Below are positions 1 through 64,000 of a stretch of DNA of 64,000 bases, piece after piece. How positions within the stretch are numbered: position 1 is the first letter of the stretch; each line of letters begins with the position of its first letter. Origin of the DNA: Arctopsyche grandis (lineage: Eukaryota; Arthropoda; Insecta; Trichoptera; Hydropsychidae); NCBI RefSeq assembly GCF_051622035.1, contig NC_135364.1, positions 24,111,001-24,175,000 on the forward strand. The letters run 5' to 3'. Under the pieces are notes generated by a model, which was given only the letters and a program-made list of their open reading frames with translations, ran no database searches and was not told the origin of the DNA. Position numbers and translations under genes: made by a program.

Positions 1-961
1 AGTCATTAGCAAAGTCAAATTGAGCGTAAATTCTTTCGGCAATGTTCAAACGATATAAATTTTTTTGCACGCGTATATAATTACATATTTTTTTGGCATT
101 ACAAATACTTATGTTGGGATAAAATTTAAATTGTGATAAAATTTGCTTATGACCGACGGGTCGATTGCAAATATCTTAAAAAAAAAAAAAACAAATACTT
201 AACTAATATAAAAAGTCGTTTACATACGTAATAATGTCTTCGCTGTGTGCGAGTGTAATTTTTATTGCACTGTGAATGTAAACTTGGTGTGAAAATTTAC
301 TAAAACTCATATTCGACACGAGGAATTGGAACGAAACTTTAAATTTATATCGGTGTGATTGTAATTCATTTTTGGAAAATTTAATACAAAGCTAATTTCG
401 TTCGTAAAAGAAAATTTTCGCGAGTTTCCGGCGGAAACGTTCGTTCGCGTGAGCACCACGCCGCGTCCGAATACAGACTGGATGCCGGCATGCTCGTCAA
501 GCGAGAGATGTTTTTGCCGTGAACTTGAAGGTAAACATACGTCAAAACCCCATTAATAACATATATAGTATGGTTGTGTATACGTTATTGTGCGTATAAT
601 GTAATCAATGTGATTTTATTTCTCTATAATACAGAAAAACCATCGATTTTTAAGCAATTTTCAACTACAACTCATTGTTTAAAATGATGCATTATAATAA
701 AGTAAATCAAACTTACGAAAAAAGTCCTTGGAAATGTATAAATATGACGATCACTAGATAAATGCTCCTTAAAGTGAATAAAATAGCTTTTTATTCCGTG
801 TTCGTTGATACGTTGCTATGTATTATATTTTAAATGAAAACGTTCTTCATTTGTTTAGGAAAATCTGGTAATAACTAAACAAGTCAGAAATCGAGCAGTG
901 AAATAAATTAAATACTATGTTTTATGTCATTTTTTTTATTTTAAATTAGATAGAACGTATT
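1..961. other. AT-rich intergenic DNA, no gene supported
   Basis: No coding exon can be supported. A GC-richer patch at about 415-535 contains short CG-rich words and is followed by a donor-like GAAG/GTAAAC near 527-536. It could be a non-coding 5' exon of a gene whose body lies elsewhere, but nothing in the window confirms this. The rest is AT-rich with short homopolymer runs. Confidence 0.4.
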
Positions 962-1558
962 ATTTATTTTATTTTATTTTACATAGATATATACCAGGAA
1001 GGCCTAACAGGTAAGACCCAATGCACCTTCCTAGACAATTAGGGCCGGTCCGCACCGTGCGACTTGCGAGCGACATGGTTGAGGGCGACCAGACCAATGC
1101 ATGCAGGTAGATGGGACGTGCCACACCCGTCAACTTGTCTGTCGCACACATTTCCATACATTTTTTCGTGTCGCGCAACTAGTCGGCCGACAAAGTTGCA
1201 CGGTGTGGCCCGGCCCTTAATTACCAACATTACAGAAGATTTATTACATAAATCGCTGAGGCTGAAGAGCACGAAATTAACAACTAATTAATTAATGAAT
1301 TAATCCATAGAGACATCTATGGATTTAGATTTGTACATAAGATTTTACATACTGTACATAAATAAAATTCAGATATTTGTGACATAGCGGGTAGGATGAT
1401 TTTTGCCAATTTGATGGAGGAACAGTTTCAACAATGAAATCAGATAAATTGGCAAAAAAATATCCAAGTCTGACCAGCAGTATTAAAGATAAGCACGGGA
1501 TGGAACCCGGTAACCTCGTGGTGCTAATCATAAACGCAAACACCGAGCCATACAGCTA
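962..1558 (-). mobile_element. tRNA-derived SINE copy, split by a MITE
   Basis: On the minus strand this reads tRNA-like head (box B word GGTTCCATCC), body with CTGCTGGTCAG, then a 3' end with the CCTTCCTGG-type hairpin and a short A/T tail. The same order recurs at 35009, 47118, 52687, 55378 and 62125, which defines the family. The copy is interrupted at 1042-1216 by a separate element. Confidence 0.8.
1042..1216. mobile_element. PIF/Harbinger-type MITE inside the SINE
   Basis: A 175-bp element with imperfect terminal inverted repeats: it starts GGGCCGGTCCGCACCGTGC and ends with the near-complement finishing CCGGCCC. It is flanked by TTA at 1039-1041 and 1217-1219. The SINE copy at 35009 has the uninterrupted sequence ACAATTAATTAC at this place, so it serves as an empty site and confirms a 3-bp TTA duplication. 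A TTA/TAA target and GGGCC ends are typical of the PIF/Harbinger superfamily. It has no coding capacity. Confidence 0.8.
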
Positions 1559-2579
1559 ACTAAATAAATAAATATTGTAAATAATTTGAATGCGTTCGTT
1601 TTCACCTATCGGTCATATTGTAAAGTTTTTCAATTCGAAAGCTTCTTTTGCCGAAGCGTCGGTAAAGCAGTGACCTGCAATTCAAAGAAAATTTTAGCGA
1701 TGTTTTTTTTATTCCGCTTCATAAATATTGATGCCGAATTTGTTTCATTGGAATATATATATGTATATGATTTTAAATGGCTAATTTCGTGGTTTTGCGT
1801 TTGCGAACATTCGAATGCAACAGCGGAGAAAACGGGCATAACCTAAATTACTTTCGATGTTAAAAAATTGCACAAATCGAGTGAAAGTCGATATCGCATG
1901 AATGAATGACCGCATCGATTTGAATATTAATTAGAAATAGAAAGGTATGGCCGGATAAAATCGCGTATTTGTATTGCAATATTTGTTTAGCGGTCAATAC
2001 TTGAAGAGGATGGGCGAAATAATAAAAAGTATGGAGGCCTGCGACAAGTGCGACTTCATTTGTGGTATTTTTGCAGCTAAAGAAACAAATTGACATGGAA
2101 ATTAAAATCATATCGGCCCCCACATTATCGGTGACATTCCGGGAAAGTGTACGCGAGAGCTATAACCCCATAACCCCCTTCCCAGCGACAGCCGGCGCAG
2201 AGAATAAGCTCGGCAATGAAATTGTGCACATTCCGCGCAAGTATTGCCATCCCTAAAATACGAAAATGAAGCAAAACCGGTTTCGTGCGCTGTAGAAGAA
2301 ATTGAAAATTGTGCAATAATCCAACACAAAACATCAATCGTGCCATAACAAATTAAAATCGAGTCAAAGCGTATTTGAATTTCGGACTTATGTACAGTGC
2401 TGCCACTTCACAATAATAATGTTCACTATTCACGTTAGTCCCTCTCCGTGACAACTTCGTGCTCATAAGGGCGAAAACTCAATGAGTGGTAAGTGGTCTG
2501 TTTTTTGTTAGATACTTTTAGACGGTTCGGTGATTACTTCCCAAGTGTGAACCAGGATAACTGCCGCTACGAAAATCAG
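1559..2579. other. intergenic, nothing recognised
   Basis: Mixed-composition DNA with several short frames but no homology I recognise, no splice-consistent exon set and no clear repeat. The right part may contain the diverged end of the piggyBac-like element that begins at about 2580. Confidence 0.4.
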
Positions 2580-3417
2580 GAATGTATTTTTCCAAAACTA
2601 GTTCGATTTTCTTCATTGTTGTTAAAATGTAAAGCTTACAATCTAAATGCCAAGCCACAATCTAAAATACTCAGCAGTTAGGGACTTCCATCGGGAAATT
2701 TTGCTGTGTAACGCGACGTTCTCCCGAGTGTCCCTTCAGTTGGTAACGATAGTAATACTTAGGGTGGCACCCATGACATTACCGCGCCAACGACTATGCT
2801 CATCTCGCTCGCATCGAAAGCGAGTTCTCTCTACCGCCATCCCCCGCCGAAGAAGGACCTCTCCTGTGCACGTCTCCACGGGGAGACGGGGCCCAAAGAT
2901 CCGCCATCTTGCTGAAGAACCGCTGTGAGGTCGAGTGCAGCATCACTCCCTCCCAAGAGTTCCAGCCAACGTCCTCGTATTGCTCACGCCGTTTCAGGAG
3001 AAACATCAGACGCGAGTGGACCGGTCCGAAGCGCAGAGCCAGCTCCCGACCACGAGGAAGCTGTTATCAACGAGACGATTTGCAGTCAGGAACCTCCCCG
3101 ACTATATAAACTGTATCCCAAGGCTAGTTCACGTTTCCCTATAACCCGACCCTTGGAAGAAGAACGACGTATCCGCCCTCTGGATCTCCCAACGCGAGAT
3201 CAGTAAGCGCGCGTAAAACAGTTCGTTACAGCTGTTTATAAATTCAGATATTCCGGTGTAAACCAGTATATATAAACGTTGAAAATTGATTGAAATTCTT
3301 AGCGGGTAGTATTCTTGTTTACTCTGTACATGCTCAAAATACAACGCCTATCAGCGTTTTTCAGGCCCATGGCCTTGTTGGCAAAATGTCAATCGGCGTT
3401 GGTCAGCATTCAAAGGG
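2580..3417 (-). mobile_element. piggyBac-like non-autonomous element, split by a solo LTR
   Basis: Read on the minus strand, it begins at TTAA (3418-3421) followed by CCCTTTGAATGCTGACC. It then matches the element at 21726-22285 through several hundred bases, including ATTTCCCGATGGAA and GAACTAGTTTTGGAAAAATAC. Similarity is lost near 2580, so the far terminus is truncated or diverged. A TTAA target with CCCT ends is the piggyBac signature. The match resumes on both sides of 2707-3230, which shows the LTR landed inside it. Confidence 0.75.
2707..3230 (+). mobile_element. solo LTR, family A (gypsy-type)
   Basis: A 524-bp unit starts TGTAACGCGACGTTCTC and ends GTTCGTTACA, flanked by GCTG at 2703-2706 and 3231-3234. 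A 4-bp duplication is usual for Ty3/gypsy. A TATATAA box sits near 3102. Further copies lie at 41176-41673 (minus) and 46692-47692. No internal gag-pol follows, so it is a solo LTR left by recombination. Confidence 0.85.
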
Positions 3418-3421
3418 TTAA

Positions 3422-3852
3422 TTAACAATTTAAATTTTATAAATTATAATAATTTCCAGAAAAATATAAAATTATTGTCTAATTGGGCCCCCCAAATTCG
3501 ATTTTTTTGTTCAATTCCTTTTTTGTGACCATTACACTGGTGACTAGTGATTTCTATTGTTAACCTTTTTTTTGCTCTCTAGAGAGGTAAAAGACGGAAT
3601 TCTCGACAGGGTGGACCATCTAGGCTCGGAAGCGAGGCTCGGTCAAACCGCTTCTTCCTGTCATTGGTTGCTCTTTGCGAGTACTTTAGTATTGACGTGC
3701 CCTGAATTAACTCGACTTTTACCCAATGAAATACTCCGACATATACTGCCTGGTTCGCATATAATGCGGTCTACGGTCGCTAAAGGTTAACAATAGAGAT
3801 TGACAATAGGAACCCATTTTAGCACGCTCATCCACCGAAGTCTACTGATGAC
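3422..3852. repeat. spacer with a small inverted-repeat element
   Basis: The words CTATTGTTAACCTT (near 3555) and AAGGTTAACAATAG (near 3783) face each other about 210 bp apart and may be the ends of a small MITE. No convincing target duplication was seen. The rest has no recognised feature. Confidence 0.4.
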
Positions 3853-4071
3853 CAGTGCCGGTTTTAGGGGGGGGGGGGCTGGATCGGGCGGTGCCCGAGG
3901 GCGCCAAATAAGTTAGGGCGCCGCTCGATGCGTCAAAGGCGCTTTAAATTTTAAAATTAGAGCGCCAAAAGCCATACAAAATTTTAGATTAGAGCGCCAA
4001 AGGCAAATTTTTTTCTAATGGTGCTTAGAAAAAATTGCCCGAGGGCGCCATTGGGTGTAAGCCCGGCACCG
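3853..4071. mobile_element. hAT-like MITE, copy 1
   Basis: A 219-bp element begins CAGTGCCGG, ends CCGGCACCG, and is flanked by an exact 8-bp direct repeat CTGATGAC (3845-3852 and 4072-4079). Inside are a long G run and several GCGCCAAA words. 8-bp duplications with CAG-type ends indicate the hAT superfamily. A second copy is at 5666. Confidence 0.8.
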
Positions 4072-4379
4072 CTGATGACTAAAGGGCAGCGAGTAGCGAA
4101 TGCTTTTGCAAATAATAATAGACCGCCCCATTTGTGTTCAAAGCAAGTGGGCATGAGCAAAAGAGCATGTTTTTTCTAAGAAATTAACACTTTCAATGCT
4201 GAGCTAGAATCCATGCTATGCTGATATTTTATAAAATAGCTCTGTCTCACAAATGTTTTGACAGTGTGGAGGTCTAAACAGTTCTTGGAAGGCGCGTCTA
4301 CCTGCATCTTGCATAAAGCACGCTATACAGTACCTATATTTATTCATTATTTTCGCTAGTATCATCTTCTTCATTATTA

Positions 4380-4690
4380 TTAAAATTCAAAGCCCTCTGA
4401 ATCAAAAAAAAAATCTATCACGAGACATAAATTGAATAAATAATGTTTTTTCCAATAATCACTTTGACGATTCAATCGTATGGTCCCCATGTGCAGCAAA
4501 AGTCCTAGCCAAATTTTAAATTCGTTGACTGTTATATCTTTCCAGCGTGCTATACGGATATACTCACAATTTGATCTAGTTAATATTTCTACTGCATATA
4601 AATTGCTTTGTTCTATCACGAGATTATAAAACTCCTGACCTAATAATAAATTTAAAAAATCTATGGGTTCGGCATTTTTATATATAAAGT
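4380..4690 (-). pseudogene. piggyBac transposase fragment
   Basis: On the minus strand a frame of about 100 codons reads through EPIDF, IEQSNLYA, RWKDITVNEFKIWLGLLLHM and SDYW. These follow the order of the N-terminal half of the piggyBac-family transposase domain (DDE_Tnp_1_7). Only the region before the first catalytic Asp is present. The frame ends in a stop near 4380, and no rest of the DDE domain was found nearby. It is a broken remnant and not a host gene. A piggyBac-like non-autonomous family is present elsewhere in this window (2580, 21726, 48798), but I cannot show that this transposase belonged to it. Confidence 0.75.
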
Positions 4691-5665
4691 GATAGCATCA
4701 TATTTGGATCACCCATTAGACATTTTAGTATATTCACTTACATTTACTAAGAGTAATATTTACTAAGCTTTTTGTATAAAAATATAATCACCAAAACATC
4801 TATATTTTTTGAATAAGTTAAAAAGTAAACAGTAAATAACATTATATAAAATTTAAAATAGAGAGTGTATAGAAACCTCAAGGCGAAAAAATTGAATGCT
4901 TCTCGCGTTACTATAGGAAGTGCGTATTTTTTTTTTTTTTAACCTTTCTGTCGGAAAGGGACAAAGCGCGCTCGGTGAGTCGCGCGCGGCTACGGAAATT
5001 TTGTGAACACGACACGACAGGCGTAAAACATTGTACGAATTCTAACGGTATTTTTTTTCATATATTGCGTCCCGCTATCTGAAAAGGACATCGTGGATCT
5101 AGAATTTTTTATCAAATTTGAATTAACACTAAATAAAACAGTAAGAATGTAAAATGTTGACGCGCTCCCGTCGGCTGGTAGGTAGACCGTGCGCTAAAGT
5201 AGCGCCGACATTTTGTTGTGCAAGCGCTTGTGCTTTCATACATCCATTGCAAATAAGCAATTATATAAAAACAATTGGAAAGATAAATATTTCAATTTAA
5301 ATCTTCAGTCATGAGCCTGCCTAAAGGGTCTTTTGAGGTATTATTTTTAAATAAAATGAACATCCCTGCTGGCAGCTAAATAATGTCTCACTTAGAGAAA
5401 AGAGTAATTTCATACAAATGAAATTACTCCTGAAGTCTTAATGAACCGGCAGAGCAAGTACTAAAATACCATAAGAATTCATTGCAACTATTTCCTTTCA
5501 AAATATGCGAAAACAATATCAATTTATTTATTTATAGTATTCGTCTTTTATTAGTCGAATACAAAAGATAGGTATAAACTACCCCCGAAAAAAGTTCACT
5601 TGGTGAACACTGCAGTAAGAATGTAGATCGCACGCTAAAGTAGCGCCAATATTTTGTTATGCGAG
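4691..5665. repeat. intergenic DNA with scattered repeat words
   Basis: No gene. Near 5195-5240 and 5637-5665 is the word AAAGTAGCGCC followed by TTTTGTTGTGCAAGCGC, which recurs many times up to 11.8 kb in both orientations and marks an uncharacterised repeat. Near 5407 a short hairpin has 12-bp arms, GAGTAATTTCAT and its complement. Confidence 0.5.
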
Positions 5666-6113
5666 CAGTGCCGGTTTTAGGGGGGGGGGCTGGGTCGGGT
5701 GGTACCCGAGGGCGCCAAATAAGTTAGGGCGCCGCTCGATGCGCCAAAAGCGCTTTAAAATTAAAATTAGAACGCCAAAGGCCCTACATTTGTACTCGGC
5801 AAATTCTATCCAAACAATCTACTGGAAGAATCCAATCTTCAAATTAAGCTCACCGCGAATTCAAAATCTGATATTATTAGCAATGAACTTATCAATTTAA
5901 AAGCCTTTCACTCATTATATTAAATTTTATAAAACAGCACAATTTACAAGAATTATATACAAACATTTGGGTTTCTATGCTTTTGCTGACACTGCCTGAC
6001 ACAAGGTCCCAAGGCCGGGAAAAAGAAGGATGGTAATCCAGTTTTTTATCATTTTTTTCAGTGTGTTTAGAAAAAATTGCCCGAGGGCGCCATTGGGTGT
6101 AAGGCCGGCGCTG
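5666..6113. mobile_element. hAT-like MITE, copy 2, with longer interior
   Basis: Same ends as the element at 3853 (CAGTGCCGG and CCGGCGCTG), with flanks TATGCGAG and TGTGCGAG (7 of 8 identical). It sits inside the AAAGTAGCGCC repeat, which continues on both sides. About 230 bp of interior is absent from copy 1 and may be leftover sequence of a longer relative, but no transposase motif could be established. Confidence 0.75.
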
Positions 6114-6129
6114 TGTGCGAGTGTTTGTG

Positions 6130-6475
6130 CTTTCATACGGTTCCTGGAAGAATGCACTGAATTGCAATTAATTATGTAATTTAATAAACTGTTAATTTTC
6201 CCAACAAAATAAATAAATAAATAGTGGCGCAGTTTCGAGAAATCTCAATTTTTAATGGTGCACAAGAAGAACTCACGCAAAAGAATTCCACAAAAAAAAC
6301 GGTTAGCACCTTCGGATAACATACAAATACCTCTTGACGCTTTTTGTGGAAATCTATTGCGTTAGTTCTTCTTGAGCATCTTTGAAAGTTTGTATTTCTC
6401 GAGAGTGGGGCTCTCTTGAGTGCATTTATCCGATCACGCTTTCATACATACATAAGTTTTGGTTCGTAGAATCAA
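6130..6475. mobile_element. palindromic MITE (copy of intron element at 21225)
   Basis: Arms facing each other include GCAGTTTCGAGAAATCTC and CTCACGCAAAAGAATTCCAC on the left and TTGCGTTAGTTCTTCTTGAG on the right. The same arrangement occurs at 21225-21478. It is non-coding; exact ends and target duplication were not resolved. Confidence 0.6.
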
Positions 6476-7190
6476 GAAAAAACCTGTATATATATTGTTT
6501 GCTATCAATATTTCCACTTGAAAAATTTTGCCACGATCATTTAGCGCCATTTATTCAAAATTAATTTATTCTACTGCTGTTTTATATTGTTTATATGTAG
6601 GTAGGTAGCTAACTTTTACTTATAATACATCCGATGAAATTTTCATCGGGTCTATCACTAGTATTAAATAAATAATAAAAAAATATGGTTTTGTAAAATC
6701 CTTATGAAAAAGCATATACTGAAAAGCACGATAAAAACGATGATAGTATTTTTTTTTACTGAAGTGGGGGCCTCAAATTTCAAATGTGTCTGAGGCCCTC
6801 CACTACCACTAAAATACCAGACCACCCATCAAAGTAGCGCCGATATTTTGTTGCGCAAGCCCTTGTGCCTTTATTAATCCATTAAAATAAGTGAGTAAAG
6901 AATAAAAATTTCAGTCCATTTCTTTTTTTGCTATTTTCGGGTGGGTCAATCTAGTAAATTGCACAAGTGTAGGGTAGTGTTGCCACATCCGCGCCAAGCC
7001 CAAAAGAAGCCATCTTTGGAAAAGGGCACGCGGATTCATAAGAGAGGCGGTCGGGTCGCAGGATCTGTAAAATTGCAAATTGCAAATTTGTGACTTGCTT
7101 TCTAGGACAATAGTAATTGACAACAGTAAATCATTTTTTGTGCATTAAAGAATCTTGTCCACTTATCTCTGCTTATTACAATGGATGAAG
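6476..7190. repeat. repeat-rich spacer left of the tandem duplication
   Basis: Contains fragments of the dispersed repeat with GGGTCAATC and AAATTGCACAAG (about 6935-7090), also present at 7611, 9238, 9897, 11543, 12360 and 14498, and of the AAAGTAGCGCC repeat. No gene supported. Confidence 0.5.
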
Positions 7191-8443
7191 GAAAGCACAA
7201 GCGCTTGCACAACAAAATGTCGGTGCTTCTTTAGCGTGCGGTCTACTTACTGCAGTGTTCGCCAAGTGAGCTTTTTTCGGGCGTAGTTTATATTTTGGGT
7301 GTGAACCTTTTTACAAACCTCCTTTACAATTACAATTCAGAGGACGTTTTATTTTATACTACTCATAAAGGACGAATGCAAATACTAAATTTTGAAATAC
7401 CACACCATTTGTTTTTTTTACAATATACAAACATATACAACATATACATTTTCTGGCACTTGAGTTCTCGTTCATACAATATTTCGCGTTTGTGATTTTC
7501 GATGGATGGAGTTTTTGGGTGCCAGATGTTCCGTGATCGAGATTTTAGTGATGTGCGCGGAATAATCACCGAACCAAAAATTTCATTCCATTTTTTTTTT
7601 TTGGTTAATTTCGGATGGGTCAATCGAGTATATTGCACAAGCGTAGGGTGGTGTTGTCACACCCTGCTCCGAACCCAGAGGAAGGAGTCTTTGGAAAAGG
7701 GCACCTGGTTTTATCAGAGAGAGACAGTCCGATGCCAGGATCTGAAAAATTGCGAATTGCACAATGCCAACGAAAACGATGGCGCATGTAAAATCCGTAT
7801 GAAAACCCATATTCTGTTGTTCGCATGGTAAAAAACGACGGTAGCATTTTTTTTTTACAGAAGTGGGGGCCTCAAGTTTCAAATGCGCCTGCGGTCCCCC
7901 ATTTACTTGATCCGCCACTGGGGAGACCATATGCTAAAGTAGCGCCGACATTTTGTTGTGCAAGCGCTTGTGCTTTTATACGATAAACGGATTATTCCGC
8001 AAAAAACGATCTCGCGCACGACAATCGTTGCCACAAAAATCGCGAATACGGAATATCTGGCACTCGAGTTTTCGTTAGTATGATGGACTTTTCGGCTGCC
8101 AAATGTTCCGTTATAGAGATTTTAGTGACTTTTGGGCGAGCGCTTTGTGACCAATAATCACCATTTGGTTTTTTACAATATACAAACATTTTAATTTATT
8201 TATTTATATGATTTCCCCTATATAAACACCCCTTTGAAATACACCACCAGCTGTCTTCTTTTTTCCTACTATAAATACAACTAAATTGTTCTTATTTCTA
8301 TTTCTTATTGTATAATTCTTATACAACATATACAATCTCTGGCACTCGAGTTCTCGTTCATAGAAATTTTAGCGTGAGTGGTTTTCGATGGATTGAGTTT
8401 TTGGGTGCCAGATGTTCCGTGATCGAGATTTTAGTGGTGTGCG

Positions 8444-8747
8444 CAGAATAATCCTATCTTTTAATAATCTTTCTGTCAGACGACGACTTACTGATGCTAC
8501 ATTCTTCTTTAAGCTCATAAATGTTTTCCTTGATTGTTCTGATTTACTGAGTAAGGTTAATTTCAGGATCCTAGTTAGGTATTCTAGACACGTTACACTT
8601 TTTTTTCTTAATCCTTTCAAAACCAATTCCCAAAAATATTCTTATCTGCAGCGTGTTTATCGTATGTTTAATGGGGAACTGAGAGAGGTTGATCTGTTCG
8701 GTATTTCCTTACATCAATTCAGGACTAGCATAAAGGGATCTACGTGA
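8444..8747 (+). pseudogene. LINE reverse-transcriptase C-terminus fragment (unit 1)
   Basis: The frame contains LSVRRRLTDATFFFKLING-like residues, then SRHVTLFFLNPFKTN and NGELREVDLFGISLHQFR. This order is typical of the extreme C-terminus of CR1/Jockey-group reverse transcriptases, after the RT core. There is no RT core here, so it is a 5'-truncated insertion, directly followed by the palindrome at 8744. The identical copy in unit 2 is at 10749-11052. Confidence 0.7.
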
Positions 8748-9130
8748 CGAGCTGGAATGTTAAATTACCGAAAATGCAAATATCGGAAGGCAAAGATCGA
8801 AAATCGAAAGATCTTAAGTCGAAAAATAAAAAAAATGGTGCATGGTAAACGGTATATACTCACTTAATTTGCGCGAGCAGGATACAACAGGAACAAGAGG
8901 AACATGCTTTTCCTCCCGTATTCTGCGCGCGCACATTAATACGGGAGGAAAAGCCTGTTCCTCTTGTTCCTGTTGTATCCTGCTCGCGCAAATTAAGTGA
9001 GTATGTACGTGAGTATGTTCCGTTTACCATGCACTATTTTTTTTTGATCTTTCGACTTAAGATCTTTCGATTTTCGATCTTTGCCTTCCGATATTTGCGT
9101 TTTCCGTCATTTAACATTCTGTTTCGTCAC
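8744..9130. mobile_element. 387-bp palindromic foldback element, copy 1
   Basis: The two halves are complementary almost end to end: GTGACGAG...CTTTCGTCAC-type ends, outer arms with GGCAAAGATCGAAAATCGAA, and inner arms of about 66 bp with GCGCGAGCAGGATACAACAG. The loop is roughly 14 nt (CTGCGCGCGCACATT). Non-coding. Other copies are at 11049, 12779 and 33801. No target duplication was resolved. It is followed by a SINE-type tail (CCAGCCTTCCTGGTGTATA). Confidence 0.85.
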
Positions 9131-10748
9131 GGAGACCAGCCTTCCTGGTGTATATATAAATAAATAAATAAATAAATGAATTGTAATAAGTGAGTAAAGA
9201 ATAAAAATTTCACTCCATTTTTTTTTACTCTTTTAGGGCGGGTCAATCGACTAAATTGCACAAGCGTAGGGCGGTGTTGCCACACCTCGCGCCGCACCCG
9301 AAGGAAGCCATCGTTGGAAAAGGGCACGCGGATTCATAAGAGAGGCGGTCGGGTCGCAGGATCTGAAAAAATGGCAAATTGCAAATTTGTGACTTGCTTT
9401 CTAGGACAATAGTAAATCATTTTTTGTGCATAAAAGAATCCTGGCCACTTATCTTTGCTTATTACAATGGATGTAGGAAAGCACAAGCGCTTGCACAACA
9501 AAATGTCGGTGCTTCTTTAGCGTGCGGTCTACTTACTGCAGTGTTCGCCAAGTGAGCTTTTTTCGGGCGTAGTTTATATTTTGGGTGTGAACCTTTTTAC
9601 AAACCTCCTTTACAATTACAATTCAGAGGACGTTTTATTTTATACTACTCATAAAGGACGAATGCAAATACTAAATTTTGAAATACCACACCATTTGTTT
9701 TTTTTACAATATACAAACATATACAACATATACATTTTCTGGCACTTGAGTTCTCGTTCATACAATATTTCGCGTTTGTGATTTTCGATGGATGGAGTTT
9801 TTGGGTGCCAGATGTTCCGTGATCGAGATTTTAGTGATGTGCGCGGAATAATCACCGAACCAAAAATTTCATTCCATTTTTTTTTTTTGGTTAATTTCGG
9901 ATGGGTCAATCGAGTATATTGCACAAGCGTAGGGTGGTGTTGTCACACCCTGCTCCGAACCCAGAGGAAGGAGTCTTTGGAAAAGGGCACCTGGTTTTAT
10001 CAGAGAGAGACAGTCCGATGCCAGGATCTGAAAAATTGCGAATTGCACAATGCCAACGAAAACGATGGCGCATGTAAAATCCGTATGAAAACCCATATTC
10101 TGTTGTTCGCATGGTAAAAAACGACGGTAGCATTTTTTTTTTACAGAAGTGGGGGCCTCAAGTTTCAAATGCGCCTGCGGTCCCCCATTTACTTGATCCG
10201 CCACTGGGGAGACCATATGCTAAAGTAGCGCCGACATTTTGTTGTGCAAGCGCTTGTGCTTTTATACGATAAACGGATTATTCCGCAAAAAACGATCTCG
10301 CGCACGACAATCGTTGCCACAAAAATCGCGAATACGGAATATCTGGCACTCGAGTTTTCGTTAGTATGATGGACTTTTCGGCTGCCAAATGTTCCGTTAT
10401 AGAGATTTTAGTGACTTTTGGGCGAGCGCTTTGTGACCAATAATCACCGAACCGGAAATACCACACCATTTGGTTTTTTACAATATACAAACATTTTAAT
10501 TTATTTATTTATATGATTTCCCCTATATAAACACCCCTTTGAAATACACCACCAGCTGTCTTCTTTTTTCCTACTATAAATACAACTAAATTGTTCTTAT
10601 TTCTATTTCTTATTGTATAATTCTTATACAACATATACAATCTCTGGCACTCGAGTTCTCGTTCATAGAAATTTTAGCGTGAGTGGTTTTCGATGGATTG
10701 AGTTTTTGGGTGCCAGATGTTCCGTGATCGAGATTTTAGTGGTGTGCG

Positions 10749-11052
10749 CAGAATAATCCTATCTTTTAATAATCTTTCTGTCAGACGACGACTTACTGAT
10801 GCTACATTCTTCTTTAAGCTCATAAATGTTTTCCTTGATTGTTCTGATTTACTGAGTAAGGTTAATTTCAGGATCCTAGTTAGGTATTCTAGACACGTTA
10901 CACTTTTTTTTCTTAATCCTTTCAAAACCAATTCCCAAAAATATTCTTATCTGCAGCGTGTTTATCGTATGTTTAATGGGGAACTGAGAGAGGTTGATCT
11001 GTTCGGTATTTCCTTACATCAATTCAGGACTAGCATAAAGGGATCTACGTGA
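10749..11052 (+). pseudogene. LINE reverse-transcriptase C-terminus fragment (unit 2)
   Basis: Exact duplicate of the fragment at 8444-8747, carried by the tandem duplication. Confidence 0.7.
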
Positions 11053-11435
11053 CGAGCTGGAATGTTAAATTACCGAAAATGCAAATATCGGAAGGCAAAG
11101 ATCGAAAATCGAAAGATCTTAAGTCGAAAAATAAAAAAAATGGTGCATGGTAAACGGTATATACTCACTTAATTTGCGCGAGCAGGATACAACAGGAACA
11201 AGAGGAACATGCTTTTCCTCCCGTATTCTGCGCGCGCACATTAATACGGGAGGAAAAGCCTGTTCCTCTTGTTCCTGTTGTATCCTGCTCGCGCAAATTA
11301 AGTGAGTATGTACGTGAGTATGTTCCGTTTACCATGCACTATTTTTTTTTGATCTTTCGACTTAAGATCTTTCGATTTTCGATCTTTGCCTTCCGATATT
11401 TGCGTTTTCCGTCATTTAACATTCTGTTTCGTCAC
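11049..11435. mobile_element. palindromic foldback element, copy 2
   Basis: Duplicate of 8744-9130 within unit 2, with no difference noticed. Confidence 0.85.
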
Positions 11436-11918
11436 GGAGACCAGCCTTCCTGGTGTATATATAAATAAATAAATAAATAAATGAATTGTAATAAGTGAGT
11501 AAAGAATAAAAATTTCACTCCATTTTTTTTTACTCTTTTAGGGCGGGTCAATCGACTAAATTGCACAAGCGTAGGGCGGTGTTGCCACACCTCGCGCCGC
11601 ACCCGAAGGAAGCCATCGTTGGAAAAGGGCACGCGGATTCATAAGAGAGGCGGTCGGGTCGCAGGATCTGAAAAAATGGCAAATTGCAAATTTGTGACTT
11701 GCTTTCTAGGACAATAGTAAATCATTTTTTGTGCATAAAAGAATCCTGGCCACTTATCTTTGCTTATTACAATGGATGTAGGAAAGCACAAGCGCTTGCA
11801 CAACAAAATGTCGGTGCTTCTTTAGCGTGCGGTCTACTTACTGCAGTGTTCGCCAAGTGAGCTTTTTTCGGGCGTAGTTTATATTTTGGGTGTGAACCTT
11901 TTTACAAACCTCCTTTAC

Positions 11919-12300
11919 GTTTCACTTACGATTACAATTCAGAGGATGTTTTATTTTATAAATATTCTTATGTGCAGCGTGTTTATCGTATGTTTAACGG
12001 AGAACTGAATGAGGTTGATCTGTTCGGTATTTCCTTACATCAATTCAGGACTAACATAAATATAGTCTTGACCGATTGATCCATTTCGTCTTCTATTCTA
12101 TTTTATAACCTTTTTCCAATATTTTAACACTTTAGTTTAGTTATGCAATGTGCTATTTAGTCATGTTATAGCTTTTATTATTTTCCTTTTCATTTGTTTA
12201 TCTTTGTAAAAATTATATATTTACTCTTTATTTTTATGCATTTCTACATCTTGTTGTCTGTTGATTTTTCAATAAATAAAATAAATAAATAAATAAATAA
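11919..12300 (+). mobile_element. LINE 3' end with AAAT tail
   Basis: Coding remnant resembling the 8444 fragment (residues EVDLFGISLHQFRT near 12011-12055) followed by about 220 bp of AT-rich 3' UTR and a tail of AAAT repeats at 12274-12299. It shows what the 3' end of the LINE cut off at 8747 and 11052 looks like. Confidence 0.65.
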
Positions 12301-12778
12301 TCACCGACGCGAAAATTTCAGTCAATTTTTTTTCTCTTTTTGGCTGACTCTTTTTGGGCGGGTCAATCGACTAAATTGCACAAGCGTAGGGTGGTGTTGC
12401 CACACCTCGCGCCAAGCCCGAAAGAAGCCGTCTTTAGAAAAGGGCACGCGGTTTTACGAGGGAGGCGGCCGGGTCGCAGGATCTGAAAAATTGCAAATTG
12501 CAAATTTGTGACTTGCTTTCTAGGACAATAGTAATTGACAACAGTAAATCATTTTTTGTGCATTAAAGAATCCTGGCCACTTATCTCTGCTTATTACTAG
12601 ACTGCATATAGAGACAGTGCTTTTTCCAGGAATCGGGGTGGTTTGACTATATTTACAAAAAAAAGTTTGGGCCAACCTTTTACAACAATTGAACAATAAA
12701 CGGCGCGCTGTGGATCCGGCCTTTACATGTTATTACCAGAGGTAGGACCGGAAGCGTACCGTTTATTGTTCGTACACC
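12301..12778. repeat. dispersed repeat copies
   Basis: A copy of the GGGTCAATC/AAATTGCACAAG repeat is at about 12352-12595. Then comes a segment with AATTGAACAATAAACGGCGC (12685-12704) resembling the TIR element at 34218 and the segment at 35740-35820. No gene. Confidence 0.5.
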
Positions 12779-13141
12779 GTGACGAGACAGAATGTCAAAT
12801 GATAGAAAACGCAAATATTGGAAGGCAAAGATCGAAAATCGAAAGATCAAAAAAAAATAGTACATGGTAAACGATACATTCTCACTTAATTTGCGCGAGC
12901 AGGATACAACAGGAACAAGAGGAACATGCTTTTCCTCCCGTATTCTGCGCGCGCACATTAATACGGGAGGAAAAGCCTGTTCCTCTTGTTCTTGTTGTAT
13001 CCTGCTCGCGCAAATTAAGTGAGTATGTACCGTTTACCATGCACCATTTTTTTTTTGACCTTTCGACTTAAGATCTTTCGATTTTCGATCTTTGCCTTTC
13101 GATATTTGCGTTTTCTGTCATTTAACATTCTGTCTCGTCAC
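12779..13141. mobile_element. palindromic foldback element, copy 3
   Basis: Starts GTGACGAGACAGAATGTCAA and ends with the complementary TGTCTCGTCAC. It has the same inner arms as copy 1 but somewhat shorter outer arms, and lies outside the tandem duplication, so it is an independent member of the family. It is again followed by CCAGCCTTCCTGGTATATA. Confidence 0.8.
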
Positions 13142-13218
13142 GGAGACCAGCCTTCCTGGTATATATGTAAATAAATAAATTGTAATAAGTGAGTACAGAA
13201 TAAAAATTTCACATCGTC

Positions 13219-13790
13219 CAATACCAATTAGACCTAGGTATCATCACCACTTGCGACCTAAAATGGTCCGCACATATAAATCATATTGTCAACAAAACTT
13301 ACTCATTTTTGTATGTTATAAAGCGGGTATTCAATTTTCTAAATTTAACTATTTTAACAAAAATATATAAAACTTTCATCAGACCTAGAATTGAATATGC
13401 TTTTAACATATGGAATCCTCATTTTAAAAAGGATATTACATGTATTAAAAGGGTTCAAAGGAGAATTTCAAAGATTCCTTCTGAACTCAAATCACTTACT
13501 TATAATGAAAGATTGAAAATAATGAATCTCACTACATTGGAGACGAGAAGAACTAGAGGTGACTTAATCGAAGTCTATAAAATTCTTAATAATCACTATA
13601 ATTGTCATATGTCTAATGTTATTTCATTCAACACAAACACTCACCTCAGAGGTCACTCGCTTAGACTCCAAAAAGATAAATCTAATAAATTGATCAGAGA
13701 CACATGCATTCTTTTCTAACAGAGTGGTTTCAGTTTGGAATAGTCTTCCCAACGATTTAGTAACCTCTATTAATATTAATATTTTTATTT
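13219..13790 (+). pseudogene. non-LTR retrotransposon RT C-terminal fragment
   Basis: The frame reads LDLGIITTCDLKWSAHINHI, then IYKTFIRPRIEYAFNIWNP, KRVQRRISK and RGDLIEVYKIL, which is the familiar post-RT thumb/C-terminal segment of CR1/Jockey-group LINEs. Near 13715 a 1-base frame change moves the rest (SNRVVSVWNSLPNDLVTS) into another frame. Upstream RT and endonuclease domains are missing. Dead 5'-truncated copy. Confidence 0.8.
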
Positions 13791-14480
13791 ATTTGGAAAA
13801 TTTACAGTTTATTAAGTTACATAGATTGATAGTAAAAAAAACATAATTATGTTAAATAAACCATTAATAATTTTCACATATAGGTAAAAAAAAGGAAAGC
13901 TCAAACATTTAAAATAAGAAACAAAAATGATAATAGAGTAAGATAGTTAGAGGAAACAAAAAGAAAAAAATAGAAATAACAGTATAATAAAAATATCAAA
14001 ATAATAAGAATAATAATATGATAAAAATTATGAAATAATAAAAATAATATAATATATAACAAAAAGACAAAATAAATATATCAAAATAAAAATTCATAAT
14101 CACAATCGTTAATTTTTCAATTAAATTAATCATCGAAAAACAAATTTGCAATAATCACTCTAGGTTGTATAGCATTAATATTAAATAAGTCAAACATAGA
14201 AATTGTTAAAATTAGTGTGTTGACGTTTTTTTTTAAGTGATTCTTCTTTCCCATAATCATATTTCTGTATTTTTATCTTTTTTGTTTATATATTTTTTTT
14301 CTTCTCTTATTTTATTTTATTTTAACATTGTTTTTTTTTAATGTATTTTAATTTTTCTCATTTTTTTATTGCATATATGAATAATTTGTAAAATATGTTT
14401 ATTCAAACCCCTTGGGCCTATCGGCTTTGCCGCCTCCCCCAAGTATATTAAATAAATAAATAAAAAATAAAAAATTTTTT
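13791..14480. other. very AT-rich spacer
   Basis: Poly-A/T rich stretch without recognisable coding or structured repeat. It ends with an AAAT-type run near 14450-14470, probably a retroelement tail. Confidence 0.4.
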
Positions 14481-16097
<1,617 letters not shown>

Positions 16098-19000
16098 ACA
16101 CCGAGGCGGGTACCCCGAGAATAATCAACACCACCGCTCAAATCTGAACCCATCAACTTTTATACGTTTGAGACTTTTCTACGATGGTGAATAAAAAAAA
16201 ATTACATGGAAAAAAAATAAAAATTAATATAATATAATATAAATTAATCATCCGACGACGGTGAACTCTTTATAGGAATAATATGATGCATTTTAGAAGA
16301 AATTTTACAATGTAAAGCGGAGGCGGGCGCGTTTCAAAAGCGGAGTCCCGCCTCCGCTAGACGTGGAGAAAGTATTATAATGTGTGACTGTTGAGGTCGC
16401 GGCGACGGACGGTCGGCCCGCGTCTCCCGGACGACGGCTCTAGATTAACCGTCGAATCATTCCCGACTGCGCGTCGTCCGCGGCTCGCCGGCCCACCTCC
16501 GACCCTAGTAATATTTTTTAATATATTGTGACGAAAGTATCGTCCGACTGCGTATACAGCGGTCGAAACACCTCTCAAAGCTGGTGCAATGTAGCTCTTC
16601 ATTAAGTTTCATGTACATAATGTTAAGACGTGATCGCGGGGCGAGGAGTCGCAGCCGTCCCGACGATGCTCTATCTTCCTATATAAGTATGTGACGTTGT
16701 CTTCAGTAAATTAATACACATATACAAAACTGGCCGAGTCCGCTCCGGCGCTTCCTAGTTTTATACGATCACTTATATGTATATACTACATATATAGATA
16801 ACAAATAATGTTACGTTGACTTGATAAAATTATCGATTTGTTTTATTTAAAATGTAAAATGTAATGAAAGATCATTTATTTCTACGCACATTGTGATAAT
16901 AGCTAAAAGTACCTTTATTTTTGAACATAAGACAGTACCATACTTATTTGAAATGCGTCTCTCTCTAATTTATAATAGTTGACTTTAAGTAATCATTAAT
17001 ATTAGTACGTATCTTACATTTACTCAATATGTTTGTCTATCTTTGTTGTAATTTATGTCTCTCTCACTTGTGTAAAATCAATCGGTAAGATGAAAGTACG
17101 TTGCAGTTTGTTTTCTCACTTCGAATCGATTGTACATAGATTTAGGAAAAGTATCGCTTGAAAGTATTGTGTTCGGTTTTGTTGGATGTATGTATTTTGC
17201 CTTAGCCGTTTTTCTTTTCGTGCGCGTAGTATAGTTTATTTAAAATATATTTAGTCTTACGTCTACGTTAGTTTCAAATTATTTAAATAAAGTACTATCA
17301 TACATATTGGCCACAAACGTACCGTACCGTTTGTACCGTACCGACAAACACTCACATCAACAATGACTCAAATACAATCAATTATATTTACATATATATA
17401 TATATATATATATCTATATTATTATTATAAATCTAATTAAATCCAGGTTACGTGGATGACGGCGTATGCTTGCCATATAAACAGTTGAAACAGTAGTTTG
17501 AAAAGATATTTTTATACGGTAAATCTCATTGACGAATCATTATTAATGAATCTTACGTACTCGTGTAGTCTTACGCGGCTTCTCATCCTTCGTTTCGTTC
17601 GTGTCCCACTCTGAAAAATTCCCCCGCATACCCCATCCCTCAGCGACAGGAATAAATGTATTTATTTATATTTTGAAATTAAAAATAAAATCAATTGTTG
17701 TGACAATGTTTTCATGATCTGATGACATTTTTTTAGATAAGATTAAGTTAGGTAAAAGCCTAAATGTAAACAGGCAATCAATTATTGAAAGTACTTACAT
17801 TTACAAATCGAACTAGTCAGCAATTATTACATTTGCGCAACTCTAGGTGTAATAAGTTTATCTAGGATGTACGTTGTAAGTTGATTTAATTTATTGCTTT
17901 TTTTTTTTCTATTTCATGACCAGATCTTTCATACTAAATATTTCATTAAAAATGCTATATAACTATTTACAATTAATTTCTAACCTTGTTCATGTACGTG
18001 TGTCCTAAACTAGTCACAAGGCTCCAATTATTGGAGATCAAATGAATTAGATGTTATGTATTATAAGTTATATGATGAATTGAATATTTTGTGTTGTGTT
18101 GTCATATGTTTCATGTATGCTAACTGAACCAGAGCAGTTAAGTCTACACATCGAAGATTTTTTGGAATATACCTGTCCGAAATCTAGACCAATTATTAAA
18201 ATATTCGTTTATGATTTTTTCTCGTTAGCATTGAAAAATATGATACATTTTCGTTTTATTATCGTAGGTTTAAGTTTGATTTATTTTATTAACAAGAATT
18301 ATTCAGTAGTAGGTTATGTGTATTATTATTTCATTTTGTTCGTTTCCATTTATTTTATTTGTATTTAATTTAATTTTTATTTTGGGCAGGTATGGGTTTA
18401 AATAAATGGTGTGGCCTAGATTTTAGATAGGGCTTGATATGTTATGTTCCCCATCGGATTTATCCAGTGGTCGGTGCAAAGCAATCTCCTTCGATGTTAA
18501 TTTGGTTAAATTGTAAACGTCAACGAATGTAATCTTGGTAGATCCATTTAGATTATTATTATTGATTCTAGCAATAATAAACACCTCAAAATTTTATTTC
18601 ATCTTTTATTTTTCACCCACGACTCATTTTCCTAAAGTTTTCCCCCCCCCCCCGCCCCCCCCCCCCAATGATTATTATGCGTTCCATTTGTTATTATTGT
18701 GTTTGCCGATTCATATGCATTTAACATTCTTTCAGACTAACTGTCTCATTTTGGTTTTCGACTAACATTTCCCATCTATCTTATGATTTCACAATCAATC
18801 TTGCGATGAAAGCATCATTGTTTGATTTCATCAAGATGCAGGAGAATGCCGGCTTCGGATATATAATGTAATACGTATGTACGGGAAACATGTGTTCCGT
18901 TGCACGTTAGGTTTAAACATTTGTATATTTGAAATCAGATGATATATTGAAATAAAAACCAATGAAATGTAAATGCAATAATTTATAATGGAACATTGTT

Positions 19001-20050
19001 AAATTAATTACATAGTTTTAAATAGTCGATCGGTGTTTGTCCATACTCATTGTATTCTAGACTTAAAAAAATAAGACTGATGGAAAACATGAATTAATTA
19101 AGAGTTTTATGTAAATTGATGTTTAATATTTCATTAGTTTTTAACGACAATTTAAATCTGATGTTAAATGTTTGAATTGATGTCAACCGTCGATTTTTAT
19201 TAACTTAGCTGTTGGAAATGTTAAATGAATAAATGCAATACATATTTAAATGTTTTGAGGATTGGCAGACGCAATGAGCGTGCAAACGAATATCGGCACT
19301 CGGATCAATTGGACTATCCAGTGTTTATTGTAATTGATCTCGTTCACAATGTATCAAATAGAAAATGTATCTGTAGCACAATGAAGCGGCCAAGTACTAT
19401 TAATTTTATTTACATTTCGAAGGAGTTCTGTAATGAAGTGTTGTCTTTGTCATATCAGAAAAGTGTTGTAACCGTTTTAAATAAGTCAAAAAATTTTTTT
19501 AAGGATATTTATTTGTAAGTTTATTGGAGTTTCGATGTGTTTAAGTGTGTTTAGGATAATTTGCAATAACTGAAATGAAAAGCAATTTACTGTATGATGC
19601 CATTTTTTTGTGGTGATTTTACAAATATGATACAAATTTTACAATCGTCGAGAGACATTTTTAAATGGATATTATGTTATATATTGGAAACAATGTTGTA
19701 CTTGCTTTACCTGTTGCATTTTTTACATGGATAAAGAACAAACAAGAAAAGTATGGAAGACATGATGAATTCCATACGGTTAAAATAGTAACATTTGTAT
19801 TTATGACAGTCAATGTAAGCATATTATATGTGTCCATTTTGAAATAACAAAAATAAATGTAACCAATAAATTGTATACAATCTTCAGTAAATTGAATTGC
19901 TCAACAAAACAATGTGTTTTACAAGTCTAGTATTGTCTTTGCATTTGACTTTCAATTGAGATAATATGTAATTTTTATGAATAAAGGATTCAAAATATAT
20001 CTTTCTATTAATACATACAAGTTTCCTGCGTGTTGTGTTCAAATAATACG
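16098..20050 (+). other. probable long elav 3' UTR and downstream flank
   Basis: Nearly 4 kb in which I recognise no mobile element, unlike most of the window. It is U-rich on the plus strand and has several AATAAA signals (16190, 17286, 19852, 19980). ELAV-family mRNAs are known for long 3' UTRs, so part of this is probably transcribed with elav. Where the transcript ends cannot be told. Simple repeats are an AT run at 17393-17412 and a C run at about 18643-18666. Confidence 0.5.
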
Positions 20051-20407
20051 TTAATATATTTATATAATTTTGGTCCAGAAATGAGAGATATGCTAAATTA
20101 AGTGAAGTAAGTATGTTTAAATAGCTATTTTTCTTAAAGAGATGTTACAAAAGTAAGTAAAGTCAAGACAGACATCATTAAAATATATTTTTAAAAAGTA
20201 AAGCGCATCATTTTAGCTGTGTTTCGCAATATTTTAATCGAAATACATTCAAGCGTTTCAAAATAAAAAATAAAAGTGATGGCCGTGTTTATGGTTGTTA
20301 CGAGCCGTTGGTGAATGTCAAACATCAAACGTCAAATGTGAATGTGGCTGTCAGTTGTCAAATTTTTCTGTTTTTGGACGCTGTAACTTTATCGTTGACT
20401 CCTCATC

Positions 20408-23400
20408 ATGGAGAAAATGTCCAGGGCGACCCTGGTTGATACCATATCCAAGCAGAAAGAACAACTTCAAAGATACGAATATCGTTTGCGAGGTATTTTA
20501 TGTCGGATTCTCCTTCCTAGAATTGTACGATTAGAATTTGGTCATTCTAAAATGGGCTGTGTTTTGTTTATTTCCAGATGTTGTGACTGCTTATAAAGGA
20601 CTTATGAGAGAAAAAGAAGCGCTAGAGTCTAGCCTTGCTGCTATTAACAATACCGAAAAAGGTCTTGCACAAGGTATGCCATATGCTTTTTTATTTCATT
20701 TCTTAAATTTCTCGTTGAAGGTATTCAACGTTACTTTACTGTAGGGTTTTCAACACAGTCATTTTGACCCGGAGACTCCGGGTTTGACGGTCGATCTCCG
20801 GGCTTAGAGTTTATAAACAAAATCTCCCGAACAGTGGTCTAATTCTGTCATTCGTGGTAGGAAAACATAATTACTATATAAAACAAATGTCAAGAAATAA
20901 AAGTTGGTGCTGACGAATCTATTATTGTAAACGAAATAATTGATTTCGACCGTTGCTTTGGCCAGTAAATGAGATGCAAATATAATAAGTGTCGGCCAGC
21001 ATGTGCGGTGGATTTTTATCTCTTTCGTGCACTCAGGTGCTAAGTGATAAGAATGAGAGCAGGTGGTCCGAATTGCTTACTCTATTATCTTCAGCCTATG
21101 GTGTTCTGCAGTCAACACAAATACAAATATTATGATTTTGAAAATAGTTGTTATAGATATTTGGCTGTATTAAACATTAAGAAAAATTATCTGAAATATG
21201 AAAAAGTTCTAAAAATTGCCCCTGTTTTGAAAGGTTCCCGGAAAGATGCACTAAATTGCACTGAATAGTAGCGCTGTTTCGAGAAGTCCTAATTTTCAAA
21301 GGTGCTCAAAAATAACTTACGCAATAGAACTTCACAAAAAAAGGTTAACATCCTCGGATAACATACAACTACCCCTTGACGCTTTTTTGTGGAATTCTAT
21401 TGCGTTAGTTCTCCTTGAGCATCTTTGAAAGTTTGGATGTCTCGAGAGTGCATTTTTCCGGTCACCGGTTTGAAAATACAAATTAATGAATGAATCGATT
21501 TATGACGAAATTAATATTACCAAACAACATGTTCATAATCTGTGCAAGTACGGGGCGGATCTGGTTGACAATTTTTAAATCATTCGAAAACATAACTGAA
21601 ATTAAAACAATAGTATCGAAAGTTTTATCCATCCCAATCAGCAATGCATTTGTTGAACGCATTTTTTCTATAATGGAATCCATTTGGAGGAATGATAGAA
21701 ATATAATGCACATAAATTTAGTTAACCCTTTGAATGCTGACCAACGCGGATCGGCGTTTTGCCAACAAATCCATAGGCCAGAAAAACGCCGATAGGCGTT
21801 GTATTTTGAGCATGTACAAAGAAAACAAGAATACTACTCGCTAAGCCTTTCTAGGTAGCATTGAAACAAAATGCATTGAACGTGGGTCGTGTAATCCGTG
21901 TCATTCAGTCGTCAACGTTTATAAAGACTGAGTTACACCGGAATTTCTGAATTTTTACAACCATAGCAGAATTTCCCGATGGAAATAGTTGCTGAGTATT
22001 TTAGATTGTGAGCATTACCTTTTAACAACAATGAAGAACAAGGAACTAGTTTTGGAAAAATACATTCATTAATAGACTTATTTTGTTTATTTTATATTGT
22101 CGCAAGATATATTAGAAAGCCGAAACACACCTTTAGAAAACTCGAAATCCTTGACGGTAGTTATCTAGGGTTTGTTTGGATTAGCAACAATTTTTATACC
22201 TGCTTCCGATTGGATTTCTAAATAATTCTAGTTGGAAATGTTGGCGAAATTTTCAACAGAATAAAAAACGTCAGCACTCGGAGGGTTCAGTTTGTACTGG
22301 CAATTCGGATTAATTTTGATATGGATTGCGAAAATTTTTGTTGGAAACCCTAACACTGTTGGCAACCCTACTTTACTGGTTACATGTTTCAGATGCTTCG
22401 GTTGCTAAACTTACGCTATCTGTTTCGACTTTGGTTGCTGAAAAAGCTAGAATGGAGGAAGCGTATCAAAACGATAAGCGACTAGCTAGAGAAGAGGTTT
22501 GTGTTGTTAATTTGTAATGATTAAATGTTTATTTGTTCTGTTGGTTTAATATTTGATATATTTTTTGCAGAATGATAAAATATTGAAGGAACTTCAAGAT
22601 CAGTTGCATAATCTTTCAAAACAGAGACAGTCTGAATTAGAAAATATTAAGGCTAAGTTGGCTTTTGAAATACAGGAAAGAGAAAAGGAACACGTTGAAC
22701 ATACCTTAATGCTAAAGTTTGTTTTTTATTTGAAATGTTGGTACACATATTGTTGTTTTGTATTATTATTAACAATAAAATACATTTTTAAGGGAATTTC
22801 AAACCAAGCTTAGCGCAGAAAGAAGATCAAAAGAAAAATTGGAGGATAAGTTTGTCATATCCAATGATCCGGGTATTTACATACATTCCGATATATGAGC
22901 TGTTATGTTTGAAATTGGTTTAAATCCACTTGTCTAGATCTAGTTCTAGAAATATCTCACAAATCATAAGATATAATGTTTTGCGTTTTACAATATTTAA
23001 AAATATTGATGGCCTGTAATAAATCTATTCAGCTTTTCCAAGATTCTGGACATATTGAATTAAAATTAGTGATAACAATTTGTGAATTAAGTCAAACTTA
23101 AATAGTCTTTAGCCACTTTCAAATACATATAACGGCACATATTTTATTTGAAACGTTTCATTTTAAATATTTATACATTTGTTTTAATTTGTATCCAGGT
23201 AGCCGAGAGTTAGAAAAGAGATTTAGAGATTTAAACAGTGAATTGGAAGCGACACAAAGGAAACTCAATAGGGCTGAAGCGAGAACGATAGAAACCCCTC
23301 AAATGTTAGTGCAATTACAGGACGAAATCTCTCAAATGAAGCAAAATCACATAGTTGCATTACGAGAGGTATTGTTTTCATATTTCTAAAATGAGTTGAT

Positions 23401-26400
23401 AAAACGGTAAACGGATTATTCTGTAAAAAGCGACCTCGCACAAGTCACTAAAATCTCGATCACGGAACATCTGGCACTCGAGTTCTCGTTAGTACAATAT
23501 TTCGCATGTGTAGCTTTCGATTGATAGAGTTTTTGGGTGCCAGATGTTCCGTGATCGAAATTTTGATCACCGAACCGATAAAACTAGTTCCAACATCTAT
23601 GCTTTAAAACGATAAGCATTGTTTCAGTTATAAATTTATACATATTTCGAATGATATTTATATAAACTGTTTTTTTTATATATAAAGGAACGTATTAAAG
23701 CAAAAAAAGCTGAAGAAACTGCAAGAAATATGTGCGCAAGTCAAGAGGAAAGGGTCGCTGCTCTTGAAGCGAGATTAGCCGAGCTGTCAAATACTGTCGG
23801 TGAATATGATATACAGCGCAGAAAAGATCAAGAAATTATACAACATCTTAGGGATAATGTGGAGACTAAATTACACAAGGATAAATCACATGCGGATAGA
23901 AAAACATCACTGACCGAAGGTATAATTAATTCTGAATTAAAATCTACTCAGAAAAAGGTCATTGCATTTAAAATCACATGCAAAAATTTCAGATGACGAT
24001 TTGGTATTGAATTCACAATCGTCTAATATGGTGTGCCTTCAAAAAATTATTGATAAAATCCACTCTTTGAAGAAAGAGCTTATTATTGTCAACGAAAAGA
24101 TGGGAAGTCCTATTGACGTTTGGAACATATTCAATGCAAATGGTTCTGGTGTTTCAAACATACACTTTGGATGTAAATCAGAATTGGCGGCTTTGAAAGC
24201 TGAGTGCGATGTTTATAAAAGAAAATTGTCACATAAAAACAGCTTAGATATTGATTCAACACCGGAGCCAAAGAAAGCAAGCGAAAATGAATTGTATCAA
24301 TTAAAGTCGCATATAAAAACACTCCAAGATAAAGTCGAAGTACTCAATCAGCAAATAGAAGAAATAGAAAAAGAATGCGAAGCTAAAATCAAAATTGAAC
24401 ATGAGGTTTTTTTTTTATTTACCATATTTTGTAAGCTTTGAATTTCCATTAGAAAATCGAGTACATGTTTTTGTTTTATTTTAAGAAATTTAACACTGAA
24501 AGATTATCATATAAAGAAGAAGTATTGGAACATAAAAACAGGGTGCAAACGTTAGAGCAACAGTTAAAAGTTCAAAGAGATAGATATGCCGTACTTTTGG
24601 CAGAAAGGGAAGGTGAGATTAAAGCAAGGCAGGTAGAGAGCGATAAGTCTGACACTAATCATAAACATGACTTCAACGGATCATTACAGGTAATAATGCA
24701 ATTTGAAAATCCAAATTCAAAAGTTTGTATCGAAACTAATTTTTGTTTTATTTTATTTATTTATTGTCATATTAACAGGAAATTTCAGCTCCACCTCATA
24801 TGCTACATTATGCACACGAGTTAGCAAGAAAGGATTTGGAAATATCTGGTCTAAGGAAAGAGAAGCATATAATGGAAGGACAACTTAGGTGAAAATATGT
24901 ATACGCGTATAAAAATAAAAATTCGGATGTGATCAAACCAATAACTTTATCTATGTATTTGAGGAATATAAGATCACAAAACAAAATTTGATAATTAAAC
25001 ATACATATACATTCACACATACTGGTTATGAGAGCATTTTCGATGCAAATATAGGGAAACTTATACAGGACAAAAGTTTTACTTCCGGTTGTCGGATTTT
25101 GTTCGAAATTTTTTTATTACTTAAAATCACTATAATTATTATATATATTAAATATCAAAAAAATAAAAATAATTTAAAAGGTCAAAATAAAATAATGAAA
25201 TATTGCTTTAAAAAAAATACTACTTCCGGTTTACGAATTCTGACCAAAATTTTATCAGCTCTAAGTTAGTACATAAAGAATACAAATATAAATTTTCAGC
25301 TTGATACGTTTAGGGGTGTGGAATGAATCGTGGTCACAACATTTTTGATCTTTCTAAGAGGAAAAAATCCCACTTCCGGTTTATTAAATTTAGTGATTTT
25401 TTTTTATTTTCATCAAATTGATGCAAGAATTATACTTGAATATTTTCGTGAAGAGCACACATGTTTAAGGGGTCGAAAAAATAGTTGAAGAAAAATCGAA
25501 CAAGTGTAAACTGCCACTTTCGGTTGAGGTATGCTTACCAAATTTTATCCATAACTTGCTATTACGCTTAAACTTCTAGATATGAAATTTCAGTTCAATA
25601 AACTGAAAGGTTTCTGAGAAAAACATAAAAAACCTCAATTATCTAGAGTAAAACTACTACTTCCGGTTCAGATAAAAATATTTAAAAAATATTCGGGTAC
25701 AAAATTTATAATTTCTATTACATGTAAACACTTTTCGGTCCTATTCGATTAGTGGCTTGGGAGATAATTGAATTTAAAAACTTAAAAACAAGAGGACATC
25801 TATAAGGGGAGGTACCATTTCCGGTCAACTAAAAAATTTACGTCGTATCGATAAGAATTTCAGTAGCCGATACTAAGTTTCAGTTCCATAGGACTAACGG
25901 TGTTCAAAAAATCCCCAAAATACACAGACACATATTTTTTCTAGATCATGAAAAATTGATCAGTGACCGATTCTGAGTTCGAATCAGTCAAAATTTCGAA
26001 TTTTCGCATGATCACAAAACTTCATCTATTGTTACTACGTACATAGATAAAGTAATAACGTAATGATTTCATTAAATGTATTATTTTATTGGCAGGGACT
26101 CTCAAAGAGACGCTACTATAGAAAAAGATCGATTTAAGGAAGTCAGGCGAAATCTAAAGGAGGAAATAGATAGGTTTGTATTATTTGTTTTTAATATTTT
26201 ATTCGAATGATCATATGTATATTTCAATACTTGTGTGCAATTTATTTTTTTTAGATTGCGTCGCATCCAATCAAGAGAAGGTGCGAATTTGGAGTATTTA
26301 AAGAATGTTGTACTATCTTACCTTTTGAGTACGAATTCATACAGCAAAAGACACATGTTTAATGCAATCGCCGCAGTGCTCCATTTCACCGATAACGAAA

Positions 26401-26429
26401 AAGAAACTGTACATAAAATCATTTTTTGA
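20408..26429 (+). CDS. GCC1: GRIP and coiled-coil golgin, GCC1/GCC88 type
   Basis: Twelve exons assembled by phase and GT-AG ends: 20408-20492, 20578-20673, 22393-22496, 22571-22716, 22793-22872, 23199-23368, 23688-23919, 23993-24405, 24486-24689, 24779-24888, 26096-26173, 26255-26429. They total 1893 nt and give 630 residues, against about 775 in human GCC1. The N-terminus (LVDTISKQKEQLQRYEYRLR, then DVVTAYKGLMREKEALESS) and the C-terminus (SREGANLEYLKNVV) match the GCC1 pattern; the middle is coiled coil. The last exon carries the GRIP domain with the conserved Tyr (about residue 587) that contacts ARL1 on trans-Golgi membranes. GCC88 is a trans-Golgi tether for endosome-to-Golgi transport. 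Introns 2, 6 and 10 contain mobile elements, but all exons are intact. The start ATG is the first in the exon and has a second in-frame ATG three codons later. Confidence 0.9.
21225..21478. mobile_element. palindromic MITE inside the hAT element
   Basis: Facing arms contain TTACGCAATAGAACTTCAC and GTGGAATTCTATTGCGTTAG, with outer words GAAAGATGCAC and GTGCATTTTTCC. It is related to 6130-6475. Non-coding. Confidence 0.6.
21490..22345 (+). pseudogene. hAT transposase C-terminal (dimerisation) fragment
   Basis: Two coding pieces in the same orientation. The first, at about 21600-21721, reads IPISNAFVERIFSIMESIW and RNIMHINLV. The second, at about 22290-22345, reads VLAIRINFDMDCENF. Together they follow the order of the hAT dimerisation region (SNAxxERxFS followed by a short terminal helix). 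They are separated only by the piggyBac-like insertion at a TTAA, which accounts for the break. The remaining transposase is not recognisable. Confidence 0.8.
21726..22285. mobile_element. piggyBac-like non-autonomous element
   Basis: 560 bp, preceded by TTAA (21722-21725) and starting CCCTTTGAATGCTGAC; it ends GTCAGCACTCGGAGGG followed by TTCA, a decayed TTAA. There is no long frame. Relatives are at 2580-3417 and 48798-49000. Confidence 0.8.
23401..23580. mobile_element. inverted-repeat MITE in golgin intron 6
   Basis: A perfect 20-bp inverted repeat, GATCACGGAACATCTGGCAC at 23458-23477 against its complement at 23537-23556. The same words occur around 7526, 8050, 8409 and their duplicates. 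It lies wholly within the intron between exons 6 and 7. Confidence 0.65.
24920..26060. mobile_element. 1.1-kb element with regularly spaced TTCCGG motifs, golgin intron 10
   Basis: The ACTTCCGGT-type motif occurs at about 25081, 25222, 25372, 25516, 25659 and 25817, intervals 141-158 bp. The unit sequence between motifs is too diverged to align by eye. The edges (CTTTATCTATGTATTTGAGG at the left; CGCATGATCACAAAACTTC and ACATAGATAAAGTAA at the right) face each other as loose inverted repeats. Both edges recur at 34005-34470 on the opposite strand, so it is a dispersed element. Confidence 0.65.
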
Positions 26430-26582
26430 CATTCTAGGAGAAATTATAGTTTTATTTAATTTATTTTATATAAATATAACACACACACACTTACATTTTC
26501 AAAATTTTTTAATGTCATTTTTTATATGTTTGTATGTATGATTTATCACGTCATGTCAGTACACACATCAATTTATGTATAT

Positions 26583-27776
26583 GTTACAGTACAAATGTTC
26601 ATTCTGGTTCGTTTATGAACATACTAGTTTGTTCATACACGAACTATTGAAGTGCTAGCAGTCAAAAGATATCTACAAATAGACTCCCACCAGGTGTCGC
26701 GTGAAACTTTTGGCTGTCAAAACGCCAAGTATTTCAAATTGGAAATCTTATGAAAACCTCATTAGAACGTTGCTATAATTCCTGTTTTCGCATTTTTTTT
26801 AATATTGCAACCCAGGGTAAGCATATGTATCTACATAGAGGATGGGATAAACGATTGAGAATACTTAAACTTATGCCTAATAGTTTGTCAATTTGTTCTT
26901 TTGTGAACAGTATAACTGGTCAGTTTGTTTCGTGTATGAACAAACTAAGTATTATTTTTTAAAAACAGAAACACACAGTATTACAATATTTTTTCAAAAC
27001 ATTGACACCAAAAAGGTTTCTAAATATTTATCTACATACATATGTATATATAATATATAAAAATTAATGTTTGTCTGTCTGTCAAGTATGCGTTCCTATA
27101 CCATCCAACCGATTGCGATCAAACTTACATGAGCTATTGTGTGTATGCCCGTGATGGTTTCTGTAAAAAAAAAATCGCCCAAAAACGAGAACAGGAATGA
27201 GTGGCATTGCAACGCAATAATTTCAAATGTGTTCGCGTCGCCACCTGCGTTGTTACGGTAAATAAACAAACAATTGTACATAAGTACCAAATAACATAAT
27301 TACACATATTTATTATATACAAAACATGAGTTGACAACACTGTGACAACCCCTGCCACTCAACTCTTCCACTGCAGAAGATTTTCATTTCTTCCACTCAT
27401 TTAGATGTCCCTTTTTCCAATTCATCGAGCAAAACTTAAAAGTTGATTGCAGTGCGCCTCAATAGTGCTGCTGTTCCACTCAATTCAACCAGAAAGGTCG
27501 ACTGTCCCAACATTACATCATCATCGTCATCTCCGCCTCGCAAATATTCCATCGATGACAGCCAAACTGCACTCTTCAAACATGTTGAAATCATTGATGC
27601 GAATCAACATTGGCAAAACACTAAAGATATTATTCAAACTATTGAATAAACCACAGAAAACGCAAAATATAGAGCCAATAGGGTGTCAGTCTAATTAATA
27701 CGATTAAATTATTTAAAAATGAAAATGTTTCAAGTATGTTCATGAACGAACGAAATGTACACTTGGACTGTAACAT
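26583..27776. mobile_element. TIR element, interrupted
   Basis: Left end TGTTACAGTACAAATGTTC and TTTATGAACATAC; right end GTATGTTCATGAACGAACG and TACACTTGGACTGTAACA, complementary with mismatches. The left 380 bp (AACGTTGCTATAATTCC, GGGATAAACGATTG) recurs at 63185-63525. The middle, about 27050-27290, is a different repeat with GTTTGTCTGTCTGTC and is probably a nested insertion. Non-coding; no clear target duplication. Confidence 0.6.
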
Positions 27777-29037
27777 GTATATAAATATAATACATATCTT
27801 ATATTGTATATTTAAATGTAGTTTTGCGTAATAGACGTACGTTCATACATATGTAATTCTCTTAATTCATTTTTGTACAATCTAAACACGGAATTGAAAG
27901 TTTGTATGCTTGTCTGAAAGCAATCATTCCATACATTTTAATCTCAATATATGAATCATATTTCAGTGGTTCTCATGTGAAATTTTACCGCTCTTGAGAA
28001 CCACTGATTCATTTCAAAAATATTATCTACTCGGATGCTGGGTATGTCTGCGAGTACATTGTAAATATAAAATCATTATTTTTATCATTGCTTACTTATT
28101 ATTAAGCTTTCTTTTATGTCTTGCATTAAATTGTTTATGAAGGCTATGTCCATTACGAATAACTATGTATGTGTATTTAGTAATATGTTTTTTTACTGTC
28201 CGTAAAATACTTTTTGCGTTTGTCGGAAAACAGGCACTGTATGATTTACATGTTTATATATATTTTTTGTTAGTTTGTGGTGCGTTGTAAAACCAGCAGT
28301 AGCCGGCGAACGCAAATTAGGATTTTAATACCCGACCATTACTGCCGGTTTATCGCTACGGGAGGCTTACAGTTTCATTTGCGGAGGGAAATGATCTCGC
28401 AAAGTACCCGGTCGGTTTTGATATGAAACGCATTCGGTTTTTTTTCGTGCTTTGCAAAACCGCTTATATTTACATTCGCGCGTTTCATGCGTTCCTAATT
28501 TTTTTGCGATTTGATGCAACTATGTACATAAATGGGTTTCGGACGCGGTGACGTCGAACAATGGAAAAATTGCAGCCGTATTCAGATGAACGTTTTTGTT
28601 TTTATCTATGCACCGTGCAATTGAATATTCGCGAGTGCACCGTACCGATAATGACAGCTTTGTGTTTGATTCAAAGCCGCACTGCGATCTAATGCAGCGC
28701 ATGCGAGCATTCAAAGCGTAATCCGGACGGACGGCAGCTAAACATTTACATTTGCTGTAAAATTGTTTAATTGCATCGAGTCATAATGATGAGGCTTCCC
28801 ATCGTGCATGATGATGATTTAAATACACGTAAATCAATAATTTAATTAGTAAAATGGTGTCGGTAGTTACTATACGGTAGTTTGAGTGAAACAATTTTTT
28901 TTCATGAATTCAATTCCGATTCATTGAGTCATTTCCATAATGAATAAATTGTAAGTATTATTTTCAATGCGAATATTGTATAATTAAGGTAGGTAATGTA
29001 TGTTTGTATATTAAAATGTAAATTTTGTACTATATTA
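27777..29037. other. intergenic DNA, no gene supported
   Basis: No repeat recognised. A GC-richer block at about 28290-28700 with unique sequence could be regulatory or an untranslated exon, but there is no direct support. Confidence 0.35.
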
Positions 29038-29046
29038 TTAAGTTAT

Positions 29047-29613
29047 GGTTGCGGCTATTTGCAGGTACTATAGCTGCAAATTATTGGCTATTTGCAGGTA
29101 CTATATATGCGAATTATTGGCTATTTGCAGGTACTGTATCTACGACAGGCGCAAAGCCTTGTGCGCATGCGCGTGAGCTGTCACTGTCAGCGTGTTTACT
29201 GTTAAAATTTTGTTTTAAACCTCTTAAAATTTAGTTCAAACTCGTAAAGTGACGTAGAGTAAAAAATATAATCCAAATTAGTTAATTTTATTAATTGTTA
29301 GAAAATTATTATCATTTACAAAGTATAATACCTTTATAAATGTAAGTACAAGCCGCGAACTAGCTAAATTATATAAATCTATTATAATGACGTGCGAAAT
29401 TTATTTGCCTCGTGTATAATGAACGATCGATTAAACAAGTCTAGCATACATTAAATGTAAGAAATTATAATAGGATTATAAGTTCACGCGCATGCGCAGA
29501 AGGCTTTGCGCTTGTCGCAGATATAGTACCTGCAAATAGCCAATAATTCGCAGATATAGTACCTGCAAATAGCCAATAATTCGCAGATGCAGTAGCTGCA
29601 AATAGCCACAACC
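29047..29613. mobile_element. Foldback/MULE-type element with 33-bp arm repeats
   Basis: 567 bp flanked by an exact 9-bp duplication TTAAGTTAT (29038-29046 and 29614-29622). Each arm contains three head-to-tail copies of a 33-bp unit (left arm starts at 29053, 29086 and 29119 with GGCTATTTGCAGGTACT) in opposite orientation on the right. Next inward are complementary GCGCAAAGCC and GGCTTTGCGC words. The centre of about 280 bp is unique and AT-rich. No coding region. 9-bp duplications and tandem repeats within the inverted repeats are the known features of Drosophila Foldback elements (Mutator-like group). Confidence 0.85.
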
Positions 29614-29622
29614 TTAAGTTAT

Positions 29623-29781
29623 ACCTGAAATTGTTTTCATCTCATGATGGCGTATTTCACGATTTGAATTTGATGACATTAAAAAGTATTCAATTTATTT
29701 TATTTTTATTGTTCTGTAAATGTATCCACAATATATCTTACATTTTTACTGATTCAGTGATCTTTCACATTTTTTTAGTAT
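29623..29781. other. short AT-rich spacer
   Basis: No feature recognised between the foldback element and the LTR. Confidence 0.4.
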
Positions 29782-30128
29782 TGTAACGTAGAAGTTAGTC
29801 AATTGGTGCTCGTGGACTATCACTAATAGTAGCTATAGTGTAATCTGTAATGTCACTATGGCGAAATTGTAAATAAATAAATAAAAAATAATCGCCCGAT
29901 TCGCGCGTTCGCGCCAAAAAGGCCTCGACGTATGAACAAGCTGTGTATAACAGCCAATCAGGTCTCACGACCTATCGACCAATGACCTCTCTGCGCTGAG
30001 AATATAAGATGTGTGTACATATTCGGAGCAGGGTGGTTGACGGATCAATAACAATAAACCATCTTTACCACTACTCGCTGCGTCTTTCACTTTGATCTCG
30101 GAAACCCCTCTACACGTCCAGGTTTGCA
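29782..30128 (+). mobile_element. solo LTR, family C, copy 1
   Basis: Starts TGTAACGTAGAAG and ends CACGTCCAGGTTTGCA. It shares long stretches (AATTGGTGCTCGTGGAC, AAAAAGGCCTCGACGTATG, CTGCGTCTTTCACT, GGAAACCCCTCT) with the minus-strand copy at 31851-32161. A TATA-like GAATATAAG is near 30000 and AATAAACC near 30054. Flanks do not give a clean duplication. Confidence 0.7.
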
Positions 30129-31850
30129 GTGATGTGTGGTTGTTCTGGTACAATATAGCTGGACAACCGTATGTCAGACTGTATTATTTGGGATGGGCTT
30201 CACGTTGAAGGCTTTATGGTTAAAATACGCGATGTACGTGTTTGTGGCTTACGCGTGTACAAGTATGGAGATATTTAATAAAATAAATACACGCGAACAA
30301 GGCGCACAGTCAAGTGGTCCACATGGACTTAAACCTTTGACCAATTAGAGGAATGTATTGTCATTCTGACCAACGGGTACATTTTAAGCATCCACTATAG
30401 GGATATGGCCTGCGATCGTGTCGAGGGGAAGTGGGGGGGGGGGTGGACACGTGCTCCTGATATTGAGCACTGAGCGACGCCAGGCCGAGAGAGAGGGTTG
30501 GATCGTCGAGCGTTTAATGCGCGCACTCATATTTTTTTTATTAATACGTGCGCCTATAAATTACCTTCAATTATATTTATGTATATATAACATAAAACTT
30601 TATTTTAATTCCTTTCCGAAACCACCCACTTAAATCAACGGGCACAACAGTAGTCTAATATATAAAGGTTAAAGGTATATATAAAGGTAAGAGGTACGCG
30701 GTACTTGTTTTTTTTTTGGATAGATTTGCACATGAAAAAAATGGTCAAATCTGAACTATCGCAATTCTTTGCAAACCTACCCCCTCAAGTGTTTTCGGTG
30801 ATATTTTATCCTTGTATTGATAGGTTTGACAGTGATCGATAACGGTGATTTCCCTATTTAAAGAAGTATAGGAGAAACTTGTCGATATAATAAGATCATA
30901 CGAATTAACAATGACGCAAAGACACGCCTATCACACCTGGAGTACATCTACGCATTCCGTGCCGCATTTTTTCTTATACAGTTTCAAAGAATACATATTT
31001 GTTTCATATACATTTAAACTTGTCTAATTGAATTAGTAAAATACGCCTTCGTGAGCTAAATACACTCTATGTATATATATATACGAGTTGTGGTAAATAC
31101 TATCAAAAGGATTGGTTAGGCATATTATTGATCCTCATACTTACTTGAAAAGCTACATATTAGAATTTCCAAAAATATGATTTCTGTCATTTTTAGTTTA
31201 ATTTTTAAAGATTGATTATTATATTCTATTGTAAATATGCGTTTAGTGTGAATATATTATTGTATTAAAATATATTTGTAAACATTTTGCGATTTTGATT
31301 CATTTCCTAGAATATAATCTATCCAAGCTTACGACTCCCTTATAATGTATTGACGTACACGTATACGTACAAAGATTACAAGCTTGCCGTTTGGAGTGGT
31401 GTTAAAGTAAACGCATCCAACGTACCTGAAAAGTGCACTCACTGCACACAACATGCAGGGTTTTATATGCAGCGACCAGGGGATTGAAAGTTTACTTTTC
31501 TAACCCCGTAAACCGACCGTGATATTATTAAATACGCCACGGTAACGTGTACGTGGTGCATCTTCTTGTTTTACGTCAATGCCGTGCAACAAAGTCATAT
31601 TTGAACGATTTTCTTAACGTATGAGACATAAACCGAGTTTTACGTAAACTTATTCCTTGTGAATTTGGATTACAATGTTGCCTGTACATTACTAATATTG
31701 TATATGATTTGGTTCATTCATTATGTAATATGCAGTGAAGATATTATGCATGCTTATGAAATCTCGAATCTTGCTAAGCTGAAAGTTATGAAATTTTTAG
31801 ATATAAGATTACTTTCATCATAATGTACAATGAAACATATTATAATATAT
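30129..31850. other. intergenic DNA, no gene supported
   Basis: Contains a G run near 30432, a segment at 30780-30900 resembling the MITE arm at 36780 (TTTGACAGTGATCGATAACGG), and otherwise unique AT-rich DNA. Confidence 0.35.
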
Positions 31851-32161
31851 TGTAGCGTGGACGTGAAGAGGGGTTTCCAAGATCTGAGTGAAAGACGCAG
31901 TGGTATTGGTAGAGGTAGTTTATTTTTCTTGATCCGTCGGCCCGCCAGCTCCGAATGAATCGCGGAACAAAACCGCCTAATATTTATACCCCAGCGTGTA
32001 CACTCAATACAGATAGATCATTGGTCGCTGGGTCGCGAGATCTTATTGGCTGTTGTATACAGCTTGTTCATACGTCGAGGCCTTTTTGGCACAACTGCGC
32101 GATCAGGCGATTAGTGATGATAAACCAGCGGTCCACGAGCACCAATTACCTGATATCTACA
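31851..32161 (-). mobile_element. solo LTR, family C, copy 2
   Basis: On the minus strand it begins TGTAGATATCAGG and ends CACGTCCACGCTACA. TATAAATATT and AATAAACTACC mark a promoter and poly(A) region. No internal retroelement sequence on either side and no clear target duplication. Confidence 0.7.
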
Positions 32162-33800
32162 CTTCAATGTGATGTTGGGACTTTTATTGATATATGCATA
32201 TTTCATTTTTACCATAGGCACCATAACAGGTTGCCCCAAAGTTATACTTATGGCCAAATTTGTACTACCAAACACATTTTACAATGTAGGTATATTTAAC
32301 GAAGGGGTAGGGGTAGAATGCCGATTTTTAATGGATCCATCACAACAATTAAGCTAGATAAAATGGTAAACTTTAACAGGAGATGGTCGATCTGCATTCA
32401 TAACCACCCAGATCTTACCGGCAGCGTATACAAATCGAAATTCGAACTCTCGACCTCTCTACTGGTAAAACAATGGTTTAAACAGTGAATAGGAAGGAAG
32501 TAAAGCAGCGGCAAACCAACATGGCCGAGTTAGTCCCAAGTCACACGATGGAGTTTCGTCCATGTCGTACATTCGTTACATATGTACCTATATACATATG
32601 TATTTTACAAAATAATCATAAAATATTAAACTTTGAACTAAGCTTCAGCTTTATTTGAAAGAATTCTGGTTGTTTATTGATATTGCATGTAAAATAATTA
32701 GGACCTCTATTACGATTATCGGCCATTAAGCTCTATTGGCATTTCAAATACAATGTTTTATAAATACTTAATCCACATATTCTTTTATTATTTATCTGTT
32801 GAATATTAGTGACTTGCTCTGATTTCCAAAAAAGGTTTTATCGCAGTTGAATATTTTATGATCAATAAATGACAGTAAGAAACCGGATATTACTTATTAT
32901 AACAATATCCGGAAAAGTCAGTTTTTTAATCGCTCGTTTTCTTGTCTCGCCGCGTACATTTCTCACGATATAAAACACGATGTTTATACGATATAAATGA
33001 AGACGAAGTGTGCAGAGGAAAAAAAGGAAATATTTTAATAAATCAACGTCTCTTCTCTTCTTGCACATAAAAACCAACGTGGAGGGGGAGTTTTCCCCGC
33101 GCGAAAACGCGAAAACTTACCCCGCGCGATAAGTGTCAACGTTTCGCAAATTTTCGCACATTACTTAACTTTTTCTCCATTTTTCATCGTTCACCTCGCG
33201 GGCACGAGTGCGAAATCCGCACAAAAAAAAAAACCGTTCGTAAGATATATACATACTTCTCCCCCGGATTTTCCTCTTCTTTTGTTCATCACTTTATTTT
33301 TTTATTGCTGAATTTTCTGATAACGCGTCATAATATTCGCCCTCGTTCGCACCATAAATCAACGGAAAAATCGCCTTCGATCGTGTGAGGGTTGAATTCG
33401 GTGCTTTCCGCTTAATCTTGCTGATAAAACGTCAATGTGCAATGTTCCCTTTTTGAAGTGAAACTTTGAATTTCTCACTAGTGTAAATTTTTTCGGACGT
33501 GAACTAAAGTGAAACGCTACACCTCAATCAACTGTATGTACACAGTTCGCTCATATGTAGTGCAGACTCTTCTGGCTAATTATTAGCACATCCTAAGCGC
33601 ATTGCATATAGGGGAATGGTGACTCGAATTTTACGCAGCTTTTTTTCTCTCTTTAAATAAATTATGATTCGAATAAAATTTATGTCTCGGAAAAATTGTA
33701 CTGTAAAAATTTACTGGCATTGCTTGGGCGAATGAAAATTGGAATAGAATATTTCCAGATTTTTTTTTTAAAATCTAAGGTCTGCTAGAGCTGGGTCTAA
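32162..33800. other. intergenic DNA with a possible promoter-like patch
   Basis: The CpG-bearing stretch at about 33090-33420 differs from its neighbours and might be a promoter or untranslated first exon. No coding exon or start codon context could be tied to it. Confidence 0.3.
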
Positions 33801-34004
33801 GTGACGAGACAGAATGTTAACTTACAGAAAACACAAATATCGGCAAGGCAAAGATCGAAAATCGAAAGATCAAAAAAAAATGATGCATGGTAAACGGTAC
33901 ATACTCACTTAATTTGCGCGAGCAGGATACAACAGGAACAAGAGGAACATGCTTTTCCTCCCGTATTCTGCGCGCGCACATTAATACGGGAGGAAAAGCC
34001 TGTT
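33801..34004. mobile_element. palindromic foldback element, truncated copy
   Basis: Left arm, loop and about 25 bp of the right arm of the family at 8744 (GTGACGAGACAGAATGTTAA at the left end), ending abruptly at CCTGTT where the TTCCGG-type element edge begins. Confidence 0.8.
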
Positions 34005-34470
34005 ATATGTAATACAAATCCTATTTTTCTTTAATATGTACATATACATATTTTTACTTTATCTATGTACGTAGTAACAATAGAAGTTTTGTGATCATGC
34101 GAATATTCGAACTCGAGATTTTGACTGATTCGAACTCAGAATCGATCACTGATCACGTTTTCATCATCTAGAAAAAAATGTGTGTGTGTGTGTGTAATGC
34201 TGTCATAGCTATTAGTAAAGAGCGGACCCAGAGCGCGCTGTTCATTGTTCACATGTTGTAAATGCATTGTTAAAGGTTTGCCGAACCTTTTTTACAAATA
34301 ATTTACAATGATTGAACAATAGACGGCGCGCTCTGGGTCCGCGCTTTAGCTATTAGTATTTCGTAATCTGTAGTCTGTACGGTTCAATATCGAATTTTGT
34401 TTTGTTACCTTCTTATATTCCTCAAATACATAGACGAAGTCATGGGTTGGTCATATCCGATTTTTTTTTT
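34005..34470 (-). mobile_element. edges of the TTCCGG-spaced element, split by a short TIR element
   Basis: 34040-34180 matches the right edge of 24920-26060 in reverse (TATCTATGTACGTAGTAAC, GTGATCATGCGAATATTCG), and about 34395-34465 matches its left edge. The central motif array is missing. A TG run lies at 34180-34196. Confidence 0.65.
34218..34346. mobile_element. 129-bp TIR element with 12-bp flanking repeats
   Basis: The 21-bp terminal inverted repeats match at 20 positions (34218-34238 against 34326-34346; core GCGGACCCAGAGCGCGC). TAGCTATTAGTA occurs directly on both sides (34206-34217 and 34347-34358). Similar sequences are at 12660-12770 and 35735-35825. Confidence 0.8.
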
Positions 34471-35008
34471 CTCTGTGGACTACTAAGCCTATACAGTTTT
34501 TCTTTTGGTATGGTAATGTGAAAATGGTACATACAATGTTTCGGCTGGTCTTTTATGTTTCAGGACGCTGTAAACATTTTTCGTGATTGAACTTTTACGG
34601 TGTCATCAGTGATGTACTCGGTAGATTTATTATCGAAGACGCCATAAGGTTTTGTGGGAATTTTCCGGGACGTTACGACTGCGTTTGAGTGAGGCGCGGC
34701 CGATTGCCAGCTCTTCGTGCCGATTGGAAAAGTTTTCCCGTTGAGAAAAGCCACTATAGCTATTTTAAACGGATTAAGTTTTCCGGTTTTCGCCCGGAAG
34801 CGGGGCGGATGTTTTTATTTGTTTATTGGTTGCATTTATAAAACTAGCTAGAGCTGCCGCCCAACTATCGAAACCACTTTGTTTGCTATCAACTTTTCAT
34901 AAGTCATTTTATTATTATATACAATATTTATGTGAAGACAAACCGGCCTCAAATTAAACACACGCAAACATTTAAATTTGTATCTACAAATCGTTGTACA
35001 TATGTATA
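34471..35008. other. intergenic DNA, no gene supported
   Basis: A 64-codon open frame on the minus strand (34754-34560) resembles nothing I recognise and has no exon support. Confidence 0.35.
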
Positions 35009-35452
35009 TATTTTATTTTATTTTACATAGATATATACCAGGAAAGCTTGACAGGAAGACCCCAATGCGCCTTCCTGGACAATTAATTACAAATAATGCA
35101 GTATTTTATTATTACATAAATCACTGTATTTCCAGAAGCTGAAGAACACGAAATAACAATTAATTAATTAATTACAGAATTAATCCATTGAGACATCTAT
35201 GGATTTAAATTTTGTACACAATTTTTACAAATTGTACATACAATAAATAGAAGATTTGTGACAACAGGAAAGATGATTTTTGCCAATTTTAAGGAACCGT
35301 TTCAACAATGATCAGATAAAATTGGCAAACTCTGATAAGAAACGATCGATTTGGAGTCACAAAACCCCCAAATATAACCAGCAGTATAGCGGATCGAACC
35401 CACTGATCACTTGGTGCTAAACATATACGCTACCGTTAAGCCATACTGCTGG
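35009..35452 (-). mobile_element. tRNA-derived SINE copy
   Basis: Nearly full length: head with AGTATGGCTTAACGG at 35437-35451 read in reverse, body GAAACGGTTCC, tail hairpin CCAGGAAGGC. It provides the empty site for the MITE at 1042. Confidence 0.8.
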
Positions 35453-36330
35453 GATATGTGTATACATATGTTAGTCGAAGTATATTTTCAGTTGGAATGT
35501 ATTTCAACTGGCGTTTTAGATCATTCATATTGGAATACAATTCAATTAGTAAATTATATGTCTACAAGCGCAAATGTACTTTCAACAATGTGCGCCAGTA
35601 GTAGTATAACAGTTGAGTTTTGACAGCTTTGATGTTTTTACGAATGCTTTAGAATTCAATAATGCGCTAATATTTGATAGGTATTGCGAATTAAGGTAAC
35701 GAGTACTGTATTGTGATGAGTAGAGGTAGGATAGTCACAGTGCTATCCATTGTTCGGCCAACCTTTAACAATGCATTTACAACCTTTGAACAATACACGG
35801 CCCCCTCAGGCCCCGGTGACTAGTGATGAGTATTCAAAATAGAAATGTTACTTTCCAACTCAATGTACTAGTCGAGTGATGTTTTCACAAAAACGTAACC
35901 TTTCTATCTAACCCGATACTAATTTTTAGTTTAACTGTATTTTCAGTCGTAATACATTTTGAACAATTGGAATGTATGTAATTCGCCATAAGAATCACCT
36001 TATGTGGGTTAGACGGAATATATTCTAACTAGTCAAAATATATATCAACTGAAAATAAAATAAACTACATTTATAACGGTAGTTGGTACCAAGTTAGATG
36101 GAATATATTCCAATTAGTCGAAATATATTACAACTGAAAGATACACTTCAACTGTAAAAAATATATTATATATTTGAAGGTTTCAATAGGTATTGTATTC
36201 GTAAAAATTTTTGGGAGAATGATTTATTTGCAACATATGAGACATGTTTGGTAGGAGTGAGAGAACGATTGATTTTGATCCATTTTTTTTTAGTAAAAAA
36301 ATATTTATTTCTTTTATTCATACATTTCTA
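35453..36330. repeat. degenerate repeats around GGAATATATTC words
   Basis: Units with GTTAGA(C/T)GGAATATATTC followed by CTAGTCAAAATATAT and CAACTGAAA occur at 36008 and 36090, with looser copies at 35465-35560. 35735-35825 resembles the TIR element at 34218. No gene. Confidence 0.45.
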
Positions 36331-36533
36331 CGTAGGATGGTTTTTGCCAATTTGATGGAGGAAACGTTTCAACAATTAAATCAGATAAATTGGCAAACTC
36401 TGATAGGAAACGATCGACTTGGAGTCACAAATATCCAAGTCTGACCAGCAGCATTAATGATTAGCATGGGATCGAACCCGGTAACCTCTCGGTGCTAAAC
36501 ATAAACGCAACCACCGAGTCATACTGCTGGCTA
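36331..36533 (-). mobile_element. SINE, 3'-deleted copy
   Basis: Head and body of the SINE family (GGGATCGAACCCGG box B complement, GACCAGCAGC), lacking the 3' hairpin tail. Confidence 0.75.
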
Positions 36534-36628
36534 ATGGGTTATACCTGTATTAAAAATAATATTAAAATACTATTGTGTTAATGTGGGCTTGGCTTGGATT
36601 CTGCATCCTTCTCGCACATAAGCCAGTA

Positions 36629-37487
36629 AGGGGTGGGATCACACAGGGTGGGATGTGGGACGTGGGTTTTTTTTAGATAGTTTTAAACATAGAAAAAATA
36701 TAGCGTTCATGGTACCATACCTGGTACCGTCTTTTTAAAACGAAACATTTGAGCTGTTTCGTTGAAATTCTATAGTAGTGTTTATACTTGATTAACAGTG
36801 ATCGATAATGGCGTATCCCATATTTGAAGAAATTGTCGATACACCGTTATTGATCACTGTCAAGCAAGGATAAAATTTTACCGAAAATGGTCCAAAAGGT
36901 TGTTTTGGTATATATCACTGTCAAGCATGGATAAACACTACTATAGAATATCAACGAAACAGCTCAAATGTTTCGTTTTGAAAAGACGGTATCAGGTATG
37001 GTACTGTTACGTACACCGCGTAAGTGCAATCGGATTAAGCCGAATATAATCCCAGAGACTGTGTGACCGTTTATAATTGGTTTCGGGGATTATATCTATA
37101 CCCTAAGTGCATGTAGGCTAAACAATGCTGACCGAGTTGGCTGTTATTGGTCCCTTCTCAGAATTGACCTGTACCGTGGGACCGAATGTCGTGGGAAGAC
37201 ATATCCGTACTTGACCAAAATAATAGGTAAACAAATTAGACGTCGAAGATGTCTTGAGAGATCTATCCCTTATAAGGCGATACTTAGGCGATATCAAGTC
37301 ATTCTGGACTGAGCACTGCCAGTGCGTGTATCTCCTTAATCATCAATAACTGCTGTGAGACGACTTTGGCCTTTTATTTGGATCCTCCACACACCCCTAC
37401 GCAATGAACGCCATATTTTTTTTCTATATGTTTAAAACTATCTAAAAAAACCCACGTCCCACATACCACGCTGTGTGATTTCGCCCT
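36629..37487. mobile_element. long-TIR MITE interrupted by a solo LTR
   Basis: The left end AGGGGTGGGATCACACAGGG and right end CGCTGTGTGATTTCGCCCT are complementary. The arms continue inward for well over 150 bp (TAGATAGTTTTAAACATA; AAAACGAAACATTTGAGCTG). Flanks are TA on both sides. The right arm is broken exactly at GGTATGGTAC by the LTR and resumes at TGAACGCC. Confidence 0.75.
37005..37402 (+). mobile_element. solo LTR, family B, 3' end damaged
   Basis: Starts TGTTACGTACACCGCG, with family words CATTCTGGACTGAGC, TCGATAC-type U3 words and GACTTTGGCCTTTTATTTGG. It should end ACGCAACA plus a GTAC duplication and then CATGAACG, but reads ACGCAATGAACG. Eight bases covering the last CA, the duplication and two bases of the arm are therefore missing. 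Confidence 0.75.
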
Positions 37488-37731
37488 TAGGCACACGACT
37501 TGCGATATCAAAATACCATCAGTTACAAAGGTAGTTTAACTTTTTAAATTAGTTTTCCCTGGGTCGAGAGTCATTTTATTAGAAATTTTAGGCTAAAATT
37601 GGAAGAAATGAGAAGTTTCTATAATAGAAATATCTATAATAGAATATGAAACTGTAGTTTTTGAATAATTATACAGACTTTGAAAAACAATAAAAATTAA
37701 ATATGTACATATGTATGTATAGTAAAATATA

Positions 37732-40657
37732 TTAATTTTTAAATAGTTCAATTGGAGCAATTAGCAAATTGAAATGGGACCGTGAACTTGAGATGGATTT
37801 ACGCCTTTTCCACTCATTTTCATTGGGTTTGTATTCTAATACCAATGACGATTCATAGCCTCCTGAAAATAAAACGATACCATATGAATTAAATTAGCAG
37901 GATATAATAAAAAAAAATAATGATACAACTCTCGCCATTTCACTCACCGACGCAAATGATTTTTCCATTGAAAGCAATTCCACTGTGTCTCACCATTGGT
38001 TCAGAAAGACTCTTCACCCATGTCCAGGCCTGTGATTTGATGTCAAATCGTTCCACAGAACTAAGATGTGATACTCCATCATAGCCGCCAATAGCGTAGA
38101 TGTAGTTTTTTACGACGACAGCCTATATGTTATAGTCAATTTTATTTTATCAACTAAATTTATAGAATTGAGTTACTTATTAGAAACTATCAATACTATT
38201 GTAACATGGGAACGGGGGAGAAGAGCATCCGCTGGCTAAGTGCATTTGGGGGTGGACAATAGGGACCCCCGGATTAGGCCGAACGGTACTCGGTAAGTAC
38301 CTGTTAGAATCATAAGAATCTGGACGAGAGCGTGAGACTGTAAAACTATACGTGCCTAGACAATGGATAAATAAATGGATCAGGGAAGCTGTAGTGAGCA
38401 ATTTGCCCTTTAAAAGGAGGTACACTTGGTACATCGATTATTCTGGAGCGAGCGCTGGCTGCGTGTGGACCCCCTGAATCATTTAATAAATGCTGTGAAG
38501 CGACTTTGGCCTTTAATTTGGATCCTCAACTCACCCCTACGCTACACTATAAAAAAATTTAATAACAATAATAAAATAAATTACGGAAAATGAGCTTCTC
38601 CACTCTGCCATTGACGGACAACTTGTCCATTTGTTTTGTTTCACATTATATATTTCCATTGTGTTTAAACGATGGCTATCGATACCTCCTATGACATAGA
38701 TATTTTCTCCGATTACTACTGTTTGATGATAAAAGCGCTGGGTCAACATCGGAGCTACATAAGTCCAAGTGTTGGTAGATAAATCATATCTGAAATAACA
38801 TTCCGTTGATTTATTTCCAAAAATACTTTACTCCGAACAAGTTTGATGATGAAAGTGACCAATTTATATCATTTTGAATATACGCTAACCTTTCTACAGA
38901 GTCTAGCCTGTTCAAATCATTAGTACGACGCCCTCCAATCGCGAATATATGGCCATCGATCACGGCAATTGCGAAAGATTCGCGTTCTTGAAGCATCGGT
39001 TGTAATTCTGTCGTCTGCTTGGTGCTAAGATCAAAACACAACACCTGTTGATGGCACATGCCAAGTTGAACATCAATGAAATTAATATTATTAATGGAAT
39101 CTACAGCATGTATAATATAATACCTTGTTTGTGGTTGTCTTATTTATATTACCACCGATCGTAATAAGTTTGTTTTCCAATACAACAGCTTTATACCAAC
39201 GATTTTTATTGTTCAAATTGTAAAAGGTAGTCCATTCGTCAGTGTTAGCATTGTAAGTTTCAATTTCGCCAGAGCTCTAAATTCCCCACAAAATATATAT
39301 ATTGTTTAAACAATCTTACCAATTTCAATGTTACAATTTAATTTAATTTCAATGTCAATTATACGAAGCTTACTTCGGATTCTCCTCCGACAATTACCAA
39401 AGTTTGTGCAGCGTATTTTCGGGGTCTTGAATTCACGATAGATAAATACGATCTCTTCTCAGGGTTAATATAGAATTCTAACATATCCCATAATTGACTT
39501 AAATCTATGGAATCATAACAGATTGGTTTTACTTCATTTAGAAAGAACTAGAAATTATTATCAAAAACCAATTAGTAAATTCATCATTGATTATAAGTTG
39601 ATAATATTAAAACTGAATACCGTGGCAGATAGCAGTGGCAGTCTGACGTAATGCAACATAGTATTTAAATGCTTCTTCCGAGATTCAAAGTCTTTAAGCA
39701 CCCAAACCTCCAGCCCCTTAAATACTTGTTCTTCGTTTGTTACTTTTAAATCATCCGACTGTAGCAATTCACCCAGTAGATCAGAGCTCATGTTGAGAAA
39801 TTCATCTCTCTGAATTATCTGAATGATAGATGTAAAATCAGCTGTTATTTTTCCAAAAAAATTTGGCACCTTTGTTTTAGAGGATACAGAATAAGCAAAA
39901 GAAAAAAATCTTTACTCTAAAAGGGTGCTTTTTTTATCAAGTTTTTTGTCTTGTGAAGATGAACAATTGCTCCCATTTATGCTTAATTTTTCAATTTTTA
40001 ATGTTTATTCTGTATTCCAAAAACTACCTCTAAATAATTGTTCAAAATGAATTTTTTTGTTTTCTCAAGCAATTGTACGTTTCCTTGCTCTCTTGCATAC
40101 TCTTCGATGAAAAGGAAATTATCACTGTCTATAAATTTCTCAAGATAAGACAAACAATATTTTTCGAGATCAGACGCTTTAATCAATTTAGAGAATTTAA
40201 TCAAGTTCACTACTTGATGTTTTTCTATACCTGAAAATATATATTTTTAATTAGTGGCATTATTTCATCAAACAAAAATATACATATTATGTAAATAGAT
40301 ATAAATATTTATTTTTACTAATATTTCCGTTATAGAAATATTCTATAGTCTTCTTAAGAGCGAAAATATTAAGTGTATCTTCCAAAACAACTTCATTAGT
40401 AGCATCGTTTATTTTATTCTTAAAATATTTGCTATTAGAAATTAAGATCAACTTGTGAACTGGAAGTCTGAAAAGGATAACAATTAGCATTGATTAAAAA
40501 TTTCTTCTCATGTACTATGTATGCAACTTCTCAAATATTACCTGTTAGCGCCAATTACCAAATCTAAATCACACAACACATTTTCTTTATAAAAATCATA
40601 CATCCGTCCTAAAATAGTCACAGAATGTTCACTTCGAATCTTGTTGAATTTGGCCAT
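37732..40657 (-). CDS. BTB-BACK-Kelch protein (KLHL family)
   Basis: Ten exons on the minus strand, in order: 40657-40542, 40467-40319, 40230-40028, 39869-39621, 39547-39374, 39276-39124, 39044-38890, 38789-38585, 38122-37948, 37862-37732. The total is 1710 nt, 569 residues, stop TAA, with all junctions GT-AG and phase-consistent. The BTB domain is at about residues 15-115 (CDLDLVIG, PVHKLILISNSKYFK), BACK at about 120-240 (EEYAREQGNVQLLE, EVWVLKD). Six kelch blades carry the double-Gly motifs VGGESE, IGGNIN, IGGRRT, IGGIDS, IGGYDG and VGGYES. Such proteins usually are Cullin-3 ubiquitin-ligase substrate adaptors (BTB binds Cul3, kelch propeller binds the substrate). The substrate is unknown, and the exact orthologue (KLHL2/3, KLHL10 or other) cannot be named. 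Blades are shorter and less conserved than in kelch/KLHL2, suggesting a fast-evolving member. A solo LTR sits in the intron before the ninth exon. Confidence 0.9.
38200..38546 (+). mobile_element. solo LTR, family B, in a Kelch-gene intron
   Basis: 347 bp, TGTAACATGGG to CCTACGCTACA, with exact duplication CTAT (38196-38199 and 38547-38550). It is antisense to the gene and does not touch splice sites. The same family is at 37005, 52203 (minus) and 61817. Confidence 0.88.
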
Positions 40658-41175
40658 TGTTCGATTGTATACTATTCAGATATTCAAGCTTGTAAACTAT
40701 ATATAGATAGCTTATCAGCTCGTCTTGAGGCAATGGACGTCGATAGAAGTACGAAGGTGAGAAGGGGGTCTTGGATATTTGGCAGAAGTGTTTGTTCCAA
40801 GACTTAATTGGTTCACAAAGGCGACTAGAACTCTATATTTAGTCTACACACTACATATAGGTATACAATCGTAACTTTAGATACTTGAATGAGTTTCCCT
40901 TATCTAAGATCGTACTGCGCATGCGCAACAGCTGCGCAAGAGCACCAATGAAAGTTATGAATGAAAGGAGTGGCTTTGATTTTGACAAACACCATAATAC
41001 ACCTAAATACGGCCATATATAAATCAATGGGACGATGTGATTTACCTTTGTACAGTGTACACAGGCCTGATGAGAGGGGATACCAGCCGATGCTAATAAC
41101 CAGGGCCCAGGTCATAGTTTATAATATTTAAATTATGGATAGTTTTCATGCCATAAAACGCCAAAACCAAAGGTT
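40658..41175. other. 5' flank of the Kelch gene
   Basis: Presumed promoter and 5' UTR of the minus-strand Kelch gene. No TATA element or repeat could be assigned with confidence. Confidence 0.4.
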
Positions 41176-41673
41176 TTACGCGCGCTTACTGATCTCGCGG
41201 TGGGAGATCCAGAGGGCGGATACGTCGTTCTTCTTCCAAGGGTCGGGTTATAGGGAAACGTGAACTAACCTTGGGATACAGTTTATATAGTCGGGGAGGT
41301 TCCTGACTGCAAATCGTCTTGTTGATAACAGCTTCCTCGTGGTCGGGAGCTGGCTCTGCGATTCGGGCCGGTCCACTCGCGTCTGATGTTTCTTCGGAAA
41401 TAGCGTGAGCAATACGAGGACGTTGGCTGGAACTCTTGGGAGGGAGGGGTGCTGCACTCGACCTCACAGCGGTTCTTCAGCAAGATGGCGGATCTCTGAG
41501 CCCCGTCTCCCCGTGGAGACGTGCACAGGAGAGATCCTTTCTCGGCGATGGATGGCGGGTGAGAGGCTCGCTCTCGATGCGCGCGTGCCTATATGGCGCG
41601 CTTTTCTGTGTGGCCACTCGAAATAAAAGGCGAGTGTTGCCCTATGGGACTATGGGGAGAACGTCGCGTTACA
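41176..41673 (-). mobile_element. solo LTR, family A, end-truncated
   Basis: On the minus strand it starts TGTAACGCGACGTTC at 41673 and matches 2707-3230 up to GCGCGCGTAAAAC near 41176, then loses the final CAGTTCGTTACA. No clear target duplication because one end is gone. Confidence 0.8.
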
Positions 41674-41689
41674 AAATGTAGGCATATAG

Positions 41690-42314
41690 TACAACTGAAA
41701 TGATCTCATCAGTTCACTGCGACACATATCCAGGAAAGTCATTAACGCATGGCACACGCTCGCCTCGTCAAAAGGTCGACACGTGTTTCTATACACGTAT
41801 CTGGGAAACAAAGGAAGAACACACTGAACCCATAAAAACCACGAACTACGTCCAGGCGTATGAACCCATAAAACATAACTAGGGCAGCGCGAGTACCAAG
41901 AACAAAAGATGTGCACACGACACACTTCAACCCAAAACGTTTATAAAGCAACGCAGCAACCTCCACCGGCAGAGTGAGCCTCTAGAGTTCAACTAGATCA
42001 CATCTCCGAAGAAACCTCTTCGTACATACAATAACCATTGTACCAATTGAACGCAAATAAACGATCCTCTTTCAAACTACACAACACGTGTTTCGTTAGA
42101 CCGGGATACGGTCAACATACCTTCCCTGTCTTACACTGGTGACCCCTGTTTCTATAACTGGTGACCCTCTCACCTGTCTTACACTGATGACCGCCGACTA
42201 CTAAATTGGCGATCTTACACTGGTGACCCCCTCAACGAACGTCGCAACTTCGCAACAGCCAGCACTACCTGTCTTACACTGATGACCGCCGACTACTAAA
42301 TTGGCGATCTTACA
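41690..42314 (+). mobile_element. LTR and leader fragment of a gypsy-like element
   Basis: A TTTATAAAG box near 41940, GCAATAAACGATCC-like poly(A) words near 42054, then ACTGGTGACCCC repeated at about 42133 and 42218, the kind of primer-binding-site leader seen after many insect gypsy LTRs. A ~47-bp block (CTGTCTTACACTGATGACCG to GGCGATCTTAC) is present twice. No gag or pol follows; the LINE begins soon after. Confidence 0.45.
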
Positions 42315-42329
42315 AAAATATAAATAAAA

Positions 42330-42663
42330 TTGTCTTATGTATGTGTAACGAAAAAAAAATATAGAGTGGGTTCGTAGCTTCACTAAGACCCGGATTTTCT
42401 TTTGGCGGCTCTGAATTTGTACACAATTCAATTAGGTAAAAGAAACATTTTAAGTCATTTGAAAATAAAAACATGGTATAGGGGGTGATTGGAGTGAGAC
42501 GACTTTTTAATCGATGCGGTGCAAACGATCGAAAAGCGCCAGACAGACTGAACCACAGATTAACGACACGTGTATTGAATTGAAGTGTGTTCGTTGTCGC
42601 GTTCGGTCGTGTCGCCAAAGTGTGTTTTTGCTACTTCTTCATTGTTACTAAATAAAATATAAA
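42330..42663 (+). mobile_element. presumed 5' UTR of the two-ORF LINE
   Basis: Leader before ORF1 without long frames. The precise 5' end is unknown. TCTTATG at about 42335 also occurs right after the 3' tail (46289), so it may be a 7-bp target duplication, but so short a match could be chance. Confidence 0.4.
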
Positions 42664-43308
42664 ATGGCCAAGTACGTGCAAAGCGTCTCCAAAATATTAG
42701 AGAGTATGGTCCAAGTCCTCATGGACCCTGTCAATAGATTTAGCAAGGACCAAATGGCCAAATTGATGCCTTTCACCTCTGATATCTCGCAAACTGTAGG
42801 CGAAATGTCCTGTAATATTGCAATGCTGGAAGGAGAGCTGTCAGCTACCAAAATTTATATGTCTAAAGATACACCCACCACGATTGAATCGACATTGGAA
42901 CTTGTTAGTGAAATGGAAGAAAGAAAAAATAGAAAAAACAATGTTATCATATTTGACATTACTGAAACAGGTAATAATGACGACAATAATGTAATCGCAA
43001 ATTTATTGTCAAAAGCCGAGCTACCTAACCACAAATTCACCGCTCATAGAATCGGATTAAAACAAGGTACGAAGCCAAGGCCCCTAAAAGTTAAACTCGA
43101 TGTACAGCAAACAGCAATATCATTACTTAGAAAAGGACCCAAATTAGGAATTAAAATAAAAAATGACCTAACGTACATGCAAAGACTACATATAAACAAT
43201 TTGTGGATCGAAATGAATACCAGAAAAGACAAAGGTGAAAGTGACTTAATAATAAAATATTTTAATGGAGTGCCTAAAATAATAAATAAAAATAGTACAA
43301 AAAACTAA
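42664..43308 (+). CDS. LINE ORF1 protein
   Basis: A 214-residue protein with a helical N-terminal half (about 1-90, likely coiled coil) followed by an RRM-like segment starting RKNNVIIFDI (about 94) and continuing HRIGLKQGTKPRPLKVKL. This is the usual shape of ORF1p in CR1/L2/Jockey-group LINEs, a nucleic-acid-binding chaperone of the retrotransposition particle. I see no CCHC zinc knuckles. The last codons are ACA AAA AAC TAA, which form the heptamer A-AAA-AAC directly against the stop. The frame is intact with no premature stop. Confidence 0.82.
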   Translation: MAKYVQSVSKILESMVQVLMDPVNRFSKDQMAKLMPFTSDISQTVGEMSCNIAMLEGELSATKIYMSKDTPTTIESTLELVSEMEERKNRKNNVIIFDITETGNNDDNNVIANLLSKAELPNHKFTAHRIGLKQGTKPRPLKVKLDVQQTAISLLRKGPKLGIKIKNDLTYMQRLHINNLWIEMNTRKDKGESDLIIKYFNGVPKIINKNSTKN

Positions 43309-46133
43309 CAATATATTACCAAAATGTTCGAAGCATTATATCTAAAATACAATTCCTTAAAAATGCTATAGCTGCTTCCGCATATGACATCATATTATTA
43401 ACAGAAACGTGGCTAAACAACCTTATAAATGACTCCGAACTAAACTTTCATACATACAATATGTATAGATATGATAGAAACATAAACACCAGTACGAAGA
43501 CTCGAGGCGGTGGCGTGGCAATTCTTATTAAAAAAGTTCATTCATCATCTGTCATCATCAACACAAACAATTCCATCGAACAAATATTTATATCAACCCA
43601 AATTTTCAATGTAAAGTGCATATTCGGTTGTGTTTACATCCCTCCATCCTCTGACATTAGTGTATATAATAATTTTATAAATAATATTGAAACAATCAGA
43701 TTAAAATATCCTGATTCAAAATTCTTAATAACTGGTGATTTTAATCTACCAAATTTGGACTGGCAAAACCTTGAAATGAATGAAAATTCTCCAATTCATC
43801 AAGAAATTATAAATTTATCTTTAAATTTAGGTCTTAAACAATTTAATACTATTTCCAACTTGAATGATCGTGTCTTAGATTTAGTTTTTTCCAATTTCAA
43901 AAACACTAACGTTATGAAATCTCATGATGTTCTATCTCCAGTGGATGGCCATCATCCACCCCTAGATATTATTATTACTTTAAATAAATCTACTAATCTA
44001 CCTTTAATTCAGCAAAATATTTTTGATTTTCACAGAGCCGATTATAACGAAATCATGAACCAATTAAATGTCACTAATTGGTCGTTCTTAAACGATAACA
44101 TTAACTTTGAATCAAAAGTCATTATGCTGAATGAATTATTAATCTCTTGTATATACAACCATGTTCCTCAATATAAAAATAAGTTGCATTTTTTTCCAAA
44201 ATGGTTTAGTCCCGAATTAAAAAACCTAATACATAAAAAAAAAAGTGTGCACAAATTATTCAAAATTTATAACTCTACACACATATATATTGAATTCAAA
44301 AAACTAAGAGCTTTGTGTAAACTACATATATACAAATGTTTTAAACTTTATATTAAAAAAACAGAATCATTCATTGATTCAAATTCCAAATATTTTTGGT
44401 CATTTACTAAAGAATTAAACAACAATAAAACATATATACCAGAAAACATTCAACTTAACGGTAAATTTGTTGACAATACTAATGATTCAGTCAATCTTTT
44501 TGCTGATTTTTTCAAATCGATCTATGTCAAAAACAACAACAATAATTCTAATTATAGCATTGTAAATAATAATGTCCTGATTTCACCTTTACATTCTATA
44601 AATATATCTATTCAAAAATTAATTAACAAAATAAATGCCTTAGATATATCTAAATCTGCGGGTCCTGACAACATACCCCCAATTTTTATCAAGAATTGTG
44701 CCAATGTATTAACTTATCCTCTTTTTAATCTCTTTAATCAATCTATTTCCACTGGTATATTTCCCAATTCTTGGAAGTCTGGCTATTTAATGCCTCTCCA
44801 TAAAAATGGGGATAAACATAATGTAATGAACTATAGAGCCATCTGTCAACTATCAACTATTCCAAAACTTTTTGAAAGTTTAGTATTAGACGAATTTATT
44901 CCTTTCATTAATAACATTATTATTCCACAACAACATGGTTTTACTTCTGGTAGATCTACCTTATCCAATTTATTATTATATGAAAATTTTATTTCTAGTG
45001 CCTTATCTGTTAAATTGCAAGTTGACTCAATTTACACTGATTTCAGTAAAGCATTTGACAAAGTTGATATTGAGATTTTATTATATAAACTAAACAGTAT
45101 CGGAATCAGCGGTGTATTACTAAACTGGTTTCGGAGCTATTTGTCCAATAGATCATTATTAGTTAAAATCGGCCATTCTAAATCTTACTCCTTTAATCCA
45201 ACTAGTGGCGTTCCCCAAGGATCTCACATGGGACCAGTCCTATTCAATATTTTTATAAATGATATTATAAATATATTTAATGATGTTAAAGTGCTCTTAT
45301 TTGCAGACGATTTAAAAATATTTAAATGTATAAAAGACACTAACGATTGTGCTACTTTACAAACTAATTTAAACTCATTAAACGATTGGTGTTCTTTTAA
45401 TAAATTATATTTAAACATTAAGAAGTGTTCTGTTGTCAGGTTCAGTAGGTCAAATAACAAAATTATTTATAATTATCATATAAATAATGAATCATTACCA
45501 TCATCATCGCTAATTAAAGATCTAGGAGTTATTTTTGACGACAAATTAACTTTTAATTCTCATATAAATTTTATCACAAAAAATGCCATCAAAACACTTG
45601 GTTTCTTAATAAGAAATAGTACTCACTTCAAAAATGTAAATACGATTAAAATTTTATACACCACTCTGGTTAGAAACCAATTAGAGTACAATTCTACCAT
45701 TTGGTCTCCTTATTTAATGAAACAAATTAACATAATAGAGTCAGTGCAAATAAAGTTCACTAGATTCATCAAATTTAAATTTTTTAAAAGTCATAATCAC
45801 TATGTCAGTAACGTTATTATTTATAGGAAACTTAATTTGCTAAAATTATATGACAGAAGGAAAATTAACGATATTTCAGTTCTGTGTGGTCTTCTTAATG
45901 GCACTATTAAATGCTCTGACTTGGTGAGTTTAGTGTGCTTCCATGTGCCGGGTAGATCAATTAGATGTAACCATCTTTTTGATATGCCCAGGTTTACCAC
46001 TAATTACTCATTGAACTCAGCTATGTTGAGACTGCACAGAGTTGGAAACGAATTATCCATGGTCGATTTATTCATTGTTAGTAAATATAACATGAAATTT
46101 ATTTTATTTAAATATTTTTTTAATATAATGTAA
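43296..46133 (+). CDS. LINE ORF2: endonuclease and reverse transcriptase
   Basis: Open for 945 codons without a stop. Frame start is at 43296; the first ATG is only at 43461. The APE-type endonuclease begins with YYQNVRSI (43314-43337), has the catalytic-Glu motif TETW (43401-43412), TRGGGVAILIKK, GDFNLPNLDW and DGHHPPLDI. The reverse transcriptase has SAGPDNIPP (about 44655), SKAFDKVD, GVPQGSHMGPVLF and the catalytic FADD at 45300-45311. The C-terminal segment continues to ...YFFNIM. No RNase H domain is seen. The protein nicks DNA and copies the element RNA by target-primed reverse transcription. Because the QN and TETW endonuclease motifs lie before the first ATG, translation must enter from upstream, probably through the frameshift site at 43299. 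Placement in the CR1/Jockey group is clear; the exact clade is not. Confidence 0.88.
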   Translation, partial: YKKLTIYYQNVRSIISKIQFLKNAIAASAYDIILLTETWLNNLINDSELNFHTYNMYRYDRNINTSTKTRGGGVAILIKKVHSSSVIINTNNSIEQIFISTQIFNVKCIFGCVYIPPSSDISVYNNFINNIETIRLKYPDSKFLITGDFNLPNLDWQNLEMNENSPIHQEIINLSLNLGLKQFNTISNLNDRVLDLVFSNFKNTNVMKSHDVLSPVDGHHPPLDIIITLNKSTNLPLIQQNIFDFHRADYNEIMNQLNVTNWSFLNDNINFESKVIMLNELLISCIYNHVPQYKNKLHFFPKWFSPELKNLIHKKKSVHKLFKIYNSTHIYIEFKKLRALCKLHIYKCFKLYIKKTESFIDSNSKYFWSFTKELNNNKTYIPENIQLNGKFVDNTNDSVNLFADFFKSIYVKNNNNNSNYSIVNNNVLISPLHSINISIQKLINKINALDISKSAGPDNIPPIFIKNCANVLTYPLFNLFNQSISTGIFPNSWKSGYLMPLHKNGDKHNVMNYRAICQLSTIPKLFESLVLDEFIPFINNIIIPQQHGFTSGRSTLSNLLLYENFISSALSVKLQVDSIYTDFSKAFDKVDIEILLYKLNSIGISGVLLNWFRSYLSNRSLLVKIGHSKSYSFNPTSGVPQGSHMGPVLFNIFINDIINIFNDVKVLLFADDLKIFKCIKDTNDCATLQTNLNSLNDWCSFNKLYLNIKKCSVVRFSRSNNKIIYNYHINNESLPSSSLIKDLGVIFDDKLTFNSHINFITKNAIKTLGFLIRNSTHFKNVNTIKILYTTLVRNQLEYNSTIWSPYLMKQINIIESVQIKFTRFIKFKFFKSHNHYVSNVIIYRKLNLLKLYDRRKINDISVLCGLLNGTIKCSDLVSLVCFHVPGRSIRCNHLFDMPRFTTNYSLNSAMLRLHRVGNELSMVDLFIVSKYNMKFILFKYFFNIM
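43299..43305 (+). promoter_or_regulatory. candidate -1 ribosomal frameshift heptamer
   Basis: AAAAAAC is read in the ORF1 frame as A-AAA-AAC, the canonical X-XXY-YYZ slippery pattern, with TAA next at 43306. The -1 frame from here is the ORF2 frame, which opens only three codons earlier, after a TAG at 43293. No strong downstream stem is obvious: a 6-bp GAAGCA/TGCTTC pair starts about 25 nt away, further than usual. Confidence 0.6.
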
Positions 46134-46286
46134 TTTATTTTGTAGTATATGAATGTATGTGTATTTTTCTTTTATATTTCATTTTAATTTTTTTTCTTTT
46201 TCTTTCTCTATTTCCAACATGTAAAATGGTCAATTTTTTCTTGACCGTAAAATAAAATAAAATAAAATAAAATAAAAAGTATCTTA
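46134..46286 (+). mobile_element. 3' UTR and TAAAA tail of the LINE
   Basis: AT-rich 3' UTR containing TTTTTTCTTGACCGTAAAAT, ending in a run of TAAAA units at about 46250-46281. Microsatellite tails of this kind replace poly(A) in CR1/L2-type LINEs. Confidence 0.7.
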
Positions 46287-46350
46287 TGCGTGCGCACTGC
46301 TCGCACTTACACTAAGCGAAATCTACCCGAAGTCCCAACATACCTACTCT

Positions 46351-46643
46351 GGGTTTGGTGCATCCGCTCTAAAATCGCCAGACAAACGAACGCAGATAAA
46401 CAGAACGGCAGCTCTAAACGTAATTCGGAACTTATCGAATCTTGCCTTATTAAACTCGCCTGAAAGATCCAACTCAATTCTAATAATTACCATTTTAATA
46501 ATTGCATCTGTGCACATTGAAAGGTTACTCGTCATCTGATGTGCAATTTTTCATTCGTGAAGTCGAGAATTGCGTTTAAAGCTGCCGTTCTGTTAATCTG
46601 TCGTTCGTTTATCTGGCGATTTTAGAGAGGATGCACCAAACCC
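46351..46643. mobile_element. MITE with ~70-bp terminal inverted repeats
   Basis: Starts GGGTTTGGTGCATCCGCTCT and ends with the near-complement AGAGAGGATGCACCAAACCC. The arms are complementary for about 70 bp with few mismatches (ATCGCCAGACAAACGAACG; AGAACGGCAGCT). No target duplication was recognised. Non-coding. Confidence 0.75.
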
Positions 46644-46691
46644 ATAAGAAACAACACATTTAAAAATAAATTTCAGAAGCTAATTTCAAAT

Positions 46692-47692
46692 TGTAACGCG
46701 ACGTTCTCCCGAGTGTCTCTTCAGTTGGTGGCGGTAGTAATCTTTAGGGTGCCACCAGTTACTTAACCGCGCCAACACCATACCCCTCTCGGGCAGTATC
46801 GAGAGCAGCTCTCTCTACAGCCAGCCATCATCCGGGAAGGACCTCCCCATCCGGCATCTCCGCCGAGCGTCTTCAGAGACGCCCAGAGATCGCCATCTTG
46901 TGTCCACACGAGGCAGTACGGAGTTTGTCTCCTGCCTCCACCTCCCGCTGCTGTGACCTGACCAGCGGTGCTTAAACGAGGAGACGACCGCAGAGCCCGC
47001 TTCCCGAGCACGAGGAAGCTGTTATCAACGAAGACGACTTGCAGTGAGGAACCTCCCCGACTATATACATATATTTATATTATGCTGGCATATATCGGAC
47101 TTAACGTCCGAGCTATGCCAGCAGCATAGCTCGGACGTTAAGCTTCTGCTTACCGTCAAGAAGGTGCCGGGTTCTATCCCTGAATGAAAATGAATTTTTC
47201 AGAGTATGCTGTTGGTCAGACCTGGATTTGTGACTCCAGGTTGATCGTTTCCTATCAGAGTTTGCCAATTTTCTCTGATTTTCATTGTTGAAACGGTTCC
47301 CGGAAAAAAAAAAATTGGCTAAAAATCCTTCCTACCTACTATGTCACCACTATTTGAAATTTGATGGATGTACAATAAAAATTTATGTACAATTCATAGA
47401 TGTCTCGTTAATTTGCGAGTTTTTTCAGTGTCTCGCAATTCAACGACTTATAATAAAAAAAATGCTGCATTTGTATTTGTAATTGGCCAGGAAGGCGCAT
47501 TGGGATTTACCTGTAAGGCCTTCCTGGTATATATGTAAAATAAAAATAAAAATAAAAATAAAATATATATATAACTATCCCAAGGTTAGTCCACGTTTCT
47601 ACATAACCCGACCCTTGGAAGAATAACGGAGTAAACGCCCTCTGCACTTCCACCGCGAGATCAGATAAAAGCGCGTAAATCCGTTCGTTACA
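46692..47692 (+). mobile_element. solo LTR, family A, split by a SINE
   Basis: TGTAACGCGACGTTC to CCGTTCGTTACA with an exact AAAT duplication (46688-46691 and 47693-47696). Removing the SINE at about 47082-47570 leaves roughly 500 bp, the family length. The middle has diverged more than in the other copies. Confidence 0.85.
47118..47562 (+). mobile_element. SINE inside the solo LTR, with inverted head piece
   Basis: Head with TAGCTCGGACGTTAAGC and the box B word GGTTCTATCCC, body, 3' hairpin CCAGGAAGGC/GCCTTCCTGG and AAAAT tail. Just before it (47099-47118) an inverted copy of about 20 bases of the head forms a hairpin with 47124-47143. Confidence 0.8.
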
Positions 47693-47696
47693 AAAT

Positions 47697-48600
47697 TCAA
47701 TATATGTATCAACCTACCTGCTGTCAAAAAAAAATCATCCATCCTGCCTGCTGTCAAAAAAAAATCATCCTACCTGCTGTCACAAATCTTCTGTATTTAA
47801 TGTATTTAATGCATCCGTTTCTTATTCATTGACACATGTATGCAATATGCATATAAATAATATGAACTCATCGGGGGTAAAATTTGCAGATGTGTACCAT
47901 TTGCTTCTTGCTCACGTCTGGAAAACATCACGACCGTCGACGATTTCCTCGTCGGTTTTTCCTTTTTTTTAGGGGTAGGAGGTAAAAGAGGAATACCGCA
48001 GTAAAAGTGCAGAGGCATTCGCGTAGAGTGCGTCCGTGTGGCAGATAACGACAGCCTCTTGGGGCGATAAACGCGCTACAAAGTTATCTTCATATCCGGT
48101 TCCGCTGCGCACTTGCGACACTTTGTGCACGCCTCCAAGAAGCTCACCGGTCTTGAAAGCTCCGAGAGAACTAAATCTTGAGAACCAAGCACCTGCGAAA
48201 AGCTTGCAAAGCAGGCGCGGATTAGGCAACTGGCTACACGGGCGTGTGCGCTCACACGTTTAAAAGCCCCCTCGACAATTACACAGACGACAATTTTCTT
48301 CATCATATATGTATCTAAATTTTATGCACGTGCATCAGCTCAAAGTACACGGATCAACTCACAAAAAAGTTTTTTTTAAATTAAACTTTTGTGGTTATGT
48401 ACGCATGCTCGCTACAACGCGTCCCGAAGGTAACAAACTGTTTTAGGTTATAATATTCAAAATGGCGTCTCAAACATTTTATTTGCCTTGAGGGCCAAGT
48501 TGAGCCAATTTAATTGGGATTTAATTGCAGACCTTAACCATGACAAACTCAAGTAGCACTGGTCCTTAAATATTTCCCCAAAATACAATACCCTAACTTA
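47697..48600. repeat. intergenic DNA with a short tandem repeat
   Basis: CCTGCTGTCAAAAAAAAATC recurs with about 30-bp period at 47717-47785 (three partial copies). The rest, including a GC-richer block at 48020-48270, is unique and not recognisably coding. Confidence 0.45.
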
Positions 48601-48719
<119 letters not shown>

Positions 48720-48797
48720 CGCTATTCTGTGTGTCTGTGTGTCTGCGATAACGCTCCCTGTACTATAATAGTCATTTCGATTCGACGACATCACATT

Positions 48798-49000
48798 TAA
48801 CCCTTCGAGTGCTGACGTCTTTTCTGTTAAAAGCCCGCCACGCTGAAAATTTTGCCAAAATTTCCAACTAGAATTATTTAGAAATCCAATAGAAAGCAGG
48901 TATAAAAATTGTAGCTAATCCAAAAAAAAACCCTAGATAACTACCACCTAGGATTTCGAGTTTTGTAAAGTTGTGTTTAGATTCTCTAATATACAGGGCG
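48798..49000. mobile_element. piggyBac-like element, one end
   Basis: TTTAACCCTTCGAGTGCTGAC and then TTTTGCCAAAATTTCCAAC match the right end of 21726-22285 in reverse (about 22145-22285), ending near 48990. The other end is missing. Confidence 0.65.
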
Positions 49001-50610
49001 TCCTGTATGTCGATACAAAGCCTTGAAGGGTTGATAGCTTACATAATTGTGAGCCACATAATTTCCAACATTTAATTTCATTTTTAAAGATTTTTAGTAA
49101 ATATACCAAAATCTCACAGCTAATTGCTAATAATGTCCAAGTTAAAAGAGGTATGTTAGTCAGTTATTATTTTTTTGTTTGTCTAATGTTTATTCAATCA
49201 AATAAAAACAAATACAACCATCTGTGTCAACATAAAAAATAATAGAGGCAGCATAAGTTTTCAAAATTTTTTCAAGTAGGAAAAAACTGATATTTTTTGT
49301 ATATAAAAAAATAACAAAAATATTTTAAGATGTAAAACCTCTATAAAAACATGGCTGTTTAAACCTAGCTCGCTATTTGCTATCCTGTTATTTCCCCCAT
49401 TTATAGTTCGGGTGTGTTACCAAAAGTATAAAACAAGACAATGTAAATGCATTTAAAAAAAATGCGATGTCTTGTTTCGTATTTTTTAAGGATTATAATT
49501 TTTTCAACTCTCATTTCTTTCGGCCGCCTGTGTGTGTTGCACATATTTGTACATATGGTAGATGCCGATTCCGAGTCGTGAGTGCCGAGTGCGACCCATC
49601 TACACATTCGAGCTTGGGTAGTTTGCCATGTATACATATGTACATATATATTTAATAGCTGAACCCGGCATGTATTGCAATGCCATAATAAGACATGCGA
49701 TTCCCGTTCCCGTTCCCGTTCCCGTTCCCGATCCCGTTTCAAGTGATGCTTGGAGCTCAACTAACGTCTTCAACGCCGTGTCGTCATAAACCAACTGGTA
49801 ACGTGGTTACCAGCGAACACATTTCCTTGACTACACAATGACGCTTCAAACTTTCGCGTCGGTAAATCGTAATTACGAATATTATTATTAAAAGGTTTTT
49901 TCCCGTTTTTTTTCACAGTAATCTTCCTGGACATGCATACAACAAATCCTGAAGGTTCCATCGTAATCGGTTGAGTGGTTTAGATGCCTATACGAGACAG
50001 ACAGACATTCAATTTTATATATGTAAATAGATTCCATTCACTGTGATATTTATAGTAAGTATGCATTTACGATGGAAGCACACAGATTTATAAAAGCATT
50101 AAAAAAATTGTAATTGAAACGTTCGAATGTTTTAGCAATGCGGTGGACATTTGACTGTTTTTGTCGTGTGCATTTCTACTGTTGGCGTAGCACGTACGAC
50201 GGCATGTGGACTCTATGTCTACGGATCTCTACGTGCTACGTAGTTGCAATGGTGTCCTACGACAAGTAAATAAACGTTGTCGGCCCTCATTAGTAAAAAC
50301 AATTTCGCAACGTGGCGGTGCGCCAGTTGTCTACATCTGACATGTGCTCACTAATGCACTCTAGTTAAGTGTACTTCAAATTTCAGATGCGTCCTTTTTG
50401 TACTCTCGAAAGGAATATTCACAGCGTGCGCTCTTTGTTATGTCTGTCGTCATAAACATTATATAACACGTGAACAGATACGGAGAATATGTATCTTAAG
50501 TATCAGATCGAGGCCATTTGCAGATGTCTCATGTCAGAAACTGGAAACGGATCGAACGAATCTTGTAGAGGTGAAGTATTTTTATTAAGTCATTGCTTGG
50601 AGCACACAAA
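49001..50610. repeat. intergenic DNA with a TTCCCG hexamer array
   Basis: TTCCCG is repeated about six times at 49701-49738. Nearby words (TCGGTTGAGTGGTTTAGATG, GACAGACAGACATTC) resemble the end of a common insect repeat. No gene supported. Confidence 0.45.
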
Positions 50611-50613
50611 TTA

Positions 50614-51308
50614 CACTGTCCGACAAATGACGACTTTTTTTTTGGTTTAAAGACAAGATATGACTTTTCTTATAGATCTATGCCCAGTGAACACGAATCT
50701 GGTAATAAAAAATGTTGATTGGCTCGAGATTCGGAGATATATGTGTTTTTTAAATCACGCGATTTTTCTATATCTTGGTGTTATTCAGTCGATATCTCAA
50801 AATCTGTCAATTTCCTGTTCAAAATAAATATTGGAATCTATAGTCGGGTATTTTATCTTTCATTTGTAGTACTTTTCAGCTTTCAAATGTCTTTAAGTAG
50901 TCGTCCAGTTCAAATCAAAAGTCAAAAGTACGTATATTTACTTTTTTCCCACTTTTAATACTATTTTATATTGAGTATTTTCTATTGAAACACGTTTATT
51001 GGGATAGTTTTCTGGCCACAATATTTTTTGTTTTCGTTTAAAAGGATTAATTGGAAGTGTGCTGAATTTTAAATCGGTAAAATTGCGAGCTAAAAGCTCG
51101 TACTAGTATGTACTCGTATTTACACGAACCGAATTGAATTAATAGGGATAATATATTAAATTGTCTTTATATGAGAATGAAATAAAATTCCACTTAGAAA
51201 AATCATCAATCAATCAACCTTGTTTATTACCAGATTCGTGCTTACTAGGAATAGATCTATAAGAAAAGTCATATCTCGTCCCTGAACCATTTTTCGTGTC
51301 GAACAGTG
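50614..51308. mobile_element. 695-bp TIR element with TTA duplication
   Basis: Starts CACTGTCCGACAAATGACG, ends with complement-like CGTGTCGAACAGTG, flanked by TTA on both sides (50611-50613 and 51309-51311). Inverted repeats reach about 100 bp and include GATATGACTTTTCTTATAGA and CACGAATCTGGTAATAAA. The interior has no recognisable transposase. CACT ends with a 3-bp duplication could mean a CACTA-type or PIF-type element; the superfamily is open. Confidence 0.75.
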
Positions 51309-51311
51309 TTA

Positions 51312-51972
51312 TTATTAGATGTTTTTTCTTTGGAATGTAGTATCTTCAGTAAGTGATCTCAATGTATAATTTTGGTCGCTTCATACAGGGTTGATACGAT
51401 ACGAGTGAACCCAGATTGAGTTCGATAATTTGGTCACTCGGACGATGCCACGTTACGATTAACTCGTACTAGTGACTCAGTCTGGGTTTTCTCGTATCGT
51501 ATCGACCCATTAATATTGGCATATTGGTACGGTTGATAAAAAATTCTACTCAATCCCAGAACATTATTATTAACTCATTATCAATTGAAACATGGCAATG
51601 AAACGGATTGACTGGTGGTTTTAGTTTTGTTCCTATTCGGTATTTTAATTCTTTATCAGAGATTCGTACTTTCGTCAACAGGTTTTCTGAAAAAATCCCC
51701 AATAACAACATCTACACACATTTTCGACCATTCCTCGTAAAAAAGAAACCGTTGCTGCTGTCACACACAAAGCATATGCTACGAGTGTACATTGCGTTTT
51801 ACTTTTTTTTTAAGCAAACCCAAAGCACTTATTTCATAATGATAAAGGGCAGAGGGTCCTGTCTCAAACATTAATTCATTAAAATAATTAATAATACACC
51901 TACAACTATTTAGTTAATATTTTATTGGTAATTAATTGACTTTTATTTCACTAATTGCTGAAATAAATAAAA
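51312..51972. other. intergenic DNA, no gene supported
   Basis: At 51385-51505 GATACGATACGAGTGAACCC and the complement-like CTCGTATCGTATCGACCC form a loose inverted repeat. An 88-codon frame at 51608 is not recognised. Confidence 0.35.
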
Positions 51973-52198
51973 ATACCGGTACTAATGACAATAGATACCG
52001 GTACTACCGTCAGTATATACCAGTAATACCGAAATTACATACTGGCACAACCATCAGTAGAAGCCGGTACTACCGATACTAGATACCGTTACTACTCACA
52101 CTAAATACCGGTACTATCGAAACTAGATACCGTTACTACTGAAATTAGATACCGGTTCTATTGACATAAGACTTTTTCCCGTAGTACCGGTAGTGACG
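51973..52198. repeat. minisatellite with ATACCGGTACTA units
   Basis: Degenerate tandem units of about 28-30 bp built on AGATACCGGTACTACTGA, roughly eight copies. It abuts the LTR at 52203 with only the 4-bp target duplication between. Confidence 0.75.
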
Positions 52199-52202
52199 GT
52201 AT

Positions 52203-52587
52203 TGTTGCGTAGGGGTGGGTGGAGGATCCAAGTAAAAGGCCAACAGTCGTATCACAGCATTTATTGATGATTAAGGAGATACACGCACTGACAATGCTCA
52301 GTCCAGAATGACATGATATCGCCTACGTACCGCCTTATAAAGGGTAGATCTCTCAGGACGCCTAATCTGTTTACCTGTTGTATAGTCACGTATTCGGATA
52401 TGTATTTCCACGACATTGGGTCTCCCCGTACCGATTCTGAGAAATAACTAATAACGGTCATTGTTTAGCCTAAATGCACTTAGAGTCCAGATATAATCCT
52501 TGGAAGTAAGTGCATGCACTTAGTTAATCCGATAACAAATATCCGTTGGTCTAAGTGCAATTCGCTCAATCCGCGGCGTACGTAACA
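52203..52587 (-). mobile_element. solo LTR, family B
   Basis: On the minus strand, TGTTACGTACGCCGCGG to CCCCTACGCAACA, with exact GTAT duplications at 52199-52202 and 52588-52591. 385 bp. It supplies the undamaged end that shows what was lost at 37402. Confidence 0.88.
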
Positions 52588-52686
52588 GTATATTTAGAAT
52601 ACCTAATATGTACAATTAGTAAAGATTGATCTACTTTGAATTTGGGCTTAATTTAACAATCCAACGATGCATGAGATCTTGGTCCA

Positions 52687-53186
52687 CTTCCATATATTAC
52701 ATAACAGCCAGCATAGCTCGGTCGCTAAGCTTCTGCCTAACACCGAGAGGCACCGGGTTCGATCCCATGAGTTGACCTCGATTGAAAATATTTTTTCCGA
52801 GTATATCTGTAATGCTGCTGGTCAGACCAGGATTTGTGACTCCTGGTTGATCGTTTCCTATCAGAGTTTGCCAATTTTCTCTGATTTCATTGTTGAAACG
52901 ATTCCCGATTAAAAATTGGCTAAAAATCCTTCCTACCCACTATGTCACCACTATTTGAGTATGATTAATGTAAATATTACAATAAAAATGTATGTACAAT
53001 TCATAGATGTCTCGTTAATTGTCGAGTTTAAGTCAGTGTCTCGTAATTTAGCGACTTATATAATAAAAAATGCTGTATTGTTTGTAATTTGGCCAGGAAG
53101 GCGCATTGGGGTTTACCTGTAATGCCTTCCTGGTATGAAATAAAAAAAATAATAAAATAAAATAAAAAAATAAAAAAAATAAAAAA
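52687..53186 (+). mobile_element. full-length tRNA-derived SINE
   Basis: Head: TAGCTCGGTCGCTAAGC (box A region) and GGTTCGATCCC (box B), consistent with an internal RNA polymerase III promoter. Body: GACTCCTGGTTGATCGTTTC, AGAGTTTGCCAATTTTCTC, GTTGAAACGATTCCC. 3' end: CCAGGAAGGC...GCCTTCCTGG hairpin and a long A/T tail. Confidence 0.85.
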
Positions 53187-53526
53187 TCTGTAGTGCTGCT
53201 GGTCAGACCTGGACATTTGTGACTCCAGGTCGATCGTTTCCTATCAGAGTTTGCCAATTTTCTCTGATTTCATTGTTAAAACGGTTCCCGATTAAAATTG
53301 GCTAAAAACTTTCCTATCTACTATGTCACCACTATTTAAGTATGATTAATGTACAAATTATGTAAAAATTCATAGATGTCTCGTTAATCTGCGAGTTTTC
53401 AGTGTCTCGTAATTCAACGACTTGTATAATAAAAATGCTGTAATGTTTGTAATTAGCCAGCAAGGCGCATTGGGGTTTACCTGTAAGGCCTTCCTGGTAT
53501 AAAATGTAATAAAATAATAATAAAAT
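53187..53526 (+). mobile_element. 5'-truncated SINE directly behind the previous one
   Basis: Begins CTGTAGTGCTGCTGGTCAG, lacking the tRNA-like head, and runs to a second tail hairpin. Together with 52687-53186 it forms a head-to-tail one-and-a-half unit array joined at the A/T tail. Confidence 0.8.
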
Positions 53527-54713
53527 CAGCAACCAATAGCTCGAGAATTTTTTTTATGCATAAAATCAAACGCACAAATATGTGCAATCAAAACAACAAT
53601 ACAAATTGAACTCGAACAACCTGTGGTTATACGTTCAAACTAACCGATACTGTACACGTGTTGAACGGTAACTTAATATCTAGAGTGCACGTGTGCGAGA
53701 TTCGCGACCACCCACACACACATATACATATATCTACATGTAATATCAGTTGGTGCCGAGTTGGTCGGATCGAAACATTCTCAATTTGCAAACTTTGAAC
53801 TAATATATTATTGTGGGGGTATGTGCATACCTATCAGGGGTGTTTGTGTGTGTATGGTAATTACGGTGGTATCAAGATTACCGCAGTAAGTAATACACGG
53901 AAAACCACTTGGCGTCTGCGAGCATCCACCGGGCAATTTCGGTGTGCGCCAATGGTGCGGAATAATCAGAAATAATAATTATACAAACGCGAAGGGGGGT
54001 TGTGGGGGAGGCCAGTTTCGGTACACGGGGTGCAGTTGCGGTCCCGCCGGAAGTGCGGAGCGAGGGAAGCTGTGAGGGATGAGGGTTGAGAGGATGGGTG
54101 GGGAGTGAGAGCACGCGACCCACCTAATGAGCACCACTGATCCTCGTAAAGCGGCTGAACTGCACTTCACGTAAACGCCACCCCTTTCCGCCTACCCCAT
54201 GCTAATATACATATCTCTTAGAATGTGTTTTTTTTCCTAATTATTTTATGAAATGTTTATTGCAAGACGAAAATTGAGGATGCAGCTGATCTTTTACTTT
54301 TACTTATTGCTTCAAACTGATAAAGTTGGAAGTGTTGATGGTATCAATGGATTCCCGCTGTAAGTCACCATAGTGAGTCAACCGGGCTTGGCAAAGTGGA
54401 TAATAAAGAATAAACAGGCAAATAATTAACTAAAGTCTAACCAGAATCCATAAATGTGACCCACAATCCATAGCTGTAAAGTAAATATAGGTAGAAACGC
54501 AGCAGAAACCCATCGATTTCCTGAGCGTCACATTTTTTGTTGTAACAACCACTTTTTGTTTGATTTAATATGTCATGTTAGTCTCGGGCCTGCAAGAAAA
54601 ACATGAGCCTCTATATATATATAAGATAAGCTTTAAACTCTAAGCCTCTATATACATGAGCCTCTATATATATAAGATAAACTCTCTTGGTAAGCTTTTT
54701 CTAAAAATTCTAA
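53527..54713. other. intergenic DNA with a GC-rich block
   Basis: 53860-54180 is GC-rich and unique and could be regulatory; the minus-strand frame over it is low-complexity Pro/Ser/Thr and not convincing. 54595-54680 repeats GAGCCTCTATATATATAAG. Confidence 0.35.
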
Positions 54714-55357
54714 GGGGTGAATCTTCCTGAAGTTCTGTGTAATCTTAAACTTGGGTACCTGAGAAACTGAGAGAATTTCGCTCCAGAACTCTATTCTTGC
54801 CTATTCGGGCCAGAACTAATGTGCTTGATGACTCACCCCTTTCAAGAGCCATTCGACTATTTAACCTGCTTTCTGGGAGCCTTGATGTTTTTACTGCATC
54901 ATACAGTTCTGTCAGGCAGCATATTTTAAATGACTTTTAGCTACATACATATTTAACCTTGTTGTTTTCATTTTGTTATTTTATTATTTAGCATAATGTG
55001 TAGTATGTATGTTGGTTTTATCTTTATTTATATATGTATGCTATTTTTTATTTTTATATATATGAGTAATTTATCTTTATTTATGTGTATTTATGTGTTT
55101 ATGTGTATATGCATGTATAATGTTTGTATGTTTATGTATGTATGTAATGTATGTGTATGTGTATATGTATATGTGAATATATATATGTGTAGGTGTGTAT
55201 GTATGTATATGTATATATGTGTATTTTTATATTTATGTATGTATGTATGTGTATTTGTGTATACGTGTAAGTATTTGTGTGTACATATATGTTTATATAA
55301 TTGTCTTTGGCCAGGCGCATTGGGTTTACCTGTAAGGCCTTCTTGGTGTAAATAAAA
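54714..55357 (+). mobile_element. CR1-like LINE 3' end
   Basis: C-terminal RT remnant LREFRSRTLFLPIRARTNV, then SPLSRAIRLFNLLSG, ending QHILNDF and stop near 54940. The following 3' region is rich in TATG/TGTA runs (55000-55290) and finishes GGCCAGGCGCATTGGG...GGCCTTCTTGGTGTAAATAAA, the same 3' end as the SINE family. Either this LINE carries that end or a SINE tail was added; see findings. Confidence 0.7.
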
Positions 55358-55377
55358 AAAAAAAAAAAAATTATAAA

Positions 55378-55815
55378 CCAGCAGCATAGCTCGGCCGTTA
55401 AGCTTCTGCTTAACACCGAGAGGCGCCGGGTTCGATCGCATGAGCTGACTTCGATTGGAAAAGAATTTTTCCGAGTACATCTGTAGTGCTGCTGGTCAGA
55501 CTTGGATATTGTGACTCCAGGTCGATCGTTTCCTATCAGAGTTTGCCAATTTTCTGTGATTTCATTGTTGAAACGGTTCCCGTTTAAAAATTGCCTATAA
55601 ATCCTTTCTACCTACTATGTCACCACTATTTTAAGTACGATTAATGTACAATAAAATTTATGTACAATTCATAGATGTCTCGTTAATTTAACGACTTGTA
55701 ATAAAAATGCTGCATTGTAATTGTAATTGTATTTTGTAATTGGCCAGGAAGGTGCATTGGGGTTTGCCTGTAAGGCCTTCCTAGTATATATGTAAAAAAT
55801 AAATAAATAAATAAT
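55378..55815 (+). mobile_element. full-length tRNA-derived SINE
   Basis: Head CCAGCAGCATAGCTCGGCCG, box B GGTTCGATCGC, body and tail hairpin as in the 52687 copy, with an AAAT tail to about 55814. It directly follows the LINE end at 55357. Confidence 0.85.
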
Positions 55816-56364
55816 GATATAAGAAAGATATGAGCCTTTAAAAGTGGCAGAAGACCAATTTTCAGTTCCAAAAACATTATGCCTGTTTAACTTAATTCGA
55901 AAATTATTATCATTTCTTGTAATTTGATGTGTCCAGAATCTCGGGAAAGCAGAATAAACGTATTACAGGCCACCAGTTCTATATATACACATGTATATAA
56001 AAAACAAATTAAAATAACGATTAATATTATAAGTTAATGGACCACTCCATTGCCGCACGTTGTCTTACCTGTATCAAAAATAGTCAAAAACTCACCAAAA
56101 ATGTATTAGATTTTTTTCAACTGCATTAGATTTAAAAACTATTCATAAATGTCGTTGTAAAGAAACCAAAATTTATTAAACTTTATTTAAGGTGTGGGGA
56201 TTATGTGCCTATAGGCGGGCGCGTGGTGATTCGAACCTAGCTCAAGCGCCCACCGGTAGTCGTATGGTGACGAAGTGGTTCTGAAGGACCTTTACCAACT
56301 TTGTTGTTTGTCACTACGATAAATCACCTGACCAATTACAACGAAAAATCGCTTCATGTATGGG
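55816..56364. other. intergenic DNA, no gene supported
   Basis: No repeat or coding signal recognised. Confidence 0.35.
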
Positions 56365-57090
56365 TAGGGTTGTCAGACGTCCCGATTAATCGGGATTGTC
56401 ACCAGTTTAAAGTCTTGTGTCCCGGTGTCCCAAACAAAACTCTCGGGACGGAACTCTCCCAAATTTCCTGGTTTACTACTTTTTAAATTCCTACAGAAGT
56501 TTTTAATTCAGAATTAACATAAACTATAAACAAAAAGTCGATGTCTGGACCAGACAGTCTCGTAAACACTGCAGCAATATCCAACAAAGAACTATTTGTC
56601 TCTGTCTTATACTTTTTGGAGAACTATGTGTAGAATGGAGACGAAAAATGTGGATCAGGCATCAATCAATTTATCTTGAATCGATAATTTTCTCATACTA
56701 AGAATGATTCATCACACGCAGACGCGGAATACACACTGTTAGAACAGAAAGACGAATCACATTCAAAAGCTAAGTGGCTATCACTATTACCTGAAATAGA
56801 ACGCAATATTTTGAAGCTTTAAAAGCTTTTTTTTAACTGAAGAAAAAGCATCAAAAACCTTATTAGGTTTTTTCACTTATCATCTCAGTGAAGTCTATCT
56901 TTTGTTTCTTCATTGTAATTGTAGAACTTTTCATTCATTTACTTATATTACAAATAGAAGGAAAAAAAATCAATAACAGATATTCTAAATATTATCATTC
57001 GATTGAAAATATATCTATAGAAAAGTCAAAGATCTGATTTTTTTTGGGGGGAGTGTCCCGGTTTGACTTGCATGAAATCTGACAACCCTA
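56365..57090 (+). mobile_element. hAT element with decayed transposase
   Basis: 726 bp, TAGGGTTGTCAGACGTCCCG to CTGACAACCCTA, flanked by TGTATGGG and TATATGGG (7 of 8). The ends match those of the intron hAT at 20742. Inside, about 56770-56920, the frame reads KAKWLSLLPEIERNILKL and, after a break, EKASKTLLGFFT, which resembles the mid part of a hAT transposase lineage with TRWLSLLP. Stops and shifts make it dead. Confidence 0.75.
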
Positions 57091-58499
57091 TATATGGGGT
57101 CATATATGAAGCGATTCTACTACATAAATACGTATTTATGTGACAAACATTAAAAAAAATGTTACCTTAAATGTTAAAAATGTTAAAGCACAAAAAGGTT
57201 GCTTTCAAGCAAACATACATATGTACCTATATGTACATATGTATATATACATACAGCTTACTATACATTAAACTAGTGCTTTTACCCGGCTTCGTTCGGT
57301 ATTTGTAATATAAACCGTTTAAATATGGCCAATCTAATAGTAAAAATTTTATTAAATTTGTTTGAATATTCATTTGTTCGATGACGTCACGGATTTACGA
57401 ACCAACAATATTTACATACATATATATAGTTACATGCAAAGTCTCTTTCGAAATTACACATTAGATACGATAGCCATTTTAATATTTAAATCATAATGAA
57501 ATGTTTTATGAAGAACTATCCAGTGTTTTCATATTAAGTTGTAGTATATCAAGAGATAGTTTAATTTTAAGTTTTAGACTGTATTATTAATTTTTACTGG
57601 AAAGTTTAAACGTGTTTATCCGTAGGGCAGCTTAGGGCAACTATCGATTATATTCAAATGAAATTATAGTTGGTTCACTGTCGGATGTTGCCCGAAGGAA
57701 TACTAAGTGGGATAAAGCTCAAACAAGACGGTTACCTTTCTAGTGAACATACCTATGTGTGTACATAAAGTTCAGAAGTAATTTGAACTAACCTAGTCAT
57801 TCTAAAGTGTAATTGTTTTAGTTCGAATTGAACGGATTTCATGCTATGAAGCTAATTTCGGGAAATTCAATGAAAATCTGAACGTTACCTGGTATTTTTG
57901 AATTGATGCTTTGCGATGTATTAAATAATGCAGGTGTGAAGTTCACCGTGATAACGGCTTTTATAGTTTGAAACATAGTAAAAGCAGTTTATTTTAGGCA
58001 GATTACGAGCTTGGGTCTACTTTTCCCCACCTTTAACGACGAGAGTGTGCTGTAAAACGGCAGTATAATTTTTAATGCGAATTCACAAATTCAACAGTTG
58101 CTAATATTGCAATTAATCACATCAGAATAGTTTCAGGCATGTCAAACATAAATTACATAAGGTATTTAAATTTATTTCAAATATCAAAGCTTTAACTCCT
58201 GTACTTCATTTGTAAACTGACAACATTCCATAGAATGTTGGGTAGTGGAAGTAATCGGCATTTCAAGTTACATAGATGATTTTTGTATCAAAATATATTT
58301 TTTTAATTTTAAATTCCATATAAACCCAAAACTCACTACTTATTTTAATGTAGCAAGGTTATAAATCAAGCCCAGAAAACAAAACTGGGGTATCTATTTT
58401 ACCTGAGTTGGCTGGGAACATTAAAGCTGGATACTGTAAGAATTTGAGGATTGCTCACCAAACCAACCAAAAATTTATAGAAAATTTTCGAATTATCAA
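57091..58499. repeat. intergenic DNA with a short common-repeat fragment
   Basis: 57280-57420 has CTTTTACCCGGCTTCGTTCGG and GATGACGTCACGGATTTACG, words often met in dispersed insect repeats. No gene. Confidence 0.4.
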
Positions 58500-58972
58500 A
58501 TCGAATGGCTCATATTCCAAGAGCTGTCCAACTTCTCAATGAAATCATTGCTGCTGAGCCTGTATTTGATATTTTCCACCTCAGTGAGCGTAGATTATCA
58601 GAGATTATTTTAACCCATTTGTCTGGTAGCCTGCCCTCATCATTATCTTCATAATTGAATGTGATGTATGAGTGTAATTTTGATCGTCTCTTTTCCATTT
58701 GGGCCTCGCAGGGATTTTTTGTATTTGCCGCTGGTTTTTTATATATTGGTGTTGGCTACTTTGTATTTTATTATTTGATATTTTTACTTTATCTGCTATT
58801 ATTATAATGCTATTGTTTTTTTATGATTATGTATACATGCACTTTTTCTGTGTATATATTGTATATGTATATTTTTCTCATATTTCTGTATTTTTTCGAA
58901 TATTGTGACGCATTAGGGACTCCTGTAATGCCACAATGGTCCAAACTTAAACATAAAAATAAATAATAGAAG
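58500..58972 (+). mobile_element. LINE 3' end, second family
   Basis: Terminal RT remnant RMAHIPRAVQLLNEIIAAEP then VFDIFHLSERRLSEIIL, stop near 58652. Then a 3' UTR ending GACTCCTGTAATGCCACAAT and AAATAAATAA. The tail sequence differs from the SINE family, so it is a separate LINE family. Confidence 0.65.
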
Positions 58973-59620
58973 AAAACTACAGAATGCTACTAATGCACTC
59001 TTAATTGCAAGGTTTTCTTAACTTACTAATTGCAAGGTTTACTTGCATGAATAAAGAATTGCAGATGAACGGTTTGAATAAAAAACAATTTATTTTAATA
59101 TTCGGTACAAGAGTTGATTACGGACTTACTTAAATTCTAACAATATTGAGTTTATATACTCTTTAGCAAACAACGAATGTGTTGAAGACACGTGTTGTAC
59201 AATCTTGGTTAGTCAGTGCATGGGTGTGGTGGATATAATAGTTTTATTCACAATCAATGTGTGTCAGTAATTCATACGTGTGTCATTAGTCAATGGTGCA
59301 TTTATAAAATTAGGTGTGTCTTATCTCTACTGGTTAGTCGTTTGTTCTTAATATTAATCATATGACAACGAAGGAGTCATATGATGGCGTCGTAGAAATG
59401 ACGAATTTGCGAGTACATGAGTACAATGGTAGAGGTACAATGATGAGTACAATGGTAGAGGGTTGTCTTCAGCCCTTAACTCACGCAGTATGAAATGAAA
59501 TATTTTTGTAGCTCTTGAGCTTAAAATTCGTTTAAATTAAATTATTATATATTTTTAAAGCATTCATATAACGCTGTATGTTAGGCATAACGAGGAAAAA
59601 TGGAATAGCTGGAGCGTGTG
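58973..59620. other. intergenic DNA, no gene supported
   Basis: AT-rich; GAGTACAATGGTAGAGG is partly repeated at 59425-59460. No coding signal. Confidence 0.35.
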
Positions 59621-59629
59621 AAGGGATTG

Positions 59630-59862
59630 AATGGCAAATTTAGCTAAAAGAATGGACGCTAGGTGGACTAAAGTGCTCGAATGGTATCCGGGAGAATGTT
59701 AAAAGGTGCAAGGGAGGTTTCGAAGGTAGGTGGGAGGGTGAAATTAAAAAAATGTGTGAAGTAAGGTGGCTGAGAGCTATTCAAAACAGAGATGAATGCC
59801 AGCATGTTGGAGAGGTCTTCACCCAGCAGTGGATGGTGAATGGGTGTAATGAGAAGCGAAGT
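59630..59862 (+). pseudogene. RTE-clade LINE C-terminal fragment
   Basis: RWTKVLEWYPGE in one frame, then after a single-base shift VKRCKGGFEGRWEGEIKKMC and VRWLRAIQNRDECQHVGEVF, QQWMVNG. This is the well-known RTE C-terminus (RPxxRWxDxI, AQxRxxW, QQW). Broken by one frameshift and lacking upstream RT. Confidence 0.75.
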
Positions 59863-60364
59863 TTACCGAATCAAGTCAACAATGACGCATTTTCCCGGCA
59901 TCCACTCACAACTCGCATCGACATTCGGAGCGTATGTTACGCCTAATGGAGACAAAGAGATCTGGGTCATAACGAACGGCGATAATGTGCACGAAAAGTC
60001 GTTTTCCAGTTCGCAAAGTGTACGTCTTACGGGAGGTTTCCCGGCTCTGGCGAATTTACATTATTCAGCGGGGCTTTTGTGCATACGCGGGTGCGTGCGC
60101 CGTTAATATTTCACCGCGGCACGTCGCCTAATTGTGTTCTCGCCGGGTTTTCTGTGTCTTTATTATTTCACTCGTGTAACAGATTTTGGCACAGCCACGT
60201 CGGCGATAATGCCGAAACAAAAACCCCGACGCTAATTAAATTTGCTCGCCCTGCGGCGGCCATGTCTCGAATTGCGGCCGACGACGCATCATCCCACCCC
60301 TCCTGCTCTACAGATGTCTTCCAAATAGATATAATTTGAAATGAAAACAGTATAAAAACAGTAT
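59863..60364. other. GC-richer unique block
   Basis: 59880-60320 has no recognised repeat and a base composition like a promoter or conserved non-coding region. Open frames exist but none resembles a known protein. Confidence 0.35.
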
Positions 60365-60806
60365 TAGCGTTAAATATCACCTTATTGTTATTCAAACGAA
60401 AAATAAATAGATAATAAATTTTGATTTTTAAATGCTTTTTATTATTATGGAATCATGTTCACAATACATCTTATATATATTTTAATAGCTACTGATCTAC
60501 TGATCATTTTCTATTTTACAATTTAATTTAATTTGGTTAGTAATCATAGTATTATATTATTCTAATGTTAATGTACAGCATAAAAGGAAAAAGAGCTCAA
60601 AAACCTATTTACAATTCTTATAAATGCTCATAATACATCTAATGCATGATATTAATTAAAGACTCTCTAAAGTCGATGACCTAAAGCAGATTGTGTTTAG
60701 GTAATCTGTGTTTATACCTGAAGGGTATAGATATTTTGTTGTAATCACCGAGACTCTTCACAAGTGTGTTAGTATGGTTATTAGTGATTCAGTTGTAGAA
60801 TCTATT
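60365..60806 (-). mobile_element. Jockey-like LINE 3' end, copy 1
   Basis: On the minus strand 60806-60670 encodes the RT terminus (TNTLVKSLGDYNKI, FRYKHRLPKHNLL, stop), followed by a 3' UTR to 60365. Confidence 0.7.
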
Positions 60807-60810
60807 GGTT

Positions 60811-61440
60811 TTGGCGTTAAATATCACCTTATTGTTATTCAAACTAAAATAAATAGATATATAATATTGTTTTGATTTTTAGATTTTTAAATGCTTTTTA
60901 TTTTTATGAAATTATGTTCATAATACATCGTATATCTATTTTTATAGCTACTGATCTACTGATCATTTTCTATTTTACAATTTAATTTAATTTGGTTAGT
61001 AATCATAGTATTATATTATTCTAATGTTAATCTACAGCATAAAAGGAAAAAGAGCTCAAAAACCTATTTACAATTCTTATAAATGCTCATAATACATCTA
61101 ATACATAATATTAATTAAAGACTCTCTTAATAATAATAATAATAATAGATTTTATTCCAGACGATGAGGAGAATAGTGCAATCCCCAACGCCCATATACA
61201 TAAATAATATATAGATAATAAAAAAAAGTATTGAAAAATAGTAAACAAAAAATAAATACATAAGTAAATATATAAATATTACTGATAATAAATAATAATA
61301 ATAATAATTATAATAATAAATAAATAAGTCTAATAATAATAAATAATAATAATTGAATGTCTATTAAAGGCGGTCGGTGTAGCAGTTCCATCCATCGAAC
61401 ATACAATGAAGAATGCAAATGAGAAGATGCAGCAGCAAGA
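60811..61440 (-). repeat. second copy of the same 3' UTR plus TAA-rich DNA
   Basis: 60811-61135 repeats 60365-60665 with few changes. 61136-61345 is mostly TAA/TAATAA simple sequence, separating this UTR from its coding end. Confidence 0.7.
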
Positions 61441-61816
61441 AGACAATTAAGCGATGACCTAAAGCAGATTGTGTTTAGGTAATCTGTGTTTATACCTGAA
61501 GGGTATAGATATTTTGTTGTAATCACCGAGACTCTTCACAAGTGTGTTAGTATGGTTATTAGTGATTCTGTCATAGAATCTACTGGTTAGTTTGTTAGTA
61601 ATGTTTGTAACAAATGGAATATTATATATGGCATGCAGTTTTTTTAAGTTATTATATATGGGTGTATTATAAATTATTTTTAGGGATTTATTTTGTATTA
61701 CTTGGAGCTTGGAAAGGTTAGTATTCGAGGTGTTATTCCATACAGGTGAAGCATAGGTTAATAATGGTAATATGAGCGCGCGATATAATTTTATTTTATT
61801 TTGAGTTAAATAATAT
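61441..61816 (-). pseudogene. Jockey-like RT C-terminal fragment
   Basis: Minus-strand frame with KIKLYRALILPLLTYASPVW, KLQVIQNKSLKIIYNTP and the terminus also found at 60670-60806. It is cut at its upstream side exactly by the LTR at 61817. Upstream RT core not found beyond the LTR. Confidence 0.8.
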
Positions 61817-62610
61817 TGTAACGTGGGAACATTGTGGGGACTATCCGCCGCCTGAAATACATTTGGGGCTAACACTGGAGACCCCCGAATTGGCCTAGTG
61901 GGACTCTAATACTCTAGTCGGTAGTATTCTGAGAGCGTGAGACTCACTTAAAACTTAACGTGCCTAGACAATGGAGAAACAAACGGATCACGGAAGCTGT
62001 AGTGAGTGACTTGCTCTTTATAAGGAGGTACTTAGGCCATATCAGGGCATTCTGGAACGAGCGCTGGCTGCGCGTGGACCTCCTGAATCATCAAATGATG
62101 TGAAGCGACTTTAACCTTTCATTTAGCCAGCAGCATAGCTCAGTCGTTAAGCTTCTGCCTAGCAACGAAAGGCGCCGGGCTCGATCCCATGAGCTGACCT
62201 CGATTGGAAAAAATTTATCTGTAGAGCTGCTGCTTTTTTTATCTGAAGAGTATATTTATATTTTTTTATCTGTAGAGCTGCTGGCCAGACCTGGAAATTT
62301 GTGACTCCAGGTCGATCGTTTACTATCAGAGTTTGCCAATTTTCTCTAATTTCATTATTGAAATGGTTCCCGATTAAAAATTGGTTAAAACTACTACGTC
62401 ACCACTATTTATGTATGATTAATGTACAATACAATTTATTTGCAATTCATAGATGTCTTGTTAATTCGCGAGTTTTCAGTGTCTCATAATTCAGCGACTT
62501 GTATAATAAAAATGCTGCCCATTGGGGTTTACCTGTAAGGCCTTCCTGGTATAAAAACTGTAATAAAATAAATAAATAAATTTCGATTCTCTACTCACAC
62601 CTACGCAAGA
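61817..62610 (+). mobile_element. solo LTR, family B, split by a SINE
   Basis: TGTAACGTGGGAAC to the decayed end ACGCAAGA with ATAT duplications (61813-61816 and 62611-62614). Without the SINE (62125-62580) it is about 340 bp, the same as the copy at 38200. Confidence 0.82.
62125..62580 (+). mobile_element. SINE inside the solo LTR
   Basis: Head AGCCAGCAGCATAGCTCAG, box B GGCTCGATCCC, body with a small internal duplication near 62215-62280 (CTGTAGAGCTGCT twice), tail GGCCTTCCTGG and AAAT repeats. The LTR resumes directly behind the tail. Confidence 0.85.
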
Positions 62611-62614
62611 ATAT

Positions 62615-63184
62615 TATATAATAAAAATAGTGTAATGTGGATATTGGACGATTACTGCTCGTCGAACAATGGGTAACTAGTACTCATCGTCCAATCAATG
62701 ATTGGGGCTCATTCGCCTATGAGCGGGCAGTGCTCAATGGCCAATACGCGATTGAGATTAATCGACCAATGGTGGCTCGTTATGTTGAGTTGGAAAGACT
62801 GTTTGCTTTTCTTGTAGATATTTTATGTATATTTTTTATTCCTGAATATGTGAACAATATATTAATGCCACCAATATCACTATCACATTTTTACGTCTAT
62901 ACAATAATAATAAGCGTAAAAAAATCAATATATTATGTACATATAATGTATTTAACACTCGCCAGGTTATTCATGAAGGGACTGATTGAGGGGCTCGGCA
63001 GTAAATAATGGTAAACGCCAAAATTATTAAATTGAGTTTGTTCGTGTTAATTGTTCCAAATTCTCTCAAAAGATGGCAATGCCATATTTTACTATCCAAA
63101 GCGCCATTAATACGCTTAAAACTTATTTTCTTAATATCTCCAAAAGTGACAAATGTCGCTTACCATTATTTACCCACCGAATCT
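62615..63184. other. intergenic DNA, no gene supported
   Basis: GATTACTGCTCG and CCAATCAATGATTGG give short palindromes only. The 123-codon frame at 62637 is not recognised. Confidence 0.35.
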
Positions 63185-63525
63185 TCCAGTTAGTTCATAA
63201 ACGAACTATTGGTTTTAGCTTAAATGCTCACAGATATATGCTGTCAAAACTTTGAGATGTCAAAAAGACAAGTTAACAGGGAAATCCTATGGAAACCACA
63301 TTACAACGTTGCTATAATTCCCGTTTCTGCAAATACTAAAAATATTAAAACCCAGACAAAGCTTACATACGTACTTATGTAGTGGATGGGACAAACGATT
63401 GCCTAATAGTTTAGTTAATTTGTTATTTTGTGTATACTGTACACTGTTTTTTCATATACGGCCAGTTTGGTTCATACATGAAAAAACTAGTTGACGAACT
63501 AACGAAATGTACACTTGAACTGAGA
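63185..63525. mobile_element. copy of the TIR element at 26583
   Basis: AGTTCATAAACGAACTATTG, AACGTTGCTATAATTCCCG, GGGACAAACGATTG and the end AAATGTACACTTGAACTGA match 26600-26950 and 27750-27770. This copy lacks the large interior insertion. Confidence 0.65.
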
Positions 63526-64000
63526 CATATATGTATGTATGTATATACTTAAATCAGCTTTCTTCCATCTTCGACTAGCATCAAAATATTATTTGCACGG
63601 TCTGATTGGTGGAGGTAATGTAACGATTTATGATGATTTCTTGAATTGAAAGTTACTTTAATTAATATTAAGATTTTAACATGATCACAAATTTTCATCT
63701 ATTGTTAATACGTATTACGACAAATACTGTTGTGTCCGTCATTTATGTAATTTTTTTCCATGTAGGCACATTAGACGCGCCTTTCTCAAAAGACTGCATA
63801 AGATTCGTACTGAAACTCTCGGAAGCGAGTTTCTGTTTTATATATAGATAAATCCCATTAAAAATTCCACTCAAATTATGCGAATTAGTAGTAGGGGGGC
63901 TGGAATTGCGACGGTCGCGGTTGTCTGTAGAATGTAGGGGAAAGGGGTGGCAGGGGGAGGAGGGGCTCGATTCTCGCGCGAAATTGGAGAATGAAGCGTT
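63526..64000. other. intergenic DNA at the window edge
   Basis: 63670-63720 matches part of the TTCCGG-element edge (CATGATCACAAATTTTCATC). The last 150 bp are G-rich. No gene. Confidence 0.35.

What the first reader, a model, noticed from the sequence alone, without database searches (positions are those of the whole stretch)
43280..43420. LINE ORF2 appears to be reached by -1 frameshifting at A-AAA-AAC next to the ORF1 stop
Seen directly: ORF1 ends ACA AAA AAC TAA, placing the canonical slippery heptamer in the correct phase against the stop. ORF2 is in the -1 frame, which is closed by TAG only three codons upstream. The endonuclease motifs QN (43320) and TETW (43401) lie before the first ATG (43461). 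Known non-LTR elements mostly join ORF1 and ORF2 by reinitiation, so a fused ORF1-ORF2 protein via -1 slippage would be unusual. Inference: no strong downstream pseudoknot is visible, so stop-coupled reinitiation at a non-AUG codon remains possible.
Basis: partly seen in the sequence, partly recalled or inferred. Interest (0 to 1): 0.8.

Follow-up and report, generated by a model that had tools for sequence, protein, structure and literature searches.

The report
LINE with likely frameshift-fused proteins
A young "jumping gene" in this genome has no normal start signal for its second protein and instead carries a preserved slippery sequence at the end of the first, so ribosomes probably slip back one letter there and make the two proteins as one fusion, as retroviruses do.

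Summary
All 52 near-identical copies read keep the heptamer. Of 40 copies fetched in full, 17 keep both ORFs, and none has an ATG between the heptamer and QN. At eight diverged loci the heptamer is unchanged in six; the others read A_AAA_AAA or carry one extra A. One unchanged locus has only 65% nucleotide identity to the window. The stretch before the first ATG evolves as ORF2-frame coding (pN/pS 0.09-0.25). The heptamer shows one change where 7-column windows average 4.9. Against: no stimulatory structure is supported, and stop-coupled initiation at an AUH isoleucine codon is not excluded. Best reading: a LINE making an ORF1-ORF2 fusion by -1 frameshifting (0.64), a new variant of a known kind. 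No relatives in other species were found in the collections available; there are no experimental data.

The parts
42584..46282 (+). Full-length two-ORF LINE with a short 5' UTR and an (AAAAT)n-like tail; ends approximate
   Evidence: blastn of refetched copies: many begin at the equivalent of 42583-42586 and end near 46277; the tail is read
42664..43308 (+). ORF1, 214 aa plus TAA; predicted coiled coil, RRM and C-terminal domain resembling human LINE-1 ORF1p
   Evidence: translation; model of modest confidence (mean pLDDT 56); top four Foldseek matches are human LINE-1 ORF1p, TM about 0.4; no Pfam family over its cut-off
43293..43295 (+). TAG that closes the ORF2 frame upstream (three codons before CTA 43305)
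   Evidence: changed or deleted in the diverged copies
43299..43305 (+). Slippery heptamer A_AAA_AAC, proposed -1 slip site
   Evidence: phase read; 52 of 52 near-identical copies read; unchanged at 6 of 8 diverged loci; 1 parsimony change against a mean of 4.9 per 7 columns
43306..43308 (+). ORF1 stop TAA directly after the heptamer
   Evidence: TAA in 51 of 52 near-identical copies read, CAA in one; one codon further on in C2:513534 and C8
43305..46133 (+). ORF2 (942 aa from CTA): APE-type endonuclease and reverse transcriptase
   Evidence: Pfam PF03372 2.5e-9, PF14529 9.9e-10, PF00078 3.6e-30; LINE-1 ORF2p and R2 chains in PDB
43305..43460 (+). ORF2 coding stretch before the first ATG, with the QN (43320) and TETW (43401) motifs
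   Evidence: pN/pS 0.09-0.25 in the ORF2 frame over 46-52 codons against six copies
43311..43313 (+). ATA isoleucine codon, a near-cognate start beside the stop (rival explanation)
   Evidence: ATA, ATC or ATT here in 8 of 8 rows and 9 of 10 rows; C11 reads TTT
43324..43390 (+). Candidate weak hairpin (43324-43335 with 43373-43378 and 43385-43390), starting 18 nt after the heptamer; not supported as a stimulator
   Evidence: folds; covariation reached by 113 of 500 shuffles

Best explanation
This is a young, probably active APE-type LINE whose reverse transcriptase is made as a C-terminal extension of ORF1p. Shown by sequence: ORF2 has no AUG before its endonuclease core; its frame is under protein selection from the codon after the heptamer; and an in-phase A_AAA_AAC sits against the ORF1 stop and is kept across subfamilies. 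Inferred: most ribosomes end at TAA and give the 214-aa RNA-binding ORF1p; a small fraction slip back one base on A_AAA_AAC with tRNA-Lys and tRNA-Asn in place, read CUA next, and make a fusion of about 1,156 aa (ORF1p-EN-RT). The slip rate would set the ORF1p:RT ratio and would put the enzyme into the ORF1p complex on its own RNA, like Gag-Pol. Slow termination at the adjacent UAA, in place of a pseudoknot, may supply the pause (speculation).
For: Phase and frame. 52 of 52 near-identical copies read keep the heptamer, 51 of 52 the TAA. 17 of 40 copies fetched in full keep both ORFs; all 17 have the heptamer and no ATG between it and QN; four of them (L037, L039, L045, L046) are local duplicates differing by 0-4 nt. 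At eight diverged loci it is unchanged in six (C4, C2:513534, C5, C8, C11, C3); C10 reads A_AAA_AAA, still a slippery heptamer, and C2:384173 has one extra A. C11 has 64.6% nucleotide identity to the window, and only 4 of its 198 other in-phase ORF1 7-mers match, yet its heptamer is identical; for C8 it is 1 of 23. The heptamer has 1 parsimony change against a mean of 4.9 (sd 1.9); 10 of 231 windows have at most 1, five of which overlap the heptamer. pN/pS in the ORF2 frame before the ATG is 0.09-0.25 in six (non-independent) comparisons, higher or undefined in the other two frames. The stop position, the TAG and the following codons vary while the heptamer rarely does. ORF1 uses AAT 15 times to AAC 4, yet no copy read has AAT here. 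One copy read (L086) has CAA for the stop TAA, with the heptamer kept and ORF2 open at 945 codons.
Against: No structure lies 5-9 nt downstream, and the weak hairpin at 18 nt is not supported by covariation (113 of 500 shuffles); fold z-scores for the window and L046 run from -0.4 to -2.3. The family is A-rich: an in-phase heptamer against the stop has about 1% chance under codon shuffling, and another A_AAA_AAC lies in phase inside ORF1. The diverged loci are mostly decayed, few and related by descent, so the conservation is suggestive rather than overwhelming; for C2:513534, 22 of 98 other 7-mers also match. The Ile codon after the stop is AUA, AUC or AUU in 9 of 10 rows, a near-cognate start, and overlaps a UAA in six of the eight diverged loci. 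No copy from another species was available. There are no ribosome profiling, proteomic or reporter data.
Confidence: 0.64

Rival explanations
1. Stop-coupled reinitiation at a non-AUG codon: after ending at UAA, the ribosome restarts at the adjacent AUA/AUC/AUU isoleucine codon and makes a free ORF2p starting ...IYYQN; the heptamer is incidental.
For: ATA, ATC or ATT at this codon in 9 of 10 rows. C2:513534 reads UAAUC, C8 reads UAAUU, and C5, C10, C2:384173 and C3 read UAAUAAUC, so an overlapping UAAUH form is present in six of eight diverged loci. Reinitiation is the mode described for LINEs in the passages I saw: SART1 by UAAUG coupling, L1 by an unconventional mode (PMC5972666 and PMC2881922). 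In L1 the first ORF2 ATG can be replaced by other sense codons (passage of PMC1965478).
Against: The heptamer's conservation is then unexplained. One base would turn AUH into AUG, yet no AUG was found there in any copy read. In Zorro3, ATG to ACG cut retrotransposition to under 5% in one table and 18% in another (passages of PMC1965478). Protein selection alone explains the Ile codon. The window and C4 read UAACAAUA/UAACAAUC, without the overlap, and C11 reads TTT, though its ORF2 is decayed.
Confidence: 0.26
2. Stop-coupled, AUG-independent initiation at any codon (as proposed for mammalian L1), or an internal ribosome entry in the ORF1 end, with no special role for one codon.
For: L1 ORF2 translation is described as independent of its AUG (passages). 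The A/U-rich, weakly structured junction suits it.
Against: It predicts no conservation of the heptamer or of its distance to ORF2.
Confidence: 0.07
3. Transcriptional or reverse-transcription slippage on the A run gives mRNA or DNA copies with a changed number of A in which the ORFs are joined in frame.
For: Diverged copies vary in the run: C2:384173 has 7 A and C4 has a longer run after a 12-nt deletion.
Against: 0 of 52 near-identical copies read have a changed heptamer; six A is short for polymerase slippage (recalled).
Confidence: 0.03

Closest known systems
Retroviral and LTR-retrotransposon gag-pro/gag-pol -1 frameshift sites (recalled)
   Same: X_XXY_YYZ heptamer in the overlap of an RNA-binding ORF and an enzyme ORF in the -1 frame; no start codon for the second ORF; heptamer close to the stop of the first
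   Different: Those usually have a pseudoknot or stem-loop a few nucleotides downstream; none is supported here. This element is a LINE with APE endonuclease and RT
SART1 (Bombyx) UAAUG stop-start coupling (passages)
   Same: Two-ORF LINE with touching or overlapping ORFs
   Different: No AUG at the junction in any copy read; six of eight diverged loci have UAAUC or UAAUU, the window does not
Mammalian LINE-1
   Same: ORF1p model resembles L1 ORF1p; ORF2 has EN and RT; in L1 the ORF2 AUG is dispensable (passages)
   Different: L1 has a 63-nt inter-ORF spacer (passage) instead of an overlap
HeT-A (Drosophila telomeric element)
   Same: A non-LTR element stated to need frameshifting (passage of PMC5009743)
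   Different: There the shift serves the gag gene of an element without RT; it does not join ORF1 to ORF2

Membership tests
Canonical -1 programmed ribosomal frameshift site | X_XXY_YYZ heptamer in the 0-frame phase within the overlap with a -1 ORF | tested here: met
Canonical -1 programmed ribosomal frameshift site | heptamer conserved beyond its surroundings | tested here: met
   52 of 52 near copies read; unchanged at 6 of 8 diverged loci; 1 change against a mean of 4.9. Few independent lineages
Canonical -1 programmed ribosomal frameshift site | second ORF has no AUG of its own and codes from the slip site on | tested here: met
Canonical -1 programmed ribosomal frameshift site | stable structure about 5-9 nt downstream | tested here: not met
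   nothing near the site; hairpin at 18 nt, covariation reached by 113 of 500 shuffles. Long-range elements and pseudoknots not tested
Canonical -1 programmed ribosomal frameshift site | measured fusion product | not testable with these tools
   needs a reporter, ribosome profiling or mass spectrometry
LINE (non-LTR retrotransposon, APE type) | EN and RT in ORF2, no LTR, 3' simple-repeat tail, 5'-truncated copies | tested here: met
L1-like (Type II) ORF1: coiled coil, RRM, CTD | fold of LINE-1 ORF1p | tested here: met
L1-like (Type II) ORF1: coiled coil, RRM, CTD | match to the Pfam transposase_22 family | tested here: inconclusive
   no Pfam family over its cut-off in 3 of 3 ORF1 sequences
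Jockey superfamily (Jockey/CR1/L2 lineages) | placement by an EN+RT tree | not tested
SART1-type stop-start (UAAUG) coupling | AUG overlapping or touching the ORF1 stop in the ORF2 frame | tested here: not met

The most novel reading that the evidence does not exclude
At least two unrelated LINE lineages in this genome have dropped the ORF2 start codon and express reverse transcriptase only as an ORF1-ORF2 fusion by ribosomal frameshifting: -1 at A_AAA_AAC in this family, +1 in the jockey-like family (conserved UCA_UUU_CUU in a long overlap). Gag-Pol-style fusion would then be a recurrent strategy of LINEs, overlooked because annotators expect an ATG.
Probability: 0.32. Interest if true: 0.85.

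Novelty: new variant of a known kind. Interest (0 to 1): 0.62.

Why it matters
How the second ORF of LINEs is translated is an open question; the cases described in the passages I saw rest on reinitiation or unknown modes. A LINE with a natural, conserved -1 slip site would show that LINEs can couple enzyme to RNA-binding protein as retroviruses do. It would explain enzyme ratio and cis preference in one step, and a simple reporter can test both. It also warns that ATG-based annotation cuts off the endonuclease start of such elements.

Tried and rejected
Relatives in other species: none confirmed in genome contigs, in phages, or in viral contigs. One search gave one 31% viral-contig match (L112), not used. 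The genome search says this genome has no relatives in its collection. Cross-species conservation could not be tested.

Downstream stimulatory structure: single folds, RNAalifold over sub-windows of seven rows and a pair count on eight rows. A 12-pair hairpin from 43324 recurs in several copies, but its one double change is reached by 113 of 500 shuffles and it lies 18 nt from the heptamer. Rejected as evidence. Two of the four sequences were misplaced stretches (my coordinates) and are not used; the C8 row started 13 nt early and was corrected.

Initiation at the ATG at 43461: rejected because the 52 codons before it are under selection in the ORF2 frame. Initiation at the ATG at 43324: it is in the ORF1 frame.

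Further ORF1 hits: L105 and L106 show no recognisable junction and L107 is an ORF2 interior; dropped. L102 and L103 have decayed ORF2 starts and count for the heptamer only. The tandem pair L083/L098 counts as one locus. C2:384173 is scored as keeping the heptamer by the script, because the extra A was aligned outside it; I count it as changed. Six near-identical copies listed were not read at the junction (C10:8959874, C10:11960694, C2:33088468, C2:30978089, C2:33792857, C162:91079). The last three share L086's longer ORF1 frame.

Recounts on checking: one search's script missed ORF1 of L017, so 17 rather than 16 of 40 copies keep both ORFs. UAAUAAUC proved to be in four diverged loci rather than one, so I moved frameshifting from 0.66 to 0.64, the near-cognate rival from 0.24 to 0.26, and the novel case from 0.33 to 0.32.

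Pfam scan of the upstream part of the C11 chimeric frame: no family. ORF1 against PDB by sequence: nothing below E 0.1. Family J: variable sites by codon position did not locate the switch of frame. One search was a translation in a wrong frame, unused.

Literature: ten searches. In the titles and abstract openings listed, and in the passages, I saw no case of frameshifting between ORF1 and ORF2 of a LINE. I read no paper whole. The SART1 paper is not held. Most subscription journals and Repbase notes were not searchable, so absence from print is not shown.
Full report

The junction. ORF1 ends ACA AAA AAC TAA. ORF2 is in the -1 frame, opens after a TAG at 43293 and reads TAC AAA AAA CTA ACA ATA TAT TAC CAA AAT GTT. 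QN is at 43320, TETW at 43401, the first ATG at 43461. Shuffling ORF1 codons places a slippery heptamer against the stop in about 1% of cases, and in-phase heptamers also occur elsewhere in both ORFs.

Copies in the same genome. A 401-nt query found 40 scored matches of 75 candidates at 98-100% identity (a capped list). I refetched 40 such copies, the window's own included. All 40 have the identical heptamer followed by TAA. Seventeen have ORF1 of 214 and ORF2 of 942 codons, and none of these has an ATG between the heptamer and QN. Four of the 17 lie in one region of contig C2 and differ by 0-4 nt, so they are not independent insertions. With 12 further loci, 52 of 52 keep AAAAAAC and 51 of 52 keep TAA. 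The exception (L086) reads CAA and has an ORF2 frame open at 945 codons. Three unread copies share its longer ORF1 frame of 239 codons.

Diverged loci. A search with an older copy and with ORF1 gave eight diverged loci with a readable junction. The heptamer is unchanged and in register with ORF2 in six: C4:27160165, C2:513534, C5:32277060 (and its tandem twin), C8:23747458, C11:7115196 and C3:36766526. C10:28778747 has A_AAA_AAA. C2:384173 has one extra A. Overall nucleotide identity to the window falls to 75% for C8 and 65% for C11. Of the other in-phase 7-mers of ORF1, only 4 of 198 match in C11 and 1 of 23 in C8; in the closer C2:513534, 22 of 98 do. On a tree of ten sequences the heptamer has one change where 7-column windows average 4.9 (sd 1.9). 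Ten of 231 windows have at most one change, and five of those overlap the heptamer. Meanwhile the TAG upstream, the codon after the heptamer and the position of the stop change: TAA directly after the heptamer, or one codon on as AAC TAT TAA and AAC TCT TAA.

Where ORF2 coding begins. Over 43305-43460, before the first ATG, the ORF2 frame shows pN/pS of 0.09, 0.09, 0.15, 0.11, 0.10 and 0.25 against six copies (46-52 codons each; the comparisons share the window and some ancestry). The same stretch read in the ORF1 frame gives 0.35 to 1.34, and in the third frame 0.81 to 1.69 where defined. So the protein made from ORF2 includes this stretch, and its start must lie within a few codons of the heptamer. 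ORF1 upstream of the heptamer evolves as coding in its own frame (0.10-0.23 in five comparisons; 0.70 in the decayed C8 copy, a result against a clean picture).

Mechanism. Two main options remain for reaching ORF2: slipping back one base on A_AAA_AAC, or restarting at a non-AUG codon beside the stop, of which the isoleucine codon (AUA, AUC or AUU) is the near-cognate one. The first explains why the heptamer is kept while the stop and its surroundings drift, why AAC is kept although ORF1 prefers AAT, and why no AUG appears in the copies read. The second draws on known LINE biology: UAAUG coupling in SART1 and unconventional initiation in L1 (passages). It is helped by UAAUC, UAAUU or UAAUAAUC in six of the eight diverged loci, though the window and C4 lack that overlap. 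A result against frameshifting is that no stimulatory structure is supported: nothing folds in the 18 nt after the heptamer, and the hairpin that follows has no significant covariation. I give 0.64 to frameshifting and 0.26 to near-cognate reinitiation.

Baseline in the same genome. Of five other LINE families whose ORF2 start I read, three have an ATG a few codons before the endonuclease core: family B (L093-L095), L113 and L114. A fourth (L051, L067) has one further upstream in decayed copies. The fifth, a jockey-like family (L049, L055 and kin), also lacks an ATG. In its typical copies the ORF2 frame is open 43 codons before QN, overlaps ORF1 in the +1 direction, and ORF1 ends 38 nt after QN. 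That family may use +1 frameshifting; the frame switch could not be located.

Novelty. -1 frameshifting itself is well known in retroviruses and LTR elements (recalled). In non-LTR elements, the review I searched by passages names HeT-A's gag gene and leaves TART and L1 unresolved (PMC5009743). None of my ten searches listed a case joining ORF1 to ORF2 in a LINE, but the library lacks most subscription journals. I file it as a new variant of a known kind, resting on comparative evidence within one genome.

Noticed in passing
L049-L078 except L051 and L067 (e.g. L049, L055), G000 C1:8332855 and kin: A jockey-like LINE family also has no ATG before QN in its typical copies: ORF2 frame open 43 codons upstream, overlapping ORF1 (+1 direction), ORF1 ending 38 nt after QN; TCA TTT CTT kept in 9 of 10 aligned rows. 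Candidate +1 frameshift.
   Followed up: partly
L108+L102, G000 C11:7113150-7115870: A 911-aa open frame whose last 240 or so codons are an ORF1 homologue (49% identity, no stops) while the ORF2 downstream is decayed: possible host gene with a captured LINE ORF1. No Pfam family in the upstream part.
   Followed up: partly
G000 C2:31-34.4 Mb: Many copies with the same truncation points lie in one region of contig C2, suggesting local or segmental amplification carrying the LINE.
   Followed up: no
L086 (G000 C2:31150000-31150240); also C2:30978583, C2:33793351, C162:90435: L086 has the ORF1 stop changed to CAA with the heptamer kept and ORF2 open; three further copies, not read, share its longer ORF1 frame of 239 codons.
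   Followed up: partly
L113 (G000 C1:11808260-11808660): An abundant LINE family whose ORF2 ATG lies a few nucleotides before the ORF1 stop, a geometry like that described for termination-reinitiation.
   Followed up: no
41203-41278 and 47576-47651: Inverted repeat arms of 76 nt (84% complementary), 6.3 kb apart, enclose the LINE; it may sit inside an older inverted-repeat element. 48-nt direct repeats lie at 42124-42314.
   Followed up: no
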